From Seonamhaeicola sediminis (lineage in GTDB: Bacteria; Bacteroidota; Bacteroidia; Flavobacteriales; Flavobacteriaceae): DNA of 64,000 nucleotides. Positions 1-64,000 of this stretch are shown one piece after another; positions within the stretch are counted from its first letter, which is position 1, and the number at the start of each line of letters is the position of its first letter. The DNA is taken from the NCBI RefSeq assembly GCF_004358095.2, contig NZ_SMZJ02000001.1, forward strand, positions 124,001 through 188,000, written 5' to 3'. Under the pieces are notes generated by a model that had not been told where the DNA came from, made no database searches, and was given only the letters and a program-made list of their open reading frames with translations. The position numbers were made by a program, and so were the translations under genes.

Positions 1-885
1 AATTGACCAATTTAAAAAAAACAGTTCTATGCTCAATACAAGAGCTTTTAGAATATATTTATTCTGAATATTAGATTGTATAAAGTTTTGGGCTGAATGC
101 ATAAATTTTTTCTTTAAAAAAATATTCTTTTTATTGTTTACATATAATTCTTTATGGCATTGATAACCTTTTTGAAACCCTTTATAGACGGATACCGAAG
201 AATGTACACCTCCATCATGAATGCGATAGACAGCTCCAACAAAATTTAGACAAGCCCCTTTACCTTTCTTTAGTAGTTCAATAATTATATATATATCCCT
301 AAAATATTTAAACTTTCTAGATATCTCAATATTGAAACTTTGCCTTCTTAAAACCAAAGTCTGAGTACCAATATGCCAACCTTTTTGAAATGTTTCAAAA
401 GTAAAATCTATAAAAGTACGATTAGAGTTAAAATACTTTTCATTGAAATCAATTTTAAAACTATTGTCTTCCTGATTAAATGTTTTGAATCTTGTATAAC
501 AAAAACTATATTCTTTATTAGCTTGGAGGAAATCTATTTGTTTCTGTAACTTATACTCATCTACCCAATAATCGTCACCTTCACAAATTGCAACATACTT
601 TCCTCTAGATTTTTTATAACATTGTGTAAAATTATTTCTTCCAGTTGACTGATCTTCCTCATATGCTTCATTTTCTCTATTCCATAAAAATAATCGTATT
701 ATATTTGAATATCTTTGTGCATAATTTTTACAAATTTCTCTTGTTTTATCTTGACTTTGATCTTCTCCAACAATAACCTCATAGTTAAAATTTGTCTTCT
801 GCTTTAATATACTATCCAAACAACTTGATATATACTTTTCATGATTATAGGTGGGAACTACAATGCTTACTAATACGTCTTCCAT
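1..885 (-). CDS. Family 2 glycosyltransferase (3' end beyond window)
   Basis: Transfers a sugar from a nucleotide-sugar donor during assembly of the surface polysaccharide. The reading frame is open from an ATG at 883-885 down to base 1 (295 codons), so the C-terminus lies outside the window. The N-terminus reads VSIVVPTYNHEKYISSCLDS, the classic GT-A opening, followed by a donor-binding GEDQSQDKT and, near residue 100, CEGDDYWVDE with the metal-binding acidic cluster. It lies 2 bases after the next gene of the minus-strand polysaccharide operon. The family is certain; the sugar and linkage cannot be read from sequence. Confidence 0.9.
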   Translation of the reverse strand, partial: MEDVLVSIVVPTYNHEKYISSCLDSILKQKTNFNYEVIVGEDQSQDKTREICKNYAQRYSNIIRLFLWNRENEAYEEDQSTGRNNFTQCYKKSRGKYVAICEGDDYWVDEYKLQKQIDFLQANKEYSFCYTRFKTFNQEDNSFKIDFNEKYFNSNRTFIDFTFETFQKGWHIGTQTLVLRRQSFNIEISRKFKYFRDIYIIIELLKKGKGACLNFVGAVYRIHDGGVHSSVSVYKGFQKGYQCHKELYVNNKKNIFLKKKFMHSAQNFIQSNIQNKYILKALVLSIELFFLNWSI

Positions 886-887
886 AC

Positions 888-1838
888 CTATTTTCTTAAA
901 ACTGCATACCCAAAACCACTTTTTCCAAACCCATTGCCATTATATATCAAGTATCTAACTCCATTAAACATATATGTTGTGCAATATTCGTTCATAAGGC
1001 TATCCCAACCCATATCACTCTTTTCTATTCCAGCCAAATCATCTAATCTTTTCCAATGAATTCCATCCTCAGACTCCGAATACCCAATTGAATATGCTGC
1101 CTCTTTATTTTCTCTATAACCTAAGGCCTTTCTATTAGAGTGGTACATTTTATAAATACCTTCATCTTTATATACACAAGGTCTTCCTATAGCGTCAATT
1201 TTCCCAAAATCAAAATCAATGCAAATACGGTTTTCCCTTATCCAATTAATACCATCATAAGACTGAGCATATTTTACATTGTAAAATGGCTCCGGAATAT
1301 TATTTATGACTTCAATTTTTTCACAACATAAATACCACATTTTCCATATTCCATCTTCAATAATAACACATGGTTGCCCAACCCAAATTGGATCATGAAT
1401 GTTTCTGTCTAGAATTGGCCCTCGAAATAATTTTTCAAAAGAAATCCCATTATCTTCACTTACTGCTAACCCTATAGATAGTCTATATGATGCATCAACA
1501 CTCTTATTCCAAGCAGTATAATACATATATAGCTTATTTTCATGATTTATAAACCATGACGGCATTGTTCCTGAGTCATCAAATGAGCCTCTTTTTCCTT
1601 TTTGGAGTACAGGCAATTTATGAATATAATGGATATTTAAAGGGTTATCAGGTTCTACATCTATAAATGAAACTGAAGAACAGCTATTTTTATCTCTAGT
1701 TGAGTAAAAAATTCTTAGAATATCATCATTTATAAGATGTGCAAAGGGAACTTGGGCGTGTGTTAAACTCCAATCTAAATTACCCTTAGGTTTAAAAATC
1801 AAACCTTTCTTTTCCCATTTTGATTTAATATAAGTCAT
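888..1838 (-). CDS. Five-bladed beta-propeller glycosidase-like protein
   Basis: 316 residues with repeated aromatic-rich blade motifs such as KLYMYYTAW, IWKMWYLC and IYKMYHSNR, plus G-Q/R-P-C-V turns. This pattern is typical of the GH43/GH32/GH130 beta-propeller superfamily. No signal peptide is visible, so a cytoplasmic location is expected. Related proteins occur in O-antigen and capsule loci, but their reaction is not established; it may trim, bind or phosphorolyse a glycan intermediate. It overlaps the upstream acyltransferase gene by 14 bases, which argues for co-translation. The superfamily assignment is an inference from motif spacing; catalytic acids were not assigned. Confidence 0.7.
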   Translation of the reverse strand: MTYIKSKWEKKGLIFKPKGNLDWSLTHAQVPFAHLINDDILRIFYSTRDKNSCSSVSFIDVEPDNPLNIHYIHKLPVLQKGKRGSFDDSGTMPSWFINHENKLYMYYTAWNKSVDASYRLSIGLAVSEDNGISFEKLFRGPILDRNIHDPIWVGQPCVIIEDGIWKMWYLCCEKIEVINNIPEPFYNVKYAQSYDGINWIRENRICIDFDFGKIDAIGRPCVYKDEGIYKMYHSNRKALGYRENKEAAYSIGYSESEDGIHWKRLDDLAGIEKSDMGWDSLMNEYCTTYMFNGVRYLIYNGNGFGKSGFGYAVLRK

Positions 1839-2490
1839 AACTCTTTTTATCTCCTAAACGTTTTGCAGGATTACCTACATAAACACTCCATTCTTCTGTA
1901 CTTTGCTTTGTTAAGCATGCACCCATAGCAACTAAAGTACCTTTACTAATAGTTGAATAATCTCTAATTGTAGCATTTACTCCAAAAAAACAATGAGATT
2001 CAATAACACAATGACCAGACATTACTACATGGGAAGTAAAAAAAACATGATCTTTAATTTCTCCGTGATGACCAATATGATTACCACTCCATAAGACAAC
2101 ATTATTTCCTATTTTAGTAAAAGGTTGTATCGTATTATCTTCTAATATAAAACAATTTTCCCCTATTTCATTATTAAAAATTGTTGCTTTACTACTTATA
2201 TAAGAAGCAAATTGGTAACCTTTTTTCTTGCCCTCTAAATAAATTTTCTCTCTTAAAGTGTTCATTTTCTTAGCTGTCATTGGGCAAAAAAGTAAATAAT
2301 CTTCAGGAGGGAATAAGTTTTCTAAATCTTCAAAAGCAACTACTGGAAGTCCGTAAAACTCTCTTTTTTCTATGTAATCTTTAGTTAAAGTAAAAGCTAC
2401 AACTTCATACTCTGAATCATTTGATAAATAATAATAAGCGAGTTCAGCAGTGTCTAACACGCCAAATATTATTACTTTATTACTTTTCAT
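1825..2490 (-). CDS. PglD/NeuD-like sugar O- or N-acyltransferase
   Basis: 221 residues. The first ~80 residues form a Rossmann-like sugar-binding part (VIIFGVLDTAELAYYYL), as in PglD and NeuD. Residues ~95-200 hold isoleucine-patch hexapeptide repeats of a left-handed beta-helix (IGENCFI, IGNNVVLWSGNHIGHHGEI, ISKGTLVAMGA), ending in the usual VYVGNPAKR. GNHIGHH contains a candidate catalytic histidine. Enzymes of this type acetylate or otherwise acylate an amino or hydroxyl group of a nucleotide sugar. Its neighbour two genes upstream is a sugar aminotransferase, which suggests N-acylation of the amino sugar made there. It overlaps wbqC-like by 4 bases. Confidence 0.85.
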   Translation of the reverse strand: MKSNKVIIFGVLDTAELAYYYLSNDSEYEVVAFTLTKDYIEKREFYGLPVVAFEDLENLFPPEDYLLFCPMTAKKMNTLREKIYLEGKKKGYQFASYISSKATIFNNEIGENCFILEDNTIQPFTKIGNNVVLWSGNHIGHHGEIKDHVFFTSHVVMSGHCVIESHCFFGVNATIRDYSTISKGTLVAMGACLTKQSTEEWSVYVGNPAKRLGDKKSYDLY

Positions 2491-3188
2491 ATTATTTTTC
2501 TTTGATTTAAAAGATTTAATATCGAATCCTTAGAATTAAACATCAATACATCAATAATCGATAAAGAGTCTACAAACCGATGCTGAAATTGATTATATTG
2601 TATCGCTTCGGTTTGTAAAAAATTAAGATTAATACCTCTATCCTTAAAATAGGTCTTAGTATATAATTTTTGACCTCCGATAGGGTTAATGTAAAAATAC
2701 TTACCCGATTCTTTAGCTATTGCTATTATCCTATCTGCCTTTTTGAGTGCTTTACTACTAGAATAATCTTGAGAACTCAAGCTAAAATTAGGTTTTAAGC
2801 CTAAATAAGCACACACCTTACTTACGCTATTTATCGCAATTTGAGATATTGTCTTTGAATCGTCTTCCAAGATGTCTTTTACCAAATTATAAACACTTTT
2901 AAAATGCGGTGCATTTTTATAGGCATGCTCCAAAGTCTTCAGAAAATTATTAACCCATTTTTTGGACAAGGTTATTTCAGTCTCATTTATTAACCTATTC
3001 TGCGACGCGTTTTTTATTGGTAAAGTAAATTGATAACTATCTCCATTTACCAGTATAGTATTCCTGTTGATATATCCTTTTTTTATAAAATTAACATCGT
3101 CATAAAACACAAACTCATCTACAGCATGTATCAATTGAAAATAACCTATGTAAGGAAAAAAATAAGGTTGCATGATGGCTATTCTCAT
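2487..3188 (-). CDS. WbqC-family protein
   Basis: 233 residues starting MRIAIMQPYFFPYIGYFQLI, followed by DEFVFYDDVNFIKKGYINRN. This is the diagnostic N-terminal block of the WbqC family (Pfam WbqC, PF08889), found in O-antigen and capsule loci. The biochemical role of the family is not settled; its repeated co-occurrence with aminotransferases and acyl-modifying enzymes suggests a step in amino-sugar modification. Here it lies directly between a DegT aminotransferase (4-base overlap) and a PglD-like acyltransferase (4-base overlap), consistent with that idea. The ATG start is fixed by the conserved family N-terminus. Confidence 0.88.
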   Translation of the reverse strand: MRIAIMQPYFFPYIGYFQLIHAVDEFVFYDDVNFIKKGYINRNTILVNGDSYQFTLPIKNASQNRLINETEITLSKKWVNNFLKTLEHAYKNAPHFKSVYNLVKDILEDDSKTISQIAINSVSKVCAYLGLKPNFSLSSQDYSSSKALKKADRIIAIAKESGKYFYINPIGGQKLYTKTYFKDRGINLNFLQTEAIQYNQFQHRFVDSLSIIDVLMFNSKDSILNLLNQRKII

Positions 3189-4258
3189 AAATGTACTTTA
3201 ATTAGTTCAACAATTCTAATTTGTTGTTTTTCAATTAAATCATGATATAATGGTAAACATAGAATAGAACTTCCTATTCTATTTGAAATTTCGCAATGTT
3301 GATTTTTTATATATGGTAAATTATCCAAACTAGGATAGAAATAGCGCCTAGGGAATATATCTGCAGCATTTAAAGCCTTAACTACTTTTAGAAGTTGGGT
3401 TTCATTATTAAAAATGATTGGATAATAACTGTAGTTCCAATTGGTATGACCTCTAAGTTTTAAAAACTTCAGATTAGTATCTTGAAGTTGTGTGTTATAA
3501 AAATCCACAATAAACCTTCTTGCTTCTAAAATGGAATCAAGATGAGGGAATAAAGCTAACCCCATAGCAGCCTGTAGCTCACTCATTTTAGCATTAATAC
3601 CTAAGCCAAAAAAATCTTCATTACCCTTGTGGCCAAAATTATGACGGTAATATAAATCATTATATAAGGTATCATCCTTAAAAACTATAGCACCACCTTC
3701 CCCAGTATGAAACAATTTGGTAGCATGAAAACTACAGGTACTCATATCGCCATAATTAAAAATAGATTGGCCTTTATACTGCACCCCAAAACAGTGGGCG
3801 GCATCATAAATAACTTTTAAATGGTGTTTTTTGGCAATGTTCTCTATAACCTCAATAGCACAGGGGTTTCCAAATACATGCGTTGCCAGTATGGCCGAAG
3901 TTTTGGATGTAATAGCCGCTTCTATTTTCGTTTCATCAATAGTTAAATAGCCTGGATGAATATCTACAAATACTGGGGTACAGCCCTCCCATACAATACT
4001 GGAGGTGGTGGCCACATAACTAAAGGGCGTCGTAATAATCTCGCCCTTTAAGCCCAAGGCCTTAATGGCAATCTGCAAGGGCAAGGTACCATTGGTCATA
4101 GCTAATATGTTTGCTACCCCAAGATAGTCCTTAAGTTTTTGCTCTAATTCCTGAACCAAAACACCTCTATTGGTGACCCATCCCGTACCCCAAGCACGTT
4201 TTAATATAGCTTGATACTCATCTTGAGGTGGCAAAAACGTTTTAGTCACATTAATCAT
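3185..4258 (-). CDS. DegT/DnrJ/EryC1/StrS sugar aminotransferase
   Basis: PLP-dependent enzyme of 357 residues that converts a nucleotide keto-sugar to an amino sugar, usually with glutamate as donor. Visible landmarks are the N-terminal GTGWVTNRG, the TNGTLPLQIA cofactor loop, YDAAHCFG, and the Schiff-base lysine in FHATKLFHTGEGG (Lys181 by codon position). The regiospecificity (3- or 4-amino) cannot be told from sequence. It overlaps the ABC-transporter ATPase gene by 8 bases and the WbqC gene by 4, so it is part of the same transcript. Its product probably feeds the acyltransferase at 1825-2490. Confidence 0.93.
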   Translation of the reverse strand: MINVTKTFLPPQDEYQAILKRAWGTGWVTNRGVLVQELEQKLKDYLGVANILAMTNGTLPLQIAIKALGLKGEIITTPFSYVATTSSIVWEGCTPVFVDIHPGYLTIDETKIEAAITSKTSAILATHVFGNPCAIEVIENIAKKHHLKVIYDAAHCFGVQYKGQSIFNYGDMSTCSFHATKLFHTGEGGAIVFKDDTLYNDLYYRHNFGHKGNEDFFGLGINAKMSELQAAMGLALFPHLDSILEARRFIVDFYNTQLQDTNLKFLKLRGHTNWNYSYYPIIFNNETQLLKVVKALNAADIFPRRYFYPSLDNLPYIKNQHCEISNRIGSSILCLPLYHDLIEKQQIRIVELIKVHL

Positions 4259-5516
4259 GTAATCTATACCAATTAAATTGTGGTCTTATATAGCCTGGTT
4301 CTTTACCCATATACACACCTATATCCCGTTTGCCATCGGCCACTACAAAACTAATGATGTCTTTTTCTATATGAATGGCTTTTCGTCTATCTTTAACAAA
4401 TAAAAATGATAAAAAATATTGTCCTGATTGTAAAAAGCCTTTAGGAAAACAACACCCCAAATCATTAGTGCCCTGTTTTAAAGGTGCTTCTGTATTAGAA
4501 AAAGAGAACATAGCCTCTCCCATTTCATTAAATAAATGGTAGGTAATATGGTAATCTTCTGGGTTGCATGCTTTGAAACTTAAAACGGTTTTAATTTCTA
4601 TAGCCTCATCCTCTACAATAACGTCATCTATTGACCTATTTATATTCTTTACACTTATTTGATGTAATTGAAACACGTTTTTATTGATTGAATTACCAAA
4701 TTGGCGATGATGTATCAAGTCTGCTCCGCCTTTTAAATAAAAACTCACAGCCTCATCGGTATTACCATCAAACACCATTTCGCCATGCTCTAAAACAATG
4801 GCCCTGGTACATAACGATTTGACCGAAGCCATATTATGGCTCACAAACAATACGGTTCGCCCTTCTCCTTTACTAATATCTTGCATTTTACCAATGGCTT
4901 TTTTTTGGAATTCGGCATCACCTACGGCCAAAACTTCATCAATGACCAAAATATCAGGCTCTAAAAAAGCCGCTACCGCAAAAGCCAAACGCACCCGCAT
5001 ACCTGAAGAATACCGTTTAACAGGCGTATCAATATAATTTTGGCAACCGCTAAACTCAATAATATCTATTTCTTTTTTTCTTATTTCAGCTTTGGTCATC
5101 CCTAAAATAGCACCGTTTAAGTAGATATTCTCTTTACCGGTAAGTTCTGGATGAAACCCAGTACCCACTTCCAGCAAAGAAGCAATCCTACCTTTACTTT
5201 TAACCATGCCAGTTGTAGGCATGGTAATTCTAGATAATATTTTAAGTAAAGTCGATTTACCAGCGCCATTTTTACCAATGATTCCCAATACCTCACCCTG
5301 CTTTACATCAATGTTAATATTCTTAAGTGCCCAAACATAATCTGAATCACCTTTTTTACTTCTATCATTGGTTGCTCCCACTTTTAGAAATGGGTCTGGT
5401 TTTCTTAAAACCCTGAACCACCAGCGCTTTAAATCATCACTCAAAGTTCCAGTACCAATAAGGCCTAAACGGTATTGTTTGGATATATTATCAATTTTTA
5501 ATATGGTAGTATTCAT
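4251..5516 (-). CDS. Polysaccharide ABC exporter ATPase with Wzt-type C-terminal domain
   Basis: 421 residues. The ATPase domain has Walker A GKNGAGKST at residues ~81-89, signature YSSGMRVRLAFA and Walker B PDILVIDEVLAVGD. After residue ~265 comes an additional domain of ~150 residues, the position and size of the Wzt carbohydrate-recognition domain that, in O9a-type systems, binds the finished glycan terminus before export. It powers the permease encoded at 6352-7215. The extra domain suggests that chain termination is sensed by a terminal modification, for which this locus has candidates. It overlaps both neighbours by 4-8 bases. Confidence 0.92.
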   Translation of the reverse strand: MNTTILKIDNISKQYRLGLIGTGTLSDDLKRWWFRVLRKPDPFLKVGATNDRSKKGDSDYVWALKNINIDVKQGEVLGIIGKNGAGKSTLLKILSRITMPTTGMVKSKGRIASLLEVGTGFHPELTGKENIYLNGAILGMTKAEIRKKEIDIIEFSGCQNYIDTPVKRYSSGMRVRLAFAVAAFLEPDILVIDEVLAVGDAEFQKKAIGKMQDISKGEGRTVLFVSHNMASVKSLCTRAIVLEHGEMVFDGNTDEAVSFYLKGGADLIHHRQFGNSINKNVFQLHQISVKNINRSIDDVIVEDEAIEIKTVLSFKACNPEDYHITYHLFNEMGEAMFSFSNTEAPLKQGTNDLGCCFPKGFLQSGQYFLSFLFVKDRRKAIHIEKDIISFVVADGKRDIGVYMGKEPGYIRPQFNWYRLHD

Positions 5517-6349
5517 TGACTTAAAATCCTTGATTTATTTGTATTAATACGCTGTACCACACATTTTACTTCTTTATATAAGATAAATATATAATATCTT
5601 AGACTAAATGAAATGTTTTCTAAAAAATCAAAGCCTTCTAAATAGCGCTTGTTCATGGTAAGTTGTTGTGCTAAAGCATTTGAAATGTTCCTGTTATGAA
5701 TGATTTGCATCCAATAAAACCCCTTCTTTACAGAAACATAGTGAACAGTTCCTAACCAAGCTGTATGTTCTTTACTATAAACTGTAACTGGTTTTTTTTC
5801 AGATTTTAAAGATTCACTGAGGCTAATAAATGGTCCTGAAATTACGTTCTTCCTTAATGACAACTTATATCCTCCATTAATTTGTAAGGTTAATCCGTTA
5901 CACAAATCAATAATAGTAGTTTCTTTAGTTGTAAAATGATCTTGAATGATTTTTATGGCGTCTTTGTGAAAACAATCATCATTATCCAGTCTGGTTGTGA
6001 TTACATAATCTACTCCCTCTTCTGAATAATCCTTAATAAATTGCGGTAATTTAACATGGAACGTATCAAAATCTTTAACGTATACCGGAATAAAATTGCT
6101 AAATACGGAGCTTAAAAAGTTGTTCTTATCCCTGTAAAATTGCGGGGTGGTTTCATCAAAAAAAACCAACCACTTAAAATACTTATTTGTTTGATTCTGT
6201 ATTGAAGGAAAGCAATATGTTTCAAAAATCTTATACCTATGCGTCAACCAAGCATCACTGTTAACTTCGGTTCCTTGTTTATCCAAACCCCATATAGACT
6301 GTCGAAGATTGAATCTTGTAATAACAAAATGGGTAAACTGTTTAGGCAT
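5513..6349 (-). CDS. Putative glycosyltransferase, rhamnosyltransferase-like (PF11316 type)
   Basis: 278 residues beginning HFVITRFNLR, followed by LTHRYKIFETYCFPSIQNQT and FKWLVFFDE. It also has a metal-site-like TTRLDNDDCFHKDAI near residue 125. This arrangement matches the family annotated as putative rhamnosyl transferase, a GT-A-fold group found in polysaccharide loci. It lies between the exporter ATPase and permease genes, overlapping the former by 4 bases. The donor sugar is unknown; rhamnose is only the family label. No signal peptide is seen, so it acts on the cytoplasmic face of the inner membrane. Confidence 0.75.
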   Translation of the reverse strand: MPKQFTHFVITRFNLRQSIWGLDKQGTEVNSDAWLTHRYKIFETYCFPSIQNQTNKYFKWLVFFDETTPQFYRDKNNFLSSVFSNFIPVYVKDFDTFHVKLPQFIKDYSEEGVDYVITTRLDNDDCFHKDAIKIIQDHFTTKETTIIDLCNGLTLQINGGYKLSLRKNVISGPFISLSESLKSEKKPVTVYSKEHTAWLGTVHYVSVKKGFYWMQIIHNRNISNALAQQLTMNKRYLEGFDFLENISFSLRYYIFILYKEVKCVVQRINTNKSRILSQ

Positions 6350-6351
6350 AC

Positions 6352-7215
6352 TTAAATGGTATCTATAAATCGTTTTTCAGTTGCATTAAAAACCACTATA
6401 CCTGAAAACAGGATTACCAAAGTAACTATTAGTGTATAAGTGAATCCACCCCACGAGAGTGTTCCATCTCCCAACAACATATATCTAGCCATTTCAATTA
6501 CATAAGCCATGGGATTATATTCCACCAACCAAGCAAAACGTGGTAACTTTTCGCGCATTAAACTTAAAGGATACATAACCGCTGATAGATACATTAATAA
6601 TTGTACCCCAAAGCCCACTAAAAACTTGAGATCTTTATATTTTGTGACCATGGATGAGATAAGCATTCCAATACCCAAACCAAACAAACCCATAATAACT
6701 ACCAGTATTGGGAATATAAAAATAAGTTTATTGATGTGAATAGAAGCGCCTTGACTGTAATAGTAAATATAAAACCCAGTGAATATTAGTAACTGAATAC
6801 CAAACTTAAACAAATTGGTTATGACAACTGATAATGGAATGATGATTCTAGGAAAATACACTTTACTAAACATACCAGCATTGGCACTGAAGGTATTTGA
6901 AGTTCCTGTTAAACAGTTTTTAAAGTAAGACCATACTGAAATACCTGCCAAATTAAATAAAAATGGGGGCACCATTCCGGTTTCAATATTGGCTACTTTA
7001 TTAAAAATAATGGTAAAGGTAAGCGCTGTAAACAAGGGTTGTATTAAATACCATAATGGGCCTAATATGGTTTGCTTATACATGGCAATAACATTCCGTC
7101 TTACAAACAAAAACATAAGGTCTCGATACTGCCAAATTTCTTTAAAGTTAAAATCTATCAGCTTTCGCTTGGAAGAAATCGTATATAACCACTGGCTTTC
7201 CTTTGAAGTGTGCAA
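6352..7215 (-). CDS. Polysaccharide ABC exporter permease (Wzm-like, ABC-2)
   Basis: 287-residue membrane protein with about six hydrophobic segments and the ABC-2 signature region YKQTILGPLWYLIQPLFTALTF soon after the N-terminal amphipathic part (quoted in shorter pieces: YKQTILGPLWYL, IQPLFTALTF). It forms the inner-membrane channel for undecaprenyl-linked polysaccharide with the ATPase at 4251-5516. The start used is a TTG at 7213-7215. No ATG precedes it in frame before a stop; an ATT 11 codons upstream is the only other option. It is the first gene of this minus-strand block; upstream lies a repeat-filled gap. Confidence 0.9.
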   Translation of the reverse strand: MHTSKESQWLYTISSKRKLIDFNFKEIWQYRDLMFLFVRRNVIAMYKQTILGPLWYLIQPLFTALTFTIIFNKVANIETGMVPPFLFNLAGISVWSYFKNCLTGTSNTFSANAGMFSKVYFPRIIIPLSVVITNLFKFGIQLLIFTGFYIYYYSQGASIHINKLIFIFPILVVIMGLFGLGIGMLISSMVTKYKDLKFLVGFGVQLLMYLSAVMYPLSLMREKLPRFAWLVEYNPMAYVIEMARYMLLGDGTLSWGGFTYTLIVTLVILFSGIVVFNATEKRFIDTI

Positions 7216-7939
7216 TGCTTTGGGGTTTTTGATTTTGCTAATATAGTAATAAAGCTAAATATACTTTTAAACCTGTTGGGCATTTTGACTTAAAGAAATA
7301 TCTAAATGTCAGTTGGAGTGATTTTTTCCTCTCAACTACGCTCGAGATGACAAAAAAAATCGTATCGAGAACTTGTACATAGACTGAAATTCTTATTCTC
7401 GATAGTTCTACTGAGCAGAGTCGAAGTGCAAATTTTACGGTTTTCAACCGTAAAATTCACTCGAATTGACAGTTTTAAAGTTTAAAAAAATCAAAATGAA
7501 AAATAGGTTCGAATGTTGTGCTCTGAATGAGGCTGGTGTTTGTCATTCAGAAAAGGATAGAGCGTTAAAAATACACCCAGTGGATGTATTTAGCGAAAAG
7601 GCCAGATAACGCATGGGCAAATGGCATAGGACGGGGAGTATGATTTACAATTAACATAAACTTAAAATCTGATTGTCATTATGAGGAGCGTAGCGACGTA
7701 ATAATCTCTTTATTTCAACTCCCAAATTAAAAAAATCTTTATCTAATCGAGATGCTTCAGTCGGTCGTAGCCTCGCTCCTTCTGCATAACAATCTCCTTA
7801 TAAGTAACAAACAACTACAACCATTCATTGTGAGGAGTTTCAATGTTCATTGAAACGACGTAACAATCTTTTTAATCAAATTCTACATTTAAAAGATTCT
7901 TACGCTCAGATTTCATCTTCGCTCAGAATAACATAACAA
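7216..7939. repeat. Intergenic gap filled with dispersed hairpin repeats
   Basis: No convincing gene is present between the permease and the tyrosine kinase genes. The gap holds several short repeat units. One is a composite with a perfect 12-bp stem (7431-7442 with 7446-7457, AATTTTACGGTT) and a 3-base loop. 7410-7429 (ACTGAGCAGAGTCGAAGTG) is related to the repeat found in argS. 7676-7717 holds a GAGGAGCGTAGCGACGTAATAATCTC-like unit (written here from its consensus pieces GAGGAGCG, TAGCGACG, AATCTC), and a variant lies at 7827-7876. A GCGTTA...TAACGC folded element lies at 7562-7612. Small ORFs here are translations of repeats. Confidence 0.75.
7562..7612 (+). ncRNA. Possible structured RNA element related to the one at 16561-16747
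   Basis: Outer stem GCGTTA (7562-7567) pairs with TAACGC (7607-7612). An inner hairpin pairs AAATACA with TGTATTT around a CCCAGTGGA loop. The 3' part, TAGCGAAAAGGCCAGATAAC, matches TAGCTGAAAGCCCGATAAC of the element near 16675 with one gap and few mismatches. The shared GCGTTA opening plus this 3' box suggests a common structural family. It may be degenerate, because the GGATTGAAGCGGCATCC hairpin of the other copy is replaced by a different stem. Orientation and transcription are inferred. Confidence 0.4.
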
Positions 7940-10411
7940 TTACAACCGCTTTAACAACCGCTTTACCTTACCCAACACCGAAGTCTTATCCTTCTCATGA
8001 TAGGCTTCGCCATAAACCCCATAGCCATAACCATAGCCGTAACCATAACCATAGCCATAGTTTTGATTGGTTTTATGTTTGTAGAAATTCAACACAAAAC
8101 TGATATTTTTCAACTCCCCTTTTCTATGTTTTGCATTTACCAATTGTAACATGCCTTTTTTAGTGTAATCTAACCGTACCACAAACAAAGTGGCGTCGGC
8201 ATAATTAGACAACTCTAAAGCATCGGTAACCAAACCTAATGGGGGTGTATCTAAAACAATAATATCGTAGTCCTTTCTGAGTTGCTCCATAAGAAGCGGT
8301 ATGGATTTCCCCATTAACAATTCAGATGGATTGGGCGGTATGGGGCCAGAGGTTACCACATATAAATTATCTATTGGTGTCTTTTCTACAACATCATCAA
8401 ACGGCTTATCTCCTATTAAGTAATTAATCATCCCCTTCTCATTATTCAAGTCAAAATCATTAAATATTTTAGGTTTCCGTAAATCCAACCCTAATATAAT
8501 GGTCTTTTTACCAGATAAGGCATAGGCCGTAGCGATATTAATAGAACAAAAGGTTTTACCTTCCCCACTTACCGACGAGGTTACCATGAGGGTACGCCCC
8601 CCGGCTTTATCATTGTTTTTATAAAAAAACTGTAAACTGGAACGAATGGCTCGAAAGGATTCGGCTACCGCCGATTTAGGTTTTTCAAATACCACCAAAT
8701 TATTATGGTACCGGTACTTGCCTATCAGCCCCAAAATAGGAATATTAGACAAACGTTCCACCTCATCAGAGCCGTGAATGGTGGTATCTAATAAAAATAC
8801 GACAAAAATGAGGGCTAAAGGCCCAAAAAAACCAACCATAAGCGCCATCATGTAATTAAGATTTTTATTAGGTCCTATAGGTGGATTTCCTATATCCTTA
8901 GCCTCATCAATCATGGAAATATCAGACACATTCGCTGCTTTTACAATGGCAGCTTCACTGCGTTTGGCCAAATACACGTTATAGGCTTCCTGACTCAAAT
9001 CTAGCTTACGCTGTATTTTTAAAAACTGTTGCTGTTCTTCTGGTAAATCACTCAATTTAGATTCCAATCGGGCCATTTGGCTGTTTATAGAGTTTAACTG
9101 AATGTTAACCGTACTTTTTGTGCCTTTAATAATTTCAAACAATACATTTTTCTCGGCATCAATACGGCTGTCTAGCTCTTTAAATAAAGAGGAACCTTCC
9201 TTGGTGGTGGCTTCCAAATTTTGACGCTCTATGGCTAAGGTTGTCAACTTAGCAACACTGGCCAAAATATTAGATTCATCAATACCTACTGATGTAGGCG
9301 CTGCAATTTCGGTATAATTGGTTTTGGTTCTTAGGTAGGTTTCTAATACATCAAGATATTTTATCTTATTATTAATCACCTCCTTTTCTTTATCTAAATT
9401 TTTTAATTTTGACGAGACTTCTTGCAACTCTTCATCCACATCAAAGACCTTACTTTGCTTTCTAAAATCGTTCATCTCGTCATTGACCGATTTCAAATCT
9501 AAATTAACAGCCGCAAGACTACTATCTATAAACTTGATGGTATTGGTTGCGTATTGGTTTTTATGTTCTAGTTCTGTTTTACTTAAAATAGCCACTGTGG
9601 CATTCAAATAGTCTACTATTTTCCCTTTATTAGGCCCATCCATTGAAAGCCTCAAAACTGAAGATGTTTGCCCACTTGGACTAGCCCGAACCACATTTTT
9701 ATATTGATTCACAATACCATCAAAATCTAAAAACTGTATATAATACTCCGATTGAGGTTTTATTGTCTTGGAGAGCTTTTTATGTAATGTAAAATGAGCA
9801 AATGGAAGTGATACCTTATCCCCTATATTGTAAGCCTTCTCAAATTCACCCAAAGGCAAAGACACTCTTGTTTTTGTCTTATCTGAATATATTTGACCTG
9901 TTGCATTGTCTTTTTCAGAATTAAGAAATACCTCAAAACGGGTCTCATCAATAAAACGGACACCTATATAATCACCTAAAACTTGTGGTTTCGTTTTATC
10001 TATTTCAATGTAAAATGGGGTTCCTTTATAAACATCAATTTTTCGATACTTCCCTTGCACCATGTAACGCATATAATACTGTAGGGAATCTACCACTTTT
10101 TCATTGTGTCGCCTAGTCCCTAAGGTGGTGATGACCTTTCCAACCTTTCCTGATACCCCGCCCCAATTAAATGAAATACTGGTATTAGCCGTAAAAAAAG
10201 GATTTTGGTCATTCTCAATGGATACTAAAGCCCCTAACCGATATACATTTTGTTTTCTCACATTAATGGAGTAGGCTATAATTAATGCCACACCAATACT
10301 TAGAAAAATAAATTTCCAGTGGTGTAACACCTTAAATAAAAAGCCTTTAAAATCAAAGGTCATCCCTTTGCTTTCAACATGATCCAAATCTTCAAATTCA
10401 TTATAAGACAT
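7940..10411 (-). CDS. Wzc-like polysaccharide co-polymerase / tyrosine autokinase
   Basis: 823 residues, inner membrane. A Wzz domain follows a first membrane helix (residues ~33-50). A long periplasmic part contains coiled coil (~280-480), and a second helix (MMALMVGFFGPLALIFVVF) precedes the cytoplasmic BY-kinase domain. That domain has Walker A SSVSGEGKT (~611-619), Walker A' LGLDLRKPK and Walker B IIVLDTPPLG. The C-terminus has an alternating Tyr-Gly tract (~784-799), a likely autophosphorylation cluster. In this family, cycles of tyrosine phosphorylation control chain length and export together with the Wza-type partner encoded 3 bases upstream (10415-11206). The tyrosine tract is encoded by a short tandem DNA repeat. 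Confidence 0.95.
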   Translation of the reverse strand: MSYNEFEDLDHVESKGMTFDFKGFLFKVLHHWKFIFLSIGVALIIAYSINVRKQNVYRLGALVSIENDQNPFFTANTSISFNWGGVSGKVGKVITTLGTRRHNEKVVDSLQYYMRYMVQGKYRKIDVYKGTPFYIEIDKTKPQVLGDYIGVRFIDETRFEVFLNSEKDNATGQIYSDKTKTRVSLPLGEFEKAYNIGDKVSLPFAHFTLHKKLSKTIKPQSEYYIQFLDFDGIVNQYKNVVRASPSGQTSSVLRLSMDGPNKGKIVDYLNATVAILSKTELEHKNQYATNTIKFIDSSLAAVNLDLKSVNDEMNDFRKQSKVFDVDEELQEVSSKLKNLDKEKEVINNKIKYLDVLETYLRTKTNYTEIAAPTSVGIDESNILASVAKLTTLAIERQNLEATTKEGSSLFKELDSRIDAEKNVLFEIIKGTKSTVNIQLNSINSQMARLESKLSDLPEEQQQFLKIQRKLDLSQEAYNVYLAKRSEAAIVKAANVSDISMIDEAKDIGNPPIGPNKNLNYMMALMVGFFGPLALIFVVFLLDTTIHGSDEVERLSNIPILGLIGKYRYHNNLVVFEKPKSAVAESFRAIRSSLQFFYKNNDKAGGRTLMVTSSVSGEGKTFCSINIATAYALSGKKTIILGLDLRKPKIFNDFDLNNEKGMINYLIGDKPFDDVVEKTPIDNLYVVTSGPIPPNPSELLMGKSIPLLMEQLRKDYDIIVLDTPPLGLVTDALELSNYADATLFVVRLDYTKKGMLQLVNAKHRKGELKNISFVLNFYKHKTNQNYGYGYGYGYGYGYGVYGEAYHEKDKTSVLGKVKRLLKRL

Positions 10412-10414
10412 GGG

Positions 10415-11206
10415 CTATAATCGGTTAAATAGTAATATAGAGGTGGTAACCAATGATAAAATAGTGGCTACCGAACTAATATTTTGCAAAGCGTTGGTAC
10501 CCGTACCCCAGGATTTTTGACGTAATGGCTTAACGTAAATCATATCATTGGGCTGTATATAATAATAAGGGGAATTCATCACATTCACATCGGTCAAATC
10601 GATATGATGAATTTTTTGCCCCTCAGGGTATTGCCTAACAATCAACACATCTTTTTTATCACCCACATCACTAATATCCCCAGCATTGGCAATGGCTTCA
10701 AAGATATTAACCTGTTCTTGATAAATGGTTTGTATGCCACTACCTATCTCACCATAGGTTGTATAACGTAAACCCGTGAGCTTAACCGTTACAAAAATAT
10801 TGGCAGTTTCTTTAAACTGATCTTCTAATAATATGTTTGTTATAAGTACTTCTATCTCTTTTGTGGTATACCCCAACACATTCATTTCCCCTAATTCTGG
10901 AATTCTAATATTACCATGAAGATCTACCGTAAACCCATCAAAATAAGCCTGTTCAGCTCCGCTAGCATTTAAATTACCAATACCAATGGGGTTAAATATT
11001 TGTACATTATCTTGGTCTGTGACTTTGATACGGATATTTAAGATATCATTAATCTGTACGCGATACGGTTTTTGCTGCTCCACAATGACTTGAAGGGAAT
11101 CCGTAGCCTGAGATTTATTTTGAAGGTACACCGTATCCTTGTAAGGAATACAGGATATATTAATAATGCATAAAAGCATTATTGAAACTAAAAAGTATCG
11201 CTTCAT
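10415..11206 (-). CDS. Wza-like polysaccharide export lipoprotein
   Basis: 263 residues. The N-terminal signal FLVSIMLLCIINISC ends in a lipobox-like cysteine, so it is a predicted outer-membrane lipoprotein. A Poly_export domain follows (KPYRVQINDILNIRIKV), then an SLBB-like domain (residues ~145-225, with TTYGEIGSGIQTIYQEQVNI as typical entry). A final hydrophobic helix (SVATILSLVTTSILLF) probably crosses the outer membrane, as in Wza. It works with the Wzc-like kinase encoded 3 bases downstream. A Bacteroidota -7 box lies just upstream on the minus strand (11230-11237). Confidence 0.92.
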   Translation of the reverse strand: MKRYFLVSIMLLCIINISCIPYKDTVYLQNKSQATDSLQVIVEQQKPYRVQINDILNIRIKVTDQDNVQIFNPIGIGNLNASGAEQAYFDGFTVDLHGNIRIPELGEMNVLGYTTKEIEVLITNILLEDQFKETANIFVTVKLTGLRYTTYGEIGSGIQTIYQEQVNIFEAIANAGDISDVGDKKDVLIVRQYPEGQKIHHIDLTDVNVMNSPYYYIQPNDMIYVKPLRQKSWGTGTNALQNISSVATILSLVTTSILLFNRL

Positions 11207-11229
11207 TTTGAGGCTTATTGGTAAAAAAA

Positions 11230-11237
11230 CAAATCTA
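11230..11237 (-). promoter_or_regulatory. Candidate -7 promoter element for the wza-wzc pair
   Basis: On the minus strand this reads TAGATTTG, an exact match to the Bacteroidota -7 consensus TAnnTTTG, 24 bases before the ATG at 11206. No clear TTG was found 19-20 bases further upstream, so support is partial. Confidence 0.45.
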
Positions 11238-11288
11238 CATAATTTTTTTTAAGCACCCTATATTATTAAACCTTTACAAAACCACAAG

Positions 11289-12141
11289 CTCCTCCCTTTA
11301 ACCAAAGGGAGTTGGCTAAATGCGGTAACATTTAGATGGAGAGTTTAAAAAATTATAAGCAATAATTAAAAATCAAACGCCCCTTTCTTCTGCTATGGCA
11401 GCATTCATTCCCCTCTTAAACTTAAGAGGGGAGCCTAAAAATTAATAACTATTGCTCCTCCCTTGTTTATAAGGGAGGTGGCTGGATACAAAAAGTATTC
11501 AGTCGGAGGGTTCAGGTTCAGAGTCAAAACATGAAGCAATCTCCTCCAAAACAGAAACTAAATTTTCAAACACCATTTTATTTTCAAATCTAATAACCCG
11601 ATATCCTAAAGACGATAAATAAGCCGTTCTATTAGAATCGTAACTTTCACTTAAAGGGTTATTGTGAACATCACCATCTAACTCAATTATTAACTTTTCT
11701 GAAGCACAATAAAAATCTACTATAAAAAAACCTATACTATGCTGCTTAGTAAAACGTCTTCCCTGAAATCTCCTCGCTTTTAACTGTTTCCATAAAAAAG
11801 CTTCTGCTGGTGTTAAATTTTGACGTAACTCCTTCCTAAAATCTTTAAGCTCTATTTTAGTATGAATTCTTTTTTTTCTCATAATTTAAAAGTAGTCATT
11901 TAATATAAAAAACGCCCCCTTTCTTCTGCTATAGCAGAATTCATTCCCCTCTTAAACTTAAGAGGGAAGCCTAAAAATTAATAATTATTGCTCCTCCCAT
12001 GTTTATAAGGGAGGTGGCTAAATGCCTTGAGCATTTAGACGGAGGGTTTAGAAAATTATAAGCAATAATTAAAAATCAAACGCCCCTTTCTTCTGCTATG
12101 GCAGCATTCATTCCCCTCTTAAACTTAAGAGGGGAGCCTAA
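11289..12141. repeat. Multi-hairpin repeat array surrounding the DUF559 gene
   Basis: Units are made of consecutive hairpins: CTGC-TATG-GCAG, CCCCTCTTAA-AC-TTAAGAGGGG, CTCCCTT-GTTTAT-AAGGGAG and AAATGC-CTTGA-GCATTT, ending in a CGGAGGGTT box. A tail-only unit covers 11289-11345. A full unit covers about 11349-11512. A second, ~90% similar unit covers 11911-12049, and a head-only unit covers 12052-12141. The heads at 11349-11438 and 12052-12141 are identical over 90 bp by direct comparison. The DUF559 gene occupies the junction between the two larger units. No transposase gene or obvious target-site duplication is visible. Confidence 0.88.
11499..11882 (-). CDS. DUF559 (Vsr-like) endonuclease-domain protein
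   Basis: 127 residues, a single DUF559 domain of the PD-(D/E)xK/Vsr-related nuclease fold. Motifs include ELRQNLTPAEAFLWKQLKAR near the N-terminus, then RRFTKQHSIGFFIVDFYC and KLIIELDGDVH, whose Asp/Glu residues are the probable metal ligands, and the C-terminal GYRVIRFEN. The family is widespread but poorly characterised. Here the gene lies inside a hairpin-repeat array, and its last codons (EPSD and stop) are encoded by the repeat sequence itself. It may be part of a repeat-based mobile unit. ATG start at 11882; full family length, apparently intact. Confidence 0.9.
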   Translation of the reverse strand: MRKKRIHTKIELKDFRKELRQNLTPAEAFLWKQLKARRFQGRRFTKQHSIGFFIVDFYCASEKLIIELDGDVHNNPLSESYDSNRTAYLSSLGYRVIRFENKMVFENLVSVLEEIASCFDSEPEPSD

Positions 12142-12179
12142 GCATCTTAAAATTAAATAGCCCTTACAATCAAAGCAAA

Positions 12180-12311
12180 GAGATTCTTCGGTCTCTGCGT
12201 TCCCTTTGAATGACAGGGCGTGTGTCATTCTGAGTGAAACGAAGAATCTCAATTACAATACAAGCGTTATTCTGAGCAAGGCACGCAATGCACTAAGCGC
12301 AGTTGAAGTGC
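12180..12311. repeat. Palindromic dispersed repeat pair upstream of the ABC-F gene
   Basis: Inverted arms GAGATTCTTCG (12180-12190) and CGAAGAATCTC (12240-12250) match perfectly over 11 bp. Inner arms TGAATGACA (12207-12215) and TGTCATTC (12223-12230) also pair, giving a long hairpin. It is followed by a TTCTGAGCAAGG unit and ACTAAGCGCAGTTGAAGTGC (12292-12311), a variant of the unit in argS. An open frame runs through this DNA into the ABC-F gene, but the encoded sequence is repeat translation. Confidence 0.8.
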
Positions 12312-12391
12312 AGGCAGGCATCTATAAACCCAAACACAAAAAACAACACGTATCTCCTCAATTTATCCGTTATTTGCAAAAAAGCACGCCT

Positions 12392-14254
12392 TTGAATTAT
12401 TTAACTGTTGAAAATATAGCAAAATCTTATGGTGAATTGGTTCTTTTTGAAGACCTCTCATTTAGCGTTCACAAGGATCAAAAAATAGCCTTTGTAGCTA
12501 AGAATGGTACCGGAAAAACCTCCATTTTAAACATCCTTTCTGGCGATGATGAACCAGACTCTGGTAATATTGTTTACCGAAAAGGTATTAAAGTATCCTT
12601 TCTTTCACAAGACCCTAAGTTTGATAACAAACTCACTGTTGAGGAAACCATTTTTGCAAGTGATAATCCTATTTTAAAAATTATTCATGATTACGAAAAA
12701 GCACTTTTAAATCCCGAAGACACAGAAACGTATCAAAAAGCCTTTGATGCTATGGAAAGGCATCAGGCCTGGGATTTTGAAACGCAATACAAGCAAATTC
12801 TTTTTAAACTAAAGCTTGAGAACTTAAGCCAGAAAGTAGGCTTACTTTCTGGTGGACAAAAAAAACGATTATCGCTGGCAAATGCCCTTATTAACAAACC
12901 CGATTTATTAATTCTTGATGAGCCCACAAACCATTTAGATTTGGAAATGATTGAGTGGTTGGAAGCTTTTTTTGCCAAAGAAAACATTACCTTATTTATG
13001 GTGACTCATGACCGCTACTTTTTAGAGCGTGTATGCAATGAGATTATTGAATTGGATGAAGGTAAACTTTATAGTTATAAAGGTAACTATTCATACTACC
13101 TTGAAAAGCGAGACGCCAGAATAGAGCGTGAAGCTGTGGAAACCAACAAAGCAAAGCAATTATTTAAAACGGAATTGGAATGGATGCGCAGACAACCCAA
13201 AGCGCGTACCACAAAATCGAAATCTAGAATTGATGATTTTTTTGAAATAAAACATAAAGCGCACCAACGCAGAAAGGATTATCAAGTTCAGTTAGAGATT
13301 AATATGGAACGTTTGGGAAGCAAGATTATGGAGTTCCACAATGTATCAAAATCTTTCAAAGACAAGGTTATTTTAAAAGGATTTGATTACACTTTCAAAA
13401 AGGGTGAACGCGTTGGTATTATAGGCAAAAATGGTACTGGAAAAACAACGTTTCTAAACATTTTAACCCAAACCACAAAACCCGATTCTGGAAAAGTAGT
13501 TAAAGGAAATACTGTTAAATTTGGTTACTATACTCAAAGTGGTATCACTATTAAGCCAGAACAGAAAGTTATTGATGTTATAAGGGAGTTTGGTGATTAC
13601 ATTCCTTTAAAAAAAGGCCGTCAAATTAGTGCGCAACAACTTTTAGAACGCTTTTTGTTTAGCAGAAAAAAACAGTATGATTTTGTTGAAAAGCTAAGTG
13701 GTGGCGAGCGAAAACGCCTCTATTTATGCACCGTTTTAATCCAGAACCCAAACTTCTTAATTTTAGATGAACCTACCAATGACCTTGATATTGTAACCCT
13801 TAATGTTTTAGAAAGCTTTCTTTTAGACTTTCCAGGATGTATTATTGTGGTTTCTCATGATCGCTATTTTATGGATAAGGTAGTAGACCATCTATTTGTT
13901 TTTAAAGGCGAAGGGGCGATTGAAGATTTCCCAGGAAACTATTCCGATTATAGGGTTTATGAAGATAGCCAACCCGTTATTTCAAAAACCTCAGAGGATA
14001 AAAAGGAAAATACGTCATGGAAACAAAACGAAGCCTCTAAACTTTCTTTTAATGAAGAAAAAGAATTGCGAAACATTGAAAGTAAACTCAAGTCTTTGGC
14101 CTATGATAAAAAGCAACTAGAAGATAAGTTTCTAAATCCAGAGTTGTCTCAAGAAGATATTAATACATTATCGGAGGAACTACAAGGTATTATTGATACT
14201 ATTGAAGCTAAAGAAGAACGCTGGTTTGAGTTATCTGAAAAGTTGGAAGGATAG
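12392..14254 (+). CDS. ABC-F family ATPase, Uup-like
   Basis: Two ABC domains on one chain without membrane segments. The first has AKNGTGKTS, LLSGGQKKRLSLANAL and LLILDEPTNHLD; the second has GKNGTGKTT, LSGGERKRLYLC and FLILDEPTNDLD. A linker (residues ~240-300) and a C-terminal coiled-coil of ~70 residues are of Uup type. ABC-F proteins act on ribosomes or translation complexes. I place the start at TTG 12392, giving LNYLTVENIAKSYGE as the family N-terminus and 620 residues. The frame continues open to a TTG at 12206, but those 62 codons are dispersed repeat and contain no Met. Leaderless or SD-free initiation at TTG is uncertain. Confidence 0.88.
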   Translation: MNYLTVENIAKSYGELVLFEDLSFSVHKDQKIAFVAKNGTGKTSILNILSGDDEPDSGNIVYRKGIKVSFLSQDPKFDNKLTVEETIFASDNPILKIIHDYEKALLNPEDTETYQKAFDAMERHQAWDFETQYKQILFKLKLENLSQKVGLLSGGQKKRLSLANALINKPDLLILDEPTNHLDLEMIEWLEAFFAKENITLFMVTHDRYFLERVCNEIIELDEGKLYSYKGNYSYYLEKRDARIEREAVETNKAKQLFKTELEWMRRQPKARTTKSKSRIDDFFEIKHKAHQRRKDYQVQLEINMERLGSKIMEFHNVSKSFKDKVILKGFDYTFKKGERVGIIGKNGTGKTTFLNILTQTTKPDSGKVVKGNTVKFGYYTQSGITIKPEQKVIDVIREFGDYIPLKKGRQISAQQLLERFLFSRKKQYDFVEKLSGGERKRLYLCTVLIQNPNFLILDEPTNDLDIVTLNVLESFLLDFPGCIIVVSHDRYFMDKVVDHLFVFKGEGAIEDFPGNYSDYRVYEDSQPVISKTSEDKKENTSWKQNEASKLSFNEEKELRNIESKLKSLAYDKKQLEDKFLNPELSQEDINTLSEELQGIIDTIEAKEERWFELSEKLEG

Positions 14255-14284
14255 TATTGTCAGGGTCAGCCGTCAAATTTATTC

Positions 14285-14532
14285 TGTCAGGGTGAGCCCT
14301 TCGTCTACGCTCAGGACAGGCTGCAGTAGAACCATGATAATGTAACAACTAAATGTCAGGGTGAGCCCTTCGTCTACGCTCAGGACAGGCTACAGTCGAA
14401 CCCTTATAAAACAGCAATCAATTGTCAGGGTGAGCCCTTTGTCTACGCTCAGGATAGGCTGCAGTAGATTCATCAACCAAACATCAAAATACACATTAGC
14501 TCCTACTGTCAGGGTGAGCGCAGTCGAACCCC
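14285..14532. repeat. Four tandem-spaced units of a dispersed repeat
   Basis: Units start with TGTCAGGGTGAG at 14285, 14354, 14423 and 14507 and end in CAGTCGAACC or CAGTAGA variants. Units 1-3 (~48-50 bp) contain an extra CTTCGTCTACGCTCAGGA-type middle; unit 4 lacks it and is only 26 bp. Spacers differ in sequence. The start-to-start spacing of the first three is 69 bp. This is not a CRISPR array, since units are degenerate and self-complementary and spacers are short. It lies directly upstream of the GIY-YIG gene. Confidence 0.85.
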
Positions 14533-14581
14533 AACATTTTATTTCTTATGTTTACGTTAATTTTATTATTATAAAACGTAT

Positions 14582-14890
14582 ATGTTATTGTATTATGTTT
14601 ACATACTCAAATGTAAAGACGAAAGTTATTATACAGGAATAACAAATGATTTAGAAAAAAGATTTAATGAACATCAAGCGGGATTTAACAAAGACTCATA
14701 CACCTATAAAAGAAGACCTTTGACATTAGAATTTCATCAAGAATTCAATGATGTTATCCAGGCAATACGTTTTGAAAAGAAAATTAAAAAATGGACTCGA
14801 GCAAAAAAGGAAGCATTAATTAAAGGAAAATTTGATATGCTACAGATACTTTCCGAATGCAGAAATGCAACTCACTATAAATATAAATAG
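14582..14890 (+). CDS. GIY-YIG nuclease-domain protein
   Basis: 102 residues, single domain. YYVYILKCKDESYYTGITND carries the GIY-YIG core in its UPF0213-like form (YVYILK...YYTGIT), followed by LEKRFNEHQAG with the conserved Arg and His, and the C-terminal FEKKIKKWTRAKKEALIKG helix. Small family members of this kind are common in Bacteroidota; their in vivo substrates are mostly unknown. It is preceded by four dispersed repeat units and followed 24 bases later by another repeat copy, an arrangement similar to that of the DUF559 gene. The catalytic glutamate was not assigned with certainty. Confidence 0.88.
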   Translation: MLLYYVYILKCKDESYYTGITNDLEKRFNEHQAGFNKDSYTYKRRPLTLEFHQEFNDVIQAIRFEKKIKKWTRAKKEALIKGKFDMLQILSECRNATHYKYK

Positions 14891-14913
14891 GTCATTATAA
14901 TGAGCTTAACTTG

Positions 14914-14939
14914 CACTTCGACTGCGCTCAGTGTGACAC
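14914..14939. repeat. 26-bp dispersed repeat, identical to the copy inside argS
   Basis: The 26 bases are identical and in the same orientation as 21229-21254 inside argS. They begin CACTTCGACTGC and end GTGTGACAC. They lie between the GIY-YIG and methyltransferase genes, and form part of a spurious N-terminal extension of the latter's reading frame. Confidence 0.9.
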
Positions 14940-14977
14940 AGTTTCGTTATAAAAAAGAAAGAGAACAATTTAAAAAC

Positions 14978-15751
14978 ATGTTATTTCAATTAATACAATA
15001 CATAAAATTCCTTTTAAAATCTACCAACCAGCATGGGGTACACTCCCCGTTTGTTTATGATTTAATTACTAAGTGCTTTTATGATAAAACTAGTTATACA
15101 GAATACAATGCTATTAAAGTATACCGCAGTAAACTTTTACAAAATAGAAACACCATTCAAGTTAATGATTTAGGACTTGGTTCTAGGAAAACTAAAACCA
15201 ATATTAGGCTGGTAAATGAAATTGCTAAAACCTCTGGAACTACTTTAAAAAGAAGCAAACTCCTTTTTCGAATATCAAAGTATTTTAAACCAGACCAAGT
15301 TCTTGAACTTGGCACTTCATTGGGTATTGCTACACATGCATTGGCTACCGGAAACCCAAAAGCTAATATCACGACAATTGAAGGTTGTCCAGAAATAGCT
15401 TCGTTTTCAAAGAAACAATTACATCAATACAAGAATATTGAATTAAAAATTGGAGATTTTAAAGATTTGTTACCCAAGCTTACTAACAAAAGTTACAATC
15501 TTATTTTCTTTGATGGTAATCATAAAAAAGAGGCTACTTTACAGTATTTTGAAGCACTTTTACCAACCATTAATAATAACACTGTTTTTATTTTTGATGA
15601 CATCTACTGGTCTAAAGGTATGACAGAAGCTTGGGAAACTATTAAACTACACCCAAAAGTTACCGTTACTATTGATACGTTTTTTTGGGGATTTGTGTTT
15701 TTTAGGAAAGAGCAAGTAAAGGAGCATTTTAGCATTAGGGTTAATCATTGA
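14978..15751 (+). CDS. Class I SAM-dependent methyltransferase
   Basis: 257 residues from the ATG at 14978. Motif I is QVLELGTSLGIATHALAT, motif II region ITTIEGCPE, and the post-motif region NLIFFDGNHKKEA, resembling the O-methyltransferase (COMT-like) group. The N-terminal block YIKFLLKSTNQHGVHSPFVY, typical of the Flavobacteriia members, fixes the start; the open frame reaches back to 14900, but those 26 codons are mostly repeat. The substrate is not known. No operon partner is evident, although it follows the GIY-YIG gene on the same strand. No signal peptide. Confidence 0.85.
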   Translation: MLFQLIQYIKFLLKSTNQHGVHSPFVYDLITKCFYDKTSYTEYNAIKVYRSKLLQNRNTIQVNDLGLGSRKTKTNIRLVNEIAKTSGTTLKRSKLLFRISKYFKPDQVLELGTSLGIATHALATGNPKANITTIEGCPEIASFSKKQLHQYKNIELKIGDFKDLLPKLTNKSYNLIFFDGNHKKEATLQYFEALLPTINNNTVFIFDDIYWSKGMTEAWETIKLHPKVTVTIDTFFWGFVFFRKEQVKEHFSIRVNH

Positions 15752-15974
15752 TTTGTTTAGTTGTTAAGTGGTTTAGCTGTCATTCCTGCGAAGACAGGAA
15801 TCTACTTTTCAAAATACAGGCGTATGATTTGGGTAATTACGATGTTTTGAATCTGTGTTTGAACAGCCTGAGAGGGTTCAAAACATTGTTAATGCTCTTG
15901 CCTTCTGTGGAATGATAAAATCATTTTTACAATAAAACTTTTAACTTTTAACTTATAACTTTTAACTTTGAAAC
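15752..15974. other. Intergenic stretch with two small inverted repeats
   Basis: No gene is seen. 15780-15802 holds CATTCCTGCGAAGACAGGAA, a short hairpin related to 20873-20893. At 15848-15893, ATGTTTTGAA pairs with TTCAAAACAT around a 26-base loop. A tandem TTTTAACTT-type repeat (about 15938-15970) lies just before the adenosyltransferase ATG and ends in TAACTTTG, a -7-like box only four bases from the start codon. Confidence 0.55.
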
Positions 15975-16550
15975 ATGAAGGTTTATACAAAAACAGGCGA
16001 TAAAGGAACCACCGCATTATTTGGAGGCACTAGAGTACCCAAACATCATATTAGAATTGAAAGTTATGGAACGGTTGATGAACTGAACTCTCATTTAGGC
16101 TTAATTAGAGATCAAGACATAAATCAACATTACAAAGATATTCTCATTGAAATACAACACAACTTATTTACCGTTGGAGCTATTTTAGCAACAGACCCCG
16201 AAAAAGCCATTTTAAAAAGCGGTAAAGAACGTTTGAATATTGAAAAGATTTCCTCTGATGATATTCAGAAACTAGAAGATGAAATGGACACCATGAATGA
16301 AGCGTTACCTCCCATGACCCATTTTGTATTACCCGGCGGTCACCAAACGGTGTCATTCTGTCATATAGCACGTTGTGTTTGCCGTAGAGCAGAACGTTTG
16401 GCTTCATCTCTTAACAACATAGAACCTATAGAATCTCATGCTTTAATATACTTAAACCGCCTTTCTGACTACCTTTTTGTATTGGCACGAAAGTTGACCC
16501 TAGACTTGCAAGCAGATGAAGTGAAGTGGATTCCTGAAAAGAAATCTTAA
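15975..16550 (+). CDS. PduO-type cob(I)alamin adenosyltransferase
   Basis: 191 residues. It transfers adenosyl from ATP to reduced corrinoid to make adenosylcobalamin. The N-terminal ATP loop YTKTGDKGTTALFGG, the VDELNSHLG motif and the C-terminal CRRAERLA followed by LNRLSDYLFVLAR are all family hallmarks. The length is normal for the stand-alone PduO/MMAB class. No B12 biosynthesis or B12-dependent enzyme gene is nearby, so it probably serves salvage for an enzyme encoded elsewhere, such as methylmalonyl-CoA mutase. ATG at 15975 matches the conserved MKVYTKTGD start. Confidence 0.94.
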   Translation: MKVYTKTGDKGTTALFGGTRVPKHHIRIESYGTVDELNSHLGLIRDQDINQHYKDILIEIQHNLFTVGAILATDPEKAILKSGKERLNIEKISSDDIQKLEDEMDTMNEALPPMTHFVLPGGHQTVSFCHIARCVCRRAERLASSLNNIEPIESHALIYLNRLSDYLFVLARKLTLDLQADEVKWIPEKKS

Positions 16551-16560
16551 TCTATTGTTT

Positions 16561-16747
16561 TGCGTTAGGGATTGAAGCGGCATCCTTTTTTGGTTAGACC
16601 AAATAATTTCTTTTGAATGCGAGATTGCTACAGTAAATTAAAATTTACATGGCAATGACACTCAAAAAAGATATAGCTGAAAGCCCGATAACAATTTTGT
16701 TATTCAGAGCACAGCGAAGAATGTTAAAACAAAATTGTTAAACGCCC
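16561..16747 (+). ncRNA. Probable structured RNA (Flavo-1-like) with enlarged loops
   Basis: TGCGTT at 16561-16566 can pair with AACGC at 16741-16745. GGATTGAAGCGGCATCC forms a hairpin (GGAT/ATCC), and GATATAGCTGAAAGCCCGA is a strongly conserved-looking box. The combination GCGTTAGGGATTGAAGCGGCATCC...GATATAGC..AAAGCCCG...AACGCCC (described here in pieces) recurs in Bacteroidota intergenic regions and may correspond to the Rfam Flavo-1 motif; I cannot check that here. Two insertions interrupt it. One, 16586-16662, contains a GCGAGATTGCT...GGCAATGACAC repeat. The other is a 12-bp perfect stem (16690-16701 with 16728-16739) that holds CAGAGCACAGCGAAGAATG. The rest of 16551-17005 shows nothing else. 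Confidence 0.6.
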
Positions 16748-17005
16748 ATAAAACAATATTTAAAGCTAAATTTTATTTGGATAAATATGAACCTTGCAAA
16801 AATTAATTGCAACCGTTTATAACGCAACAGAAAACGCTCTTTTAATTAATGATGAAATGAGTTAAAAAAACATTATGAATATTTTGAGACGAATTCATGA
16901 AGTTTTTTTTAACGAAAGCATAGCGGTTGATATTCTCTTAAATCTTTCAATTATTTTTTTAAAAAATTGAAAGTTTAAATGAATATGAAATAATTCAAAT
17001 TTTTC

Positions 17006-17035
17006 TTGCACGTTTAAACTAAAAAATTATTTTTG
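17006..17035 (+). promoter_or_regulatory. Bacteroidota-type promoter of the DUF2795 gene
   Basis: TTG at 17006-17008, 19-base spacer, TATTTTTG at 17028-17035: an exact match to the TTG-N19-TAnnTTTG form. Transcription would start near 17040, giving a short leader to the ATG at 17058. Confidence 0.8.
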
Positions 17036-17057
17036 CAGAAAATTAAACCTATAAGAA

Positions 17058-17279
17058 ATGTATTGGACTTTAGAACTAGCATCTTATTTAAGTGATGCCC
17101 CATGGCCAGCTACTAAAGACGAGTTAATTGACTACGCCATTAGAACTGGAGCACCTTTAGAAGTTGTTGAAAATTTGCAGTCTATTGAAGACGAAGGTGA
17201 TTCTTATGATTCTATTGAAGAAATCTGGTCTGATTACCCAACAGACGAAGATTATCTTTGGAACGAAGATGAATATTAA
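17058..17279 (+). CDS. DUF2795 domain protein
   Basis: 73 residues, very acidic towards the C-terminus (EDEGDSYDSIEEIWSDYPTDED). The N-terminal MYWTLELASYLSDAPWPATK and DELIDYAIRTGAPLEVVENL match the DUF2795 family, a small conserved protein in Bacteroidota commonly encoded just upstream of secA, as here. No function is known. It has its own promoter (17006-17035) and is followed by a hairpin terminator, so it is probably a monocistronic, well-expressed gene. Confidence 0.9.
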   Translation: MYWTLELASYLSDAPWPATKDELIDYAIRTGAPLEVVENLQSIEDEGDSYDSIEEIWSDYPTDEDYLWNEDEY

Positions 17280-17303
17280 AATAATAACCATAAAGAATTA
17301 GTT

Positions 17304-17332
17304 AAAAAAGTCTCTGTTTGAGGCTTTTTTTT
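17304..17332 (+). terminator. Intrinsic terminator after the DUF2795 gene
   Basis: AAAAAAGTCTC pairs with GAGGCTTTTTT (one G-T wobble) around TGTTT, followed by a run of T. Confidence 0.8.
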
Positions 17333-17365
17333 ATTCTATTCCTTATGAAACACCCTAACATAATG

Positions 17366-17373
17366 TATCTTTG
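17366..17373 (+). promoter_or_regulatory. Candidate -7 element of the secA promoter
   Basis: TATCTTTG matches TAnnTTTG exactly. No clean TTG lies 19-20 bases upstream. If used, the secA leader is about 135 bases long and includes the palindromic repeat at 17410-17492. Confidence 0.5.
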
Positions 17374-17409
17374 AATGTTAGTTCTAGCTATAACAAAAAA
17401 AATAATCTA

Positions 17410-17492
17410 TGTCATTCAGAGCATTCCGAATATATTCGGAGTCGAAGAATCTCTTGAACTAAAGCAGATTCTTCATTACATTCAGAATGACA
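17410..17492. repeat. Palindromic dispersed repeat in the secA leader
   Basis: Nested inverted arms: TGTCATTC (17410-17417) with GAATGACA (17485-17492), AAGAATCT (17445-17452) with AGATTCTT (17466-17473), and a perfect 16-bp palindrome TCCGAATATATTCGGA (17425-17440). It is the same family as the palindrome at 12180-12250. Confidence 0.85.
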
Positions 17493-17514
17493 AGAAAAAT
17501 ATAAAACAAAATAT

Positions 17515-20500
17515 ATGAGTTTTTTAAATTCGGTCTTAAAAGTATTTGTTGGAGACAAATCTAAACAAGACGTCAAGGCTATCATGCCTATTGTTGATAA
17601 AATAAAATCTTTTGAGTCTTCACTTGAAGGCTTAACTCATGACGAATTACGTCATAAAACAATTGAATTCAAATCGAAAATTGCAGAAGCATGTAAAGAT
17701 GTAAACGAGCAAATTAATAAACTATCAGAAGAAGCCGAAAACACCGAAGATATTGACGCACGTGAAGATATTTATGAACAAATAGATAAACTTCATGATA
17801 CTGTATATGACATTACCGAAGGGGTTTTAAACGAAATCTTACCAGAAGCTTTTGCCGTGGTTAAAGAAACGGCTAAACGGTTTGTGAATAATACTACCAT
17901 TACTGTTAAAGCAAATGAATTTGACAGAACACTATCTGCCGAAAAAACCTATGTATCACTAGATGGTGATAACGCCACATGGTCCAATTCTTGGGATGCT
18001 GCTGGAAAACCAATTACATGGGACATGATTCATTATGATGTTCAGCTCATTGGTGGTATTGCATTACACCAAGGGAAAATTGCCGAAATGCAAACTGGTG
18101 AAGGTAAGACCTTGGTGGCCACCTTACCTGTGTACTTAAACGCGATAGCCGGTAAAGGTGTGCATTTAGTAACCGTAAACGACTACTTAGCAAAACGCGA
18201 TAGCGCGTGGATGGCACCTATTTTTGAGTTTCATGGGTTAAGTGTAGATTGTATTGATTACCATCAGCCAAATTCAGATGCCCGCAAAAAGGCTTATAAC
18301 GCTGATATTACCTACGGAACTAACAATGAGTTTGGGTTTGACTACTTGCGTGATAATATGGCACACGCACCTGGTGACTTAGTGCAGCGTCCACACCACT
18401 ATGCCATTGTAGATGAGGTGGATTCAGTTTTGGTTGATGATGCACGTACCCCTTTAATCATCTCTGGTCCCATTCCAAAGGGAGATCACCATGAGTTTAA
18501 TGAACTAAAACCTAAAGTTGACGACATTGTTAATGTTCAACGTAAATATTTAACAGGTGTTTTAGCCGAAGCTAAAAAGCTTATCAAGGAAGGAGACACT
18601 AAAGAAGGTGGTTTCCAATTGCTTCGTGTTTATAGGGGTATTCCTAAAAATAAGGCACTCATAAAGTTTTTGAGTGAAGAAGGTGTTAAACAACTCTTAC
18701 AAAAAACTGAAAACTTCTATATGCAAGACAACAACCGTGAAATGCCTAAGGTAGATGCGGAATTGTACTATGTAATAGACGAAAAAAACAACCAGATTGA
18801 ATTAACCGATAAAGGTGTTGATTATTTATCTGGAAAGGACAATCCAAACTTTTTTGTAATGCCAGAGATTGGGATGGAGATTGCAAAAATTGAAAGTCAA
18901 GGATTATCGCCAGAAAAGGAAGCTGAACTTAAAGAAGAATTATTTAAGGAGTTTGGCGTAAAATCAGAACGCATTCACACTTTAAATCAATTATTAAAGG
19001 CTTACGCTCTATTTGAAAAAGACACGCAGTATGTAGTTATTGACAATAAGGTGATGATTGTTGATGAGCAAACCGGTCGTATTATGGATGGGCGTCGTTA
19101 TAGCGATGGTTTACACCAAGCCATTGAGGCTAAAGAAAACGTTAAAATTGAAGATGCTACCCAAACTTTTGCAACCGTAACGTTACAAAATTATTTTAGA
19201 ATGTACCGAAAACTATCTGGTATGACGGGTACAGCAGTTACTGAAGCCGGTGAGTTTTGGGAAATCTATAAATTAGATGTGGTTGAAATACCAACCAACA
19301 AACCCATAGCCCGTGATGACCGCGAGGATTTAGTTTATAAAACGAAGCGTGAAAAATATAATGCTGTTATTGATGAAGTAACCCAATTATCAAAAGCTGG
19401 TCGCCCAGTTTTAATTGGAACAACTTCGGTTGAGATATCAGAGTTATTGGGAAAAATGTTAAGCATCAGAAAGATTCCTCACAACGTACTGAATGCAAAA
19501 CAACATAAAAAAGAAGCTGAAATTGTAGATCAAGCTGGTAGAAGCGGTCAAGTAACCATTGCTACCAATATGGCAGGTCGTGGTACTGATATTAAGTTAA
19601 CCGATGAGGTTAAAGAAGCCGGTGGGTTAGCCATTGTAGGTACCGAGCGTCATGACTCACGTCGTGTAGACCGCCAGTTACGAGGTCGTGCTGGTCGTCA
19701 AGGAGATGTTGGTAGCTCCCAGTTCTATGTATCCTTAGAGGACAACCTTATGCGTTTATTTGGTAGCGAACGTATTGCCAAAATGATGGACCGTATGGGG
19801 CTAAAAGAAGGCGAAGTGATTCAACATTCCATGATTTCAAAATCTATTGAGCGTGCTCAAAAGAAAGTTGAGGAAAACAACTTTGGTGTTCGCAAACGAT
19901 TATTAGAGTATGATGATGTAATGAACGCACAACGTGAAGTGGTTTACAAGCGTAGAAGACACGCCCTACATGGCGAACGCCTTCGTGTAGATTTGGCAAA
20001 CATGATTTTTGACACTTCCGAAGGTATTGCCCAAACCAATAAAGGTGCTAATGATTACAAAAATTTTGAGTTTGAACTGATTCGTTATTTCTCAATGAGT
20101 TCGCCTATTACTGAAGCAGAATTCACAAGCTTATCAGAGCAAGAAATAACCTCAAAAATATATAAAGCTGCCTTTGAGCATTACCGCGATAAAATGGAAC
20201 GTAATGCCGATATTGCTTTTCCTGTTATTAAAAATGTATACGAAACCCAACGTGATAAATACAAACGTATCGTAGTACCGTTTACCGATGGTGTTAAAAG
20301 CCTAAATGTGGTAACAGATCTTGAAAAAGCTTATGAAACCAATGGTAAGCAGTTAATTACTGATTTTGAAAAGAATATTGCACTAGCCATTATTGACGAT
20401 GCTTGGAAAACGCATTTGCGTAAAATGGATGAACTGAAGCAATCAGTACAATTGGCGGTTCATGAGCAAAAAGACCCATTATTGATTTATAAATTTGAAG

Positions 20501-20868
20501 CTTTTGAGTTATTCAAATCAATGATTGATCAGGTTAATAAAGATGTTATTTCATTTTTATTTAAGGGAGAACTACCACAAGAAACCCAAAATAACATTCA
20601 AGAAGCACGTGCCAGAAAACAAGAAAAAGTGCAAACCACTAAAGAAGAAATTCCTAATCTTGATGAACGTTCTGCCGAAAGTAGAGCTGCAGGTAATACC
20701 CAACGCCAGCCACAAGTGGTAGAAACCATTGTACGCGACAAACCTAAAATAGGGCGTAACGATCGTGTTACCATAAAACATGTTATTAATGGTGAAAATA
20801 AAACTTTAAAATACAAGCAAGCCGAACCTTTAATTGCCAAAGGTGATTGGGTTTTGGTTGATGAATAG
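17515..20868 (+). CDS. secA: Preprotein translocase ATPase SecA
   Basis: 1117 residues, the long form usual in Bacteroidota. It drives Sec-dependent protein export through SecYEG. Visible are Walker A QTGEGKTLVATLP near residue 195, LVTVNDYLAKRD, the DEAD-type IVDEVDSVLVDDARTPLIISG, TYGTNNEFGFDYLRDNMA, GTAVTEAGEFWEIYKLDVV, and motif VI GRAGRQGDVGSSQFYVSLED. An insertion of ~100 residues (~350-450) relative to short SecAs is present. The C-terminus is charged and lacks the zinc-binding cysteine motif. The final ~40 residues (VTIKHVINGENKTLKYKQAE) are the Bacteroidota-type tail. Transcribed alone; a bidirectional terminator follows. Confidence 0.98.
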   Translation: MSFLNSVLKVFVGDKSKQDVKAIMPIVDKIKSFESSLEGLTHDELRHKTIEFKSKIAEACKDVNEQINKLSEEAENTEDIDAREDIYEQIDKLHDTVYDITEGVLNEILPEAFAVVKETAKRFVNNTTITVKANEFDRTLSAEKTYVSLDGDNATWSNSWDAAGKPITWDMIHYDVQLIGGIALHQGKIAEMQTGEGKTLVATLPVYLNAIAGKGVHLVTVNDYLAKRDSAWMAPIFEFHGLSVDCIDYHQPNSDARKKAYNADITYGTNNEFGFDYLRDNMAHAPGDLVQRPHHYAIVDEVDSVLVDDARTPLIISGPIPKGDHHEFNELKPKVDDIVNVQRKYLTGVLAEAKKLIKEGDTKEGGFQLLRVYRGIPKNKALIKFLSEEGVKQLLQKTENFYMQDNNREMPKVDAELYYVIDEKNNQIELTDKGVDYLSGKDNPNFFVMPEIGMEIAKIESQGLSPEKEAELKEELFKEFGVKSERIHTLNQLLKAYALFEKDTQYVVIDNKVMIVDEQTGRIMDGRRYSDGLHQAIEAKENVKIEDATQTFATVTLQNYFRMYRKLSGMTGTAVTEAGEFWEIYKLDVVEIPTNKPIARDDREDLVYKTKREKYNAVIDEVTQLSKAGRPVLIGTTSVEISELLGKMLSIRKIPHNVLNAKQHKKEAEIVDQAGRSGQVTIATNMAGRGTDIKLTDEVKEAGGLAIVGTERHDSRRVDRQLRGRAGRQGDVGSSQFYVSLEDNLMRLFGSERIAKMMDRMGLKEGEVIQHSMISKSIERAQKKVEENNFGVRKRLLEYDDVMNAQREVVYKRRRHALHGERLRVDLANMIFDTSEGIAQTNKGANDYKNFEFELIRYFSMSSPITEAEFTSLSEQEITSKIYKAAFEHYRDKMERNADIAFPVIKNVYETQRDKYKRIVVPFTDGVKSLNVVTDLEKAYETNGKQLITDFEKNIALAIIDDAWKTHLRKMDELKQSVQLAVHEQKDPLLIYKFEAFELFKSMIDQVNKDVISFLFKGELPQETQNNIQEARARKQEKVQTTKEEIPNLDERSAESRAAGNTQRQPQVVETIVRDKPKIGRNDRVTIKHVINGENKTLKYKQAEPLIAKGDWVLVDE

Positions 20869-20905
20869 CCAAATCCTGTGAAAACAGGAATCTCATAAAA
20901 CAAAA

Positions 20906-20940
20906 AAACTCCAGATAGTAATCTATCTGGAGTTTTTTTT
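20906..20940. terminator. Bidirectional terminator between secA and argS
   Basis: ACTCCAGATAG and CTATCTGGAGT form a perfect 11-bp stem around TAAT, with A-run before and T-run after, so it serves both convergent genes. Confidence 0.92.
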
Positions 20941-20955
20941 ATAAATTGTTTAGTA

Positions 20956-22740
20956 TTACATGCGCTCTGGTACTTTGATCCCTAAAACACGAAAGGCATT
21001 TTTAATGGTATTAGCAACAACTCTAGAAAGTTGTACCCTAAAGATTTTTTCATCTTTATTGTCTGCTCCTAAAATTGATACGTTTTGGTAAAAGGAATTA
21101 AACTCTTTCACCAAATCGTACGTATAATTAGCTATCAAGGCAGGACTATGTTGTGCTGCTGCATTTTGAATGACTTCAGGAAATAACTGTAATTGTTTTA
21201 ATAATTCCTTTTCCTTGATATGCAAAGACACTTCGACTGCGCTCAGTGTGACACTGGCATCTAAATTAGCTTTTCGTAAAATAGATTGAATTCTGGCATA
21301 GGTATATTGAATAAAAGGGCCTGTATTTCCCTGAAAATCTATAGACTCTTTCGGATCAAAAAGAATACGCTTTTTAGGATCTACCTTTAAGATATAATAC
21401 TTTAAAGCTCCTAAACCAATGGTCTTATATAAGGCTTTCTTTTCAACTTCGGTATATCCTTCTAGCTTCCCTAGTTCATTAGAAATTTCTTCAGCCGTAG
21501 CTGCCATTTCATCAATTAAATCATCGGCATCAACCACAGTTCCTTCCCGGCTCTTCATTTTTCCGCTAGGTAAATCTACCATGCCATAACTTAAATGATA
21601 TAGATTTTTAGCCCAGTCAAACCCAAGTTTCTTCAGAATTAAAAATAACACTTGAAAGTGGTAATCTTGCTCATTTCCAACGGTATAAACCATACCTCCT
21701 ACATCAGGAAAATCTTTAATACGCTGTATGGCTGTTCCAATATCTTGGGTCATATAAACCGCCGTTCCATCGGCACGCTGTACTATTTTTTTATCAAGCC
21801 CCGCATCGGTTAGATCGCACCAAACAGAACCATCTTTTTCGGTATGAAACACCCCAGATTTTAATCCTTCGGCTACAAATTCCTTTCCTAACAAATAGGT
21901 ATTACTTTCGTAATACAAGGTATCAAAATCAACACCTAAGTTTGTATAGGTCTCATTAAAACCATCATATACCCATCCGTTCATAGTTTTCCAAAGTGAC
22001 ACTATTTCTTCATCTCCTGCCTCCCACTTTCTAAGCATTTCTTGGGCTTCTAAAAGAATTGGCGCCTCTTTTTTTGCTTCATCAAGTGTTTTTCCTTCAG
22101 CTACTAAGTTTTCAATTTCCTTTTTATATTCTTGGTCAAACTTCACATAGTAATTCCCAACCAACTTATCTCCTTTTAATCCAGTGCTTTCAGGTGTTTC
22201 ACCATTACCAAATAATTTCCAAGCCAACATACTTTTACAAATATGAATACCTCTATCGTTAATAATTTGCGTTTTGTATACCTTCTTTCCTGCTGCTTTT
22301 AAAATTTCTGCAACACTGTACCCTAACAAGTTATTTCTAATATGTCCTAAATGGAGCGGCTTATTGGTATTAGGTGAAGAGTACTCCACCATAATAGCCT
22401 TTTCATTGGGGTTTGAGTTTACAAATCCGTAGGCATGATTATCCTTTATTCTATTAAAAAAGCTTAAGTAATAAGAATCGCTAATTTCAATATTTAAAAA
22501 GCCTTTAACCACATTAAAAGCCTTAACATCATTCACATTATCAACTAGGTAATTACCAATGGTTTCACCAATAACTACCGGATTTCCTTTTACATACCTT
22601 AGCATAGGAAACACCACCACTGTAATATCTCCTGCAAACTCCTTTCTGGTTGCCTGAAATTCAACAGATTCGATTTCAACGCTAAAAGAAGCTAAAACCG
22701 CTTGTTTCACTTGATTAGATAAGGTTTCTTGAAGGCTCAT
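20956..22740 (-). CDS. argS: Arginyl-tRNA synthetase
   Basis: Charges tRNA-Arg. I start at ATG 22738-22740 (MSLQETLSNQVKQAV), giving 594 residues; the open frame extends 35 codons further, but a -7 promoter box lies inside that extension. Landmarks are the N-terminal ArgRS tRNA-binding domain, EYSSPNTNKPLHLGHIRNN (HIGH motif), KMKSREGTVV (KMSKS equivalent), and the C-terminal DALR anticodon-binding domain. At residues ~496-504 the sequence VTLSAVEV is the in-frame translation of a 26-bp dispersed repeat (21229-21254), inserted at the entrance to the DALR domain. The frame is intact and all catalytic motifs are present, so the enzyme should be functional. Confidence 0.96.
   Translation of the reverse strand: MSLQETLSNQVKQAVLASFSVEIESVEFQATRKEFAGDITVVVFPMLRYVKGNPVVIGETIGNYLVDNVNDVKAFNVVKGFLNIEISDSYYLSFFNRIKDNHAYGFVNSNPNEKAIMVEYSSPNTNKPLHLGHIRNNLLGYSVAEILKAAGKKVYKTQIINDRGIHICKSMLAWKLFGNGETPESTGLKGDKLVGNYYVKFDQEYKKEIENLVAEGKTLDEAKKEAPILLEAQEMLRKWEAGDEEIVSLWKTMNGWVYDGFNETYTNLGVDFDTLYYESNTYLLGKEFVAEGLKSGVFHTEKDGSVWCDLTDAGLDKKIVQRADGTAVYMTQDIGTAIQRIKDFPDVGGMVYTVGNEQDYHFQVLFLILKKLGFDWAKNLYHLSYGMVDLPSGKMKSREGTVVDADDLIDEMAATAEEISNELGKLEGYTEVEKKALYKTIGLGALKYYILKVDPKKRILFDPKESIDFQGNTGPFIQYTYARIQSILRKANLDASVTLSAVEVSLHIKEKELLKQLQLFPEVIQNAAAQHSPALIANYTYDLVKEFNSFYQNVSILGADNKDEKIFRVQLSRVVANTIKNAFRVLGIKVPERM
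21229..21254. repeat. Dispersed 26-bp repeat inside the argS coding sequence
   Basis: Identical over all 26 bases to 14914-14939. Read in the argS frame it encodes an in-frame peptide ending TLSAVEV without stop or frameshift. Confidence 0.93.
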
Positions 22741-22764
22741 GTATCGGTCTTTATTTTTGATGCG

Positions 22765-22772
22765 CAAAGATA
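22765..22772 (-). promoter_or_regulatory. Candidate -7 promoter element for argS
   Basis: Minus strand TATCTTTG followed by CGC, an exact TAnnTTTG match 24 bases before the chosen ATG. No clear TTG upstream at the right spacing. It supports the shorter argS start. Confidence 0.55.
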
Positions 22773-23197
22773 AAACTTTTATAAAAGCTTTGTAGTAAAA
22801 ATACAGGCTTAAAATTTCTTTACCATGCCGCATAGGATAATACATAAAACACTCAACAACAACACCTTAAATTAAACACCTCAAAAGATTATATAAACAC
22901 ATGCATTTTATCGACAAAAGTGCTTTTTTTCTATGATTATTGCCGTTAATCTATTCGTCGATTTTTAGACTAATTTTTAAGCTTCATTTTATCTAATATA
23001 TTGGTAGTAAAACCTAGAAATTAGATTTTGAAAGGTCTTTTTTGAAATTTTGTTAAACAGAGCTATTAATTATTCATTAAAAAATCATTTTCGCAGTCAA
23101 CTAATAAACATTTTAACTTAACACGTATTAAAGTATTCTTTTTTCTCCCTCAACAGTGGAAAACTTTATATAGAAGAAGTTTCAAGGTGAACATTAT
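22773..23197. other. Divergent intergenic region argS / histidine kinase
   Basis: About 425 bases, very AT-rich. No gene or repeat was recognised. A TTTTG...TCATTTTCGCAG segment near 23048-23095 loosely resembles a Bacteroidota promoter for the histidine kinase, but it does not meet the consensus. Confidence 0.4.
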
Positions 23198-25261
23198 ATG
23201 AAGCAATTAATTACGTTAGGTTTTATTTTGATTACGCTTCTGGGGTTTTCACAAACCGCAGAAATAGATAGTCTTACCATAAAATTAGCGTATCAAAAGC
23301 AAGACTCCTTAAAAGTTGACACCTCTCTACAACTCATACAAGCGCTATATAACCTTGAAGAATATAACAAAGCATTTGATTATATTCTTTTAAGCGAAAA
23401 GCTATCTAATGACATTAATTACAAAAAAGGTGTTGCCGATATTACTTTTTACAAAGCATTGATTTATGCCCAAAAAGATGACTACATTAATGCGTTAAGC
23501 GGTTACAATAAAGCCAAAAACCTATACAATGATTTAAACGATACACTTGGTGTTGCTAAAGTGAATAATAACATTGGCTTGATTGAAATTAAACGTGGTA
23601 ACTTTTCTAAAGGGCTTCAATATTCATTAGCTGCAATAAACGAACTTGAAAAGCAAGACCTAAAAGAAGAACTGAAACTAGCTTATAGTAATCTTGCTAA
23701 GGCATACAATAGTGTCAATGCTCCTGATAAAGCCATTGCGTTTTACATTAAGGCCTTACATGTTCAAGAACAATTAGAAGATTCTGATGGTATAAATGAT
23801 TCCAACATGGCTTTAGCGGAATTGTATTCGCAGAAAAAAGAACACCGAAAAGCTATTGAGTATTATGAAAAAGTATTAACTAATAATACTGATAATTCTA
23901 CTAGGGGAAAGATTTATTCAAAATTGGGTGGTGAATATTTAAAATTTAACGACTATAATAAAGCCACCGAATACTTGGTACAGGCCTATAATATTAATAT
24001 AAGAAGTGAGGATAGGAATGGTTTACTTCCAGTTTTAAACAACCTGGGTGACTTAAATTTACGAAAAAGCAGACTTATTGTTGCCGAACGTCAATTATTA
24101 CAAGCTGGAGCCATTGCAAAAGAGTTAGACAACAAGGAAGAGTTGTTGAAACATTACAAACTCATGACCGCTTTAGACTCTACCAAACGAAGATTTGACA
24201 AAGCTTTTGTATGGCAACGCGAGTATTATAACTTAAAAAACGAATTGGATAAAAAAACGTCTTCATTTAACACTAAAGCAGACTCTGAGGTTGCACTTGA
24301 ATTAGACCCTAATTTTGATCAACCAAATACAGATTCAAATTTCAAAGAGAATAATAAGGATTTTTCTACTAAAGATTCAAACACGCTTGGTAAATTCAAG
24401 ATACTTTTCTATGCCCTTTTGGCTGCCTTAGCTATTGTGGCAACTTTTTTAATTTTAGCTCACTTTAAGCGAAATGAGACTATAAAATACACTCAAGAAT
24501 TAGAAGAAAAAAATATTAAAACCGACTTACAAAAACAGGCATACGAAGAACAAATAGCACATCTTGAAAGTATTAATAATGTTAAAGACAAGTTATTCTC
24601 CATCGTATCACATGATTTAAAAGATTCCTTATCCTCCATTAATGGTTTTATTGGCTTGTTGAGTGATGGTTCTTTATCTAGAGAAGAATTTGATAAGCTA
24701 ATACCAGAGCTAAGTGAAAATGCTAACAATGCATCTTTGTTACTCTTTAACTTATTGAACTGGTCTAAGTCTCAAATGCAATCTTTAGAGCCTAAACCAA
24801 GCCTGTTTGATATTCAGGAAGTGTTTGAAGATAAGGTAAAACTTGTTGAACAACGTATAGAAAATAAAGGCATTACGCTCATAGATCATTCTCTTCGAGA
24901 TTTTGCCTATGCAGACCGCAGTATGTTTGAAATTGTTGTACAAAACCTTTTAGCAAACGCTATAAAGTTTTGTAAAAAAGGGGATACCATAACAATTTCA
25001 AACCACATAAGCAATGGTAGTTGCATTGTGAGTATTGCTGATACTGGTGTTGGAATTTCTAAAGAAAATTTAGGGAAACTGTTTAAAAACACCTCTTTTA
25101 CAACTACTGGAACCAGTAATGAAAAAGGCACCGGTTTAGGGCTCTCAATTTGTAAAGAACTTGTAGAATTAAACCACGGTAAAATTTGGGTTGAAAGCAC
25201 ATTAAATGTTGGAAGTACATTCTATGTTCAGCTACCAAAATCTAAACCTTCCAATACATAG
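23198..25261 (+). CDS. TPR-repeat sensor histidine kinase
   Basis: 687 residues. Signal peptide MKQLITLGFILITLLGFSQT; periplasmic TPR repeats to residue ~330 (e.g. AKAYNSVNAPDKAIAFYIKA, EYYEKVLTNN); one membrane helix at ~400-423; coiled coil; HisKA domain with FSIVSHDLKDSLSSI (phospho-acceptor His472); and an HATPase domain with NLLANAIKFC (N box), ADTGVGIS (G1) and GTGLGLSICKELVELNHG (G2). No receiver domain is fused and no response regulator is adjacent, so the partner is encoded elsewhere. Its ligand is unknown; TPR sensor domains of this type are common in Flavobacteriaceae. Its stop codon lies two bases from that of the convergent ctlX gene. Confidence 0.93.
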   Translation: MKQLITLGFILITLLGFSQTAEIDSLTIKLAYQKQDSLKVDTSLQLIQALYNLEEYNKAFDYILLSEKLSNDINYKKGVADITFYKALIYAQKDDYINALSGYNKAKNLYNDLNDTLGVAKVNNNIGLIEIKRGNFSKGLQYSLAAINELEKQDLKEELKLAYSNLAKAYNSVNAPDKAIAFYIKALHVQEQLEDSDGINDSNMALAELYSQKKEHRKAIEYYEKVLTNNTDNSTRGKIYSKLGGEYLKFNDYNKATEYLVQAYNINIRSEDRNGLLPVLNNLGDLNLRKSRLIVAERQLLQAGAIAKELDNKEELLKHYKLMTALDSTKRRFDKAFVWQREYYNLKNELDKKTSSFNTKADSEVALELDPNFDQPNTDSNFKENNKDFSTKDSNTLGKFKILFYALLAALAIVATFLILAHFKRNETIKYTQELEEKNIKTDLQKQAYEEQIAHLESINNVKDKLFSIVSHDLKDSLSSINGFIGLLSDGSLSREEFDKLIPELSENANNASLLLFNLLNWSKSQMQSLEPKPSLFDIQEVFEDKVKLVEQRIENKGITLIDHSLRDFAYADRSMFEIVVQNLLANAIKFCKKGDTITISNHISNGSCIVSIADTGVGISKENLGKLFKNTSFTTTGTSNEKGTGLGLSICKELVELNHGKIWVESTLNVGSTFYVQLPKSKPSNT

Positions 25262-25263
25262 TA

Positions 25264-26199
25264 TTAAACTTTAGGCAAAAACACTTCGGCCATCATACAT
25301 CTGGCACTACCTCCTCCACAAGCTTCAATAGTATCTAATGGGCTAAATATAATTGAGCAATGTTTTTTAATCTGGTTAATTTGATTTAACATTAAACTAT
25401 CATGTGCCGATTGACTCATAGTTAAAAACAATTGCTCATTTGCGCCACGTACTTGTAACATATTGCCAACAAAACTATTTACCTGTGCTTCAGAAATAGC
25501 AATCACATCCTTATTGGTATCTTTTAAATGCTTAATCACATTCTTGCGTTCTTTTTTATCATCAATAGCATCTAAACAAATTACGGCAAAGGTCTCTGCC
25601 ACACACATCATGACGTTTGTATGATAAATTGGCCTGCGCACATCATTTACCGTTTGATTAGCATTAAAAATAATGGGAGTATATTCAAAATCTTCGCAAA
25701 ACTCAATAAACAAATCTTCATCAGCTCTTGGTGATAAGGCACAATATGCCCTTTTATTTGCCCTATCTAAAACAACACTTCCAGTACCTTCTAAAAAGAT
25801 ATCTTCATCTTCAGCAGCGGTATAATCAACTATATTTTTAATTAAAAAACCGCTTTCCTCAAGCGTATCTAAAATAGCTTCTCTGCGTTCATGACGTCTG
25901 TTTTCGGCGAACATGGGATAAATAGCTACCGTACCATCTTGATGGAATGAAATCCAATTATTTGGAAAAATAGAATCGGGGGTATCAAAATCCTCTGTAT
26001 CTGACACCACAACAACTTGAACCCCAAAAGACCTTAGCTTTTCAACATAAGCATCAAACTCTTCTTGGGCCTTTTTATTAATTGAAGCTGGTAAAACATT
26101 ATCAATAACTCTTTGATAATAGTTATTAACTACAGTTTGTTCGTTCATCCTAAAATGAATAGGACGCACCATTAAAATAGTGTTAGTGGTTTGTTGCAT
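25264..26199 (-). CDS. ctlX: CtlX-type citrulline/arginine-modifying hydrolase
   Basis: 311 residues of the amidinotransferase/dimethylargininase-like fold. Likely catalytic residues are seen in EDEDIFLEGTGSVVLD (Glu), IYHTNVMMCV (His) and EACGGGSARCMMAEVF (Cys near the C-terminus). It begins with TTNTILMVRPIHFRMNEQT, characteristic of the group annotated as citrulline utilisation hydrolase CtlX. The true substrate in Bacteroidota is not proven. The gene stands alone on the minus strand, convergent with the histidine kinase gene with only two bases between stops and no terminator between them. Confidence 0.85.
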   Translation of the reverse strand: MQQTTNTILMVRPIHFRMNEQTVVNNYYQRVIDNVLPASINKKAQEEFDAYVEKLRSFGVQVVVVSDTEDFDTPDSIFPNNWISFHQDGTVAIYPMFAENRRHERREAILDTLEESGFLIKNIVDYTAAEDEDIFLEGTGSVVLDRANKRAYCALSPRADEDLFIEFCEDFEYTPIIFNANQTVNDVRRPIYHTNVMMCVAETFAVICLDAIDDKKERKNVIKHLKDTNKDVIAISEAQVNSFVGNMLQVRGANEQLFLTMSQSAHDSLMLNQINQIKKHCSIIFSPLDTIEACGGGSARCMMAEVFLPKV

Positions 26200-26355
26200 G
26201 GTTCTTATATAGAATGCCTAAAAATATAATAATTAATCTAAAAACTATTTTATTTCTAAAGCCAATGCTCAACTTTTGGTAAGCTTATATCATTGCATCT
26301 TATTCACTTGAGTTGAATTCATTTCAGCGTATAATAAGATAAAAATACTTAAAAT

Positions 26356-26583
26356 TCACTTAGTGTATTGCTCCTTAATATTCTTAACCAAATACTCTAA
26401 TCCATTTACTTTTAATTCATACACAGTGGTGAGCATATCACCTAATTTATTTTTAGGAAACCCTTTTCTATAATACCAAACCACATAATATTCTGGCAAG
26501 TCTATTAAATAGCGGTCTTTATATTTACCATAGGGCATTTTAGTCTGTGCCAACTTTATGAGAAAGTCTTTATCTGGGATCAT
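26356..26583 (-). CDS. DUF3820 family protein
   Basis: 75 residues. Core motif KMPYGKYKDRYLIDLPEYYV followed by WYYRKGFPKNKLGDMLTTVYE, the DUF3820 signature. Relatives have been called putative quorum-sensing-regulated virulence factors, without clear function. The stop-start arrangement with the DUF922 gene (shared base 26583) indicates co-transcription. The FGK(H/Y)K core also appears at the C-terminus of the exonuclease at 41567-42343, which hints at a role with nucleic acids. Confidence 0.85.
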   Translation of the reverse strand: MIPDKDFLIKLAQTKMPYGKYKDRYLIDLPEYYVVWYYRKGFPKNKLGDMLTTVYELKVNGLEYLVKNIKEQYTK

Positions 26584-27119
26584 TAATTAGACTTGTATTT
26601 AGCATACTTTTTAAGTTCTTCTTTAATATAAGATTGCCATTTGGCTTGTGCTGAAGTAAGTCTTGAATAGTTGGTTTCAGTATCATAACTGTTCTGAACA
26701 GCTGTTAATTCTTTGTTTATGTCTTCATGAATTTTTTGTAATACCTCTTTAATATTACCAGTTACCATTAATTTGCTTACCCTATGTCTAAACTTTCTAG
26801 CATGCAATTCTGTAATATCAAAATGTAATTGTTCATGCTGCAAAACATGACTACTGGCTTTTTCTGGTTTATACCAAGACTGCTTTGGATAAAAATGGGC
26901 ATCGATATCGGTTTTAAAACTTACTACCTTTCCATCACTCTGTTTAACTGAAAAACCAAAAGTAATTCCAGATGCGGTTATTGCAACAGCACTAGAAAGT
27001 CTATCTGGGTTTCCTTTAAAATCAGACCAAGTTAATTTATAAGAATCTCGCCATGATAAAACAGGTTCTTTATGAACCAGCAAAAAACAGCTTAACACAA
27101 AAAAAGTTCTAATAAACAT
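26583..27119 (-). CDS. DUF922 secreted zinc-protease-like protein
   Basis: 178 residues with an N-terminal signal (MFIRTFFVLSCFLLVHKEPV). LQHEQLHFDITELHARKFR contains an HExxH-like HEQLH followed by the DITE signature of DUF922, a family predicted to be secreted Zn-dependent proteases. YKLTWSDFKGNPDRLSSAVA is the conserved N-terminal DUF922 block. Periplasmic or surface location is expected. Protease activity is predicted, not shown. A -7-like box TAGCTTTG lies on the minus strand at 27160-27167. It overlaps the DUF3820 gene by one base. Confidence 0.85.
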   Translation of the reverse strand: MFIRTFFVLSCFLLVHKEPVLSWRDSYKLTWSDFKGNPDRLSSAVAITASGITFGFSVKQSDGKVVSFKTDIDAHFYPKQSWYKPEKASSHVLQHEQLHFDITELHARKFRHRVSKLMVTGNIKEVLQKIHEDINKELTAVQNSYDTETNYSRLTSAQAKWQSYIKEELKKYAKYKSN

Positions 27120-27188
27120 AAGTAGGTTTTTTAATTAACTCTCATCAAACAACTTCCAACAAAGCTATAAACGGGAAACACTAAATTC

Positions 27189-29108
27189 TTATTGCTTTAC
27201 TTCAACAATGGCTAAATCTTGATGCTTTACCAAATATATGGCATCATTATAAAAGCCACCAAAAAGCTTCTTCTTATATGAGAATTTATTCTCTACATAT
27301 TCTGTTAAAGGAGCCTTATTTACAGACATGAATAAATCGTCTGATGATACTAATCGCAACACTACGTCCATAGTTAAATCAAATCCTTTTACAGCTCTTC
27401 TGTTGGGAGTTATATGATAAGTTTCCTCATATTTTTTAGCAAATGCATTATTCTCATTATAGTTTTTTGATGTGGTTGCATAATGAAATTGAAGCTTAGA
27501 CAAATGCTCATTTGAAATTTCATCGCCTTCAAAAGCCTTATTAAAATCAGTTGTTACCAATATAATATCTCTTTGCTCAATGTGCTCTTCTTCATTTTCT
27601 TTCTGAATTAAAGATGCTAAAATACTGGTAACATTTGACGCAAATCCAACATCTTTAGTTTCTAAAAACACAATATTATTACCTGGCTTTAAAACATCTT
27701 CTATATCCTGTCTGTTTACATAATATTTATCTACACCCTCTTTGTCTTTTCTGGAAAACACTTGTTTAGCCCCTATAAATTCCTGTTTTAAATTATTGGA
27801 AACAACAGTGTGCTTAGAATCTGCCACAATCACAATGTTACTCATCAAAGTATCAGATTTTACAAAATTTATCACTTTAGTTTTTAATAACCCATCTGAT
27901 GCTCTAGACTGAAACACATTGTCATACAACTTCAAATCAGTTCCTATGGGTGACACAACAGGTACTTGGTACTTTCTTAATTCTGATGATGCTCTTTCAA
28001 AGGTTTTAGAAGTTAACGGACCAATTACGGCATCTAAATCTTCAAAATCATTTTCATTAATAATCTGGCTAACCTCACTCACTTCATTTTTGGTGTCATA
28101 CACATCAATTTTAAGAGAAATACCCAATAATTTTAGAGAATCAACTGCCATTAAAACACCAGAATGGAAATCCAGCGAAGCATCTAAATAAGGGTCGCTT
28201 TTTATACTTCTTTTTGTACCAGCAATAGAATCAAAATCTACTCTATTCAATCTAAATGGTAACATGATAGCAATACGCTTGGTTGTAAAATCTGAAATAC
28301 TATCAACCAACCTAATTTTGCCTTTTTCCTCTTCTTTGGAAATTGATTCATTAAAAGGAATCTTCAAAATCATTCCTGCTTTTAATCCAGTTTCTTTCAA
28401 TTCAGGATTTAAAGCTTCTAACTTATCTTGTTCTAAACCAAGCTTAATTTTTAAACGGTAAAAACCTTCTTTTGGTAATACTTTGTAGTAACTATATTGA
28501 TCATCAACTTCTTTTTCGGCATCATCTTCAATATTGGGCACTTTAATTTCTTGCCCTTCTTTTAAAACCTCCCCTATTTCAGGGTTTAAAGATTCTAACT
28601 CTGCAACGGTAATCCCAAATTTATAAGCAATGCGCCACTTACCCTCTTTTGGTTGTACAATATAGGTTTTATAGGGCTCTACTTTTTCAACCACTTCTTT
28701 GGTTTTAAAAATTGGAATCTTTAATTTATCTCCCTTACGCAGCGGATTAGCATACAAAAATGTATTGTGCTTCTTTATGTCATCTTCCGAAACATCATAA
28801 TTTTTAGCCAAACTGTAAAGCGTTTCTTTTCGTTTGGTTTTATGCGTTTTAAAACCCTGCAACTCTTTTACTATGGTTGTTTTTACCTCAACTTTAGATT
28901 TTGGAATGATTAAAATAGTATTGGGTTTTAATTCCTTTTTTGCCTCAGGATTTAGCGTATAAATATCAAAAGGGGTTACATAGTATCGTTTTGCTATACC
29001 TTCAATGGTTTCACCTTTTTTTACTCTATGAACTGTATGATTTTGAGCTTGAGCTAAGCTGAAACTAAAAAAAAGTAAGAAACAAAAAACGAAAAAGTAT
29101 TTACTCAT
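27189..29108 (-). CDS. LysM-repeat protein with periplasmic-binding (type 1) domain
   Basis: 639 residues. A signal peptide (KYFFVFCFLLFFSFSLAQAQ) precedes about four LysM-type modules, the first two clearest: HRVKKGETIEGIAKRYYVTP and HKTKRKETLYSLAKNYDVSE. From ~275 to the end there is an alpha/beta part (KRIAIMLPFRLN, DLDAVIGPLTSKTFE, VPVVSPIGTD, NIVFLETKD) resembling type 1 periplasmic-binding proteins. LysM modules bind peptidoglycan; the second domain suggests ligand sensing or LppC-like scaffolding at the cell wall. It lies upstream of nothing on its strand until the DUF922 gene, and downstream of guaA. Confidence 0.87.
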   Translation of the reverse strand: MSKYFFVFCFLLFFSFSLAQAQNHTVHRVKKGETIEGIAKRYYVTPFDIYTLNPEAKKELKPNTILIIPKSKVEVKTTIVKELQGFKTHKTKRKETLYSLAKNYDVSEDDIKKHNTFLYANPLRKGDKLKIPIFKTKEVVEKVEPYKTYIVQPKEGKWRIAYKFGITVAELESLNPEIGEVLKEGQEIKVPNIEDDAEKEVDDQYSYYKVLPKEGFYRLKIKLGLEQDKLEALNPELKETGLKAGMILKIPFNESISKEEEKGKIRLVDSISDFTTKRIAIMLPFRLNRVDFDSIAGTKRSIKSDPYLDASLDFHSGVLMAVDSLKLLGISLKIDVYDTKNEVSEVSQIINENDFEDLDAVIGPLTSKTFERASSELRKYQVPVVSPIGTDLKLYDNVFQSRASDGLLKTKVINFVKSDTLMSNIVIVADSKHTVVSNNLKQEFIGAKQVFSRKDKEGVDKYYVNRQDIEDVLKPGNNIVFLETKDVGFASNVTSILASLIQKENEEEHIEQRDIILVTTDFNKAFEGDEISNEHLSKLQFHYATTSKNYNENNAFAKKYEETYHITPNRRAVKGFDLTMDVVLRLVSSDDLFMSVNKAPLTEYVENKFSYKKKLFGGFYNDAIYLVKHQDLAIVEVKQ

Positions 29109-29232
29109 ATAACTAATTTTATGACGTTAAGGATGCAATAACACCCATTACCTTTTTGGTTAAATCATATAACGTGCCAAAATGATACTAGTGCTTTAAC
29201 ACAATAGCTAACAACTACAGCATACAATTTAA

Positions 29233-29277
29233 TAATATTACAAAATCACATAAATATATACGATACTTTGTAATATT
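29233..29277. repeat. Spaced inverted repeat between guaA and the LysM gene
   Basis: AATATTACAAA (29233-29243) and TTTGTAATATT (29267-29277) form a perfect 11-bp inverted repeat with a 23-base spacer. There is no T-run, so a protein-binding site is as likely as a terminator. The rest of 29109-29377 shows nothing else. Confidence 0.6.
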
Positions 29278-29377
29278 AAGATGATACCGACCTTATAAAA
29301 AGTTTATAATTTGTAAATAACACCCACAACTTAATTATTAAGCAAAACTGTATCTATAGCTGAGACACTACATAGAA

Positions 29378-30913
29378 TTACTCCCACTCAATGGTTGCTG
29401 GTGGCTTTGAACTAATATCATAAACTACTCTATTAACGCCTTTTACCTTGTTTATTATATCGTTTGAGGTTTTTTGCAGGAATTCATAGGGAAGGTTAAC
29501 CCAATCTGCAGTCATACCATCTGTACTTTCTACTGCTCTTAACGCCACACATTTCTCATAAGTACGCTCATCTCCCATAACACCAACACTATTTACCGGA
29601 AGCAACATGGCTCCTGCTTGCCATACATTGTCATATAATCCCCATTCTTTAAGACCATTTATAAAGATATGGTCTACCTCTTGCAGAATTCTTACTTTTT
29701 CAGCAGTGATATCTCCCAAAATTCGGATTCCCAAACCAGGGCCTGGAAATGGGTGACGCCCTAAAAGTTCTGGATCTATACCTAAAGTCTTCCCTACTCT
29801 ACGTACCTCATCTTTAAAAATTGCACGTAATGGTTCTACTATTTTAAGCTTCATAAAGTCTGGCAATCCACCAACGTTATGGTGACTTTTTATGGTTGCA
29901 GAAGGCCCTCCAGTTGCCGAAACACTTTCAATAACATCAGGATATATGGTACCTTGTGCTAACCAAGTTACATCCTCTATTTTATGGGCTTCGTCATCAA
30001 AAACCTCTATAAACGCATTACCAATAGCTTTTCGTTTTAACTCAGGGTCTTCAATACCTTTTAACGCTTCTAAAAAACGACTAGAAGCATCAACACCTTT
30101 AACATTAAGTCCCATGCCTTCATATTGATTTAAAACGTTTTCAAATTCGTTTTTACGAAGGAGTCCGTTATTAACAAAAATACAGTACAAGTTTTTGCCT
30201 ATGGCTTTGTTTAACAACACTGCAGCAACCGTAGAATCTACTCCTCCCGATAAACCAAGCACTACTTTATCATCACCCACTTTTTCCTTAATGAACTCTA
30301 CCGTTTCTTCTATAAAGGAATCTGGTGTCCAATCTTGATGCAAACCAGCAATACTTACCAAAAAGTTTTCTAATAGCTGTTTTCCGTCAGTGGAATGATA
30401 TACTTCTGGATGAAATTGAATCGCATAGGTTTCTTCGCCATTAATTCTGTAAGCTGCATTTTCAACGTCATGTGTGCTTGCAATCAGCACCCCATTATTG
30501 GGTAATTGTTTAATGGTGTCTGAATGACTCATCCAAACCTGACTACCTGTGTGAATATGTGCAAAAAATGGTTCGTTACCTTTTATAAATGATAAATTAG
30601 CTCGACCGTACTCACGCGTATTTGAAGGCGCTACTTCGCCTCCAGAAAAATGCGCTAAATATTGGGCCCCGTAGCATACTGCTAATAATGGTTTTTTACC
30701 TCGTATTTCTGCTAAATCTGGATGTAAAGCTTCTTCACCTCTTACAGAAAAGGGACTACCCGAAAGTATTACTGCCTTATACTCTTCTACATTTGATGGA
30801 ATCTTATTGAATGGATGAATTTCGGAGTAAATGTTGAGTTCCCTAACTCTACGCGCAATAAGCTGAGTGTATTGCGACCCGAAGTCTAAAATTAGTACCT
30901 TGTCATGTTGCAT
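29378..30913 (-). CDS. guaA: GMP synthase (glutamine-hydrolysing)
   Basis: Converts XMP to GMP using glutamine. The class I glutamine amidotransferase domain has nucleophile elbow [15 protein letters not shown] and HPEVYHS. The ATP pyrophosphatase P-loop is [14 protein letters not shown] near residue 225, and the C-terminal GMPS dimerisation domain ends KPPATIEWE, as in all bacterial GuaA. I use the ATG at 30911-30913 ([15 protein letters not shown], 511 residues). A TTG two codons upstream overlaps the promoter box and is unlikely. Single-gene unit. Confidence 0.97.
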
Positions 30914-30916
30914 GCG

Positions 30917-30924
30917 CAAAAATA
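30917..30924 (-). promoter_or_regulatory. Candidate -7 promoter element abutting the guaA start
   Basis: Minus strand TATTTTTG, followed by CGC and then the ATG. Transcription would begin at or within a few bases of the start codon, implying a leaderless or nearly leaderless mRNA. Confidence 0.5.
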
Positions 30925-31020
30925 AAAAGGTTTTTATAATTTCGATTTACGATTATGGATTTTTTTAAAAAGGTTATTAACTAACTGAATTATTAAAAAA
31001 ATAATAGTTTAAAAAACACT

Positions 31021-32625
31021 TTACATAGTTAATATTAAAAATTCTCCCTGAAGTGGTTTTAAATGGGCTATTAATTGCGGAATTAATTGCTCTCCATATT
31101 CTAAATAAAACTCTGTAAAATTAGTATTGCGCTCTTGCAAACTTCCATTTGGAAATAGTTGATTTTGAAGTTCTGTCATTCTAGACACCTGATCTGAAAG
31201 CGCTTTCTTTTGTGCTTTCAGCAAACGCTTCTCCAATCTATTTAATCCATTTGTTTGTTTCGCTTCTTGCGCTTTTACAGCACCTAAAAAGGATTTATCT
31301 GTTTGTTCTGCTAAGGAGTATAAGTTTTCAAATTGTTTTTGAAGATGCGCTTTTTGCTCAGAAAAATCAATATTGATGTTAGATATTTCTCTAACCTTTT
31401 TATTGATAAAAGCATTGCGTTTTAAAAAGATATCTTCATTTGAAATTTTTAACTTATGAAGTTTTTTAGATTGACTTTCAGTTTTAATCAATACCGAATT
31501 ACGCAACAACAACATAGGAAAAGGGACTTCAACCTTTTCAAAATAAGCTTTTAATTGAAACCAATAGGCTAGCTCACCACCACCACCAATATAGCAAAGG
31601 TTAGGAAGAATAACTTCTTGATATAAAGGACGCATAATTACATTTGGAGAAAACCGTTCCGGATGCTTACTGAGTTCTTCTTGTATTTCATTTAAACTCC
31701 AATTAATATCAGTATTCAATACCTTAAAACTATTCTCTTCAAAAACAATACGCTCTCTTAAATTTTCAGCCAAATAAAAAAGATTAATTTCTCTTGGGTT
31801 AACCTGTATTTGATATTGTTCTTTGGCTAATTCACTTATTTGCTCATTAGTCTTAGAAACTTCATTAAAAGCTGTATTATTCAACAATTCATCTTTTACA
31901 AAAGGAATAAACAACCGTTTTAATTCCACATCATTTGCATCAATAATTACCAACCCGTATTCTTTAAATAACTCATTTGCCAAAAACCTAGTTGCATCAG
32001 CTAAATTACTATGATTTAGATAAGCTTTTTTGAAAAGTACTTTTAAATCATTTGCATTTTTACTTTTTCCAAACTCACTTTCTAACACCATAAAAACGTC
32101 TTCTAACCCTTCATTTGATAACTCTCCAACGGCTCCTTTTGCGCTTCTATTCCATTGTATTTTTTTACCCTTAAAATTGAAATAATTAATTTCATCAAAA
32201 TCATGGTCTTCGGTTGCCATCCAATACACAGGAATAAAGTGGTAATTAGAATATTTTTCTTTTAATTCTTTAGAAAGGTTTAAAGCAGACACTATTTTGT
32301 ACAAAAAATAGAGCGGACCAGTAAATAAATTGAGTTGATGACCAGTGGTTATTGTAAAAGCGTTTTCCTTTTCAAGTAATTCTATGTTCTGAATAGTTAA
32401 TTCTGAAGTATCGGTATTCAGATATTGCTTCTTTAAGGCATTAACCAATATACTTCTTGTTTGGGCTTCAATAGCATTTTTTTTCTCTTGAATCTGATCT
32501 CTGAAATTATTAATAGAAGGAAATCTATTATAAAAAGTTTTTAATTCAGGGGTTTCAGCTAAATAATCACAGATTAATGATGAAAAATAACCCGCTTTTT
32601 TAAACGAAATGGTGTCTATTGGCAT
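31021..32625 (-). CDS. bshC: Bacillithiol biosynthesis cysteine-adding enzyme BshC
   Basis: 534 residues. In the bacillithiol pathway BshC adds cysteine to glucosaminyl-malate. Recognisable blocks are FTITTGHQLNLFTGPLYFLYK, PVYWMATEDHDFDEINYFNF, NVIMRPLYQEVILPNLCYIGGGGELAYW and the long C-terminal coiled coil (~380-480). The length is normal. Flavobacteriaceae commonly have BshC. BshA and BshB are not in the window. It is a single-gene unit; a TATTTTTG box on the minus strand at 32735-32742 may belong to its promoter. Confidence 0.95.
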   Translation of the reverse strand: MPIDTISFKKAGYFSSLICDYLAETPELKTFYNRFPSINNFRDQIQEKKNAIEAQTRSILVNALKKQYLNTDTSELTIQNIELLEKENAFTITTGHQLNLFTGPLYFLYKIVSALNLSKELKEKYSNYHFIPVYWMATEDHDFDEINYFNFKGKKIQWNRSAKGAVGELSNEGLEDVFMVLESEFGKSKNANDLKVLFKKAYLNHSNLADATRFLANELFKEYGLVIIDANDVELKRLFIPFVKDELLNNTAFNEVSKTNEQISELAKEQYQIQVNPREINLFYLAENLRERIVFEENSFKVLNTDINWSLNEIQEELSKHPERFSPNVIMRPLYQEVILPNLCYIGGGGELAYWFQLKAYFEKVEVPFPMLLLRNSVLIKTESQSKKLHKLKISNEDIFLKRNAFINKKVREISNINIDFSEQKAHLQKQFENLYSLAEQTDKSFLGAVKAQEAKQTNGLNRLEKRLLKAQKKALSDQVSRMTELQNQLFPNGSLQERNTNFTEFYLEYGEQLIPQLIAHLKPLQGEFLILTM

Positions 32626-32841
32626 AAAAACACATTTTTGAAGTAAATATACAGTTATTAAAATTCAAAAATTCTAAAAAATAAGTTAAGAGTTTATTTG
32701 GGAATCTCTTCATTATACTGATTTGTAGATCAAACAAAAATAGTTTTACTAATCAAATGTTAAATCTAAGAGTCCTCTTAGTAATCATAGATTTTTTTTT
32801 CGTAAATTAATGTCACTTAACCCGTTAACACTTATTAAGTC

Positions 32842-34110
32842 ATGAAAAAGAAAAATATTTTTAGTCGGTTTTTGGTGGCGCTTTGCTTGTTTGCAATTTG
32901 TGGCACCAGTAGTTTTACTGCCCAAAACATATCAAAATTCCTTGAAATTGAAGGTATTATAGTTGATAAAAGTAATAACGACCGCTTGGTCTTTACTGAT
33001 TTGGTAATAAAAGGAACCAATATTAGTACGGTTACAAATATTGATGGTGAATTTCTTTTAAAAGTACCTACAGAACATAGTGAGGGTGTTGTTGTTATCA
33101 CACACCTAGGTTATGAGACCAAAGAAATTGACATTGCTTCTTTTAAAGGAAGTACAAAAATTGAACTCACTCCTGCTGTCACTACTCTAGATGCTGTTAG
33201 TTTAGTTGCTAGACCTTCAAATGCTAAAGAATTAGTGCTTCAAACACTTCAAAAAAAAGGAAGATTGTACAATAATGATAATACTTTAATGACGGCGTTT
33301 TACAGAGAGACTATTAAGAAAAGAAAAAAAAATGCCTCACTATCTGAAGCTGTTGTTAAAATTCACAAACAGCCTTATACAAATTACAGAAAAGATAATA
33401 TTGAATTAGTGAAGGCCAGAAAAAACACAAATTATGATAGATTGGATACTCTAGCTTTAAAACTTCAAGGAGGACCTTTTAGCAATATATATACCGATTT
33501 GGTAAAGTACCCAGAGTATATATTTACCGAAGAGGACATTGATGATTACGAGTTTAGTTTTGATGAGTCTACAAACATTGATAAAAAATTAGTTTATGTG
33601 GTTAACTTCAAACAGAATCCTTTCATTAAAGACCCTTTGTATTATGGCAAACTATTTATAGATGCTTCTACATTGGCTTTAACCAATGCGGTTTATAGTT
33701 TAAATGTTGAGAATAGACATCTGGCAAGTCAAATGTTTGTGCGTAAAAAACCAAGAAAAGTTGACGTATATCCAACAAAAGCAACGTATAGAGTAAAATA
33801 TCGTATACAAAATGGAAAATGGCATTATGCTTACAGCAACATTTTGTTAAGTTTTAAGGTGAATTGGAAAGGTAAATTATTTAACAGTATATATACTTTA
33901 AATAGTGAAATGGCTGTTACTGATTGGGAAATTACCAACACAAAGGTTGCTAAGATTGAAAAACAAATGTTGCGTCCATCTACTATATTAACAGATCAAG
34001 CTTCAGGTTTTTCAGACCCTGAGTTTTGGGGTGAATACAATATTATTGAACCTGAAAAATCTATTGAAAATGCTATTTCTAAAATTAAAAGGCAATTGAA
34101 GAAAACATAA
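32842..34110 (+). CDS. Secreted CarboxypepD_reg-like domain protein
   Basis: 422 residues. N-terminal signal (FLVALCLFAICGTSSFTAQ), then a carboxypeptidase regulatory-like beta-sandwich at ~35-105 (IEGIIVDKSNNDRLVFTDLV, VVITHLGYETKEIDI, IELTPAVTTLDAV). The remaining ~300 residues are a conserved but uncharacterised region containing TAFYRETIKKRKK and RVKYRIQNGKWHYAYS. It is common in Bacteroidota outer-membrane or periplasmic proteins, without a plug or barrel here. Function unknown. Followed by a clear bidirectional terminator. Confidence 0.83.
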   Translation: MKKKNIFSRFLVALCLFAICGTSSFTAQNISKFLEIEGIIVDKSNNDRLVFTDLVIKGTNISTVTNIDGEFLLKVPTEHSEGVVVITHLGYETKEIDIASFKGSTKIELTPAVTTLDAVSLVARPSNAKELVLQTLQKKGRLYNNDNTLMTAFYRETIKKRKKNASLSEAVVKIHKQPYTNYRKDNIELVKARKNTNYDRLDTLALKLQGGPFSNIYTDLVKYPEYIFTEEDIDDYEFSFDESTNIDKKLVYVVNFKQNPFIKDPLYYGKLFIDASTLALTNAVYSLNVENRHLASQMFVRKKPRKVDVYPTKATYRVKYRIQNGKWHYAYSNILLSFKVNWKGKLFNSIYTLNSEMAVTDWEITNTKVAKIEKQMLRPSTILTDQASGFSDPEFWGEYNIIEPEKSIENAISKIKRQLKKT

Positions 34111-34132
34111 TATACTTCGTATAACGTAAGAT

Positions 34133-34163
34133 AAAATCCCGAAAATAGCTTATCGGGATTTTT
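34133..34163. terminator. Bidirectional intrinsic terminator
   Basis: AAAATCCCGA and TCGGGATTTT pair perfectly over 10 bp around AAATAGCTTA. Located between the convergent genes ending at 34110 and 34192. Confidence 0.9.
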
Positions 34164-34191
34164 AGTTTAATCTTAATTGCATATTGAAAAA

Positions 34192-34908
34192 TTATAACTG
34201 TAAGAGTAAATTTGGGTTCGGACAATTTTCAGAATAAAAATCTAAATCCTTTTTTGAACAGACTCCCGGATAATCGCCTTGATTAGCCTGTAAATCTTTT
34301 ATAATTTGAAAATGTAGATGTGGTGGGTAATTACCATTTACAGTTTCATCTCCTAACTCTCCTATTCGTTCTCCTTTTTCAAAAGTGCTACCTTCTTTTA
34401 AACCTTGAATAGAGTTTAAACTTAAATGCCCATAGAGACTATAAAAAATAACATCACCAATATTATGTTCCAATATTAATGTTGGTCCATAATCTCCAAA
34501 ATTGGTGTTGTTTTTAAAGCTATGAATCTTACCCTCTAAAGGCGAACAAATTGGAGTTCCTTCTTGACACCAAAAGTCAATGCCTAAATGTATATTACGT
34601 TCTTCTTCAATATATCTACTAAAATGCTGACTTCTTTTGTAAATGTTTCGGACTTCTAAATAACCTCCGTAAGCTACTGTAGCACTATGTTTTCTAATGT
34701 AATTATCGATGTATTGCCCCAGCTTTAATGTAGACGAAACGTCAATCTTAGATAAGTTTTTGTTTAATTCTGATAAATCGATTGGTATGTATTCAGACTT
34801 AGGTATTGATGTATCCAATACACAAAGTGAATCTGAACTAAGGCTGTTTAAAAATTCAGAAAAGACATTATCCATACTTCCAAAAAGTAATTGTTTAACA
34901 GCAAACAA
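34192..34908 (-). CDS. M23-family metallopeptidase
   Basis: 238 residues. Zn-ligand motifs of LytM/M23 endopeptidases are present: NIHLGIDFWCQEG (HxxxD) and PPHLHFQII (HxH), with the intervening LYGHLSL. Such enzymes cut peptidoglycan cross-bridges. No signal peptide is recognisable, which is unusual for the family. The listed start is TTG at 34906-34908, preceded by an in-frame TAG; ATG at 34875 is an alternative. Downstream of rimO on the same strand with a 56-base gap. Confidence 0.85.
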   Translation of the reverse strand: MFAVKQLLFGSMDNVFSEFLNSLSSDSLCVLDTSIPKSEYIPIDLSELNKNLSKIDVSSTLKLGQYIDNYIRKHSATVAYGGYLEVRNIYKRSQHFSRYIEEERNIHLGIDFWCQEGTPICSPLEGKIHSFKNNTNFGDYGPTLILEHNIGDVIFYSLYGHLSLNSIQGLKEGSTFEKGERIGELGDETVNGNYPPHLHFQIIKDLQANQGDYPGVCSKKDLDFYSENCPNPNLLLQL

Positions 34909-34964
34909 TATGTATTTGCACTACACAAAGGATACAAAATAAATTCATAGTTACTCTCCAACAA

Positions 34965-36269
34965 TTAATTTACTACCTCTCCATAAAGATCAAAATCTTC
35001 TGCTTCAGTAATTTTAACAGTTGTAAACTCACCCGTTTTTAAATAAGTTTGAGTGGCATCAATTAAAACCTCATTATCCACATCAGGAGAATCAAACTCC
35101 GTTCTTCCAACAAAATAGTTGCCTTCTTTTCTATCAATAACAACTTTAAATGTCTGCCCTATTTTTTCTTGATTCAACTCCCATGATATTTGAGATTGAA
35201 TATCCATGATCTCGTTAGCTCTAGAAATTTTAACCTCTTCAGGAACATCATCTTCTAAATTATAGGCATGCGTATTCTCTTCATGAGAGTACGTAAAACA
35301 CCCCAAACGTTCAAAACGCATATCTTGCACCCATTGTTTTAACTCTTGAAAATTTTCTTCTGTCTCACCAGGATATCCAACAATCAATGTGGTACGAATA
35401 GTCATTTCTGGAACGGCTGCTCTAAACTCTTTAATCAAATTAGTAGTCTTTTCCTTGGTGGTTCCTCTGCGCATACTTTTTAAAATGGCATCTGAAATAT
35501 GCTGTAATGGAATATCGATATAATTACAAACTTTTGGTTCTCGTTTCATAACCTCCAAAACATCCATAGGAAAACCTGTTGGAAAGGCATAATGTAATCG
35601 AATCCACTCTACACCTTCAACCTTAACCAAAGCCTCAAGTAATTCTGCAAGATTTCGTTTTTTATATAAATCTAAACCGTAATAGGTTAGATCTTGAGCT
35701 ATGAGAATTAATTCTTTTACTCCCTTGGCAGCCAATTTTTCAGCCTCTGTAACTACCTCTTCAATAGGTGTGCTTTTGTGTTTGCCGCGCATGATAGGAA
35801 TAGCACAAAAACTACAGGGTCTGTCACATCCTTCTGCAATCTTTAAATAAGCATAGTTTTTAGGTGTTGTAGTTAAACGTTCCCCTATCAATTCGTGCTT
35901 GTAATCGGCTCCTAACACTTTTAATAAACCAGGTAGTTCTGTTGTTCCAAAATACTGATCTACATCTGGAATTTCCTTTTGTAAATCTGGTTTATAACGC
36001 TCACTCAAACATCCTGTAACAAATACCTTATCTACTTCACCTTCTTCTTTTTTTTGAACAAATTCCAGAATGGTATTAACACTTTCTTCTTTAGCATTGT
36101 TAATGAATCCGCAGGTGTTAATAACAACGATATTGCCATCCTCTTCATGAACAACATCCTTACCACTAGCCTTTAGTTGTCCCATTAGCACTTCACTGTC
36201 GTAAACATTTTTACTGCAACCAAGGGTAACTACATTAATCTTATTTTTCTTTAAAGTCTTTGTTCTCAT
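34965..36269 (-). CDS. rimO: Ribosomal protein S12 methylthiotransferase RimO
   Basis: Radical SAM enzyme that adds a methylthio group to the conserved aspartate of ribosomal protein S12. The UPF0004 domain (VVTLGCSKNVYDSEVLMGQL, INTCGFINNAKEES) supplies three cysteines. The radical SAM motif is AEGCDRPCSFCAIP, and the TRAM domain is at the C-terminus. Start set at ATG 36267-36269 (434 residues), because the conserved domain begins a few residues later and a -7 promoter box (36290-36297) lies within the longer open frame. This also removes an apparent overlap with the divergent serine hydrolase gene. Confidence 0.95.
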   Translation of the reverse strand: MRTKTLKKNKINVVTLGCSKNVYDSEVLMGQLKASGKDVVHEEDGNIVVINTCGFINNAKEESVNTILEFVQKKEEGEVDKVFVTGCLSERYKPDLQKEIPDVDQYFGTTELPGLLKVLGADYKHELIGERLTTTPKNYAYLKIAEGCDRPCSFCAIPIMRGKHKSTPIEEVVTEAEKLAAKGVKELILIAQDLTYYGLDLYKKRNLAELLEALVKVEGVEWIRLHYAFPTGFPMDVLEVMKREPKVCNYIDIPLQHISDAILKSMRRGTTKEKTTNLIKEFRAAVPEMTIRTTLIVGYPGETEENFQELKQWVQDMRFERLGCFTYSHEENTHAYNLEDDVPEEVKISRANEIMDIQSQISWELNQEKIGQTFKVVIDRKEGNYFVGRTEFDSPDVDNEVLIDATQTYLKTGEFTTVKITEAEDFDLYGEVVN

Positions 36270-36289
36270 ACCATAATTAAATGTGGGCG

Positions 36290-36297
36290 CAAAGATA
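36290..36297 (-). promoter_or_regulatory. Candidate -7 promoter element for rimO
   Basis: Minus strand TATCTTTG followed by CGCCC, an exact TAnnTTTG match 20 bases before the ATG. A TTG at proper spacing is not obvious. Confidence 0.55.
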
Positions 36298-36378
36298 CGG
36301 AATGGTTTATGATATATTATTGCATATTTTAAAGTTAAACCTTTAATATCTTTAGGTGTCTTATTTAAAAGATTATTT

Positions 36379-37449
36379 ATGAAAAGAATAATTCTATCAT
36401 TTAGCTTAGTAATCACAGCTATAGTAAATACTTTTTCACAAAGTGATCACAAGAGAAATTTATATTTTCCTCCCTTAAATTCTGACACATGGGAGGCTAT
36501 TAATATCAATGAAACTGGATGGGATGTATCACAACTTCAACCCTTAATTGATTATATTGAAGAAAATAGCACAAAAGCCTTTATTATCTTGAAGGATGGA
36601 AAAATTGTCATGGAATGGTATGATAGTGATACCAATGCTGCATCAAACTTACCATGGTATTCTGCTGGCAAAACTTTAGTAGCTTTTACTGTTGGAATTG
36701 CCCAAGATGAAGGTTATTTAAATATAGACAACTCATCAAGTGACTATCTAGGTAAAGGTTGGTCTAACATGACACAAAACCAAGAAAGTAAAATAACTTT
36801 GAAACACCATCTTACAATGACTACTGGTTTAGACTATACTGTAATGAATAAGAATTGTACTCTGCCAAGGTGCCTAACCTACAAAAATGCTCCTGGAAGT
36901 TTTTGGTATTATCATAATGCTGGATACACAAAAACTCACAACATAGTATCAGGAGCTGTTAAACAAAGCTTTGAGTCGTATTTCAATGAAAAGTTACGAG
37001 ATAAAATAGGGATGCAGGGCGAATGGAAGCGTCTTGGATATGCCAAACCTTTTTATAGTAATGCTAGAAGTATGGCTAGATTTGGACTTCTAAACCTAAA
37101 TAAAGGTATTTGGAATAACACTCCAATTTTAAATGACCCTGAATATTTTAGCGCCATGGTAAATACCTCCCAAAATCAGAATGAAAGCTATGGCTATTTA
37201 TGGTGGCTTAACGGAAAAGATAGTTTTAGGCTACCAGCTTTAACTAAAGAATTCAAGGGAAAATTAATACCGAATGCCCCAGATGACCTCATTGCGGGCT
37301 TGGGTAAAAACGACCAAAAACTATACGTAGTACCAAGTAAAAATTTGGTTATTGTAAGGATGGGTGACAAAGCAAAAAAGGTGAGGTCTGGCCCAAGTAA
37401 TTTTGACAATGAACTATGGAAAAAACTGAATAAACTATTTGTTTTCTGA
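36379..37449 (+). CDS. Serine hydrolase of the class C beta-lactamase family
   Basis: 356 residues with an N-terminal signal (IILSFSLVITAIVNTFSQS), so exported. The SxxK nucleophile motif is WYSAGKTLVAF (Ser95, Lys98), and the YxN motif is YYHNAGY (Tyr178, Asn180). GYLWWLNG precedes the region where the third motif would be; a canonical KTG was not identified. Such proteins range from D-aminopeptidases and esterases to PBP-like enzymes, and the substrate cannot be deduced. Divergent from rimO and convergent with ftsY. Confidence 0.88.
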   Translation: MKRIILSFSLVITAIVNTFSQSDHKRNLYFPPLNSDTWEAININETGWDVSQLQPLIDYIEENSTKAFIILKDGKIVMEWYDSDTNAASNLPWYSAGKTLVAFTVGIAQDEGYLNIDNSSSDYLGKGWSNMTQNQESKITLKHHLTMTTGLDYTVMNKNCTLPRCLTYKNAPGSFWYYHNAGYTKTHNIVSGAVKQSFESYFNEKLRDKIGMQGEWKRLGYAKPFYSNARSMARFGLLNLNKGIWNNTPILNDPEYFSAMVNTSQNQNESYGYLWWLNGKDSFRLPALTKEFKGKLIPNAPDDLIAGLGKNDQKLYVVPSKNLVIVRMGDKAKKVRSGPSNFDNELWKKLNKLFVF

Positions 37450-37466
37450 TAACAACAAACAGGTTG

Positions 37467-38420
37467 TTACTTAAAAAACGAATCCACAAATTCGTATTTA
37501 TTAAACACTTGCAAGTCTTCAATACCTTCCCCTACACCAATATATTTCACGGGTATTTTAAATTGATCTGATATACCTATTACCACACCTCCTTTAGCGG
37601 TTCCATCCAACTTTGTTACAGCCAAAGATGTTACATCTGTAGCCGCTGTAAATTGTTTGGCTTGCTCAAAAGCATTTTGACCCGTAGAACCATCTAATAC
37701 CAACAACACATCATTAGGCGTATCAGCTACAACTTTTTGCATGACGCGTTTTACTTTTGTAAGCTCATTCATAAGATTCACCTTATTGTGCAAACGCCCT
37801 GCAGTATCAATGATTACCACATCAGCATTTTGAGTTACAGCACTTTGTAACGTATCAAACGCTACAGAAGCAGGGTCACTGCCCATACTTTGTTTCACAA
37901 TAGGAACTTCTACTCTATCTGCCCAAACTTGAAGTTGGTCTATTGCTGCTGCACGAAAAGTATCTGCAGCACCCAAAACCACCTTTAATCCTTGCTTTTT
38001 AAACTGATATGCTAGCTTACCAATAGTTGTTGTTTTACCAACGCCGTTTACACCAACCACCATGATTACGTATGGTTTTTTATCTTTTGGTATTATAAAC
38101 TCTGTTTCTTCCCCTACATTGGTTTCACTTAGTAAAGCTGCTATTTCTTCACGGAGGATTTGATTTAATTCATCTGTTCCTAGGTACTTATCTTTAGCCA
38201 CACGCTCTTCAATACGCTCAATTACTTTTAAAGTTGTATTTACACCAACATCACTAGTAACAAGCACCTCTTCTAAATTATCTAAAACCTCATCATCTAC
38301 TTTTGATTTTCCAGCAACAGCCTTACTTAATTTACCAAAAAAACTGCTTTTAGACTTCTCTAAACCTTTATCTAAAGTTTCCTTTTTTTCAGAGGAAAAT
38401 ATTTTTTTAAAAAGACTCAT
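37467..38420 (-). CDS. ftsY: Signal recognition particle receptor FtsY
   Basis: GTPase that docks the SRP-ribosome complex at the membrane. 317 residues: a short charged N-terminus (no long acidic A domain), then the N domain and the G domain with GVNGVGKTTTIGKLAY (P-loop), DTFRAAAIDQLQVWA, DTAGRLHNK and TKLDGTAKGGV. The conserved FtsY C-terminus YIGVGEGIEDLQVF is present. It lies downstream of the L28-L33-DUF4295 genes on the same strand, but a hairpin terminator separates them. Confidence 0.97.
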   Translation of the reverse strand: MSLFKKIFSSEKKETLDKGLEKSKSSFFGKLSKAVAGKSKVDDEVLDNLEEVLVTSDVGVNTTLKVIERIEERVAKDKYLGTDELNQILREEIAALLSETNVGEETEFIIPKDKKPYVIMVVGVNGVGKTTTIGKLAYQFKKQGLKVVLGAADTFRAAAIDQLQVWADRVEVPIVKQSMGSDPASVAFDTLQSAVTQNADVVIIDTAGRLHNKVNLMNELTKVKRVMQKVVADTPNDVLLVLDGSTGQNAFEQAKQFTAATDVTSLAVTKLDGTAKGGVVIGISDQFKIPVKYIGVGEGIEDLQVFNKYEFVDSFFK

Positions 38421-38610
38421 TTACTTTTTTATTCGTTTATTTGTTTATCTGTCTAGTAAAAACTAAACGATTCTCCAATTTACATCAGGGGTTGTGGTAC
38501 TTGTAGAAGCGCTTTTAAATATAGATTATCTAACGTCCAGATTCTAATTGCAATTTCTTTACCACAATTTTATACTGCTATTTTGGCAGAAACTGCTCAA
38601 ATATAAACAT

Positions 38611-38644
38611 AAAAAAACTGCCTTCTTAAAAAAGAAAGCAGTTT
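38611..38644 (-). terminator. Intrinsic terminator of the rpmB-rpmG-DUF4295 operon
   Basis: On the minus strand, AAACTGC-TTTCTT pairs with AAGAA-GGCAGTTT and ends in a T-run (the A-run at 38611-38617 on the plus strand). Between it and ftsY (38421-38610) nothing was recognised. Confidence 0.82.
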
Positions 38645-38667
38645 GTAATATCTTGATAAAAGTATGT

Positions 38668-38820
38668 TTACTTTTTGTTTAAAAAGTCGTTAACTTGTTC
38701 TGGAGCCATAATAGATTCAACAAACATATAAGCTCCTGTTTTAGGTGACTTTACCATTTTGATGGCTTTAGTTAACCTTTTTGATCCTGTTTGTAACGAT
38801 GCTACTGCTTTTTTTGCCAT
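38668..38820 (-). CDS. DUF4295 domain protein
   Basis: 50 residues translated directly from the sequence: MAKKAVASLQTGSKRLTKAI, then KMVKSPKTGAYMFVESIMAP and a short tail ending FLNKK. This small basic protein is encoded next to L33 and L28 in Bacteroidota and is probably ribosome-associated, although its function is not established. The ATG at 38818-38820 lies 7 bases after the rpmG stop. Confidence 0.93.
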   Translation of the reverse strand: MAKKAVASLQTGSKRLTKAIKMVKSPKTGAYMFVESIMAPEQVNDFLNKK

Positions 38821-38827
38821 GACTCTA

Positions 38828-39010
38828 TTATTTTATCTCTTTGTGAACTGTCATACGCTTAAGAATAGGATTGAATTTTTTAAGTTCCATTCTATCTGGC
38901 GTATTCTTTTTATTTTTTGTAGTAATATATCTTGAAGTTCCTGGTTGACCAGAAGCTTTGTGCTCTGTGCACTCTAAAATTACTTGAATTCTGTTACCTT
39001 TCTTTGCCAT
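38828..39010 (-). CDS. rpmG: Ribosomal protein bL33
   Basis: 60 residues, large-subunit protein. [20 protein letters not shown] and [20 protein letters not shown] are diagnostic. It lacks the paired C-x2-C zinc motifs (the zinc-free form), having only one cysteine. Second gene of the L28-L33-DUF4295 operon. Confidence 0.97.
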
Positions 39011-39038
39011 TTCTAAATATCTTTTTTAACGCAGCTAT

Positions 39039-39275
39039 TTATTTTAAAAAACCTTTAGTTTTTGCTTCCTTAATTGCCGCAGAAATACCTATTTTATTAA
39101 TAGTCTTCAATGCAGATGTTGATACCTTTAAAGTTACCCACTTATCTTCTTCTGGAATGTAAAAACGTTTCTTAACTAAGTTAGCGTTAAATTTGCGCTT
39201 AGTTCTGTTTAATGCATGAGACACGTTGTTACCAACCATTGCCTTCTTTCCTGTAAGTTCACAAACTCTTGACAT
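39039..39275 (-). CDS. rpmB: Ribosomal protein bL28
   Basis: 78 residues from the ATG at 39273-39275, beginning [20 protein letters not shown]. The remaining [20 protein letters not shown] and KTKGFLK are typical. The longer open frame (14 extra codons) runs back into the promoter and is not conserved. First gene of a three-gene operon with a full-consensus promoter at 39315-39344. Confidence 0.97.
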
Positions 39276-39314
39276 TATATATAACTTTAAATTTTGTTGC
39301 TTAAAATCGAGGTG

Positions 39315-39344
39315 CAAATATACAAAATCTTTATATTATGACAA
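39315..39344 (-). promoter_or_regulatory. Promoter of the rpmB operon
   Basis: Minus strand: TTG (39342-39344), exactly 19-base spacer, TATATTTG (39315-39322). A perfect Bacteroidota housekeeping promoter, about 40 bases before the rpmB ATG. Confidence 0.85.
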
Positions 39345-39355
39345 TCTTATTATTA

Positions 39356-40606
39356 TCAATTTTTAAAAATTTCTTTCAGCAACATTTCTAGGGCTTTATT
39401 AACAGCTTTATTTAGTACTTTTATTCTGTGATTTCCTAAGTTAAACTTTTCTGAATATACTCTACTTTTACTAGCTATAGCAATGTATACTGTTCCAACC
39501 TCAGCATCGGACTCCCCCTTTGTTGGCCCTGCATTTCCTGTGGTTGCAACTGCAAAATCTGAATCAAACAATTTTAATGAATTGCTTGCCATAGCTTCTG
39601 CAACCGGGCCGCTAACAACAGAATGACTATCAATAACTTCTTTTGAGACTCCTAAAACACTCTTTTTTGATTCTGTAGAATAAGTCACCACACCTCCATT
39701 AAAATATGCAGATGCTCCTGAATGCTTTGTAAACTGTTCTGCTAAAAGACCTCCAGTACAACTTTCAGCTATAGCAAGAGTTTTTCCTATTTTAGTTAGT
39801 TGTTTTGCTATGATTATTTCAGCAGAACCTTCTTCATCCTCAAAACCAAAAAATTCATTCTTAATTAATGGAATAACCTTTTCAATTTCAGCATCTACTC
39901 TTTCCTTAAGCTTTATTTCATCAAACCCTTTTGTTGATAAGCGCAATCTCATTTTGCCTAAATTTGGCAAATAGGCTAATCGCATGTCTTTTGGTAAGGC
40001 ATCTTCCCAGTCTTCTATTCTAGCAGCCAAAGCACTTTCTCCTATTCCGTAAACCAACAACGTTTTGTGCATAATAAACGGACAATTGTACTTCTCTTTT
40101 AATTTAGGAATGACATACTGTTCCATTAGGGTAGACATCTCATAAGGCACACCTGGAAGCGACACAAAGGTTTTTTCACCTTTATCAAACCACATGCCCG
40201 GAGCAGTACCTAATTTATTCATTAAAACCGTAGATTTTGATGGTACCAGAGATTGATCTTTATTTACCTGAAGTAATTTACCACCAATATAACTTTTCCA
40301 GAGGTGTTCAATATTTTTCAATACCAAATCATCTCTTACTAAGGTATCATTGAAATACTCTGCTATGGTTTTTTTTGTAATATCATCCTTAGTGGGTCCT
40401 AAACCACCGGTTAGAATAATGATGTCTGAATTGCTTTCTGCTTCTTTTAATGTTTTAAGAATATGGTTTCTATCATCTTGAACTGAAGTTACCTGATAAA
40501 TAGAAATACCAATTTTATTAAGCTGTTTTGCTATAAATGCAGAATTGGTATCAATTACCTGCCCGATTAAAAGTTCATCGCCAATGGTAATTATTTCTGC
40601 TTGCAT
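39356..40606 (-). CDS. cinA: CinA-family protein (competence/damage-inducible, NMN amidohydrolase type)
   Basis: 416 residues. The N-terminal molybdopterin-binding-like/ADP-ribose pyrophosphatase domain has EIITIGDELLIGQVIDTNSA and LTGGLGPTKDDITKKTIAE. The C-terminal CinA domain has AESCTGGLLAEQFT and ATTGNAGPTKG, associated with nicotinamide-mononucleotide deamidation in pyridine-nucleotide recycling. Only 3 bases separate it from the upstream Hpt gene, so it probably belongs to the run exonuclease-FAH-Hpt-cinA. Confidence 0.94.
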   Translation of the reverse strand: MQAEIITIGDELLIGQVIDTNSAFIAKQLNKIGISIYQVTSVQDDRNHILKTLKEAESNSDIIILTGGLGPTKDDITKKTIAEYFNDTLVRDDLVLKNIEHLWKSYIGGKLLQVNKDQSLVPSKSTVLMNKLGTAPGMWFDKGEKTFVSLPGVPYEMSTLMEQYVIPKLKEKYNCPFIMHKTLLVYGIGESALAARIEDWEDALPKDMRLAYLPNLGKMRLRLSTKGFDEIKLKERVDAEIEKVIPLIKNEFFGFEDEEGSAEIIIAKQLTKIGKTLAIAESCTGGLLAEQFTKHSGASAYFNGGVVTYSTESKKSVLGVSKEVIDSHSVVSGPVAEAMASNSLKLFDSDFAVATTGNAGPTKGESDAEVGTVYIAIASKSRVYSEKFNLGNHRIKVLNKAVNKALEMLLKEIFKN

Positions 40607-40609
40607 TCA

Positions 40610-40951
40610 TTACAAATTAAAATCTGACTTTATTTCTGCTAAGGCTTTTTCAACAGCATCAACCACAATAGCAAGTTGTGGTGTTATATCTTCTCCCTTT
40701 TTGGTAAACTTACCCCAATCTTGAACTTCTATAAGCGTATCTAAAACCCCAAGTTCAAATAAATCTACCGTTGGTTTCATTTTATGCGCAGCTTGATAGG
40801 CTTCTTGATAATCTTCAGCCGCTACTGCATTTTTCAATCGCTCTAAATCTGGTGCTACTTCTTCCAAAAACGCTTCTGCCAAAGTTGCAATAAAATCTGC
40901 ATCGTTATCAGCCAATTCCTTCACTCTGAATAATTTGTAATGTTGTTCCAT
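40610..40951 (-). CDS. Stand-alone Hpt domain protein
   Basis: 113 residues, all-helical. AYQAAHKMKPTVDLFELGVL contains the phospho-accepting histidine in the HxxK context of Hpt domains. Such proteins shuttle phosphoryl groups between hybrid kinases and response regulators. No receiver or kinase gene is adjacent. It shares its start base with the stop of the FAH gene (40951) and is followed 3 bases later by cinA, so expression is tied to metabolic genes rather than to a two-component cassette. Confidence 0.85.
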   Translation of the reverse strand: MEQHYKLFRVKELADNDADFIATLAEAFLEEVAPDLERLKNAVAAEDYQEAYQAAHKMKPTVDLFELGVLDTLIEVQDWGKFTKKGEDITPQLAIVVDAVEKALAEIKSDFNL

Positions 40952-41562
40952 TATTTAATTGTTATTGAAAACATTTCTCTGTTTTCTATAAAACCCTTTA
41001 GTTTATCATTAGCAATTACTCTGCCTACCCCAGCTGGGGTGCCAGTAAATATAATATCTCCAATCTTTAATGTGAAATATTTTGAGACATATTCTATGAT
41101 TTCATCAATTTTCCATAACATGTGGCTAGTATTTCCTTTTTGAACAATATTTTCGTTCTTTTTTAAGGAAAATTCAATGGCATTCACATCATTAAATTCA
41201 TTTTTTGGTATCCATTTACCTACCACAGCAGAACCATCAAATGCTTTTGCCTTTTCCCAAGGTAATCCCTTTGCTTTTAGTTTACTTTGTAAATCTCTAG
41301 CTGTAAAGTCTATTCCCAAGCCAATTTCATCATAATATTTATGAGCAAATTTTTTATCAATGTACTTACCTATCTTATTTATTTTGATTAAAACCTCAAC
41401 TTCATAATGAATATCATCTGAAAAATCTGGGATGAAAAAAGGTTGTTTTTTTAATAAAATAGCCGAATCTGGTTTTTGAAAAATAACTGGTTCTGTTGGC
41501 CTTTCATTTTCCAATTCCTCAATATGCTCTGTGTAATTTCTGCCTATGCAAATTAGCTTCAT
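40951..41562 (-). CDS. Fumarylacetoacetate hydrolase family protein
   Basis: 203 residues, the short single-domain form. IGRNYTEHIEELENERPTEP, HYEVEVLIKI (metal-binding Glu), DFTARDLQSKLKAKGLPWEK and IIFTGTPAGVG are characteristic. Family members hydrolyse or decarboxylate 2-oxo acids (oxaloacetate, acylpyruvates). The substrate here is not deducible. Overlaps the Hpt gene by one base and lies 4 bases after the exonuclease gene. Confidence 0.93.
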   Translation of the reverse strand: MKLICIGRNYTEHIEELENERPTEPVIFQKPDSAILLKKQPFFIPDFSDDIHYEVEVLIKINKIGKYIDKKFAHKYYDEIGLGIDFTARDLQSKLKAKGLPWEKAKAFDGSAVVGKWIPKNEFNDVNAIEFSLKKNENIVQKGNTSHMLWKIDEIIEYVSKYFTLKIGDIIFTGTPAGVGRVIANDKLKGFIENREMFSITIK

Positions 41563-41566
41563 AAAG

Positions 41567-42343
41567 CTATACCAATTTATTATTTAAGCTTATTAATTTA
41601 ATATTAGTCAACACTTTTTTGGTATACAACGGAAAATCAGCATTTAAAACCCAGCCAAAATACCCCGGTTCTTTTTCTAAAACCTCTGTTACTAACTTTC
41701 CCTTGTGCTTACCAAATGAAAAACATTCTTCTCCCTTTTTGTTATACACAATAAAACCAGCAAAGTCTGCAAACTTTTTCCGTGAACTAAATTCTGCCAA
41801 AAACTTAGTATTATTTTCTAATTCATCATATTTTGTAATTTGAGCTTTTAAAACCTCATAAGTCGCATTAGTATCAGCTTCAGCACTGTGGGCATCTTCT
41901 AAATTCTTATCGCAATAAAATTTATAAGCAGCACTCAATGTTCGTTGTTCCATTTTATGAAAGATGGTTTGAACATCAATAGCTTGACGGTTTTTCATAT
42001 CAAAATCTACCTCAGCTCGTAGCATTTCTTCTGCTAATAAAGGAATATCGAAACGATTGGAGTTAAATCCTCCCAAATCAGAATCTTTTATCATATTGTA
42101 AACCTCTTTTGCTAACTCTTTAAATATAGGCTTATCTGCCACATCATCATCTGAAATACCGTGTATAGCTGTAACTTCTTTAGGTATTGGTATTTCAGGA
42201 TTTACACGCCATGTTTTTCGTTCTTCATTTCCATTTGGAAAAACTTTTAAGACAGATATCTCTACGATTCTATCTGTTGTAATATTAACACCAGTGGTTT
42301 CTAGATCGAAAAAACAGATGGGTTTATTAAGATTGAGTTGCAT
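41567..42343 (-). CDS. DnaQ-like 3'-5' exonuclease with C-terminal FGKxK module
   Basis: 258 residues from ATG 42341-42343. The exonuclease domain has ExoI ICFFDLETTGVNITTDRIVE, ExoII GGFNSNRFDIPLLAEE and ExoIII DAHSAEADTNATYEV (DEDDh, with His of AHSAEAD). A C-terminal module, ECFSFGKHKGKLVTEVLEKE then PGYFGWVLNADFP, resembles the DUF3820 protein at 26356-26583. The enzyme probably degrades single-stranded DNA or RNA ends; a replication-proofreading role is not implied. The open frame extends 10 codons upstream without conservation. Confidence 0.9.
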   Translation of the reverse strand: MQLNLNKPICFFDLETTGVNITTDRIVEISVLKVFPNGNEERKTWRVNPEIPIPKEVTAIHGISDDDVADKPIFKELAKEVYNMIKDSDLGGFNSNRFDIPLLAEEMLRAEVDFDMKNRQAIDVQTIFHKMEQRTLSAAYKFYCDKNLEDAHSAEADTNATYEVLKAQITKYDELENNTKFLAEFSSRKKFADFAGFIVYNKKGEECFSFGKHKGKLVTEVLEKEPGYFGWVLNADFPLYTKKVLTNIKLISLNNKLV

Positions 42344-42380
42344 AAATTGCCTTTTTAAAGTAGATAACTGCAAAAATAGA

Positions 42381-42411
42381 AAAACCTAATCACTTATAAT
42401 GATTAGGCTTT
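42381..42411 (-). terminator. Intrinsic terminator after the E2 gene
   Basis: CCTAATCA (42385-42392) and TGATTAGG (42400-42407) form an 8-bp stem. On the minus strand it is followed by TTTTCTATTTTT. Confidence 0.8.
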
Positions 42412-42432
42412 AGTTTAACTATTTATAAATAT

Positions 42433-43746
42433 TTATATTTCTCTATTAACGTCCCAAGCCTCTAAATAATCTTTAACGGCCTTTACAAACATACCTCCCA
42501 TAGCACCATTAACAACGCGGTGATCATACGAGTGTGATAGAAACATTTTATAACGAATACCTATAAAGTCACCTTCACTTGTTTCTATCACAGCCGGCAC
42601 TTTTCTGATAGCTCCTAAAGCTAAAATACCCACTTGAGGTTGGTTGATTATTGGTGTACCCATAATACTGCCAAAAGATCCAACGTTAGTAACAGTGTAA
42701 GTACCTCCTTGAATATCATCTGGACTTAACTGATTGTTACGAGCTTTAATAGCCAAACTATTTACCTGTTTGGCTATTCCAACTAAATTAAGTTGATCGG
42801 CATTTTTAATTACAGGCACAATTAAATTGCCATCGGCCAGAGCCGTTGCCATACCAAGATTGATATTTTTCTTTTTTATAATAGAATCTCCCTGAACTGA
42901 AATATTTAGCATTGGGTAATCACGCAGTGCTTTTGCTACCACTTCCATGAAAATGGGAGTAAATGTTAATTTCTCACCTTCACGTTTCTCAAAATTGTCT
43001 TTGACTTTATTACGCCAATTCCATATTCTGGTGACATCAGCTTCAATAAAACTCTGAACATGAGCCGATGTTTGAAGCGATTCTATCATGTGATGTGCAA
43101 TGAGTTTACCCATACGCGTCATCTCAATGATTTCATCGTCTCCAGTTGAAATAATTGGCTGACTAACAACTTTGGAAGCCTTAATCTTATTCTGAACTGA
43201 AGCAGCTACCTCTTTTTCTGTATGTGGCTCTGAATTGCTACCTCTATTTTCAACGTAGCTTAAAATATCATTTTTAGTTACCCTTCCATCTTTTCCTGTA
43301 CCCGAAATAGCATCTAGTTCTTCTTGTAAAATCCCTTCTTGCTTTGCAATATTTTTAACTAATGGTGAATAAAAACGATTTCCGCTTGAAACCACTGGGG
43401 CAACACTTTCCTTGGCAATTGTTATGGCTTCTTCTATTTGCTCAACAACGCTTTCCTCTACCTCAGCCTGATTACTTTCTATATTAGTTTTTGGTTCATC
43501 ATCTCTTTCTGTTTCAATAATAGCAATAACTTGTCCTACTTGAACTACATCATCAACATCAAAGAACCTTTCAACTAAAACACCCTCTACTTCACTTGGT
43601 ACCTCGCTATCTACTTTATCGGTAGCAATTTCAACCACAGGCTCATCCATTTCAATGGTTTCACCAACTTCTTTTAACCAAGATGTAATTGTTGCCTCAG
43701 CAACACTTTCGCCCATTTTTGGTAGCTTGAGTTCAAATTTTGCCAT
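42433..43746 (-). CDS. 2-oxo acid dehydrogenase E2 (dihydrolipoamide acyltransferase)
   Basis: 437 residues. A single lipoyl domain (EIATDKVDSEVPSEVEG, lipoyl-lysine in TDK), a peripheral subunit-binding domain (FYSPLVKNIAKQEG...GKDGRVTKNDILSYV) and a C-terminal catalytic domain. It transfers the acyl group from lipoamide to CoA. The catalytic motif reads DHRVVNGAMGG: the usual HxxxDG aspartate is Asn. No E1 or E3 gene is adjacent, so whether it belongs to the branched-chain, pyruvate or 2-oxoglutarate complex is open. A -7-like TAATTTTG lies at 43784-43791. Confidence 0.9.
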   Translation of the reverse strand: MAKFELKLPKMGESVAEATITSWLKEVGETIEMDEPVVEIATDKVDSEVPSEVEGVLVERFFDVDDVVQVGQVIAIIETERDDEPKTNIESNQAEVEESVVEQIEEAITIAKESVAPVVSSGNRFYSPLVKNIAKQEGILQEELDAISGTGKDGRVTKNDILSYVENRGSNSEPHTEKEVAASVQNKIKASKVVSQPIISTGDDEIIEMTRMGKLIAHHMIESLQTSAHVQSFIEADVTRIWNWRNKVKDNFEKREGEKLTFTPIFMEVVAKALRDYPMLNISVQGDSIIKKKNINLGMATALADGNLIVPVIKNADQLNLVGIAKQVNSLAIKARNNQLSPDDIQGGTYTVTNVGSFGSIMGTPIINQPQVGILALGAIRKVPAVIETSEGDFIGIRYKMFLSHSYDHRVVNGAMGGMFVKAVKDYLEAWDVNREI

Positions 43747-43783
43747 ATTAATAACGTAAAAGTTCTTTTCTAGTTTGCGCTTG

Positions 43784-43791
43784 CAAAATTA
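43784..43791 (-). promoter_or_regulatory. Candidate -7 promoter element of the E2 gene
   Basis: Minus strand TAATTTTG, 37 bases before the ATG; no TTG at the proper spacing. Confidence 0.4.
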
Positions 43792-43854
43792 ACTAAAATA
43801 CAGTGATTTATTTAAATTATTGACAATAAATAAATCATAAATCAAAATTTCTTA

Positions 43855-44928
43855 TCAATCCTTGTAAACCTTAAAAAGCTTCTTAAGGTTTTTATTTTGA
43901 TTAAACAACTCGTTGACTAAAATCAACGAGTGATTTGCCATTTTTTTTCTTTGTGATTCATTTTCAATTAACTGCTTTATAGAGTTAATAAAATCTTCTT
44001 GTGAATCACAAAGAAACCCATTTTTCCAGTTTGATACTGCATCTTTATTTCCAACAATATTTGTGGCAACAATCGGTTTTCTTAATGCCATGGCCTCAAT
44101 TATTGTAAAAGGAAGCCCTTCCCATAAAGAAGTTTGAATATATATATCAAACCTACCTAACTCTGTTAGAGTTTGTTCTCTATTTAGCCAACCAGTAATT
44201 TTAATATTTTCAGAGATTAATCTACTTTTCAGTTTACCATCACCAACCCATACAAAATCAACTTCTTTATATTTTTCGGCTATGGCATTAAACAAAAAAG
44301 GGTTTTTTTGCGGACTTAATCTACCTATTGTTCCTATGACCATTCTATCAGATTTTTTTTTAGATTGATGTTTTGAAACCTCTTCAACATTAACCGCATT
44401 TCTTATCAATGTTGCTTTCCCCATACGTTTAGCATAATCATATTCTGTATCCCCACAGGCTATAGTTGTAGCCCCCATAAAATAGGATAAAAATAATTCT
44501 GAAAATTTAAATATAGATTGCTTGAACTTTGATATATCTTTTCTCAAAAACGAATATCCGTTGGGGGTATAGAAAGACTTAGCTCTTCCATACTTCTTTG
44601 CCACAATTCTTCCAATAGCACCTCCTTTAGAGGAATGACTGTGAATAACATCAGGTAAAATTTCTTTAACGATCTTAGAAACCTTTAAAACAACGTTAAA
44701 ATCTTTTAACAAAGAAATTTCACGTTCCATATCCACCTTAATAAGAGTTGTGCTTTTAGAGAAATCTTCCGGAAACTTATTAAAATCTGTTCCTTGTCTT
44801 TTCCCACTAAAAATCACGAAGTTTTGTACATCATAGTTTTCTTCTGTAAATCTGCAGATTTCCTTAATATACAAATAAACCCCGCCTGCAAAAGCTTCAG
44901 AGATATGAACTACTTTTAAACGCTTCAT
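43855..44928 (-). CDS. Family 4 glycosyltransferase
   Basis: 357 residues from ATG 44926-44928 (MKRLKVVHISEAFAGGVYLY). GT-B fold: the glycine-rich loop AFAGGVYLYIKE, the central IGTIGRLSPQKNPFLF, and the EX7E motif in LWEGLPFTIIEAMALRKPIV. Transfers a sugar with retention during surface-glycan assembly. It is paired with a family 2 enzyme upstream on the same strand, outside the main polysaccharide locus. Donor and acceptor unknown. The open frame extends six codons upstream. Confidence 0.92.
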   Translation of the reverse strand: MKRLKVVHISEAFAGGVYLYIKEICRFTEENYDVQNFVIFSGKRQGTDFNKFPEDFSKSTTLIKVDMEREISLLKDFNVVLKVSKIVKEILPDVIHSHSSKGGAIGRIVAKKYGRAKSFYTPNGYSFLRKDISKFKQSIFKFSELFLSYFMGATTIACGDTEYDYAKRMGKATLIRNAVNVEEVSKHQSKKKSDRMVIGTIGRLSPQKNPFLFNAIAEKYKEVDFVWVGDGKLKSRLISENIKITGWLNREQTLTELGRFDIYIQTSLWEGLPFTIIEAMALRKPIVATNIVGNKDAVSNWKNGFLCDSQEDFINSIKQLIENESQRKKMANHSLILVNELFNQNKNLKKLFKVYKD

Positions 44929-45023
44929 TAGATATTTATACAACAAGTTTATTTAAGTCATCTAAAATAGTAAAGATCATACAAGATTTCATTTTAGAAC
45001 CCACCAACTTTGTTTCAAATTAT

Positions 45024-45824
45024 TTAAATAAATTTTTTTTTAAAAAAAAGCAATAATTTAAACGGTAAAACAAAAGTTATAAATGCCCTAACCAATCCAA
45101 TGGTTGTAAACAAGCCAAACTTATATTCATTCATCAACAGTTTAATTCTGCTTTTTGTTTGCTCTCCTCTTCTCTTAATAGAAATACCCTCAGGGTTGTA
45201 CTCGTATTCAACAAGGGTTTTCTCAACTACAGTTGCTTTAAACTTTTTTATTATTTTAAAAAAGAAAGCATAATCTTCTAATGCCGGATAGTTCGTTGGG
45301 TAAAAACCAACTGCTTTAACCACATCAGTTCTAAACATTACGGAAGAATGTATAAACGGATTATAACTATGCATAGATCTCTTCAACTCCTTATAACCAG
45401 AAGGAGGTTTAAAAAAAAACAACTTATTTCTATTTATATCCACAAACTTCACCCAGCTCCCCACAAGACCTAGTTCTTTATCTATATTAAAAGTTCTAAT
45501 CTGATTTTCAAACCTACTTCCAACACAAATATCTCCTGCATCCAACCTAGCAATAAATTCATATGTGTTACACTCTAAAATATGCTTAAGCCCTCTATTT
45601 AAAGTCTCTGTAATCCCCAAATTTTTACTATTTCTTTTTAAACGAATATCATAAAACTCTCTAAACTCACTAATGATTCGTTCAACATAGGAAAAATCAT
45701 TGCTGCCATCATCATAAACGAAAAGAGTAAAAGGTTGTATTTCACTTTGAAGCGATTTTAATGATATTCTTAAACCACTACAATTATTATAATGAGGCAA
45801 TAAAACGGCAATACTATTTTTCAC
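45024..45824 (-). CDS. Family 2 glycosyltransferase
   Basis: 266 residues. IAVLLPHYNNCSGLRISLKS and LFVYDDGSNDFS form the nucleotide-binding part, and FIARLDAGDICVGSRF the metal/acceptor part. NPFIHSSVMFRTDVVKAVGF follows, as in many polysaccharide GT2 enzymes. The C-terminus has a hydrophobic, membrane-associating end (FVLPFKLLLFFKKKF). The start is GTG at 45822-45824; no ATG is available at the conserved N-terminus. Lies 95 bases upstream of the GT4 gene and 34 bases after recR. Confidence 0.88.
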   Translation of the reverse strand: MKNSIAVLLPHYNNCSGLRISLKSLQSEIQPFTLFVYDDGSNDFSYVERIISEFREFYDIRLKRNSKNLGITETLNRGLKHILECNTYEFIARLDAGDICVGSRFENQIRTFNIDKELGLVGSWVKFVDINRNKLFFFKPPSGYKELKRSMHSYNPFIHSSVMFRTDVVKAVGFYPTNYPALEDYAFFFKIIKKFKATVVEKTLVEYEYNPEGISIKRRGEQTKSRIKLLMNEYKFGLFTTIGLVRAFITFVLPFKLLLFFKKKFI

Positions 45825-45858
45825 ACCACTTATAAGTTTAACGGATTATATAGTAAGA

Positions 45859-46476
45859 CTATAATTTTAAAGAGGCTTCAAACGGAATTCTATTAATAAT
45901 ACTTCTTCCTAAGGTAATTTCATCAGCATATTCAAGTTCATCTCCAACCGAAATCCCTCTGGCAATGGTTGATGTTACAACGTTGTAACTCTGAATTTGT
46001 TTAAATATATAAAAATTAGTGGTATCACCCTCCATTGTTGAACTTAAAGCAAAAATGAGTTCTTTTACCTTTCCTTCTTTTACCTTTTTGACCAGAGAAT
46101 CAATATTTAAATCATGAGGACCAATACCATCCATAGGAGAAATTTTCCCTCCTAAAACATGATACAAACCTTTAAATGAGCTGGTATTTTCTATAGCCAT
46201 AACATCACGAATGTCCTCAACTACACAAACAATTTCTGTATTTCTACTATGGCTTGCACAAATTTCACAAAACTCATTATCACTAATATTGTGGCAAGAT
46301 TTACAAAACTTTACCTCATTGCGCATGTTTTGTAAAGCATTTGACAATGCCATGGTTTGCCCTTTTGGTTGGCGTAACAAATGCAATACCAAACGCAATG
46401 CGGTACGCTTTCCAATACCTGGTAATTGTGACATTTCATTTACAGCTTGCTCCAGCAATTTAGAAGAAAATTCCAT
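45859..46476 (-). CDS. recR: Recombination mediator protein RecR
   Basis: 205 residues. Acts with RecO/RecF to load RecA at gaps. HhH region [20 protein letters not shown], four-cysteine zinc finger [16 protein letters not shown], Toprim domain [16 protein letters not shown] and C-terminal [16 protein letters not shown] are all in place. First gene of the short minus-strand run recR-GT2-GT4. Confidence 0.97.
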
Positions 46477-46601
46477 TGCTGCGAATTTACAATATAATAT
46501 TAATTAGTTTACATCTGTTTTTATCTTCTTTTAATTGAATTCACTTTCGTACCAGTAACTATCATTATTAATTTGTATTTTGAAAACCAAATAAATCCTT
46601 T

Positions 46602-48059
46602 ATGAGCGCCACTCAAATTCTCCTTCTTATAGCTGTCTATTTCATTGTATTATTGGTAATTTCTTATTTTACTGGGAAGAATGATAATAACGATGATTTC
46701 TTCAAAGCTGGAAAGCAATCACCTTGGTATATTGTAGCTTTCGGGATGGTGGGAGCATCACTATCAGGAGTCACCTTTATCTCTGTTCCTGGCTGGATTG
46801 AAGGGTCTCAATTCAGTTATTTTCAAGTAGTTTTAGGTTATATGTTTGGTTACATAATTGTGGCCTACGTTTTGCTACCTATTTATTACACATTGAACGT
46901 CACATCCATTTACGAGTATTTACTAGAACGTTTTGGTATTGTTAGCCACAAAACAGGTGCTTTTTTCTTTTTTATATCAAGAGTATTAGGTGCTGCTTTT
47001 AGACTGTATTTAGTAGCTATTGTACTACAACAGTTTGTGTTTGATGCTTGGAATATTCCGTTTGAAATTACCGTGGTTATCTCTATTTTACTTATATGGA
47101 TTTACACCAATAAGGGAGGCATCAAAACCATTGTTTGGACAGACACCCTACAGACACTATTCATGATTTTGGCTGTAATTCTATCAATATACTTTATTAA
47201 CAAAAGTTTAGACTGGAACTTTGGAGAATTTCTTGCTTCCAGCGAATTGAAAAGTTACAGCAAAGTGTTTATAACCGATAGCTTTTTAGAACGAAATCAT
47301 TTCATAAAATCTTTTTTAGGAGGTATGTTCATTACCATTTGCATGACTGGTTTAGATCAAGATATGATGCAAAAAAACTTAACTTGTAAATCGTTGAAAG
47401 ATGCACAAAAAAATATGATATCATTTAGTATTGTATTGGTTGTTGTTACGTTTTTATTCATGCTATTAGGAGCTTTACTTTATATATACGCCAATAAACA
47501 TAATATCACCATCCCATTGATGGATGGAAAACCAAAGACCGATTTATTATTCCCTGAAATCGCACTAAATAGTGGTTTAGGAATCACACTTGCCATTACC
47601 TTTATGCTTGGCTTAATAGCTGCTGCTTATAGTAGTGCAGATAGTGCCTTAACCTCACTAACAACCTCTTTTTGCGTAGATTTTTTAAATATTAACAAAA
47701 AACCAAAAAACCTACAAAAACACATTAGAAAAAAAACCCATGTAGGTATGAGTGTTTTGTTGGTTATTGTAATTATTATCTTTAAATATGTGCTTAACAG
47801 TAATGTTATTGATAGTTTATTAACTGTTGCTGGTTACACCTATGGTCCTTTACTTGGCTTATTTGCTTTCGGAATTTTTACAAAGTACCAAGTTAAGGAT
47901 AGATATGTTTGGATAGTGGCTTTGTGCTCTGTAGTCCTAATTACTATTATTGGTTCTATCCCGTCAGAACAATTAGGAGGTTATGTTTTGGGCTATGAAC
48001 TACTCCCTATTAATGGTTTATTAACTTTTGTGGGTTTAATACTGATTCGTAGAAAGTAA
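46602..48059 (+). CDS. Sodium:solute symporter family protein
   Basis: 485 residues with about 12-13 membrane helices. [18 protein letters not shown] near residue 50 is the SSS entry motif, and [20 protein letters not shown] near residue 345 the second signature. Couples Na+ entry to uptake of a small solute (sugar, amino acid or similar), not identifiable here. Its last 24 bases overlap the 3' end of the convergent CoA-binding gene, so the two mRNAs share a complementary tail. Confidence 0.93.
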
Positions 48060-48398
48060 CACCAATGTACAAGCTTCTTCAAAATAAATATTGTTTTTTT
48101 CTAATATTTTGAATAGCTCGGGGTTTTCAGTTCCCGGATTAAAAATAACTCGCTTGGGTTTTAAAGACACTATATAATCATAATACTGTCTTTGTCTGTT
48201 AGGGTTTAGATACAGCGTAACGGTATCTATATCATCATAATCTAATAGTTCTGTATCAACCTTAACCCCAGAAATAGTTCCACTTTTTAATCCAAAAGCC
48301 ACAGTATCAATATTATTGGCCACAAGCCTTTGTATAGCATAGTTTGAGTACCTATTAGCCTTTAGAGAAGCCCCTAGTACAAGTGTTTTTTTATTCAT
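48036..48398 (-). CDS. CoA-binding domain protein
   Basis: 120 residues, Rossmann fold: [40 protein letters not shown], and the family's [20 protein letters not shown]. It resembles the CoA-binding domain of succinyl-CoA synthetase as a stand-alone protein (YccU-like). Ligand and role unproven. Convergent with, and overlapping by 24 bases, the symporter gene. Confidence 0.9.
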
Positions 48399-48506
48399 TT
48401 GTTAAAATGGTGTTAAGTTTTAAAAATTCGGTAACATAAACTTTCATATAGCGTCTTAATTATAACAATAATTAGTTCATCAATCAAAAAAACAATCTAA
48501 TCAACA

Positions 48507-50981
48507 ATGAAAAATTTCTTTTTCATGTGCTTTTTCCTTTTGTCAATTTTTGTAAATGCACATACTAACCCAGAAAAAAACATTGATAAAAACGGTACCA
48601 TTTACGGAACAGTTTTAGACGCAAAACTAAATCAACCCTTACCCTATGTTAATGTTGTTATTAAAAATAATCAAAATGACATTTTAACTGGAGCTATCAC
48701 GCTAGATGACGGATCCTTTAAAATAAGCAAGGTTGCAGAAGGAGACATCGTAGTTAACATTCAATACATTGGGTACAAAACTTACACCAAAATTATCAAT
48801 ATAAGTAAAGATAATTACAGAATTAATCTTGGTAATATTTACCTAAAAGAAGAAACCGAAAGCTTAGACGCTGTTACCGTTATAGCTGAAGTATCTACTA
48901 TTCAACAGAAAGTAGATAGAAAAGTTATCACCGTAGGTAAGGATTTAACAACAGCAGGAGCTACGGCCAGCGACATTATGAACAACATACCCTCCATAAG
49001 TGTGGATCAACAATCTGGTAATATTAGTTTACGAGGCAATGAAAATGTACGGGTTATGGTAGATGGTAAATTGAGTAATGTTCCAGTTGCACAATTATTA
49101 AGACAAATTCCCTCTACTTCAATAAAATCAATTGAACTTATTACCAATCCTTCAGCAAAATATAACCCCGAGGGTATGAGTGGTATCATAAACATTAAAT
49201 TACATAAAAACACACAATTAGGTTTCAATGGAAACCTAAATATAGGTTTAACAAAAGAGATATTTGCTAAATTCAACAGCTCTATTGATATGAATTATCG
49301 AAACGGTAAATTCAATTTTTTCGGTAATTATGGAAATAATATTGGAAAATACGACAATTTTGGTGGTATAGACAGACTGGACGACAACTCGCGTCAAGAC
49401 TTTAAATTTGGAAATAACAATAAATCCCATTTATACAAATTTGGTGTTGATTATTATATAAACGACAAAAACACCATTTCAGTTTTTACCAATCAAAATA
49501 CTTTTGAAGGAGAAGGTTTTGGTAACACTTTTCTAACGTATCCCAACTTATCCCAAAGACAATTATTTAATAACAATAGTGAAAACACTTCAAGTCAATA
49601 TAATTTAGTTTACAAACATGAATTTACAGATGAAGATGAAACCCTTGATGTGGAGATAGATTATAATGATTTTGTAAATAACGAAGACGCCCGTTTTAAT
49701 TTTATCAATTTTGATTTCCCTCCAAACTATCTAGATTTTGTAGCTACAGAACGAGATCAAACCACTATTAACATAGATTATGTAAAACCATTAGGTGACG
49801 AATCAAAATTTGAATTAGGTTTGGAAGCTCGCCTGTTCAGTACAGATGTAAATTATACTTCAACTGGACTAAGTTTCTCTGAACAAGGCTCTATCATTCC
49901 CTCACCTAGCACTGATTTTGAATATAATAGAGATATTTACTCTGCTTATGCTACATATAGCAAAAAGTTCAACAAATGGAGTTACCAAGTTGGAGCCAGA
50001 GTAGAATCGGTAACTGAAGATGCTCAAGCTCTGAGAATGTTCTCTAGTGGCAGTAATGAAATCATCCCTTTTGAAAACAACTATTTTCAAATATACCCAT
50101 CAGTTTTTTTTAGCTTTGAGGCTTCTGAAAAAAGCACCTATCAAATTAGTGCTAGCCGCAGAGTAGATAGACCAGGGTTGCAGCAGGTAAATCCTATCAG
50201 AGAGTGGAGTACACCTAGGGTTTCTTCATTTGGAAATACGAGTCTCCAACCTCAATTTACTAACTCTATTGAAGCGAATTATACACGAAATTTAAAAGGT
50301 GGTAGTATTACTGGGGGTGTATTTTTTAGAATTATTGAGGACAACATTAATAGATTTGTTCGTATAGACAGAACTGATGTAACTTCAGGTAACGTAATTC
50401 TTTCTTATGATAATTTTGACAACACCTCTGCCTATGGGGTTGAATTATCCTCTAACTACCGCCCAACAAAATGGTGGAGCATTAACGGAAGTTTCGACTT
50501 ATATTCTCAGGAACAGACAGGTATTACTGAGTTTATTGACAATCCTAATATCCAAGATGCTACTGTAGATGATATTAAAACAAGTAAAACGATTGTGGAT
50601 AATGTCATATGGAATTTAAGGGTGTTCAACAATTTTAATGCTTCCAAAAAATTGAGTTTTTCACTTTTTGCCATGTACCGAGGCGAGGAAAAGGGTATTC
50701 AGTTTACTAGAAAACCTATGGTAATGCTGAATACAGGTATGAGATATAGCTTTTTAGAAAACAATAGAGCTACTTTTAGTTTCAATTATAGCGATATTTT
50801 TAATAGCATGAAATTTGAATTTGAAGGCGTATCACCGTTTCCTAGCCAAGGCGAGTTTAACTGGGAAAGTAACACTTGGAACATTGCCCTCTCTTATAGG
50901 TTTGGAGGCAGCAAATATAGGGCTCTAAAAAGAAAGCAACGCGATAACAATACCAAATCTGGTAGCGGAGGTTTTCTTTAA
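48507..50981 (+). CDS. Outer-membrane beta-barrel protein, TonB-receptor-like
   Basis: 824 residues. Signal peptide (FFFMCFFLLSIFVNAH), CarboxypepD_reg domain at ~30-110 (IYGTVLDAKLNQPLPYVNVV), TonB plug at ~130-220 (TASDIMNNIPSISVDQQSGN, NVRVMVDGKLS) and a long barrel of the OMP_b-brl_3 type ending WNIALSYRFGG. About 20 polar residues follow the last strand. It may import an unidentified ligand. No SusD partner or energising gene is adjacent, so a polysaccharide-utilisation role is unlikely. Terminator at 51043-51075. Confidence 0.92.
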   Translation: MKNFFFMCFFLLSIFVNAHTNPEKNIDKNGTIYGTVLDAKLNQPLPYVNVVIKNNQNDILTGAITLDDGSFKISKVAEGDIVVNIQYIGYKTYTKIINISKDNYRINLGNIYLKEETESLDAVTVIAEVSTIQQKVDRKVITVGKDLTTAGATASDIMNNIPSISVDQQSGNISLRGNENVRVMVDGKLSNVPVAQLLRQIPSTSIKSIELITNPSAKYNPEGMSGIINIKLHKNTQLGFNGNLNIGLTKEIFAKFNSSIDMNYRNGKFNFFGNYGNNIGKYDNFGGIDRLDDNSRQDFKFGNNNKSHLYKFGVDYYINDKNTISVFTNQNTFEGEGFGNTFLTYPNLSQRQLFNNNSENTSSQYNLVYKHEFTDEDETLDVEIDYNDFVNNEDARFNFINFDFPPNYLDFVATERDQTTINIDYVKPLGDESKFELGLEARLFSTDVNYTSTGLSFSEQGSIIPSPSTDFEYNRDIYSAYATYSKKFNKWSYQVGARVESVTEDAQALRMFSSGSNEIIPFENNYFQIYPSVFFSFEASEKSTYQISASRRVDRPGLQQVNPIREWSTPRVSSFGNTSLQPQFTNSIEANYTRNLKGGSITGGVFFRIIEDNINRFVRIDRTDVTSGNVILSYDNFDNTSAYGVELSSNYRPTKWWSINGSFDLYSQEQTGITEFIDNPNIQDATVDDIKTSKTIVDNVIWNLRVFNNFNASKKLSFSLFAMYRGEEKGIQFTRKPMVMLNTGMRYSFLENNRATFSFNYSDIFNSMKFEFEGVSPFPSQGEFNWESNTWNIALSYRFGGSKYRALKRKQRDNNTKSGSGGFL

Positions 50982-51042
50982 AATTAATTTGATAACCTGT
51001 ATAATTTTTGATGGTTAGTGTTAAGTGAGGTTATGAAATAGA

Positions 51043-51075
51043 AGACCCCAGAGTTTAGCAGTTCTGGGGTTTTGT
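51043..51075 (+). terminator. Intrinsic terminator of the outer-membrane protein gene
   Basis: ACCCCAGA pairs with TCTGGGGT around GTTTAGCAGT, followed by a T-rich tract. Confidence 0.85.
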
Positions 51076-51227
51076 TTTAAAAAAACAAAAAACTAATCTT
51101 AATATAATAAACCTAATAATTTTTCGTTACTCATAATATACAATCTAGCCAAAACGAAGAATAATTATTTAGAGTTAGTCATCTTACATATTAAATTTCG
51201 TAATCAGATTAGTATATTTTTAAAATA

Positions 51228-51257
51228 AAACTCGAAGCCAAAAAGCTTCGAGTTTTC
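51228..51257. terminator. Isolated bidirectional hairpin in a gene-free gap
   Basis: ACTCGAAGC and GCTTCGAGT form a perfect 9-bp stem around CAAAAA, with A/T runs on both sides. It is not next to any recognised gene end. The 448-base gap 50982-51429 holds three hairpins and no gene. Confidence 0.7.
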
Positions 51258-51373
51258 TCTATAAAGTGTTAAAAAACGTTAAATTATATAATGCGTGCAA
51301 TAAAGTAACGTTTTGTACGTCTAATAGGTAAGATTCTTCACATTAGTGTTAGTTGGAGTTGATTAATAGCTGA

Positions 51374-51405
51374 AAAAACCCAAAACTTAAAGTTTTGGGT
51401 TTTTA
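51374..51405. terminator. Intrinsic terminator of fabH
   Basis: AAAACCCAAAACTT and AAGTTTTGGGTTTT pair around AA. Located just beyond the fabH stop on the minus strand. Confidence 0.88.
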
Positions 51406-51429
51406 CTTTTAAATCTTATTTAATAATTT

Positions 51430-52437
51430 TTACCAATTAATAATAACACTACCCCAAGTAAAACCACTACCAAAAGCGGCTAATACAACGGTATCTCCCT
51501 CCTTGATTTTACCTTCTTCCCAAGCTTCAGTTAAAGCAATTACAACTGAAGCAGCCGTAGTATTACCGTATTTTTGAATGTTATTATAAACTTGGTCATC
51601 TCTTAAACCAAATTTCTTTTGTATAAACTGAGATATTCTTAAGTTAGCTTGATGTGGAATGAGCATATCAATAGCTTCTTTCTTAAGATTATTTGCTTTT
51701 AAACCTTCAACAATAGCTTCACTAAACCTAACTACTGCATGTTTAAACACAAAGGTCCCATTCATATAAGGATAATACGAAGTATCATCTGGGTCATTAG
51801 CTTCTAAAATTTCCGGTACCCAATGCTTTATACTTGGCCCCAAAACAGTTAATTCTTCGGCATACTTTCCTTCAGAATGTAAATGTGATGATAACACGCC
51901 TTTGGTGTTGTCTTCTGTTCTGCTAAGCACAGCAGCTCCTGCGCCATCACCAAAAATAACGGTTACATTTCTTCCTCTGGTAGATTTTTCTAAACCACCA
52001 GAGTGATACTCAGAACCAATAACCAATACATTCTTGTACATACCTGTTTTGATAAATTGGTCTGCTACTGCCACTGCATACACAAAACCTGTACACTGAT
52101 TTCTAATATCTAATGCACCAACAGTAGGCATCTCTAACATATCCTGAATTTGAACACCACACCCTGGGAAATAATAGTCTGGGCTCAACGTAGCAAATAC
52201 TATAAAATCTATATCATCTTTAGTTAACCCCGATCTTTCTATAGCTATTCTAGCAGCTTTTGCTCCCATTACGGCAGATGTATCTTCACTTCCTTCCTTT
52301 ATCCAGCGTCTTTCTTTTATACCAGTTCTTTCCTGTATCCATTCATCATTAGTATCCATCATTTTAGATAAGTCGTCATTAGTCACCACATTATCGGGCA
52401 AATACTTTCCAAGGCCTATAATTCTAGAGTTGTACAT
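51430..52437 (-). CDS. fabH: 3-oxoacyl-ACP synthase III family protein
   Basis: 335 residues, condensing enzyme that starts fatty-acid elongation from an acyl-CoA and malonyl-ACP. Catalytic Cys in DIRNQCTGFVYAVAV, His in LIPHQANLRISQF and Asn in YGNTTAASVVIAL. GERRWI-type N-terminus (TGIKERRWIKEGSEDTS) is conserved in Bacteroidota paralogues. It is not in a fab cluster, so it may be one of several KAS III paralogues with its own primer preference. Confidence 0.92.
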   Translation of the reverse strand: MYNSRIIGLGKYLPDNVVTNDDLSKMMDTNDEWIQERTGIKERRWIKEGSEDTSAVMGAKAARIAIERSGLTKDDIDFIVFATLSPDYYFPGCGVQIQDMLEMPTVGALDIRNQCTGFVYAVAVADQFIKTGMYKNVLVIGSEYHSGGLEKSTRGRNVTVIFGDGAGAAVLSRTEDNTKGVLSSHLHSEGKYAEELTVLGPSIKHWVPEILEANDPDDTSYYPYMNGTFVFKHAVVRFSEAIVEGLKANNLKKEAIDMLIPHQANLRISQFIQKKFGLRDDQVYNNIQKYGNTTAASVVIALTEAWEEGKIKEGDTVVLAAFGSGFTWGSVIINW

Positions 52438-52565
52438 TATAAATCAATTTTAACATTCTCTTACAGAAGAGAAATTTTAGTTTAGTTATACAAAATACAA
52501 TAACCACTAATAATTTCCAATATTTATACTTATAACTTATTACTTTTCACTTTGTACAAATTTTG

Positions 52566-52578
52566 TGTCAGTTTGTCA
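52566..52578. promoter_or_regulatory. TGTCA direct repeat upstream of htpG
   Basis: TGTCAGTTTGTCA contains two TGTCA pentamers 8 bases apart, about 70 bases before the htpG ATG, in a region without an exact housekeeping -7 box. It may be a heat-shock regulatory site; this is a guess from position only. Confidence 0.3.
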
Positions 52579-52649
52579 TATTTGCACTCTTGGTATTTTT
52601 TTTGTCTTTTGAAGAATCGTATTAATAAATAGATAAAAACAGATATATC

Positions 52650-54560
52650 ATGACAAAAGGAAATATTAATGTTTCGGTAGAGAATATCTTTCCTCTCATT
52701 AAAAAATTCTTATACAGCGATCACGAAATCTTTCTTCGTGAGCTCATTAGTAACGCTACAGATGCTACTTTAAAACTAAAACACCTCACTAACATAGGTG
52801 AAGCAAAAGTAGAATATGGCAACCCACAGATTGAAATTAAAATTGATAAGGATGCCAAAAAGCTTCACATTATAGATCAAGGTTTGGGTATGACTGCCGA
52901 AGAGGTTGAAAAATACATTAATGAAGTGGCATTTTCTGGTGCTGAGGAGTTTTTAGATAAATATAAAGACTCAGCTAAAGATTCAGGAATCATAGGGCAC
53001 TTTGGTTTAGGGTTTTATTCTGCATTTATGGTTGCAGATAAAGTTGAAATTATCACAAAATCTTATAAAGATGAGCCCGCTGCACATTGGACTTGTGATG
53101 GATCTCCAGAGTTTACTTTGGAACCTCATGATAAAACAGAGAGAGGCACCGAAATAATACTGCACATTTCTAAAGACGAAGAAGCCTTTTTAGAAGACAG
53201 TAGAATTAGAGAACTCTTAACCAAATATAACAAGTTTATGCCTGTGCCTATTAAGTTTGGCACCAAGGAAATTAATGACCCTGAGCATGAACCTAAAACT
53301 ATTACAGATAAAGACGGTAAAGAAACCAAAGAACCTCATAGAAAGATTACGGTTGATGATATTGTAAACAATCCAAATCCTGCTTGGACAAAACAACCAT
53401 CTGACTTAAAAGATGAAGACTATAATAGTTTCTATCGAGAGTTATACCCAATGCAGTTTGAAGAACCGTTATTCAACATTCACTTAAATGTTGATTATCC
53501 GTTCAACCTTACGGGAATTTTGTACTTCCCAAAAATGACAAACGATTTAAATATTCAAAAAGACAGAATTCAACTATATCAAAATCAAGTATTTGTAACC
53601 GATAATGTTGAAGGAATTGTACCAGAATTCTTGACCATGCTTCGTGGTGTTATTGACTCTCCAGATATTCCGTTAAACGTTTCTCGTTCGTATTTACAAG
53701 CCGATGGTGCAGTAAAAAAGATTTCATCATACATTACCAGAAAAGTTGCTGATAAGTTAAAATCACTATTCAACAATAACCGTGAAGATTTTGAAGCCAA
53801 ATGGAACGATATTAAAGTAGTAATAGAGTATGGAATGCTTTCTGAAGAAAAGTTCTTTGAAAAAGCAGAAGCATTTGCATTATACCCAACGGTAGATGGT
53901 AAATATTATACATACGAAGAGTTATACAACAAGATTAAAGCCAACCAAACTGATAAAGACGACAAATTAGTGATTCTTTATGCAGCCGATAAAGATGCAC
54001 AACACAGTTACATTGAAGCTGCCAAGGCTAAAGGTTATGAAATATTGCTGTTAGATTCTCCAATTGTATCTCATTTAATTCAAAAATTAGAAACAACAAA
54101 AGAAAAGGTTTCATTTGCTCGTGTAGACGGTGATCATATTGATAATCTAATAAAGAAAGAAGATACTACCATTTCTAAATTAGATGAAGACCAAAAGAAA
54201 TCTTTAGATGAATTATTAAAAGAAGTGATTCCTTCTGAAAAGTTTATGGTTCAATTAGAAGCAATGGATAGTGAGGCTTCTCCATTTATAATTACCCAAC
54301 CAGAATTTATGCGTAGGATGAAAGAAATGCAAGCTACTGGTGGCGGTGGTATGTTTGGTATGGGTAATATGCCAGAAATGTACAATCTTGTGGTAAATAC
54401 CAATCATGAATTAGTAAGCGAAATCTTGAATACCAAAACCCGTAAAAAACAAGAACGTTTAATTAATCAAAGTTTAGACTTAGCACGTTTATCTCAAGGT
54501 TTGCTTAAAGGCGAGGAACTAACTAACTTCATTAAACGTAGTTATGACATGATAAAGTAG
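52650..54560 (+). CDS. htpG: Molecular chaperone HtpG (Hsp90)
   Basis: 636 residues. The GHKL ATP-binding domain has FLRELISNATDATLKLKHL, IIDQGLGMTAEEVEKYI and GHFGLGFYSAFMVAD. The middle domain has NVSRSYLQADGAVKKISSYI, and a C-terminal dimerisation domain follows. A charged loop with KDGKETKEP (~212-225) is present. Compared with E. coli HtpG, a glycine/methionine-rich insertion (GGGGMFGMGNMPEM) near residue 570 stands out. Monocistronic, with a terminator downstream. Confidence 0.97.
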   Translation: MTKGNINVSVENIFPLIKKFLYSDHEIFLRELISNATDATLKLKHLTNIGEAKVEYGNPQIEIKIDKDAKKLHIIDQGLGMTAEEVEKYINEVAFSGAEEFLDKYKDSAKDSGIIGHFGLGFYSAFMVADKVEIITKSYKDEPAAHWTCDGSPEFTLEPHDKTERGTEIILHISKDEEAFLEDSRIRELLTKYNKFMPVPIKFGTKEINDPEHEPKTITDKDGKETKEPHRKITVDDIVNNPNPAWTKQPSDLKDEDYNSFYRELYPMQFEEPLFNIHLNVDYPFNLTGILYFPKMTNDLNIQKDRIQLYQNQVFVTDNVEGIVPEFLTMLRGVIDSPDIPLNVSRSYLQADGAVKKISSYITRKVADKLKSLFNNNREDFEAKWNDIKVVIEYGMLSEEKFFEKAEAFALYPTVDGKYYTYEELYNKIKANQTDKDDKLVILYAADKDAQHSYIEAAKAKGYEILLLDSPIVSHLIQKLETTKEKVSFARVDGDHIDNLIKKEDTTISKLDEDQKKSLDELLKEVIPSEKFMVQLEAMDSEASPFIITQPEFMRRMKEMQATGGGGMFGMGNMPEMYNLVVNTNHELVSEILNTKTRKKQERLINQSLDLARLSQGLLKGEELTNFIKRSYDMIK

Positions 54561-54567
54561 TCACGTC

Positions 54568-54586
54568 ATACTGACTAAGTCAGTAT
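54568..54586. repeat. Short perfect hairpin after htpG
   Basis: ATACTGAC-TAA-GTCAGTAT, an 8-bp perfect stem immediately after the htpG stop and before the terminator; resembles a dispersed genomic repeat. Confidence 0.6.
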
Positions 54587-54600
54587 TCCTTATATATTTC

Positions 54601-54632
54601 AAACCACTTTGTGAATACAAAGTGGTTTTTTT
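54601..54632 (+). terminator. Intrinsic terminator of htpG
   Basis: AAACCACTTTG and CAAAGTGGTTT form a perfect 11-bp stem around TGAATA, followed by a T-run. The rest of the gap to 54859 shows nothing recognisable. Confidence 0.92.
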
Positions 54633-54859
54633 ATTAATATATTTTTTTAACATATTCTTTAAAATATCATTCACACTTGATACCAAAATTTAACAAAAAC
54701 AAATAAAAAATCAACACTACCGTAAAAGTTAATAATTAGGTCAAAGAAAAAAATTCTTATGATTTAAGTTAGGTGATAAAAATCATAAAAAAAAAGCCCT
54801 TCATTTTAGTCCTTTGTGCTCTAAATAAATTTTAAAATAACCTTATAACACATACAGAA

Positions 54860-56014
54860 ATGCTACAAAACAGAAGAATTTACCTACCCCCTTTAAGTTT
54901 AATAGGTCCTGGTGCGCTAGAAGATTTAGGAGAAGAACTAAAGACACTTCCTTATAAAAAGGCGCTTTTTGTTACAGATAAAGTTTTAGTTAAAATAGGA
55001 GTGGCTCAACAAGTACTGGAAGTTGTTAAATCTGCTAATATTGAAACTGTATTATTTGATGATGTTCAACCAAATCCTACGGTTAAAAATGTTGATGACG
55101 GCTTACAATTACTTAAAGACAACGCTTGTGATTTTATTTTGACACTTGGTGGTGGTTCACCTCAAGATTGCGGTAAAGCTATCGGTATACTAGCTACTAA
55201 TGGTGGGAACATTGCAGATTATGAAGGTATCCATTTATCTAAAAATGCTTCTCTGCCTATAATTGCAATTAATACTACCGCAGGAACAGCCAGTGAGGTA
55301 ACTATTAATTATGTAATAACTGATGAGGAACGCCATATAAAAATGGTAATGGTAGATAAAAACTGCTTAGTTTCTATTGCAGTAAACGACCCTAAATTAA
55401 TGCTAGGTAAACCCGCAGATTTAACTGCTGCTACAGGTATGGATGCCTTAACGCATGCCATAGAAACTTATGTAACCAAGGGTGCTTTTGGGTGGTCTGA
55501 TGCCTTGGCTCTAGAGGCTATAAAATTAATTTCACAAAGTTTAGAGAAAGCTGTTGTTGATGGCAAAGATCTTGAAGCTAGAAGCAAAATGGCTTGGGGC
55601 CAATTTATAGCTGGACAAGCATTTTCTAATGCTGGCTTAGGTTATGTACACTCAATGGCACATCAATTAGGTGGTATGTATGACTTACCACATGGTGTTG
55701 CTAATGCTATTTTACTACCTCATGTAGAACAATTTAATATCCCCGCCTGCGCGCACAAACTAAAAAGAGTAGCACGTGCTATGGGGGTAGGAGTCTTAGA
55801 AATGAGTGATACTCAAGGTGCCAATGCCGCCATTGAAGCAATTAAGGCTCTTTCAAAATCTGTTGGAATTCCTTCTGGATTAAGAGAATTAGGAGTTAAA
55901 GAAGAAGATTTTGAAGAAATGGCTAAAAATGCATTAGCAGATGTTTGTACAGGAGGAAACCCAAGAGACGTTACACTAGAAGACACTATAGCCATTTACA
56001 AAGCAGCTATGTAA
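54860..56014 (+). CDS. Iron-containing alcohol dehydrogenase
   Basis: 384 residues, type III ADH family. NAD-binding GGGSPQDCGKAIGIL near residue 97, TTAGTASEVT, and metal ligands in GMDALTHAIETYVT (Asp/His) and YVHSMAHQLGGMYDLPHGVA (two His). Oxidises primary alcohols or reduces aldehydes with NAD(H). The ATG start matches the family (YLPPLSLIGPGALEDLG). Single gene with its own terminator. Confidence 0.95.
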   Translation: MLQNRRIYLPPLSLIGPGALEDLGEELKTLPYKKALFVTDKVLVKIGVAQQVLEVVKSANIETVLFDDVQPNPTVKNVDDGLQLLKDNACDFILTLGGGSPQDCGKAIGILATNGGNIADYEGIHLSKNASLPIIAINTTAGTASEVTINYVITDEERHIKMVMVDKNCLVSIAVNDPKLMLGKPADLTAATGMDALTHAIETYVTKGAFGWSDALALEAIKLISQSLEKAVVDGKDLEARSKMAWGQFIAGQAFSNAGLGYVHSMAHQLGGMYDLPHGVANAILLPHVEQFNIPACAHKLKRVARAMGVGVLEMSDTQGANAAIEAIKALSKSVGIPSGLRELGVKEEDFEEMAKNALADVCTGGNPRDVTLEDTIAIYKAAM

Positions 56015-56041
56015 TTTTTAATGAACTAGTTAATAGCAAGC

Positions 56042-56093
56042 AATTCCGGTTTAACCCTTTTATTTATTATTGAGGTTTGCCGGAATTTTTTTT
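56042..56093 (+). terminator. Terminator of the alcohol dehydrogenase gene
   Basis: AATTCCGG (56042-56049) pairs with CCGGAATT (56080-56087). An inner AACC/GGTT pairing shortens the loop, and a T-run follows. Confidence 0.8.
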
Positions 56094-56226
56094 GCGTTTT
56101 AATCCAAAACCAATTCCCTTAACCTTGCCTTGCAAATATTTTTTTATTATATTATTTTTTAAAATAAAACATATAAATTTTACTTACAAATTACTCTTTA
56201 CTAACTTAATTAAAGAATAATAAATT

Positions 56227-56361
56227 ATGGGAAAAGGTGATAAGAAAACTAAACGAGGAAAAATTAACCGTGGTACATTTGGCGTAAGACGTCCAAGAGT
56301 TAAAAAGAAACCTTCAATAGAAACTAAAATAAGTATAGACACTAAAGCCAATCCAAAATAA
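56227..56361 (+). CDS. Ribosomal protein THX
   Basis: 44 residues, translated directly: MGKGDKKTKRGKINRGTFGV, RRPRVKKKPSIETKISIDTK, ANPK. The GKGDKKTKRGK...GTFGVRR pattern is that of the small basic 30S protein THX (bTHX) found in Bacteroidota and Thermus. Too short for most ORF calling. Its TAA stop directly abuts the stop codon of the convergent TPR gene, with no base between them. Confidence 0.93.
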   Translation: MGKGDKKTKRGKINRGTFGVRRPRVKKKPSIETKISIDTKANPK

Positions 56362-57084
56362 TTATAGAGTTTCCAATAATTTTTCAGACTCTGAGATAGT
56401 AGCTCTGTAAATTCGTTTATTAGGTTTGGTCATGTGTTGTGCTTCTAGTGTTATTGACTCTAATACTTCTTTGGCTTCTTCGGTTTTATTTCGGCTTAAT
56501 AAAAATTTGGCATATACTAAGCGTTCGTCGTAAAACGAAAACCGTACATCAATACATTTTAAATTGTCTTCGGCTTCATCTAGTTTACCTTCTCTTTCTA
56601 GTGCTAATCCATAGATAAACTGAGTTCTTGACTTTACAAATTCTTTGTTCGAGATAATACTTTCGGCATATTCTAAAACACTCTTGTAATCCTCCATATT
56701 ATAAAAGGCTTCAATCATATTTTTGATAACATAGAAATCATTTTGAAAACTTCCATCCAATGCCTCTTTATAATACTTAATAGCACTTTTGTTATCACCA
56801 ATTTCCATATATGCATCAGCTAAATTCACTCGATTTTGATAAGACTCAGAGAATTGTAATTGCTTTTCTAAATCTCTAATCTTTTTAGTTGGATTAATAA
56901 TTTGAGAGATTTCTGTAGTGAGTTTTTCAGCATCACGTTTGTTATAAACCTGAGTGATTAAATAAATTACAGAACCCAAAACAGGCAAAAACAAAACCAA
57001 AAATATCCAATAATAAGGTGTTCTATATTTAATCACATGGTAAATACAGTACCCTTGTAATAGCAGAACAACATAATACCACAT
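56362..57084 (-). CDS. Membrane-anchored tetratricopeptide repeat protein
   Basis: 240 residues. Two hydrophobic segments at the N-terminus (MWYYVVLLLQGYCIYHVI and YYWIFLVLFLPVLGSVIYLI) with a short basic turn. A cytoplasmic TPR region (residues ~75-235) follows, e.g. VNLADAYMEIGDNKSAIKYY and LALEREGKLDEAEDNLKCID. It probably serves as a protein-interaction platform at the inner membrane, partner unknown. It is transcribed after yaaA (3-base gap), so the two may be co-expressed. Confidence 0.85.
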   Translation of the reverse strand: MWYYVVLLLQGYCIYHVIKYRTPYYWIFLVLFLPVLGSVIYLITQVYNKRDAEKLTTEISQIINPTKKIRDLEKQLQFSESYQNRVNLADAYMEIGDNKSAIKYYKEALDGSFQNDFYVIKNMIEAFYNMEDYKSVLEYAESIISNKEFVKSRTQFIYGLALEREGKLDEAEDNLKCIDVRFSFYDERLVYAKFLLSRNKTEEAKEVLESITLEAQHMTKPNKRIYRATISESEKLLETL

Positions 57085-57087
57085 AAA

Positions 57088-57846
57088 TTACCTTATAAAA
57101 ATCAATTCGGTATCAGAGGACATCTCTTCACTGAATCCGTAACCCTCATAATTAAAACCTTTTAAGTCATCTAGTGTATTTGCATTGGTATCAATAATAT
57201 AGCGTGCCATCATACCTCTTGCTGCTTTGGCAAAAAACGAAATCATTTTATACTGTCCGTTTTTAAAATCTTTAAAATTGGCAGTTATTACAGGCACTTT
57301 TAAAGCTTTAGTATCAATAGCTTTAAAGTATTCATTACTAGCAAGGTTTAGAAATAGTTCATCATCATCTAACTCTTCATTTAAGGCTGAAGTAATCGTT
57401 TTTTTCCAAAACTCATATAGGTTTTTATTTTTCCCTACAGGGAATTTAGTACCCATTTCCAAACGGTAAGGCTGTATTAAATCCATTGGTTTTAGAAGAC
57501 CGTATAAACCCGATATAATACGTACCGTACTTTGTAGTTTCTCCATTTTATCCTGTGGAATACTATAAGCATTTAACCCCCTGTAAACATCACCACTAAA
57601 TGCATATACCGCTGGTCTTGCATTATCTGATGTAAAAGGTAAACTCCAATCTTGATTGCGCTCATAATTTAACTGCCCTAAAGTATCTGATATGCCCATT
57701 AGTTTTGATAAACTTTTGGCTGATTTCTTTTTAAGCAGTTTATTTAATCGCTCGGCTTGCTTTAAAAAACAGGCTTCGGTATTTAAAGTGGTAGGTAATT
57801 CACTCTCAAAATTAAGTGATTTGGCGGGTGATAAAACTAATTTCAT
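57088..57846 (-). CDS. yaaA: Peroxide stress protein YaaA
   Basis: 252 residues of the DUF328/YaaA family. MKLVLSPAKSLNFESELPTT, PAVYAFSGDVYRGLNAYS, RIISGLYGLLKPMDLIQPYR and the C-terminal KAARGMMARYIID match throughout. In E. coli YaaA lowers intracellular free iron during H2O2 stress and binds DNA; the biochemical action is unclear. A TAACTTTG -7-like box lies on the minus strand at 57899-57906. Confidence 0.94.
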   Translation of the reverse strand: MKLVLSPAKSLNFESELPTTLNTEACFLKQAERLNKLLKKKSAKSLSKLMGISDTLGQLNYERNQDWSLPFTSDNARPAVYAFSGDVYRGLNAYSIPQDKMEKLQSTVRIISGLYGLLKPMDLIQPYRLEMGTKFPVGKNKNLYEFWKKTITSALNEELDDDELFLNLASNEYFKAIDTKALKVPVITANFKDFKNGQYKMISFFAKAARGMMARYIIDTNANTLDDLKGFNYEGYGFSEEMSSDTELIFIR

Positions 57847-58008
57847 AGAATGGTATTCTTATTTATTTTGCTTTCGCAGAAGTTTAAATTATGCTACTCA
57901 AAGTTACAATTACTAAACAACTTTTAAAAATAGCAATCTGCATTTGATTGTACACTAAAATTTAATGAACTCTGTTACTTAATAAGATAACAAACGTAAG
58001 CAGTCTCC

Positions 58009-59046
58009 CTACTCATGCTCTTGATACTTAGAATACCCACGCCACTTTTCAATACACTGTTGCATATCTTCTGGTATTTCTGAAGTAAAACGAATAAACT
58101 TACCAGTTTTTGGATGTTCAAATCCTAAGGTTTTAGCGTGTAAAGCCTGACGGGGTAAAATCTTAAAACAATTCTCTACAAACTGCTTATACTTAGTAAA
58201 TGTGGTTCCTTTTAAAATTTTTTCACCTCCATAACGCTCATCATTAAACAAAGTATGTCCAATATGTTTCATATGCACACGTATTTGATGCGTGCGCCCT
58301 GTTTCTAACTTACAAGATACTAGCGTAACATAACCTAAGCGCTCTATAACCTTGTAATGTGTCACCGCCGGTTTTCCTTTATTAGCTTCATCACCTAAAA
58401 ATACCGTATTCTGTAATCTATTTTTGGGATGTCTTCCAATGTTACCTTCAATAGTACCCTCATCTGTCTCTACATTACCCCAAACTAATGCAATGTATTC
58501 ACGCTCACTGGTTTTTTTTGCAAATTGAGCCGTTAAATGTGCCATAGCATTTTCGGTTTTGGCCACCACTAAAAGTCCGCTAGTATCTTTATCAATTCTA
58601 TGCACTAATCCAGGTCTATCACTTGAGTTATTTGGTAAATTATCAAACCTGTGAATTAAGGCATTAATAAGTGTTCCTGAATAGTTACCATGCCCTGGAT
58701 GCACCACCATACCGGCTGGTTTGTTCACCACAAGTAGTTCATCATCTTCATACTCCACATCTAAGGAAATGTCCTCGCCTACCAAAAGCGCTTCGTATGT
58801 TGGGTGTGTAAACATTACCCTAATTTCATCACCGGGTTTAACTTTATAGCTAGATTTTACACAAACATCATTTACAAAAAGCCCCCCATCTTTTGCTGCA
58901 TTTTGAATTTTATTCCTGTTTATATTTTCAATAAAATTCATTAAATATTTATCAATACGCAACGGTGTTTGCCCTTTACCCACAGTAAAAGCATAATGCT
59001 CATATAAATTATCTTCATCAGGAAGTTGTAACGTATTGTCCTCCAT
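58009..59046 (-). CDS. RluA/RluD-family pseudouridine synthase
   Basis: 345 residues. S4 RNA-binding domain at ~25-85 (TPLRIDKYLMNFIENINRNK, SYKVKPGDEIRV). The catalytic domain has PGLVHRIDKDTSGLLVVAKT, with the active-site Asp in HRIDKDTSG, and GRTHQIRVHMKHIGHTLFND. Makes pseudouridine in 23S rRNA; the S4 domain and sequence favour RluD (helix 69), but this is not certain. Lies 9 bases after the PASTA gene and is probably co-transcribed with it. Confidence 0.93.
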   Translation of the reverse strand: MEDNTLQLPDEDNLYEHYAFTVGKGQTPLRIDKYLMNFIENINRNKIQNAAKDGGLFVNDVCVKSSYKVKPGDEIRVMFTHPTYEALLVGEDISLDVEYEDDELLVVNKPAGMVVHPGHGNYSGTLINALIHRFDNLPNNSSDRPGLVHRIDKDTSGLLVVAKTENAMAHLTAQFAKKTSEREYIALVWGNVETDEGTIEGNIGRHPKNRLQNTVFLGDEANKGKPAVTHYKVIERLGYVTLVSCKLETGRTHQIRVHMKHIGHTLFNDERYGGEKILKGTTFTKYKQFVENCFKILPRQALHAKTLGFEHPKTGKFIRFTSEIPEDMQQCIEKWRGYSKYQEHE

Positions 59047-59055
59047 TAAAAAGAG

Positions 59056-59616
59056 TTATTTGCTTGGTCGGTTCCCATTACCAAGTACTAAATCTATTAT
59101 AGATGTTTTTGCTAGCTTATCACCCGGTTTTAAAAGTTCACCGTTATAATACATTTTTAAAACCAAATCTTTACCAATATTATCTTCATAGGTAATTTTA
59201 CCTACTTTAAATTCTAAAGCTTCTAAGTTTGGTTTGGCTTGTCTAAATGTACGCTCTCTTAAATCTGGTACTTCAATTTTTCGGTAGCCTGATGGATTGA
59301 GTGTTAAATATATCTTTCTATTTTCTTTTACTTGAGAACCAGCAACAGGCTCTTGCTCTATCACCGAAAATCTTGGATAATCTGGATTGAAATTAGCTGA
59401 ATCTTGTATTTGCATCGCCAAATTATTCTCGTCTAATTCCATCTGAGCCACACTAATGGATTTTCCTTTTAAGTCTGGAACCGTTTCAAAATCTCCATGG
59501 TTGGTATATCCTTTCAGCCACCATAACATCAAAAAACACAGAACAATAACAGCTACCACTGCTAACAAAATTTGTTTAAAAAATGTCTTACTAACTAGGA
59601 ATTTAATAATGTTCAT
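59056..59616 (-). CDS. PASTA-domain membrane protein
   Basis: 186 residues. One N-terminal membrane helix (FKQILLAVVAVIVLCFLMLW), then two to three PASTA modules in the periplasm, each with a VPDL(K/R)-type start: ETVPDLKGKSISVAQMELDE and IEVPDLRERTFRQAKPNLEA. PASTA modules bind peptidoglycan or beta-lactam-like groups when attached to kinases or PBPs. Here there is no kinase or transpeptidase domain. Divergently placed from ddl, which suggests a cell-wall role. A -7 box TATATTTG at 59637-59644 precedes it. Confidence 0.9.
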   Translation of the reverse strand: MNIIKFLVSKTFFKQILLAVVAVIVLCFLMLWWLKGYTNHGDFETVPDLKGKSISVAQMELDENNLAMQIQDSANFNPDYPRFSVIEQEPVAGSQVKENRKIYLTLNPSGYRKIEVPDLRERTFRQAKPNLEALEFKVGKITYEDNIGKDLVLKMYYNGELLKPGDKLAKTSIIDLVLGNGNRPSK

Positions 59617-59636
59617 TTGTAGAATTTTGAATACCG

Positions 59637-59644
59637 CAAATATA
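59637..59644 (-). promoter_or_regulatory. Candidate -7 promoter element of the PASTA-rluD pair
   Basis: Minus strand TATATTTG followed by CGG, 20 bases before the ATG; no TTG at proper spacing. Confidence 0.45.
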
Positions 59645-59755
59645 TAAAAACAGAACTGCTTTTTCTTTTGCGATATATATGATATTTTAGCTTAATCTAT
59701 AATAGATACGATTTATTGTAGGTTTTAGATTAATATTTAAATTATTTGGGCTTAG

Positions 59756-60730
59756 ATGAAAAAGAATATTGCCATCATCATGGGAGGTTATTCCAGCGAA
59801 TATAAAATCTCTTTAAAAAGTGGAAATGTAGTTTTTGAAACTTTAGATGCCACAAAATATAATGCATTCCGAATCCATATTTTTAAAGATAAGTGGGTTT
59901 ATGTTGATGAAAATGACGCTGAATTTCCAATAGATAAAAATAACTTCTCAGTTAATATTAATGGAAAAATTACTTTTTTTGATTGTGTCTTTAATGCCAT
60001 ACATGGCTCTCCAGGTGAAGATGGATATATGCAAGCCTATTTTGAATTATTAGGAATTCCGCATACCAGTTGTGCTATGTATCAAGCATCAATAACGTTT
60101 AATAAACGAGACTGCTTAAGCATTTTAAAACCTTATGGCATAAAAACTGCAGAATCATATTATTTAAATTTAGGTGATGTAATTGATGAAACTGCCATAA
60201 TTAATAAAGTTGGGTTACCTTGTTTTGTAAAAGCCAATAAAGCAGGAAGTAGTTTTGGTGTTTCAAAAGTCCATAGTCAGGAAGATTTACAAAATGCCAT
60301 TGATGTTGCTTTTAAAGAAGATAATGAAATTATTATCGAATCGTTTCTGGATGGCATCGAAGTATCTGTTGGTGTAATAACCTATAAAGGTAAAACCAAA
60401 GTACTGCCAATTACTGAAATTGTTAGTGAAAATGATTTTTTTGATTATGAGGCCAAATATTTGGGGAAATCTCAAGAAATAACACCTGCTAGGTTAACTA
60501 AAGAACAGGAAGAAAAGGTTAATTCTGTTGCAAAAAAGGTTTATGAAACTTTAAAGATGACTGGTTTTTCCAGAAGTGAATATATTTTTAAAGATAGCGA
60601 ACCGCATTTGTTAGAGGTTAATACAGTTCCTGGATTAACCAAGGAAAGTATTTTACCTCAACAGGCTGCCGAAGCTGGCATTCCTCTTGCTGATTTGTTT
60701 GATAATGCTATCAAGGAAGCAATTAAATAA
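59756..60730 (+). CDS. ddl: D-alanine--D-alanine ligase
   Basis: 324 residues. Makes D-Ala-D-Ala for peptidoglycan. NIAIIMGGYSSEYKISLKSG (N-terminal ligand loop), AIHGSPGEDGYMQAYFELLG, ATP-grasp region VKANKAGSSFGVSKV and HLLEVNTVPGLTKESILPQQ near the C-terminus. ATG start directly precedes the conserved KKNIAIIMGG. Followed 18 bases later by coaD, then a HEAT gene: likely one transcript. Confidence 0.97.
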   Translation: MKKNIAIIMGGYSSEYKISLKSGNVVFETLDATKYNAFRIHIFKDKWVYVDENDAEFPIDKNNFSVNINGKITFFDCVFNAIHGSPGEDGYMQAYFELLGIPHTSCAMYQASITFNKRDCLSILKPYGIKTAESYYLNLGDVIDETAIINKVGLPCFVKANKAGSSFGVSKVHSQEDLQNAIDVAFKEDNEIIIESFLDGIEVSVGVITYKGKTKVLPITEIVSENDFFDYEAKYLGKSQEITPARLTKEQEEKVNSVAKKVYETLKMTGFSRSEYIFKDSEPHLLEVNTVPGLTKESILPQQAAEAGIPLADLFDNAIKEAIK

Positions 60731-60748
60731 AAATATTATTTTTATATT

Positions 60749-61204
60749 ATGAAACGAGCCATCTTTCCAGGATCATTTGACCCTCTAACCTTAGGCCATT
60801 TTGATATTATTAAACGTGGTGTTACCCTTTTTGATGAGCTTATTGTAGCTATTGGCGTGAATGCCGACAAAAAATACATGTTCTCTTTAGAAGATCGAAA
60901 AAAATTTATTGAAGAAACTTTTACTGACGAACCAAAAGTTAAAGTCATGACTTATGAAGGTTTAACGGTAGAATTCTGCAAAAAAATTGATGTGGATTTT
61001 ATTTTGCGAGGGTTACGCAATCCAGCCGATTTTGAATTTGAAAAAGCCATAGCCCATACCAATAGAGAACTAGCTAATATTGAGACCGTATTTCTACTAA
61101 CCTCGGCAGAAACATCATATATAGCCTCTTCAATAGTGCGTGACGTTATCAGAAATAATGGCAACTATACCAAACTTGTTCCAAATAGTGTTCGAGTAAA
61201 ATAA
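60749..61204 (+). CDS. coaD: Phosphopantetheine adenylyltransferase
   Basis: 151 residues. Fourth step of CoA synthesis, 4'-phosphopantetheine plus ATP to dephospho-CoA. The nucleotidyltransferase T/HxGH motif is FPGSFDPLTLGHFDIIKRG, FILRGLRNPADFEFE is the substrate loop, and YIASSIVRDV the ISSTxxR-like motif. Normal length. Co-directional with ddl. Confidence 0.97.
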   Translation: MKRAIFPGSFDPLTLGHFDIIKRGVTLFDELIVAIGVNADKKYMFSLEDRKKFIEETFTDEPKVKVMTYEGLTVEFCKKIDVDFILRGLRNPADFEFEKAIAHTNRELANIETVFLLTSAETSYIASSIVRDVIRNNGNYTKLVPNSVRVK

Positions 61205-61263
61205 ATTGTATTCTTGTAACATTTTTTTATTATCCAATACTTATAAAGTAAGAATAATAGTTC

Positions 61264-61710
61264 ATGTTACATCATATCAAATACTTGCTTTTAAAATTCA
61301 ATATAACACAACCATCAGATAATGATATCTATGATTGGATGCAATACAATTACGTAAATAGAATTGAATATGCATTGGAACATGGTAATTATAAAACTAG
61401 AAAATTAGCTGCAGAAGCTTTAGGTAACCTAGGGGCACATTCTTCCATCCCGATGTTATTTAGAAGTATTGATGATAAAGTTCAAAACGTTTCAATAGCA
61501 GCTTTGAATGCACTTGAGCAAATTGGATGTAAAGATGAATTAGGTGCTACTTTAATTAAAAAACGCTTTGATTGGGTAAGAGAACATCGTGATAAAAAAG
61601 CAAAACAAGAAGCAAATAAAGGCAAAAAATATAATATTTACCGTTGGGAACGTGCCAGTAAAAAGAGTTTTGAAAGGGTAAAAGAACAATTAAAAAAACC
61701 TATACGTTGA
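61264..61710 (+). CDS. HEAT-repeat protein
   Basis: 148 residues, helical. NRIEYALEHGNYKTRKLAAE, ALGNLGAHSSIPMLFRSIDD and VSIAALNALEQIG are HEAT-like units (about two). The C-terminus is strongly basic (KKAKQEANKGKKYNIYRWER). No membrane segment. Function unknown; possibly a protein- or RNA-binding scaffold. Third gene of the ddl-coaD group by position (59-base gap). Confidence 0.8.
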   Translation: MLHHIKYLLLKFNITQPSDNDIYDWMQYNYVNRIEYALEHGNYKTRKLAAEALGNLGAHSSIPMLFRSIDDKVQNVSIAALNALEQIGCKDELGATLIKKRFDWVREHRDKKAKQEANKGKKYNIYRWERASKKSFERVKEQLKKPIR

Positions 61711-61752
61711 CCCTAATGGTCAAAAAATTAAAATATAAAATCTCAAAATAAA

Positions 61753-63372
61753 TTAAAGCTTATACTCTGAAAGCCCTTTGGTAAATGCCTCTGGGTTTTC
61801 TGCTAAATGATAGCGTGGATCATCAATATCCTCCACAATCACCTCTCTGAATTTAGGACTGGATTTGTATAATAACACCTTACAATCTTCGCTTAAATGT
61901 TTAAGTTTGATTGATTTTCCTTCGGCTTCGTATTTATGCACCAAATTATAGATAGCTTCAATAGCCGAATGGTCACTAACTCTAGACTCTACAAAGTCAA
62001 CTTCGACATTTTTAGGGTCGTTTTTTGCATCGAACTTTTCATTAAAAGCCTTTATTGACCCAAAGAATAATGGGCCCCAAATTTCGTAAATTTTAGTACC
62101 ATCTTCTTTCATACGCTTACGCGCTCTAATACGTTTAGCATTCTCCCAAGAAAATACTAAAGCACTAATAATAACTCCAGCAATAACTGCAACCGCTAAA
62201 TCTTTCCAAACGGTAATTAAGGATACAGCAATTAAAACCACAGCATCGGTAAGAGGTATTTTTCTTAGTATTCTAAAACTACTCCATGCAAACGTACCTA
62301 CAACCACCATAAACATGACACCCACTAAGGCGGCGATAGGAATTTGTTCAATGTAAACAGAGGCAAACAGGATAAATACTAATAATAAAACTGCTGCTAC
62401 AATACCTGATAGTCTACCACGTCCGCCACCTTTAATATTGATAATAGATTGTCCAATCATGGCACAACCACCCATACCACCAAATAGCCCAGTTATGATA
62501 TTAGCACCACCTTGTGCCATACATTCTTTATTGGCATTACCTCTAGTCTCTGTTAATTCATCAACCAAGTTTAATGTCATTAATGATTCAATTAATCCTA
62601 TAGCAGCTAATATTACAGCATAAGGACCAATAAATTTTATAGTATGCCAATTGAAAGGCACTTTACTGAATATATCTGTTTGAAATTGCGGTAAACCTCC
62701 CTTTAAACCTTCTCCTCCGCCATCTCTAATAAAACTACCCACAGTGGCAACATCTAATTTTCCAAAAATAACAATGGCTGAGACAACCAAAATTCCTATT
62801 AAAGCCTCAGGTAATTTTTTAGTTAGTTTAATTTGAGGCAATACAAACATAATCCCCATGGTTAAGGCCACAAGACCTAACATAGTCCATAACTCTGAAC
62901 CTGTAAAATAAGCACCATCTGCACCTCTAAACATTTTTAACTGCGCTAAGAAAATAACAATAGCAAGACCGTTAACAAACCCCATCATTACCGGGTGCGG
63001 AATAAGTCTAACAAATTTTCCTAGTTTAAAAACACCAGCCAAAATTTGTATTAACCCCATTAAAATAACGGTAGCAAAAAGGTAATAAAGTCCAAGATTA
63101 TCTTCTGGAGCCCCCATAGCATTACCTTCGGCAACCAAACTAACCATAACAACTGCTAAGGCTCCGGTAGCTCCACTTATCATTCCGGGACGTCCTCCAA
63201 AAACAGAGGTAATTAAACCAATCATAAAAGCAGCATACAAACCCACTAAAGGATCTACGCCAGCAACAAAAGCAAAGGCTACTGCTTCTGGCACTAATGC
63301 AAGAGCTACAGTAGCTCCACTTAAAATATCATTTTTGGCATTTTTAGCCCGCTTTCTAATAAATTCTGTCAT
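61753..63372 (-). CDS. SulP-family inorganic anion transporter
   Basis: 539 residues. About 11-12 membrane helices, starting ILSGATVALALVPEAVAFAF, with GRPGMISGATGALAVVM and the conserved QGGANIITGLFGGMGGCAMI near residue 290. It ends in a cytoplasmic STAS domain (~440-525, VDFVESRVSDHSAIEAIYNL). Transports sulfate, bicarbonate or another anion; several marine members are Na+/HCO3- or sulfate transporters, and no carbonic anhydrase gene is adjacent to help decide. Promoter with full consensus at 63392-63421. Confidence 0.93.
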   Translation of the reverse strand: MTEFIRKRAKNAKNDILSGATVALALVPEAVAFAFVAGVDPLVGLYAAFMIGLITSVFGGRPGMISGATGALAVVMVSLVAEGNAMGAPEDNLGLYYLFATVILMGLIQILAGVFKLGKFVRLIPHPVMMGFVNGLAIVIFLAQLKMFRGADGAYFTGSELWTMLGLVALTMGIMFVLPQIKLTKKLPEALIGILVVSAIVIFGKLDVATVGSFIRDGGGEGLKGGLPQFQTDIFSKVPFNWHTIKFIGPYAVILAAIGLIESLMTLNLVDELTETRGNANKECMAQGGANIITGLFGGMGGCAMIGQSIINIKGGGRGRLSGIVAAVLLLVFILFASVYIEQIPIAALVGVMFMVVVGTFAWSSFRILRKIPLTDAVVLIAVSLITVWKDLAVAVIAGVIISALVFSWENAKRIRARKRMKEDGTKIYEIWGPLFFGSIKAFNEKFDAKNDPKNVEVDFVESRVSDHSAIEAIYNLVHKYEAEGKSIKLKHLSEDCKVLLYKSSPKFREVIVEDIDDPRYHLAENPEAFTKGLSEYKL

Positions 63373-63391
63373 GGCTTATTTTTTGAAAGTG

Positions 63392-63421
63392 CAAATTTAA
63401 GGCTAATAAAAGAAGGCACAA
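63392..63421 (-). promoter_or_regulatory. Promoter of the SulP transporter gene
   Basis: Minus strand: TTG (63419-63421), exactly 19-base spacer, TAAATTTG (63392-63399), ending 20 bases before the ATG. Matches the Bacteroidota housekeeping consensus. Confidence 0.82.
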
Positions 63422-63685
63422 GGGAATTACAATAATTAAACACCTTAAAATACTAAAACGTTTGAATTACAATATAATAGCTATTATATTACTACCCAAA
63501 TTAAAGCTTCCTCCGTTTCTTGAAACACATTTTTATTCCAATAACTATTAGTGTTCAAGTTTATAACTGTTTTCGTGGACATCAAAGCACTACTGGTTGC
63601 AACTATAACTGCTATAGCTTTAATTTCTTTCAATTTTCCGATAATTCTTAGGGCTTGAAAATTAACTTTTTACCTATATAAAACT
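63422..63685. other. Gap with a signal-peptide-like short frame
   Basis: No full gene. On the plus strand a GTG at 63575 opens a 27-codon frame (VDIKALLVATITAIALISFN, then a stop after seven more residues) that looks like a signal peptide or lost gene start. It could equally be chance. Confidence 0.3.
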
Positions 63686-64000
63686 CTAAACCAATATTCT
63701 AATATTAGCATAGGAGTTTTCAAGAGCTTTTACCGACTCTTTTTTGTTTAACCATTCCACTTTTGTAATGCCTTCCTTTTCCTGAGGGTATAATTTACCA
63801 CTAAATGTAGTCTTCATCTCGAACCAATAAGTGATTTTTATCCTATGACGTCCGTTACGCTTAAAAATATGGTAAGTGGTTTCTAAGGGTTTGGTTATTT
63901 TTAGACCTTTGACACCAGTTTCTTCTTCTACTTCCCTTATGGAAGTTTCTTCAATAGTTTCCTTTCTTTCCGCTTTGCCCTTGGGTAAATCCCATTTATC
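63686..64000 (-). CDS. Nudix hydrolase (5' end beyond window)
   Basis: The C-terminal 104 codons are present. The complete Nudix box is G(K)AERKE followed by TIEETSIREVEEETGV, matching Gx5Ex7REUxEExGU exactly. It is preceded by DKWDLPK, as in Ap4A- or MutT-type members. Hydrolyses nucleoside-diphosphate-linked substrates; specificity unknown. Stop TAG at 63686-63688. The open frame continues to the last base of the window, so the N-terminus lies outside. Confidence 0.9.
   Translation of the reverse strand, partial: DKWDLPKGKAERKETIEETSIREVEEETGVKGLKITKPLETTYHIFKRNGRHRIKITYWFEMKTTFSGKLYPQEKEGITKVEWLNKKESVKALENSYANIRILV

Follow-up and report, generated by a model that had tools for sequence, protein, structure and literature searches.

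Among palindromic repeats that enter bacterial genes, the Rickettsia palindromic element RPE-1 of Ogata and Claverie reportedly places in-frame repeats in unrelated conserved proteins. It is an alphaproteobacterial element of ~100 to 150 nt, the long element of the Rickettsia families. A different class, the CGTC-tagged REPs, includes Rickettsia RPE-4 and RPE-6 and is reported from Bacteroidetes among other phyla; its members mostly form head-to-head dimers, some lie inside genes, tRNA synthetase and repair genes included, two Xanthomonas species have REPs at roughly corresponding positions of recB, and no dedicated transposase is reported (Di Nocera et al. 2013, PMC3733652). Bacteroidetes possess a TnpAREP of subclass 2.6; atypical hairpins stand on its two sides and recur at other places in the genome (PMC6006769, PMC8266576). 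Palindromic amphipathic coding repeats are the subject of PMC2996958.

Here we describe a REP-like repeat which lies within the gene of an essential enzyme, arginyl-tRNA synthetase (ArgRS), and which also occurs elsewhere in the window, that is, in the whole 64,000-nt stretch of DNA analysed, and in the draft genome to which the window belongs. The relevant features are listed below.

20956..22740, minus strand: argS, arginyl-tRNA synthetase, 594 aa (ORF; Pfam PF00750 and PF05746; PDB matches to ArgRS)
21229..21254, minus strand: REP-like palindrome copy within argS, 26 bp, the same as 14914-14939
21226-21252, minus strand: 27-nt coding block common to the window and two other genera, residues 497-505 (VTLSAVEVS)
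14914..14939, plus strand: exact twin of the argS copy, close to the beginning of ORF 14900-15751, from sequence identity
14507..14529, plus strand: related copy with a different outer stem, GGGT/ACCC (L432), from the repeat search
7404..7426, minus strand: related copy with core GAGCAGAGTCGA (L431), from the repeat search
14285..14491, plus strand: three 69-bp tandem units with degenerate relatives of the repeat core
G000:C34:360620-360631 (L441) and G000:C34:186887-186898 (L439): in-frame copies elsewhere in the same genome, in an RND pump (CusA/CzcA type) and in MnmC

The likely start of argS is the ATG at 22740 on the minus strand (MSLQETL). Searched against Pfam with a 592-aa query, which begins two residues past this start and whose residue numbers were corrected by +2, the protein matches tRNA-synt_1d, which is its catalytic domain, as well as DALR_1, which spans ArgRS residues 477 to 594. 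The 26 bp at 21229-21254 and 14914-14939 are identical, with the match stopping exactly at both edges, and the argS frame stays open through the repeat, where it encodes VTLSAVEVS as residues 497 to 505 of 594. The original prediction of an exact, in-frame repeat copy in essential argS, close to where the anticodon-binding domain begins, is thereby confirmed. The copy sits in a hypervariable loop of this DALR domain; an AlphaFold model of ArgRS places the segment between two helices, but with low confidence (pTM 0.43), and is given no evidential weight. Its twin at 14914-14939 probably belongs to a non-coding stretch ahead of the true start of the gene in ORF 14900-15751. Two other ORF starts in the window, at 12206-12310 and 14361-14642, read through other dispersed repeats (with peptides such as VILSETKNL and STLRTGYSR) and probably reflect wrongly extended N termini or ORFs that are not real. 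At gathering scores, an Rfam search of the window found Flavo-1 RNA alone (RF01705, 46 bits, 16557-16694, plus strand, directly after an ORF ending at 16550) and left the argS repeat unmatched.

The argS segment belongs to a family of mobile palindromes that are REP-like and short, each copy having ~25 nt and consisting of a TGTCA tag, a covarying outer stem and a core, GAGCGNAGTCGA. In its own genome, searching with a 23-mer at up to 3 mismatches returned 14 copies and a stem-blind core search 22, against 0 for the reversed-pattern control in both cases; the argS match is therefore not due to chance, and the proposal of a dispersed, mobile repeat holds. Nine of the 22 core copies lie within ~58 kb of contig C1 (87765-145244). 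The exact CACT/AGTG form is present in 70 of 249 genomes of the Flavobacteriaceae, the family of the host's nearest named relatives, with 0 for the control; the repeat is dispersed across its own genome and many members of this family.

The outer bases flanking the core GAGCNNAGTCGA are complementary though they vary between copies. In the host genome, stem pairs 2 and 3 are complementary in 22/22 copies, with 3 and 4 pair types, respectively, which was matched by 0 of 2000 shuffles. Among the loci examined, pair 3 is complementary in 58 of the 65 copies with a stem other than CACT/AGTG (shuffle mean 18.3, maximum 27). TGTCA stands directly 5′ of the stem in 63/153 CACT/AGTG copies and 30/65 other copies, and the 63 tagged copies display a purine bias beside the stem as well as A/T-rich flanks. 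A covarying stem plus tag is the anatomy of a REP-like palindrome.

How does this repeat compare with the systems introduced above? Like the CGTC REPs, it is a short palindrome with a TGTC tag variant at one end, a variable stem and intragenic copies. The unpaired tag of that class (CGTC, TGTC or CCTC) is found in part of the flavobacterial copies only, as TGTCA. Whereas CGTC REPs have a stem of 8 to 9 bp with A-T at the first two positions and a loop of 4 to 5 nt (PMC3733652), the flavobacterial repeat has four variable pairs, the first position being A-T in 17/65 copies and the second mostly C-G or G-C; its core is fixed by the search pattern itself. The 3-nt tail of the CGTC REPs, mostly CCA, is absent from the 63 tagged flavobacterial copies; the GAGCGNAGTCGA core is a further difference. 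Because it lacks the A-T stem start and the CCA tail, we do not file the repeat under the CGTC REPs. For that class, the sections of PMC3733652 considered here give no account of one set of codons acquiring a repeat more than once across genera.

With the GTAG REPs of TnpAREP/RAYT systems, the repeat shares the spread of a hairpin family through the genome; unlike GTAG REPs or REPINs, it has no GTAG 5′ of the hairpin, TGTCA being the commonest tag, and no RAYT gene was found in its own genome at E ≤ 0.001. In-frame copies inside unrelated conserved proteins are a feature in common with the RPEs. Unlike RPE-1, the repeat is ~25 nt long, resides in Flavobacteriaceae and recurs at exact sites. 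A topic search of open-licence papers yielded neither an account of this repeat within flavobacterial genes nor one of gains recurring at the very same codons. By sequence, a 16-mer gave no match and six 12-mers retrieved nothing on bacterial repeats, as judged by titles.

As anticipated, LSAVEV-type peptides are present in other conserved proteins of Flavobacteriaceae. Among relatives, 144 exact copies were read in 130 loci, every context distinct, and 29 rows of exact copies lie inside ORFs, a count restricted to ORFs of at least 150 aa with the copy away from the ends. A Pfam scan of 22 different repeat-bearing ORFs returned matches for 18 and none for 4 (L159, L300, L306 and L341); outside that scan stand L163 (NCBIfam only), L310 (TopB motif only), L278 (three rows) and L281. 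Known families account for 20 of the 144 copies, including the two further TopB copies in L163 and L310. The families with in-frame copies include TopB, PurL, RNase R, LeuRS, MetH, Mfd and TrpF, further hosts being a histidine kinase and methyltransferases. The copy in L318 precedes the GIDA domain and may fall in a false 5′ extension; those of L183 and L301 lie outside the domain. Around residue 306 of the LeuRS of G104 (L335), an insert of ~40 residues before the editing domain seems to consist of more than one repeat type.

In the host genome, 3 of 22 copies fall in ORFs with a family match, namely argS, the CusA/CzcA-type RND pump and MnmC. Whichever base stands at its variable position, the consensus can be read without stops in four of six frames, so survival in frame is easy. 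Given these open frames and so few copies in matched ORFs, the suggestion that the repeat is under selection to lack stops finds no footing.

The central observation concerns the argS loop itself. We surveyed 174 loci, of which 172 gave readable loops (L199 and L229 could not be parsed), 145 of them distinct. Scored against the repeat at a cut-off of 11, which codon-shuffled loops reach at the 99.9th percentile (13 at most), 21 distinct loops match in forward and 6 in reverse orientation. Eleven loops from distant family members (6) and other families (5), parsed from the 29 loci L367-L395, score at most 7. In the loop of L352 (G109), the left half of a repeat copy is succeeded by a second palindrome of another kind, TTCCGATAGTTATCGGAA, as if nesting.

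Three genomes of three genera carry an identical 27-nt block at the same argS codons: the window (L025), L114 and L216/L347. Elsewhere in argS of L025, L114 and L347, four-fold sites agree at just 0.30 to 0.35, and no pair of these genes has an identical nine-codon window among the 568 compared, with 184 to 279 nine-residue windows identical as protein. On either side of the block, still within the loop, the sequences diverge immediately (10 to 14 of 18 and 4 to 5 of 9 nt identical). Since four-fold sites and flanks have diverged in this way, the 27-nt identity goes beyond plain descent or the transfer of a longer segment. A REP-like repeat thus fills the same nine argS codons in different genera, over and above what descent provides. 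The argS copy is younger than most synonymous divergence between genera; of the proposed recent insertion, this relative sense of "recent" is what stands. Relatives with the same residues on diverged DNA had been named as a finding that would make the peptide ancestral. One such case exists, L079, where VTLSAVEVS is encoded with 25/27 nt; it does not overturn our reading because in two other genera all 27 nt agree between flanks that have diverged.

The repeat had been thought to add residues to ArgRS, leaving a clean gap in relatives. No clean gap of 8 to 9 residues was found at this site among the relatives aligned. Of the 145 distinct loops, 65 have 18 aa, the commonest length and that of the window, 63 have 14 to 17 and 17 have 19 to 26, the shortest having 14; 594 aa is likewise the commonest ArgRS length (54 of 119 proteins). 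Within the genus (seven genomes), the loop has 18 aa in four, 19 in one and 14 in two, and that of the window is 4 aa longer than in 2 of its 6 congeners. In argS, the repeat replaces residues instead of adding them. What survives of the proposed tolerance of this site is thus tolerance of the repeat; tolerance of extra residues does not follow, since an 18-aa loop is the commonest length.

A clean gain is seen instead in topB, encoding DNA topoisomerase III. In the loop after GWRxVF, 5 of 33 topB genes carry the repeat, all at one junction; three of the carriers were picked for having it, and two were among the best 30 matches in 120 genomes. In three of the carriers a stretch of 27 nt is identical, at a four-fold identity of 0.40 to 0.47. 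The five carriers need 5 changes on the topB tree, in which 13 of 30 branches are weak; for four of them the sister row is a non-carrier, and L310 sits in an unresolved fork. Most non-carriers (23/28) have a native loop of 12 aa, typically ENPNAKEKESGI-like. With five changes, non-carrier sisters and a mostly native 12-aa loop, the gains in topB look separate. L162, placed beside its sister L423, shows an apparent clean gain of 27 nt.

The strongest alternative is that independent insertions each were followed by a compensating deletion that restored loop length, an account which overlaps with the insertion branch of our preferred explanation and which we hold to be possible, if rather unlikely. 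It would accommodate the full topB insertion of L162 beside the nearly length-neutral copies of L163 and L396 at one junction, as well as two argS loops of 26 aa: that of L123, with a reverse copy and 18 aa once the copy is taken out, and that of L046, with two tandem reverse copies. Against it, all 17 forward copies in 18-aa argS loops share one offset. Plain independent insertions would not give such sharing of offset and length, nor would random deletions.

The same 17 of 17 forward copies would be expected from a single ancient insertion into the argS loop that passed to every descendant and that a few lineages preserved intact through selection on a DNA or mRNA hairpin. Weak traces in other 18-aa loops also point this way. 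Forty-four low-scoring loops of 18 aa average 12.66/27, whereas shuffling the codons of the repeat gives 7.78 and 0 of 2000 shuffles do as well; 31 of the 44 match best in the repeat register. Their same-codon count is 42 against 27.5 expected, kinship being ignored in this comparison; the excess is mostly serine AGC (8 versus 1.6 expected), with none for leucine CTG (0 versus 1.2). However, on a tree of 119 distinct ArgRS proteins, built with the loop removed and having 40 of 116 weak inner branches, the near-exact carriers (alignment score at least 22/27) are scattered, such that 7 copies need 7 changes; the loop states forward, reverse and none need 22. Moreover, L027, from the sister species of the window's (92% identical), holds a decayed copy in the opposite orientation, and the separate-looking topB gains among mostly native 12-aa loops argue in the same direction. 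An unusually stable single-strand hairpin was also rejected, folding-energy z values being 0.22, 0.08, 0.59 and -0.83 in four sequences. We therefore consider one ancient insertion, as the whole account, improbable. With caution, we read the traces as those of an old argS copy that has decayed in many lineages and been overwritten anew in some.

Two further alternatives have very little in their favor. That the peptide is native and its DNA convergent on a favored VTLSxxEVSL is scarcely credible, for although L087, L362 and related loops have a similar peptide on diverged DNA, 27/27 nt agree in three genera between diverged flanks, including the argS-rare codons GTC, CTG and AGC, and opposite-orientation copies occupy the same loop in L046, L057 and L123. 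Transfer of a short argS tract between genera could produce the 27 identical nucleotides but is equally remote, as identity ends at the repeat and each genome has other repeat copies as possible donors.

Which enzyme might move the repeat? PF01797, the family of Y1 transposases including RAYT, gave 0 matches at E ≤ 0.001 in the host's own draft genome, which speaks against such an enzyme as mobilizer there. This also counts against the explanation favored below, whose transfer step has no known agent. Among the 39 genomes of the relatives search, 14 have PF01797 matches. In an informal comparison, the number of repeats showed no obvious tie to Y1 genes: there are 14 repeat matches but no Y1 match in G003, and strong Y1 matches but no exact repeat copy in G013, G016 and G022; G012, on the other hand, combines 4 exact copies with 14 Y1 matches.

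The explanation we favor, which is likely in outline and has an even chance in its full form, is that a REP-like family has been delivered with nucleotide precision, and repeatedly, to the same argS and topB sites in independent lineages, through site-preferring insertion and ectopic conversion, creating parallel nine-residue peptides by means of an agent other than the usual RAYT. New copies would keep arriving at coding sites already used: in topB by insertion at a preferred position, in argS through ectopic conversion that overwrites a decayed predecessor, with length and register mostly unchanged. The ordinary folding energies, the common length and register of the forward argS copies, the many weak branches of both trees, the limits of the codon comparison and the choice of three topB carriers for their repeat weigh against this explanation. 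Copies that are in frame in tolerant loops would survive selection and later decay through point mutation, and the peptide itself would not have to have a function.

If this explanation is true, the Flavobacteriaceae would offer a natural replicated experiment, one mobile hairpin having come to identical codons of essential enzymes in different genera, and it could be tested which sites REP-like repeats prefer when no transposase is evident. It would also provide a clear route from repeats to new protein sequence, and would serve as a warning against taking every peptide shared by distant proteins as a mark of descent or selection.
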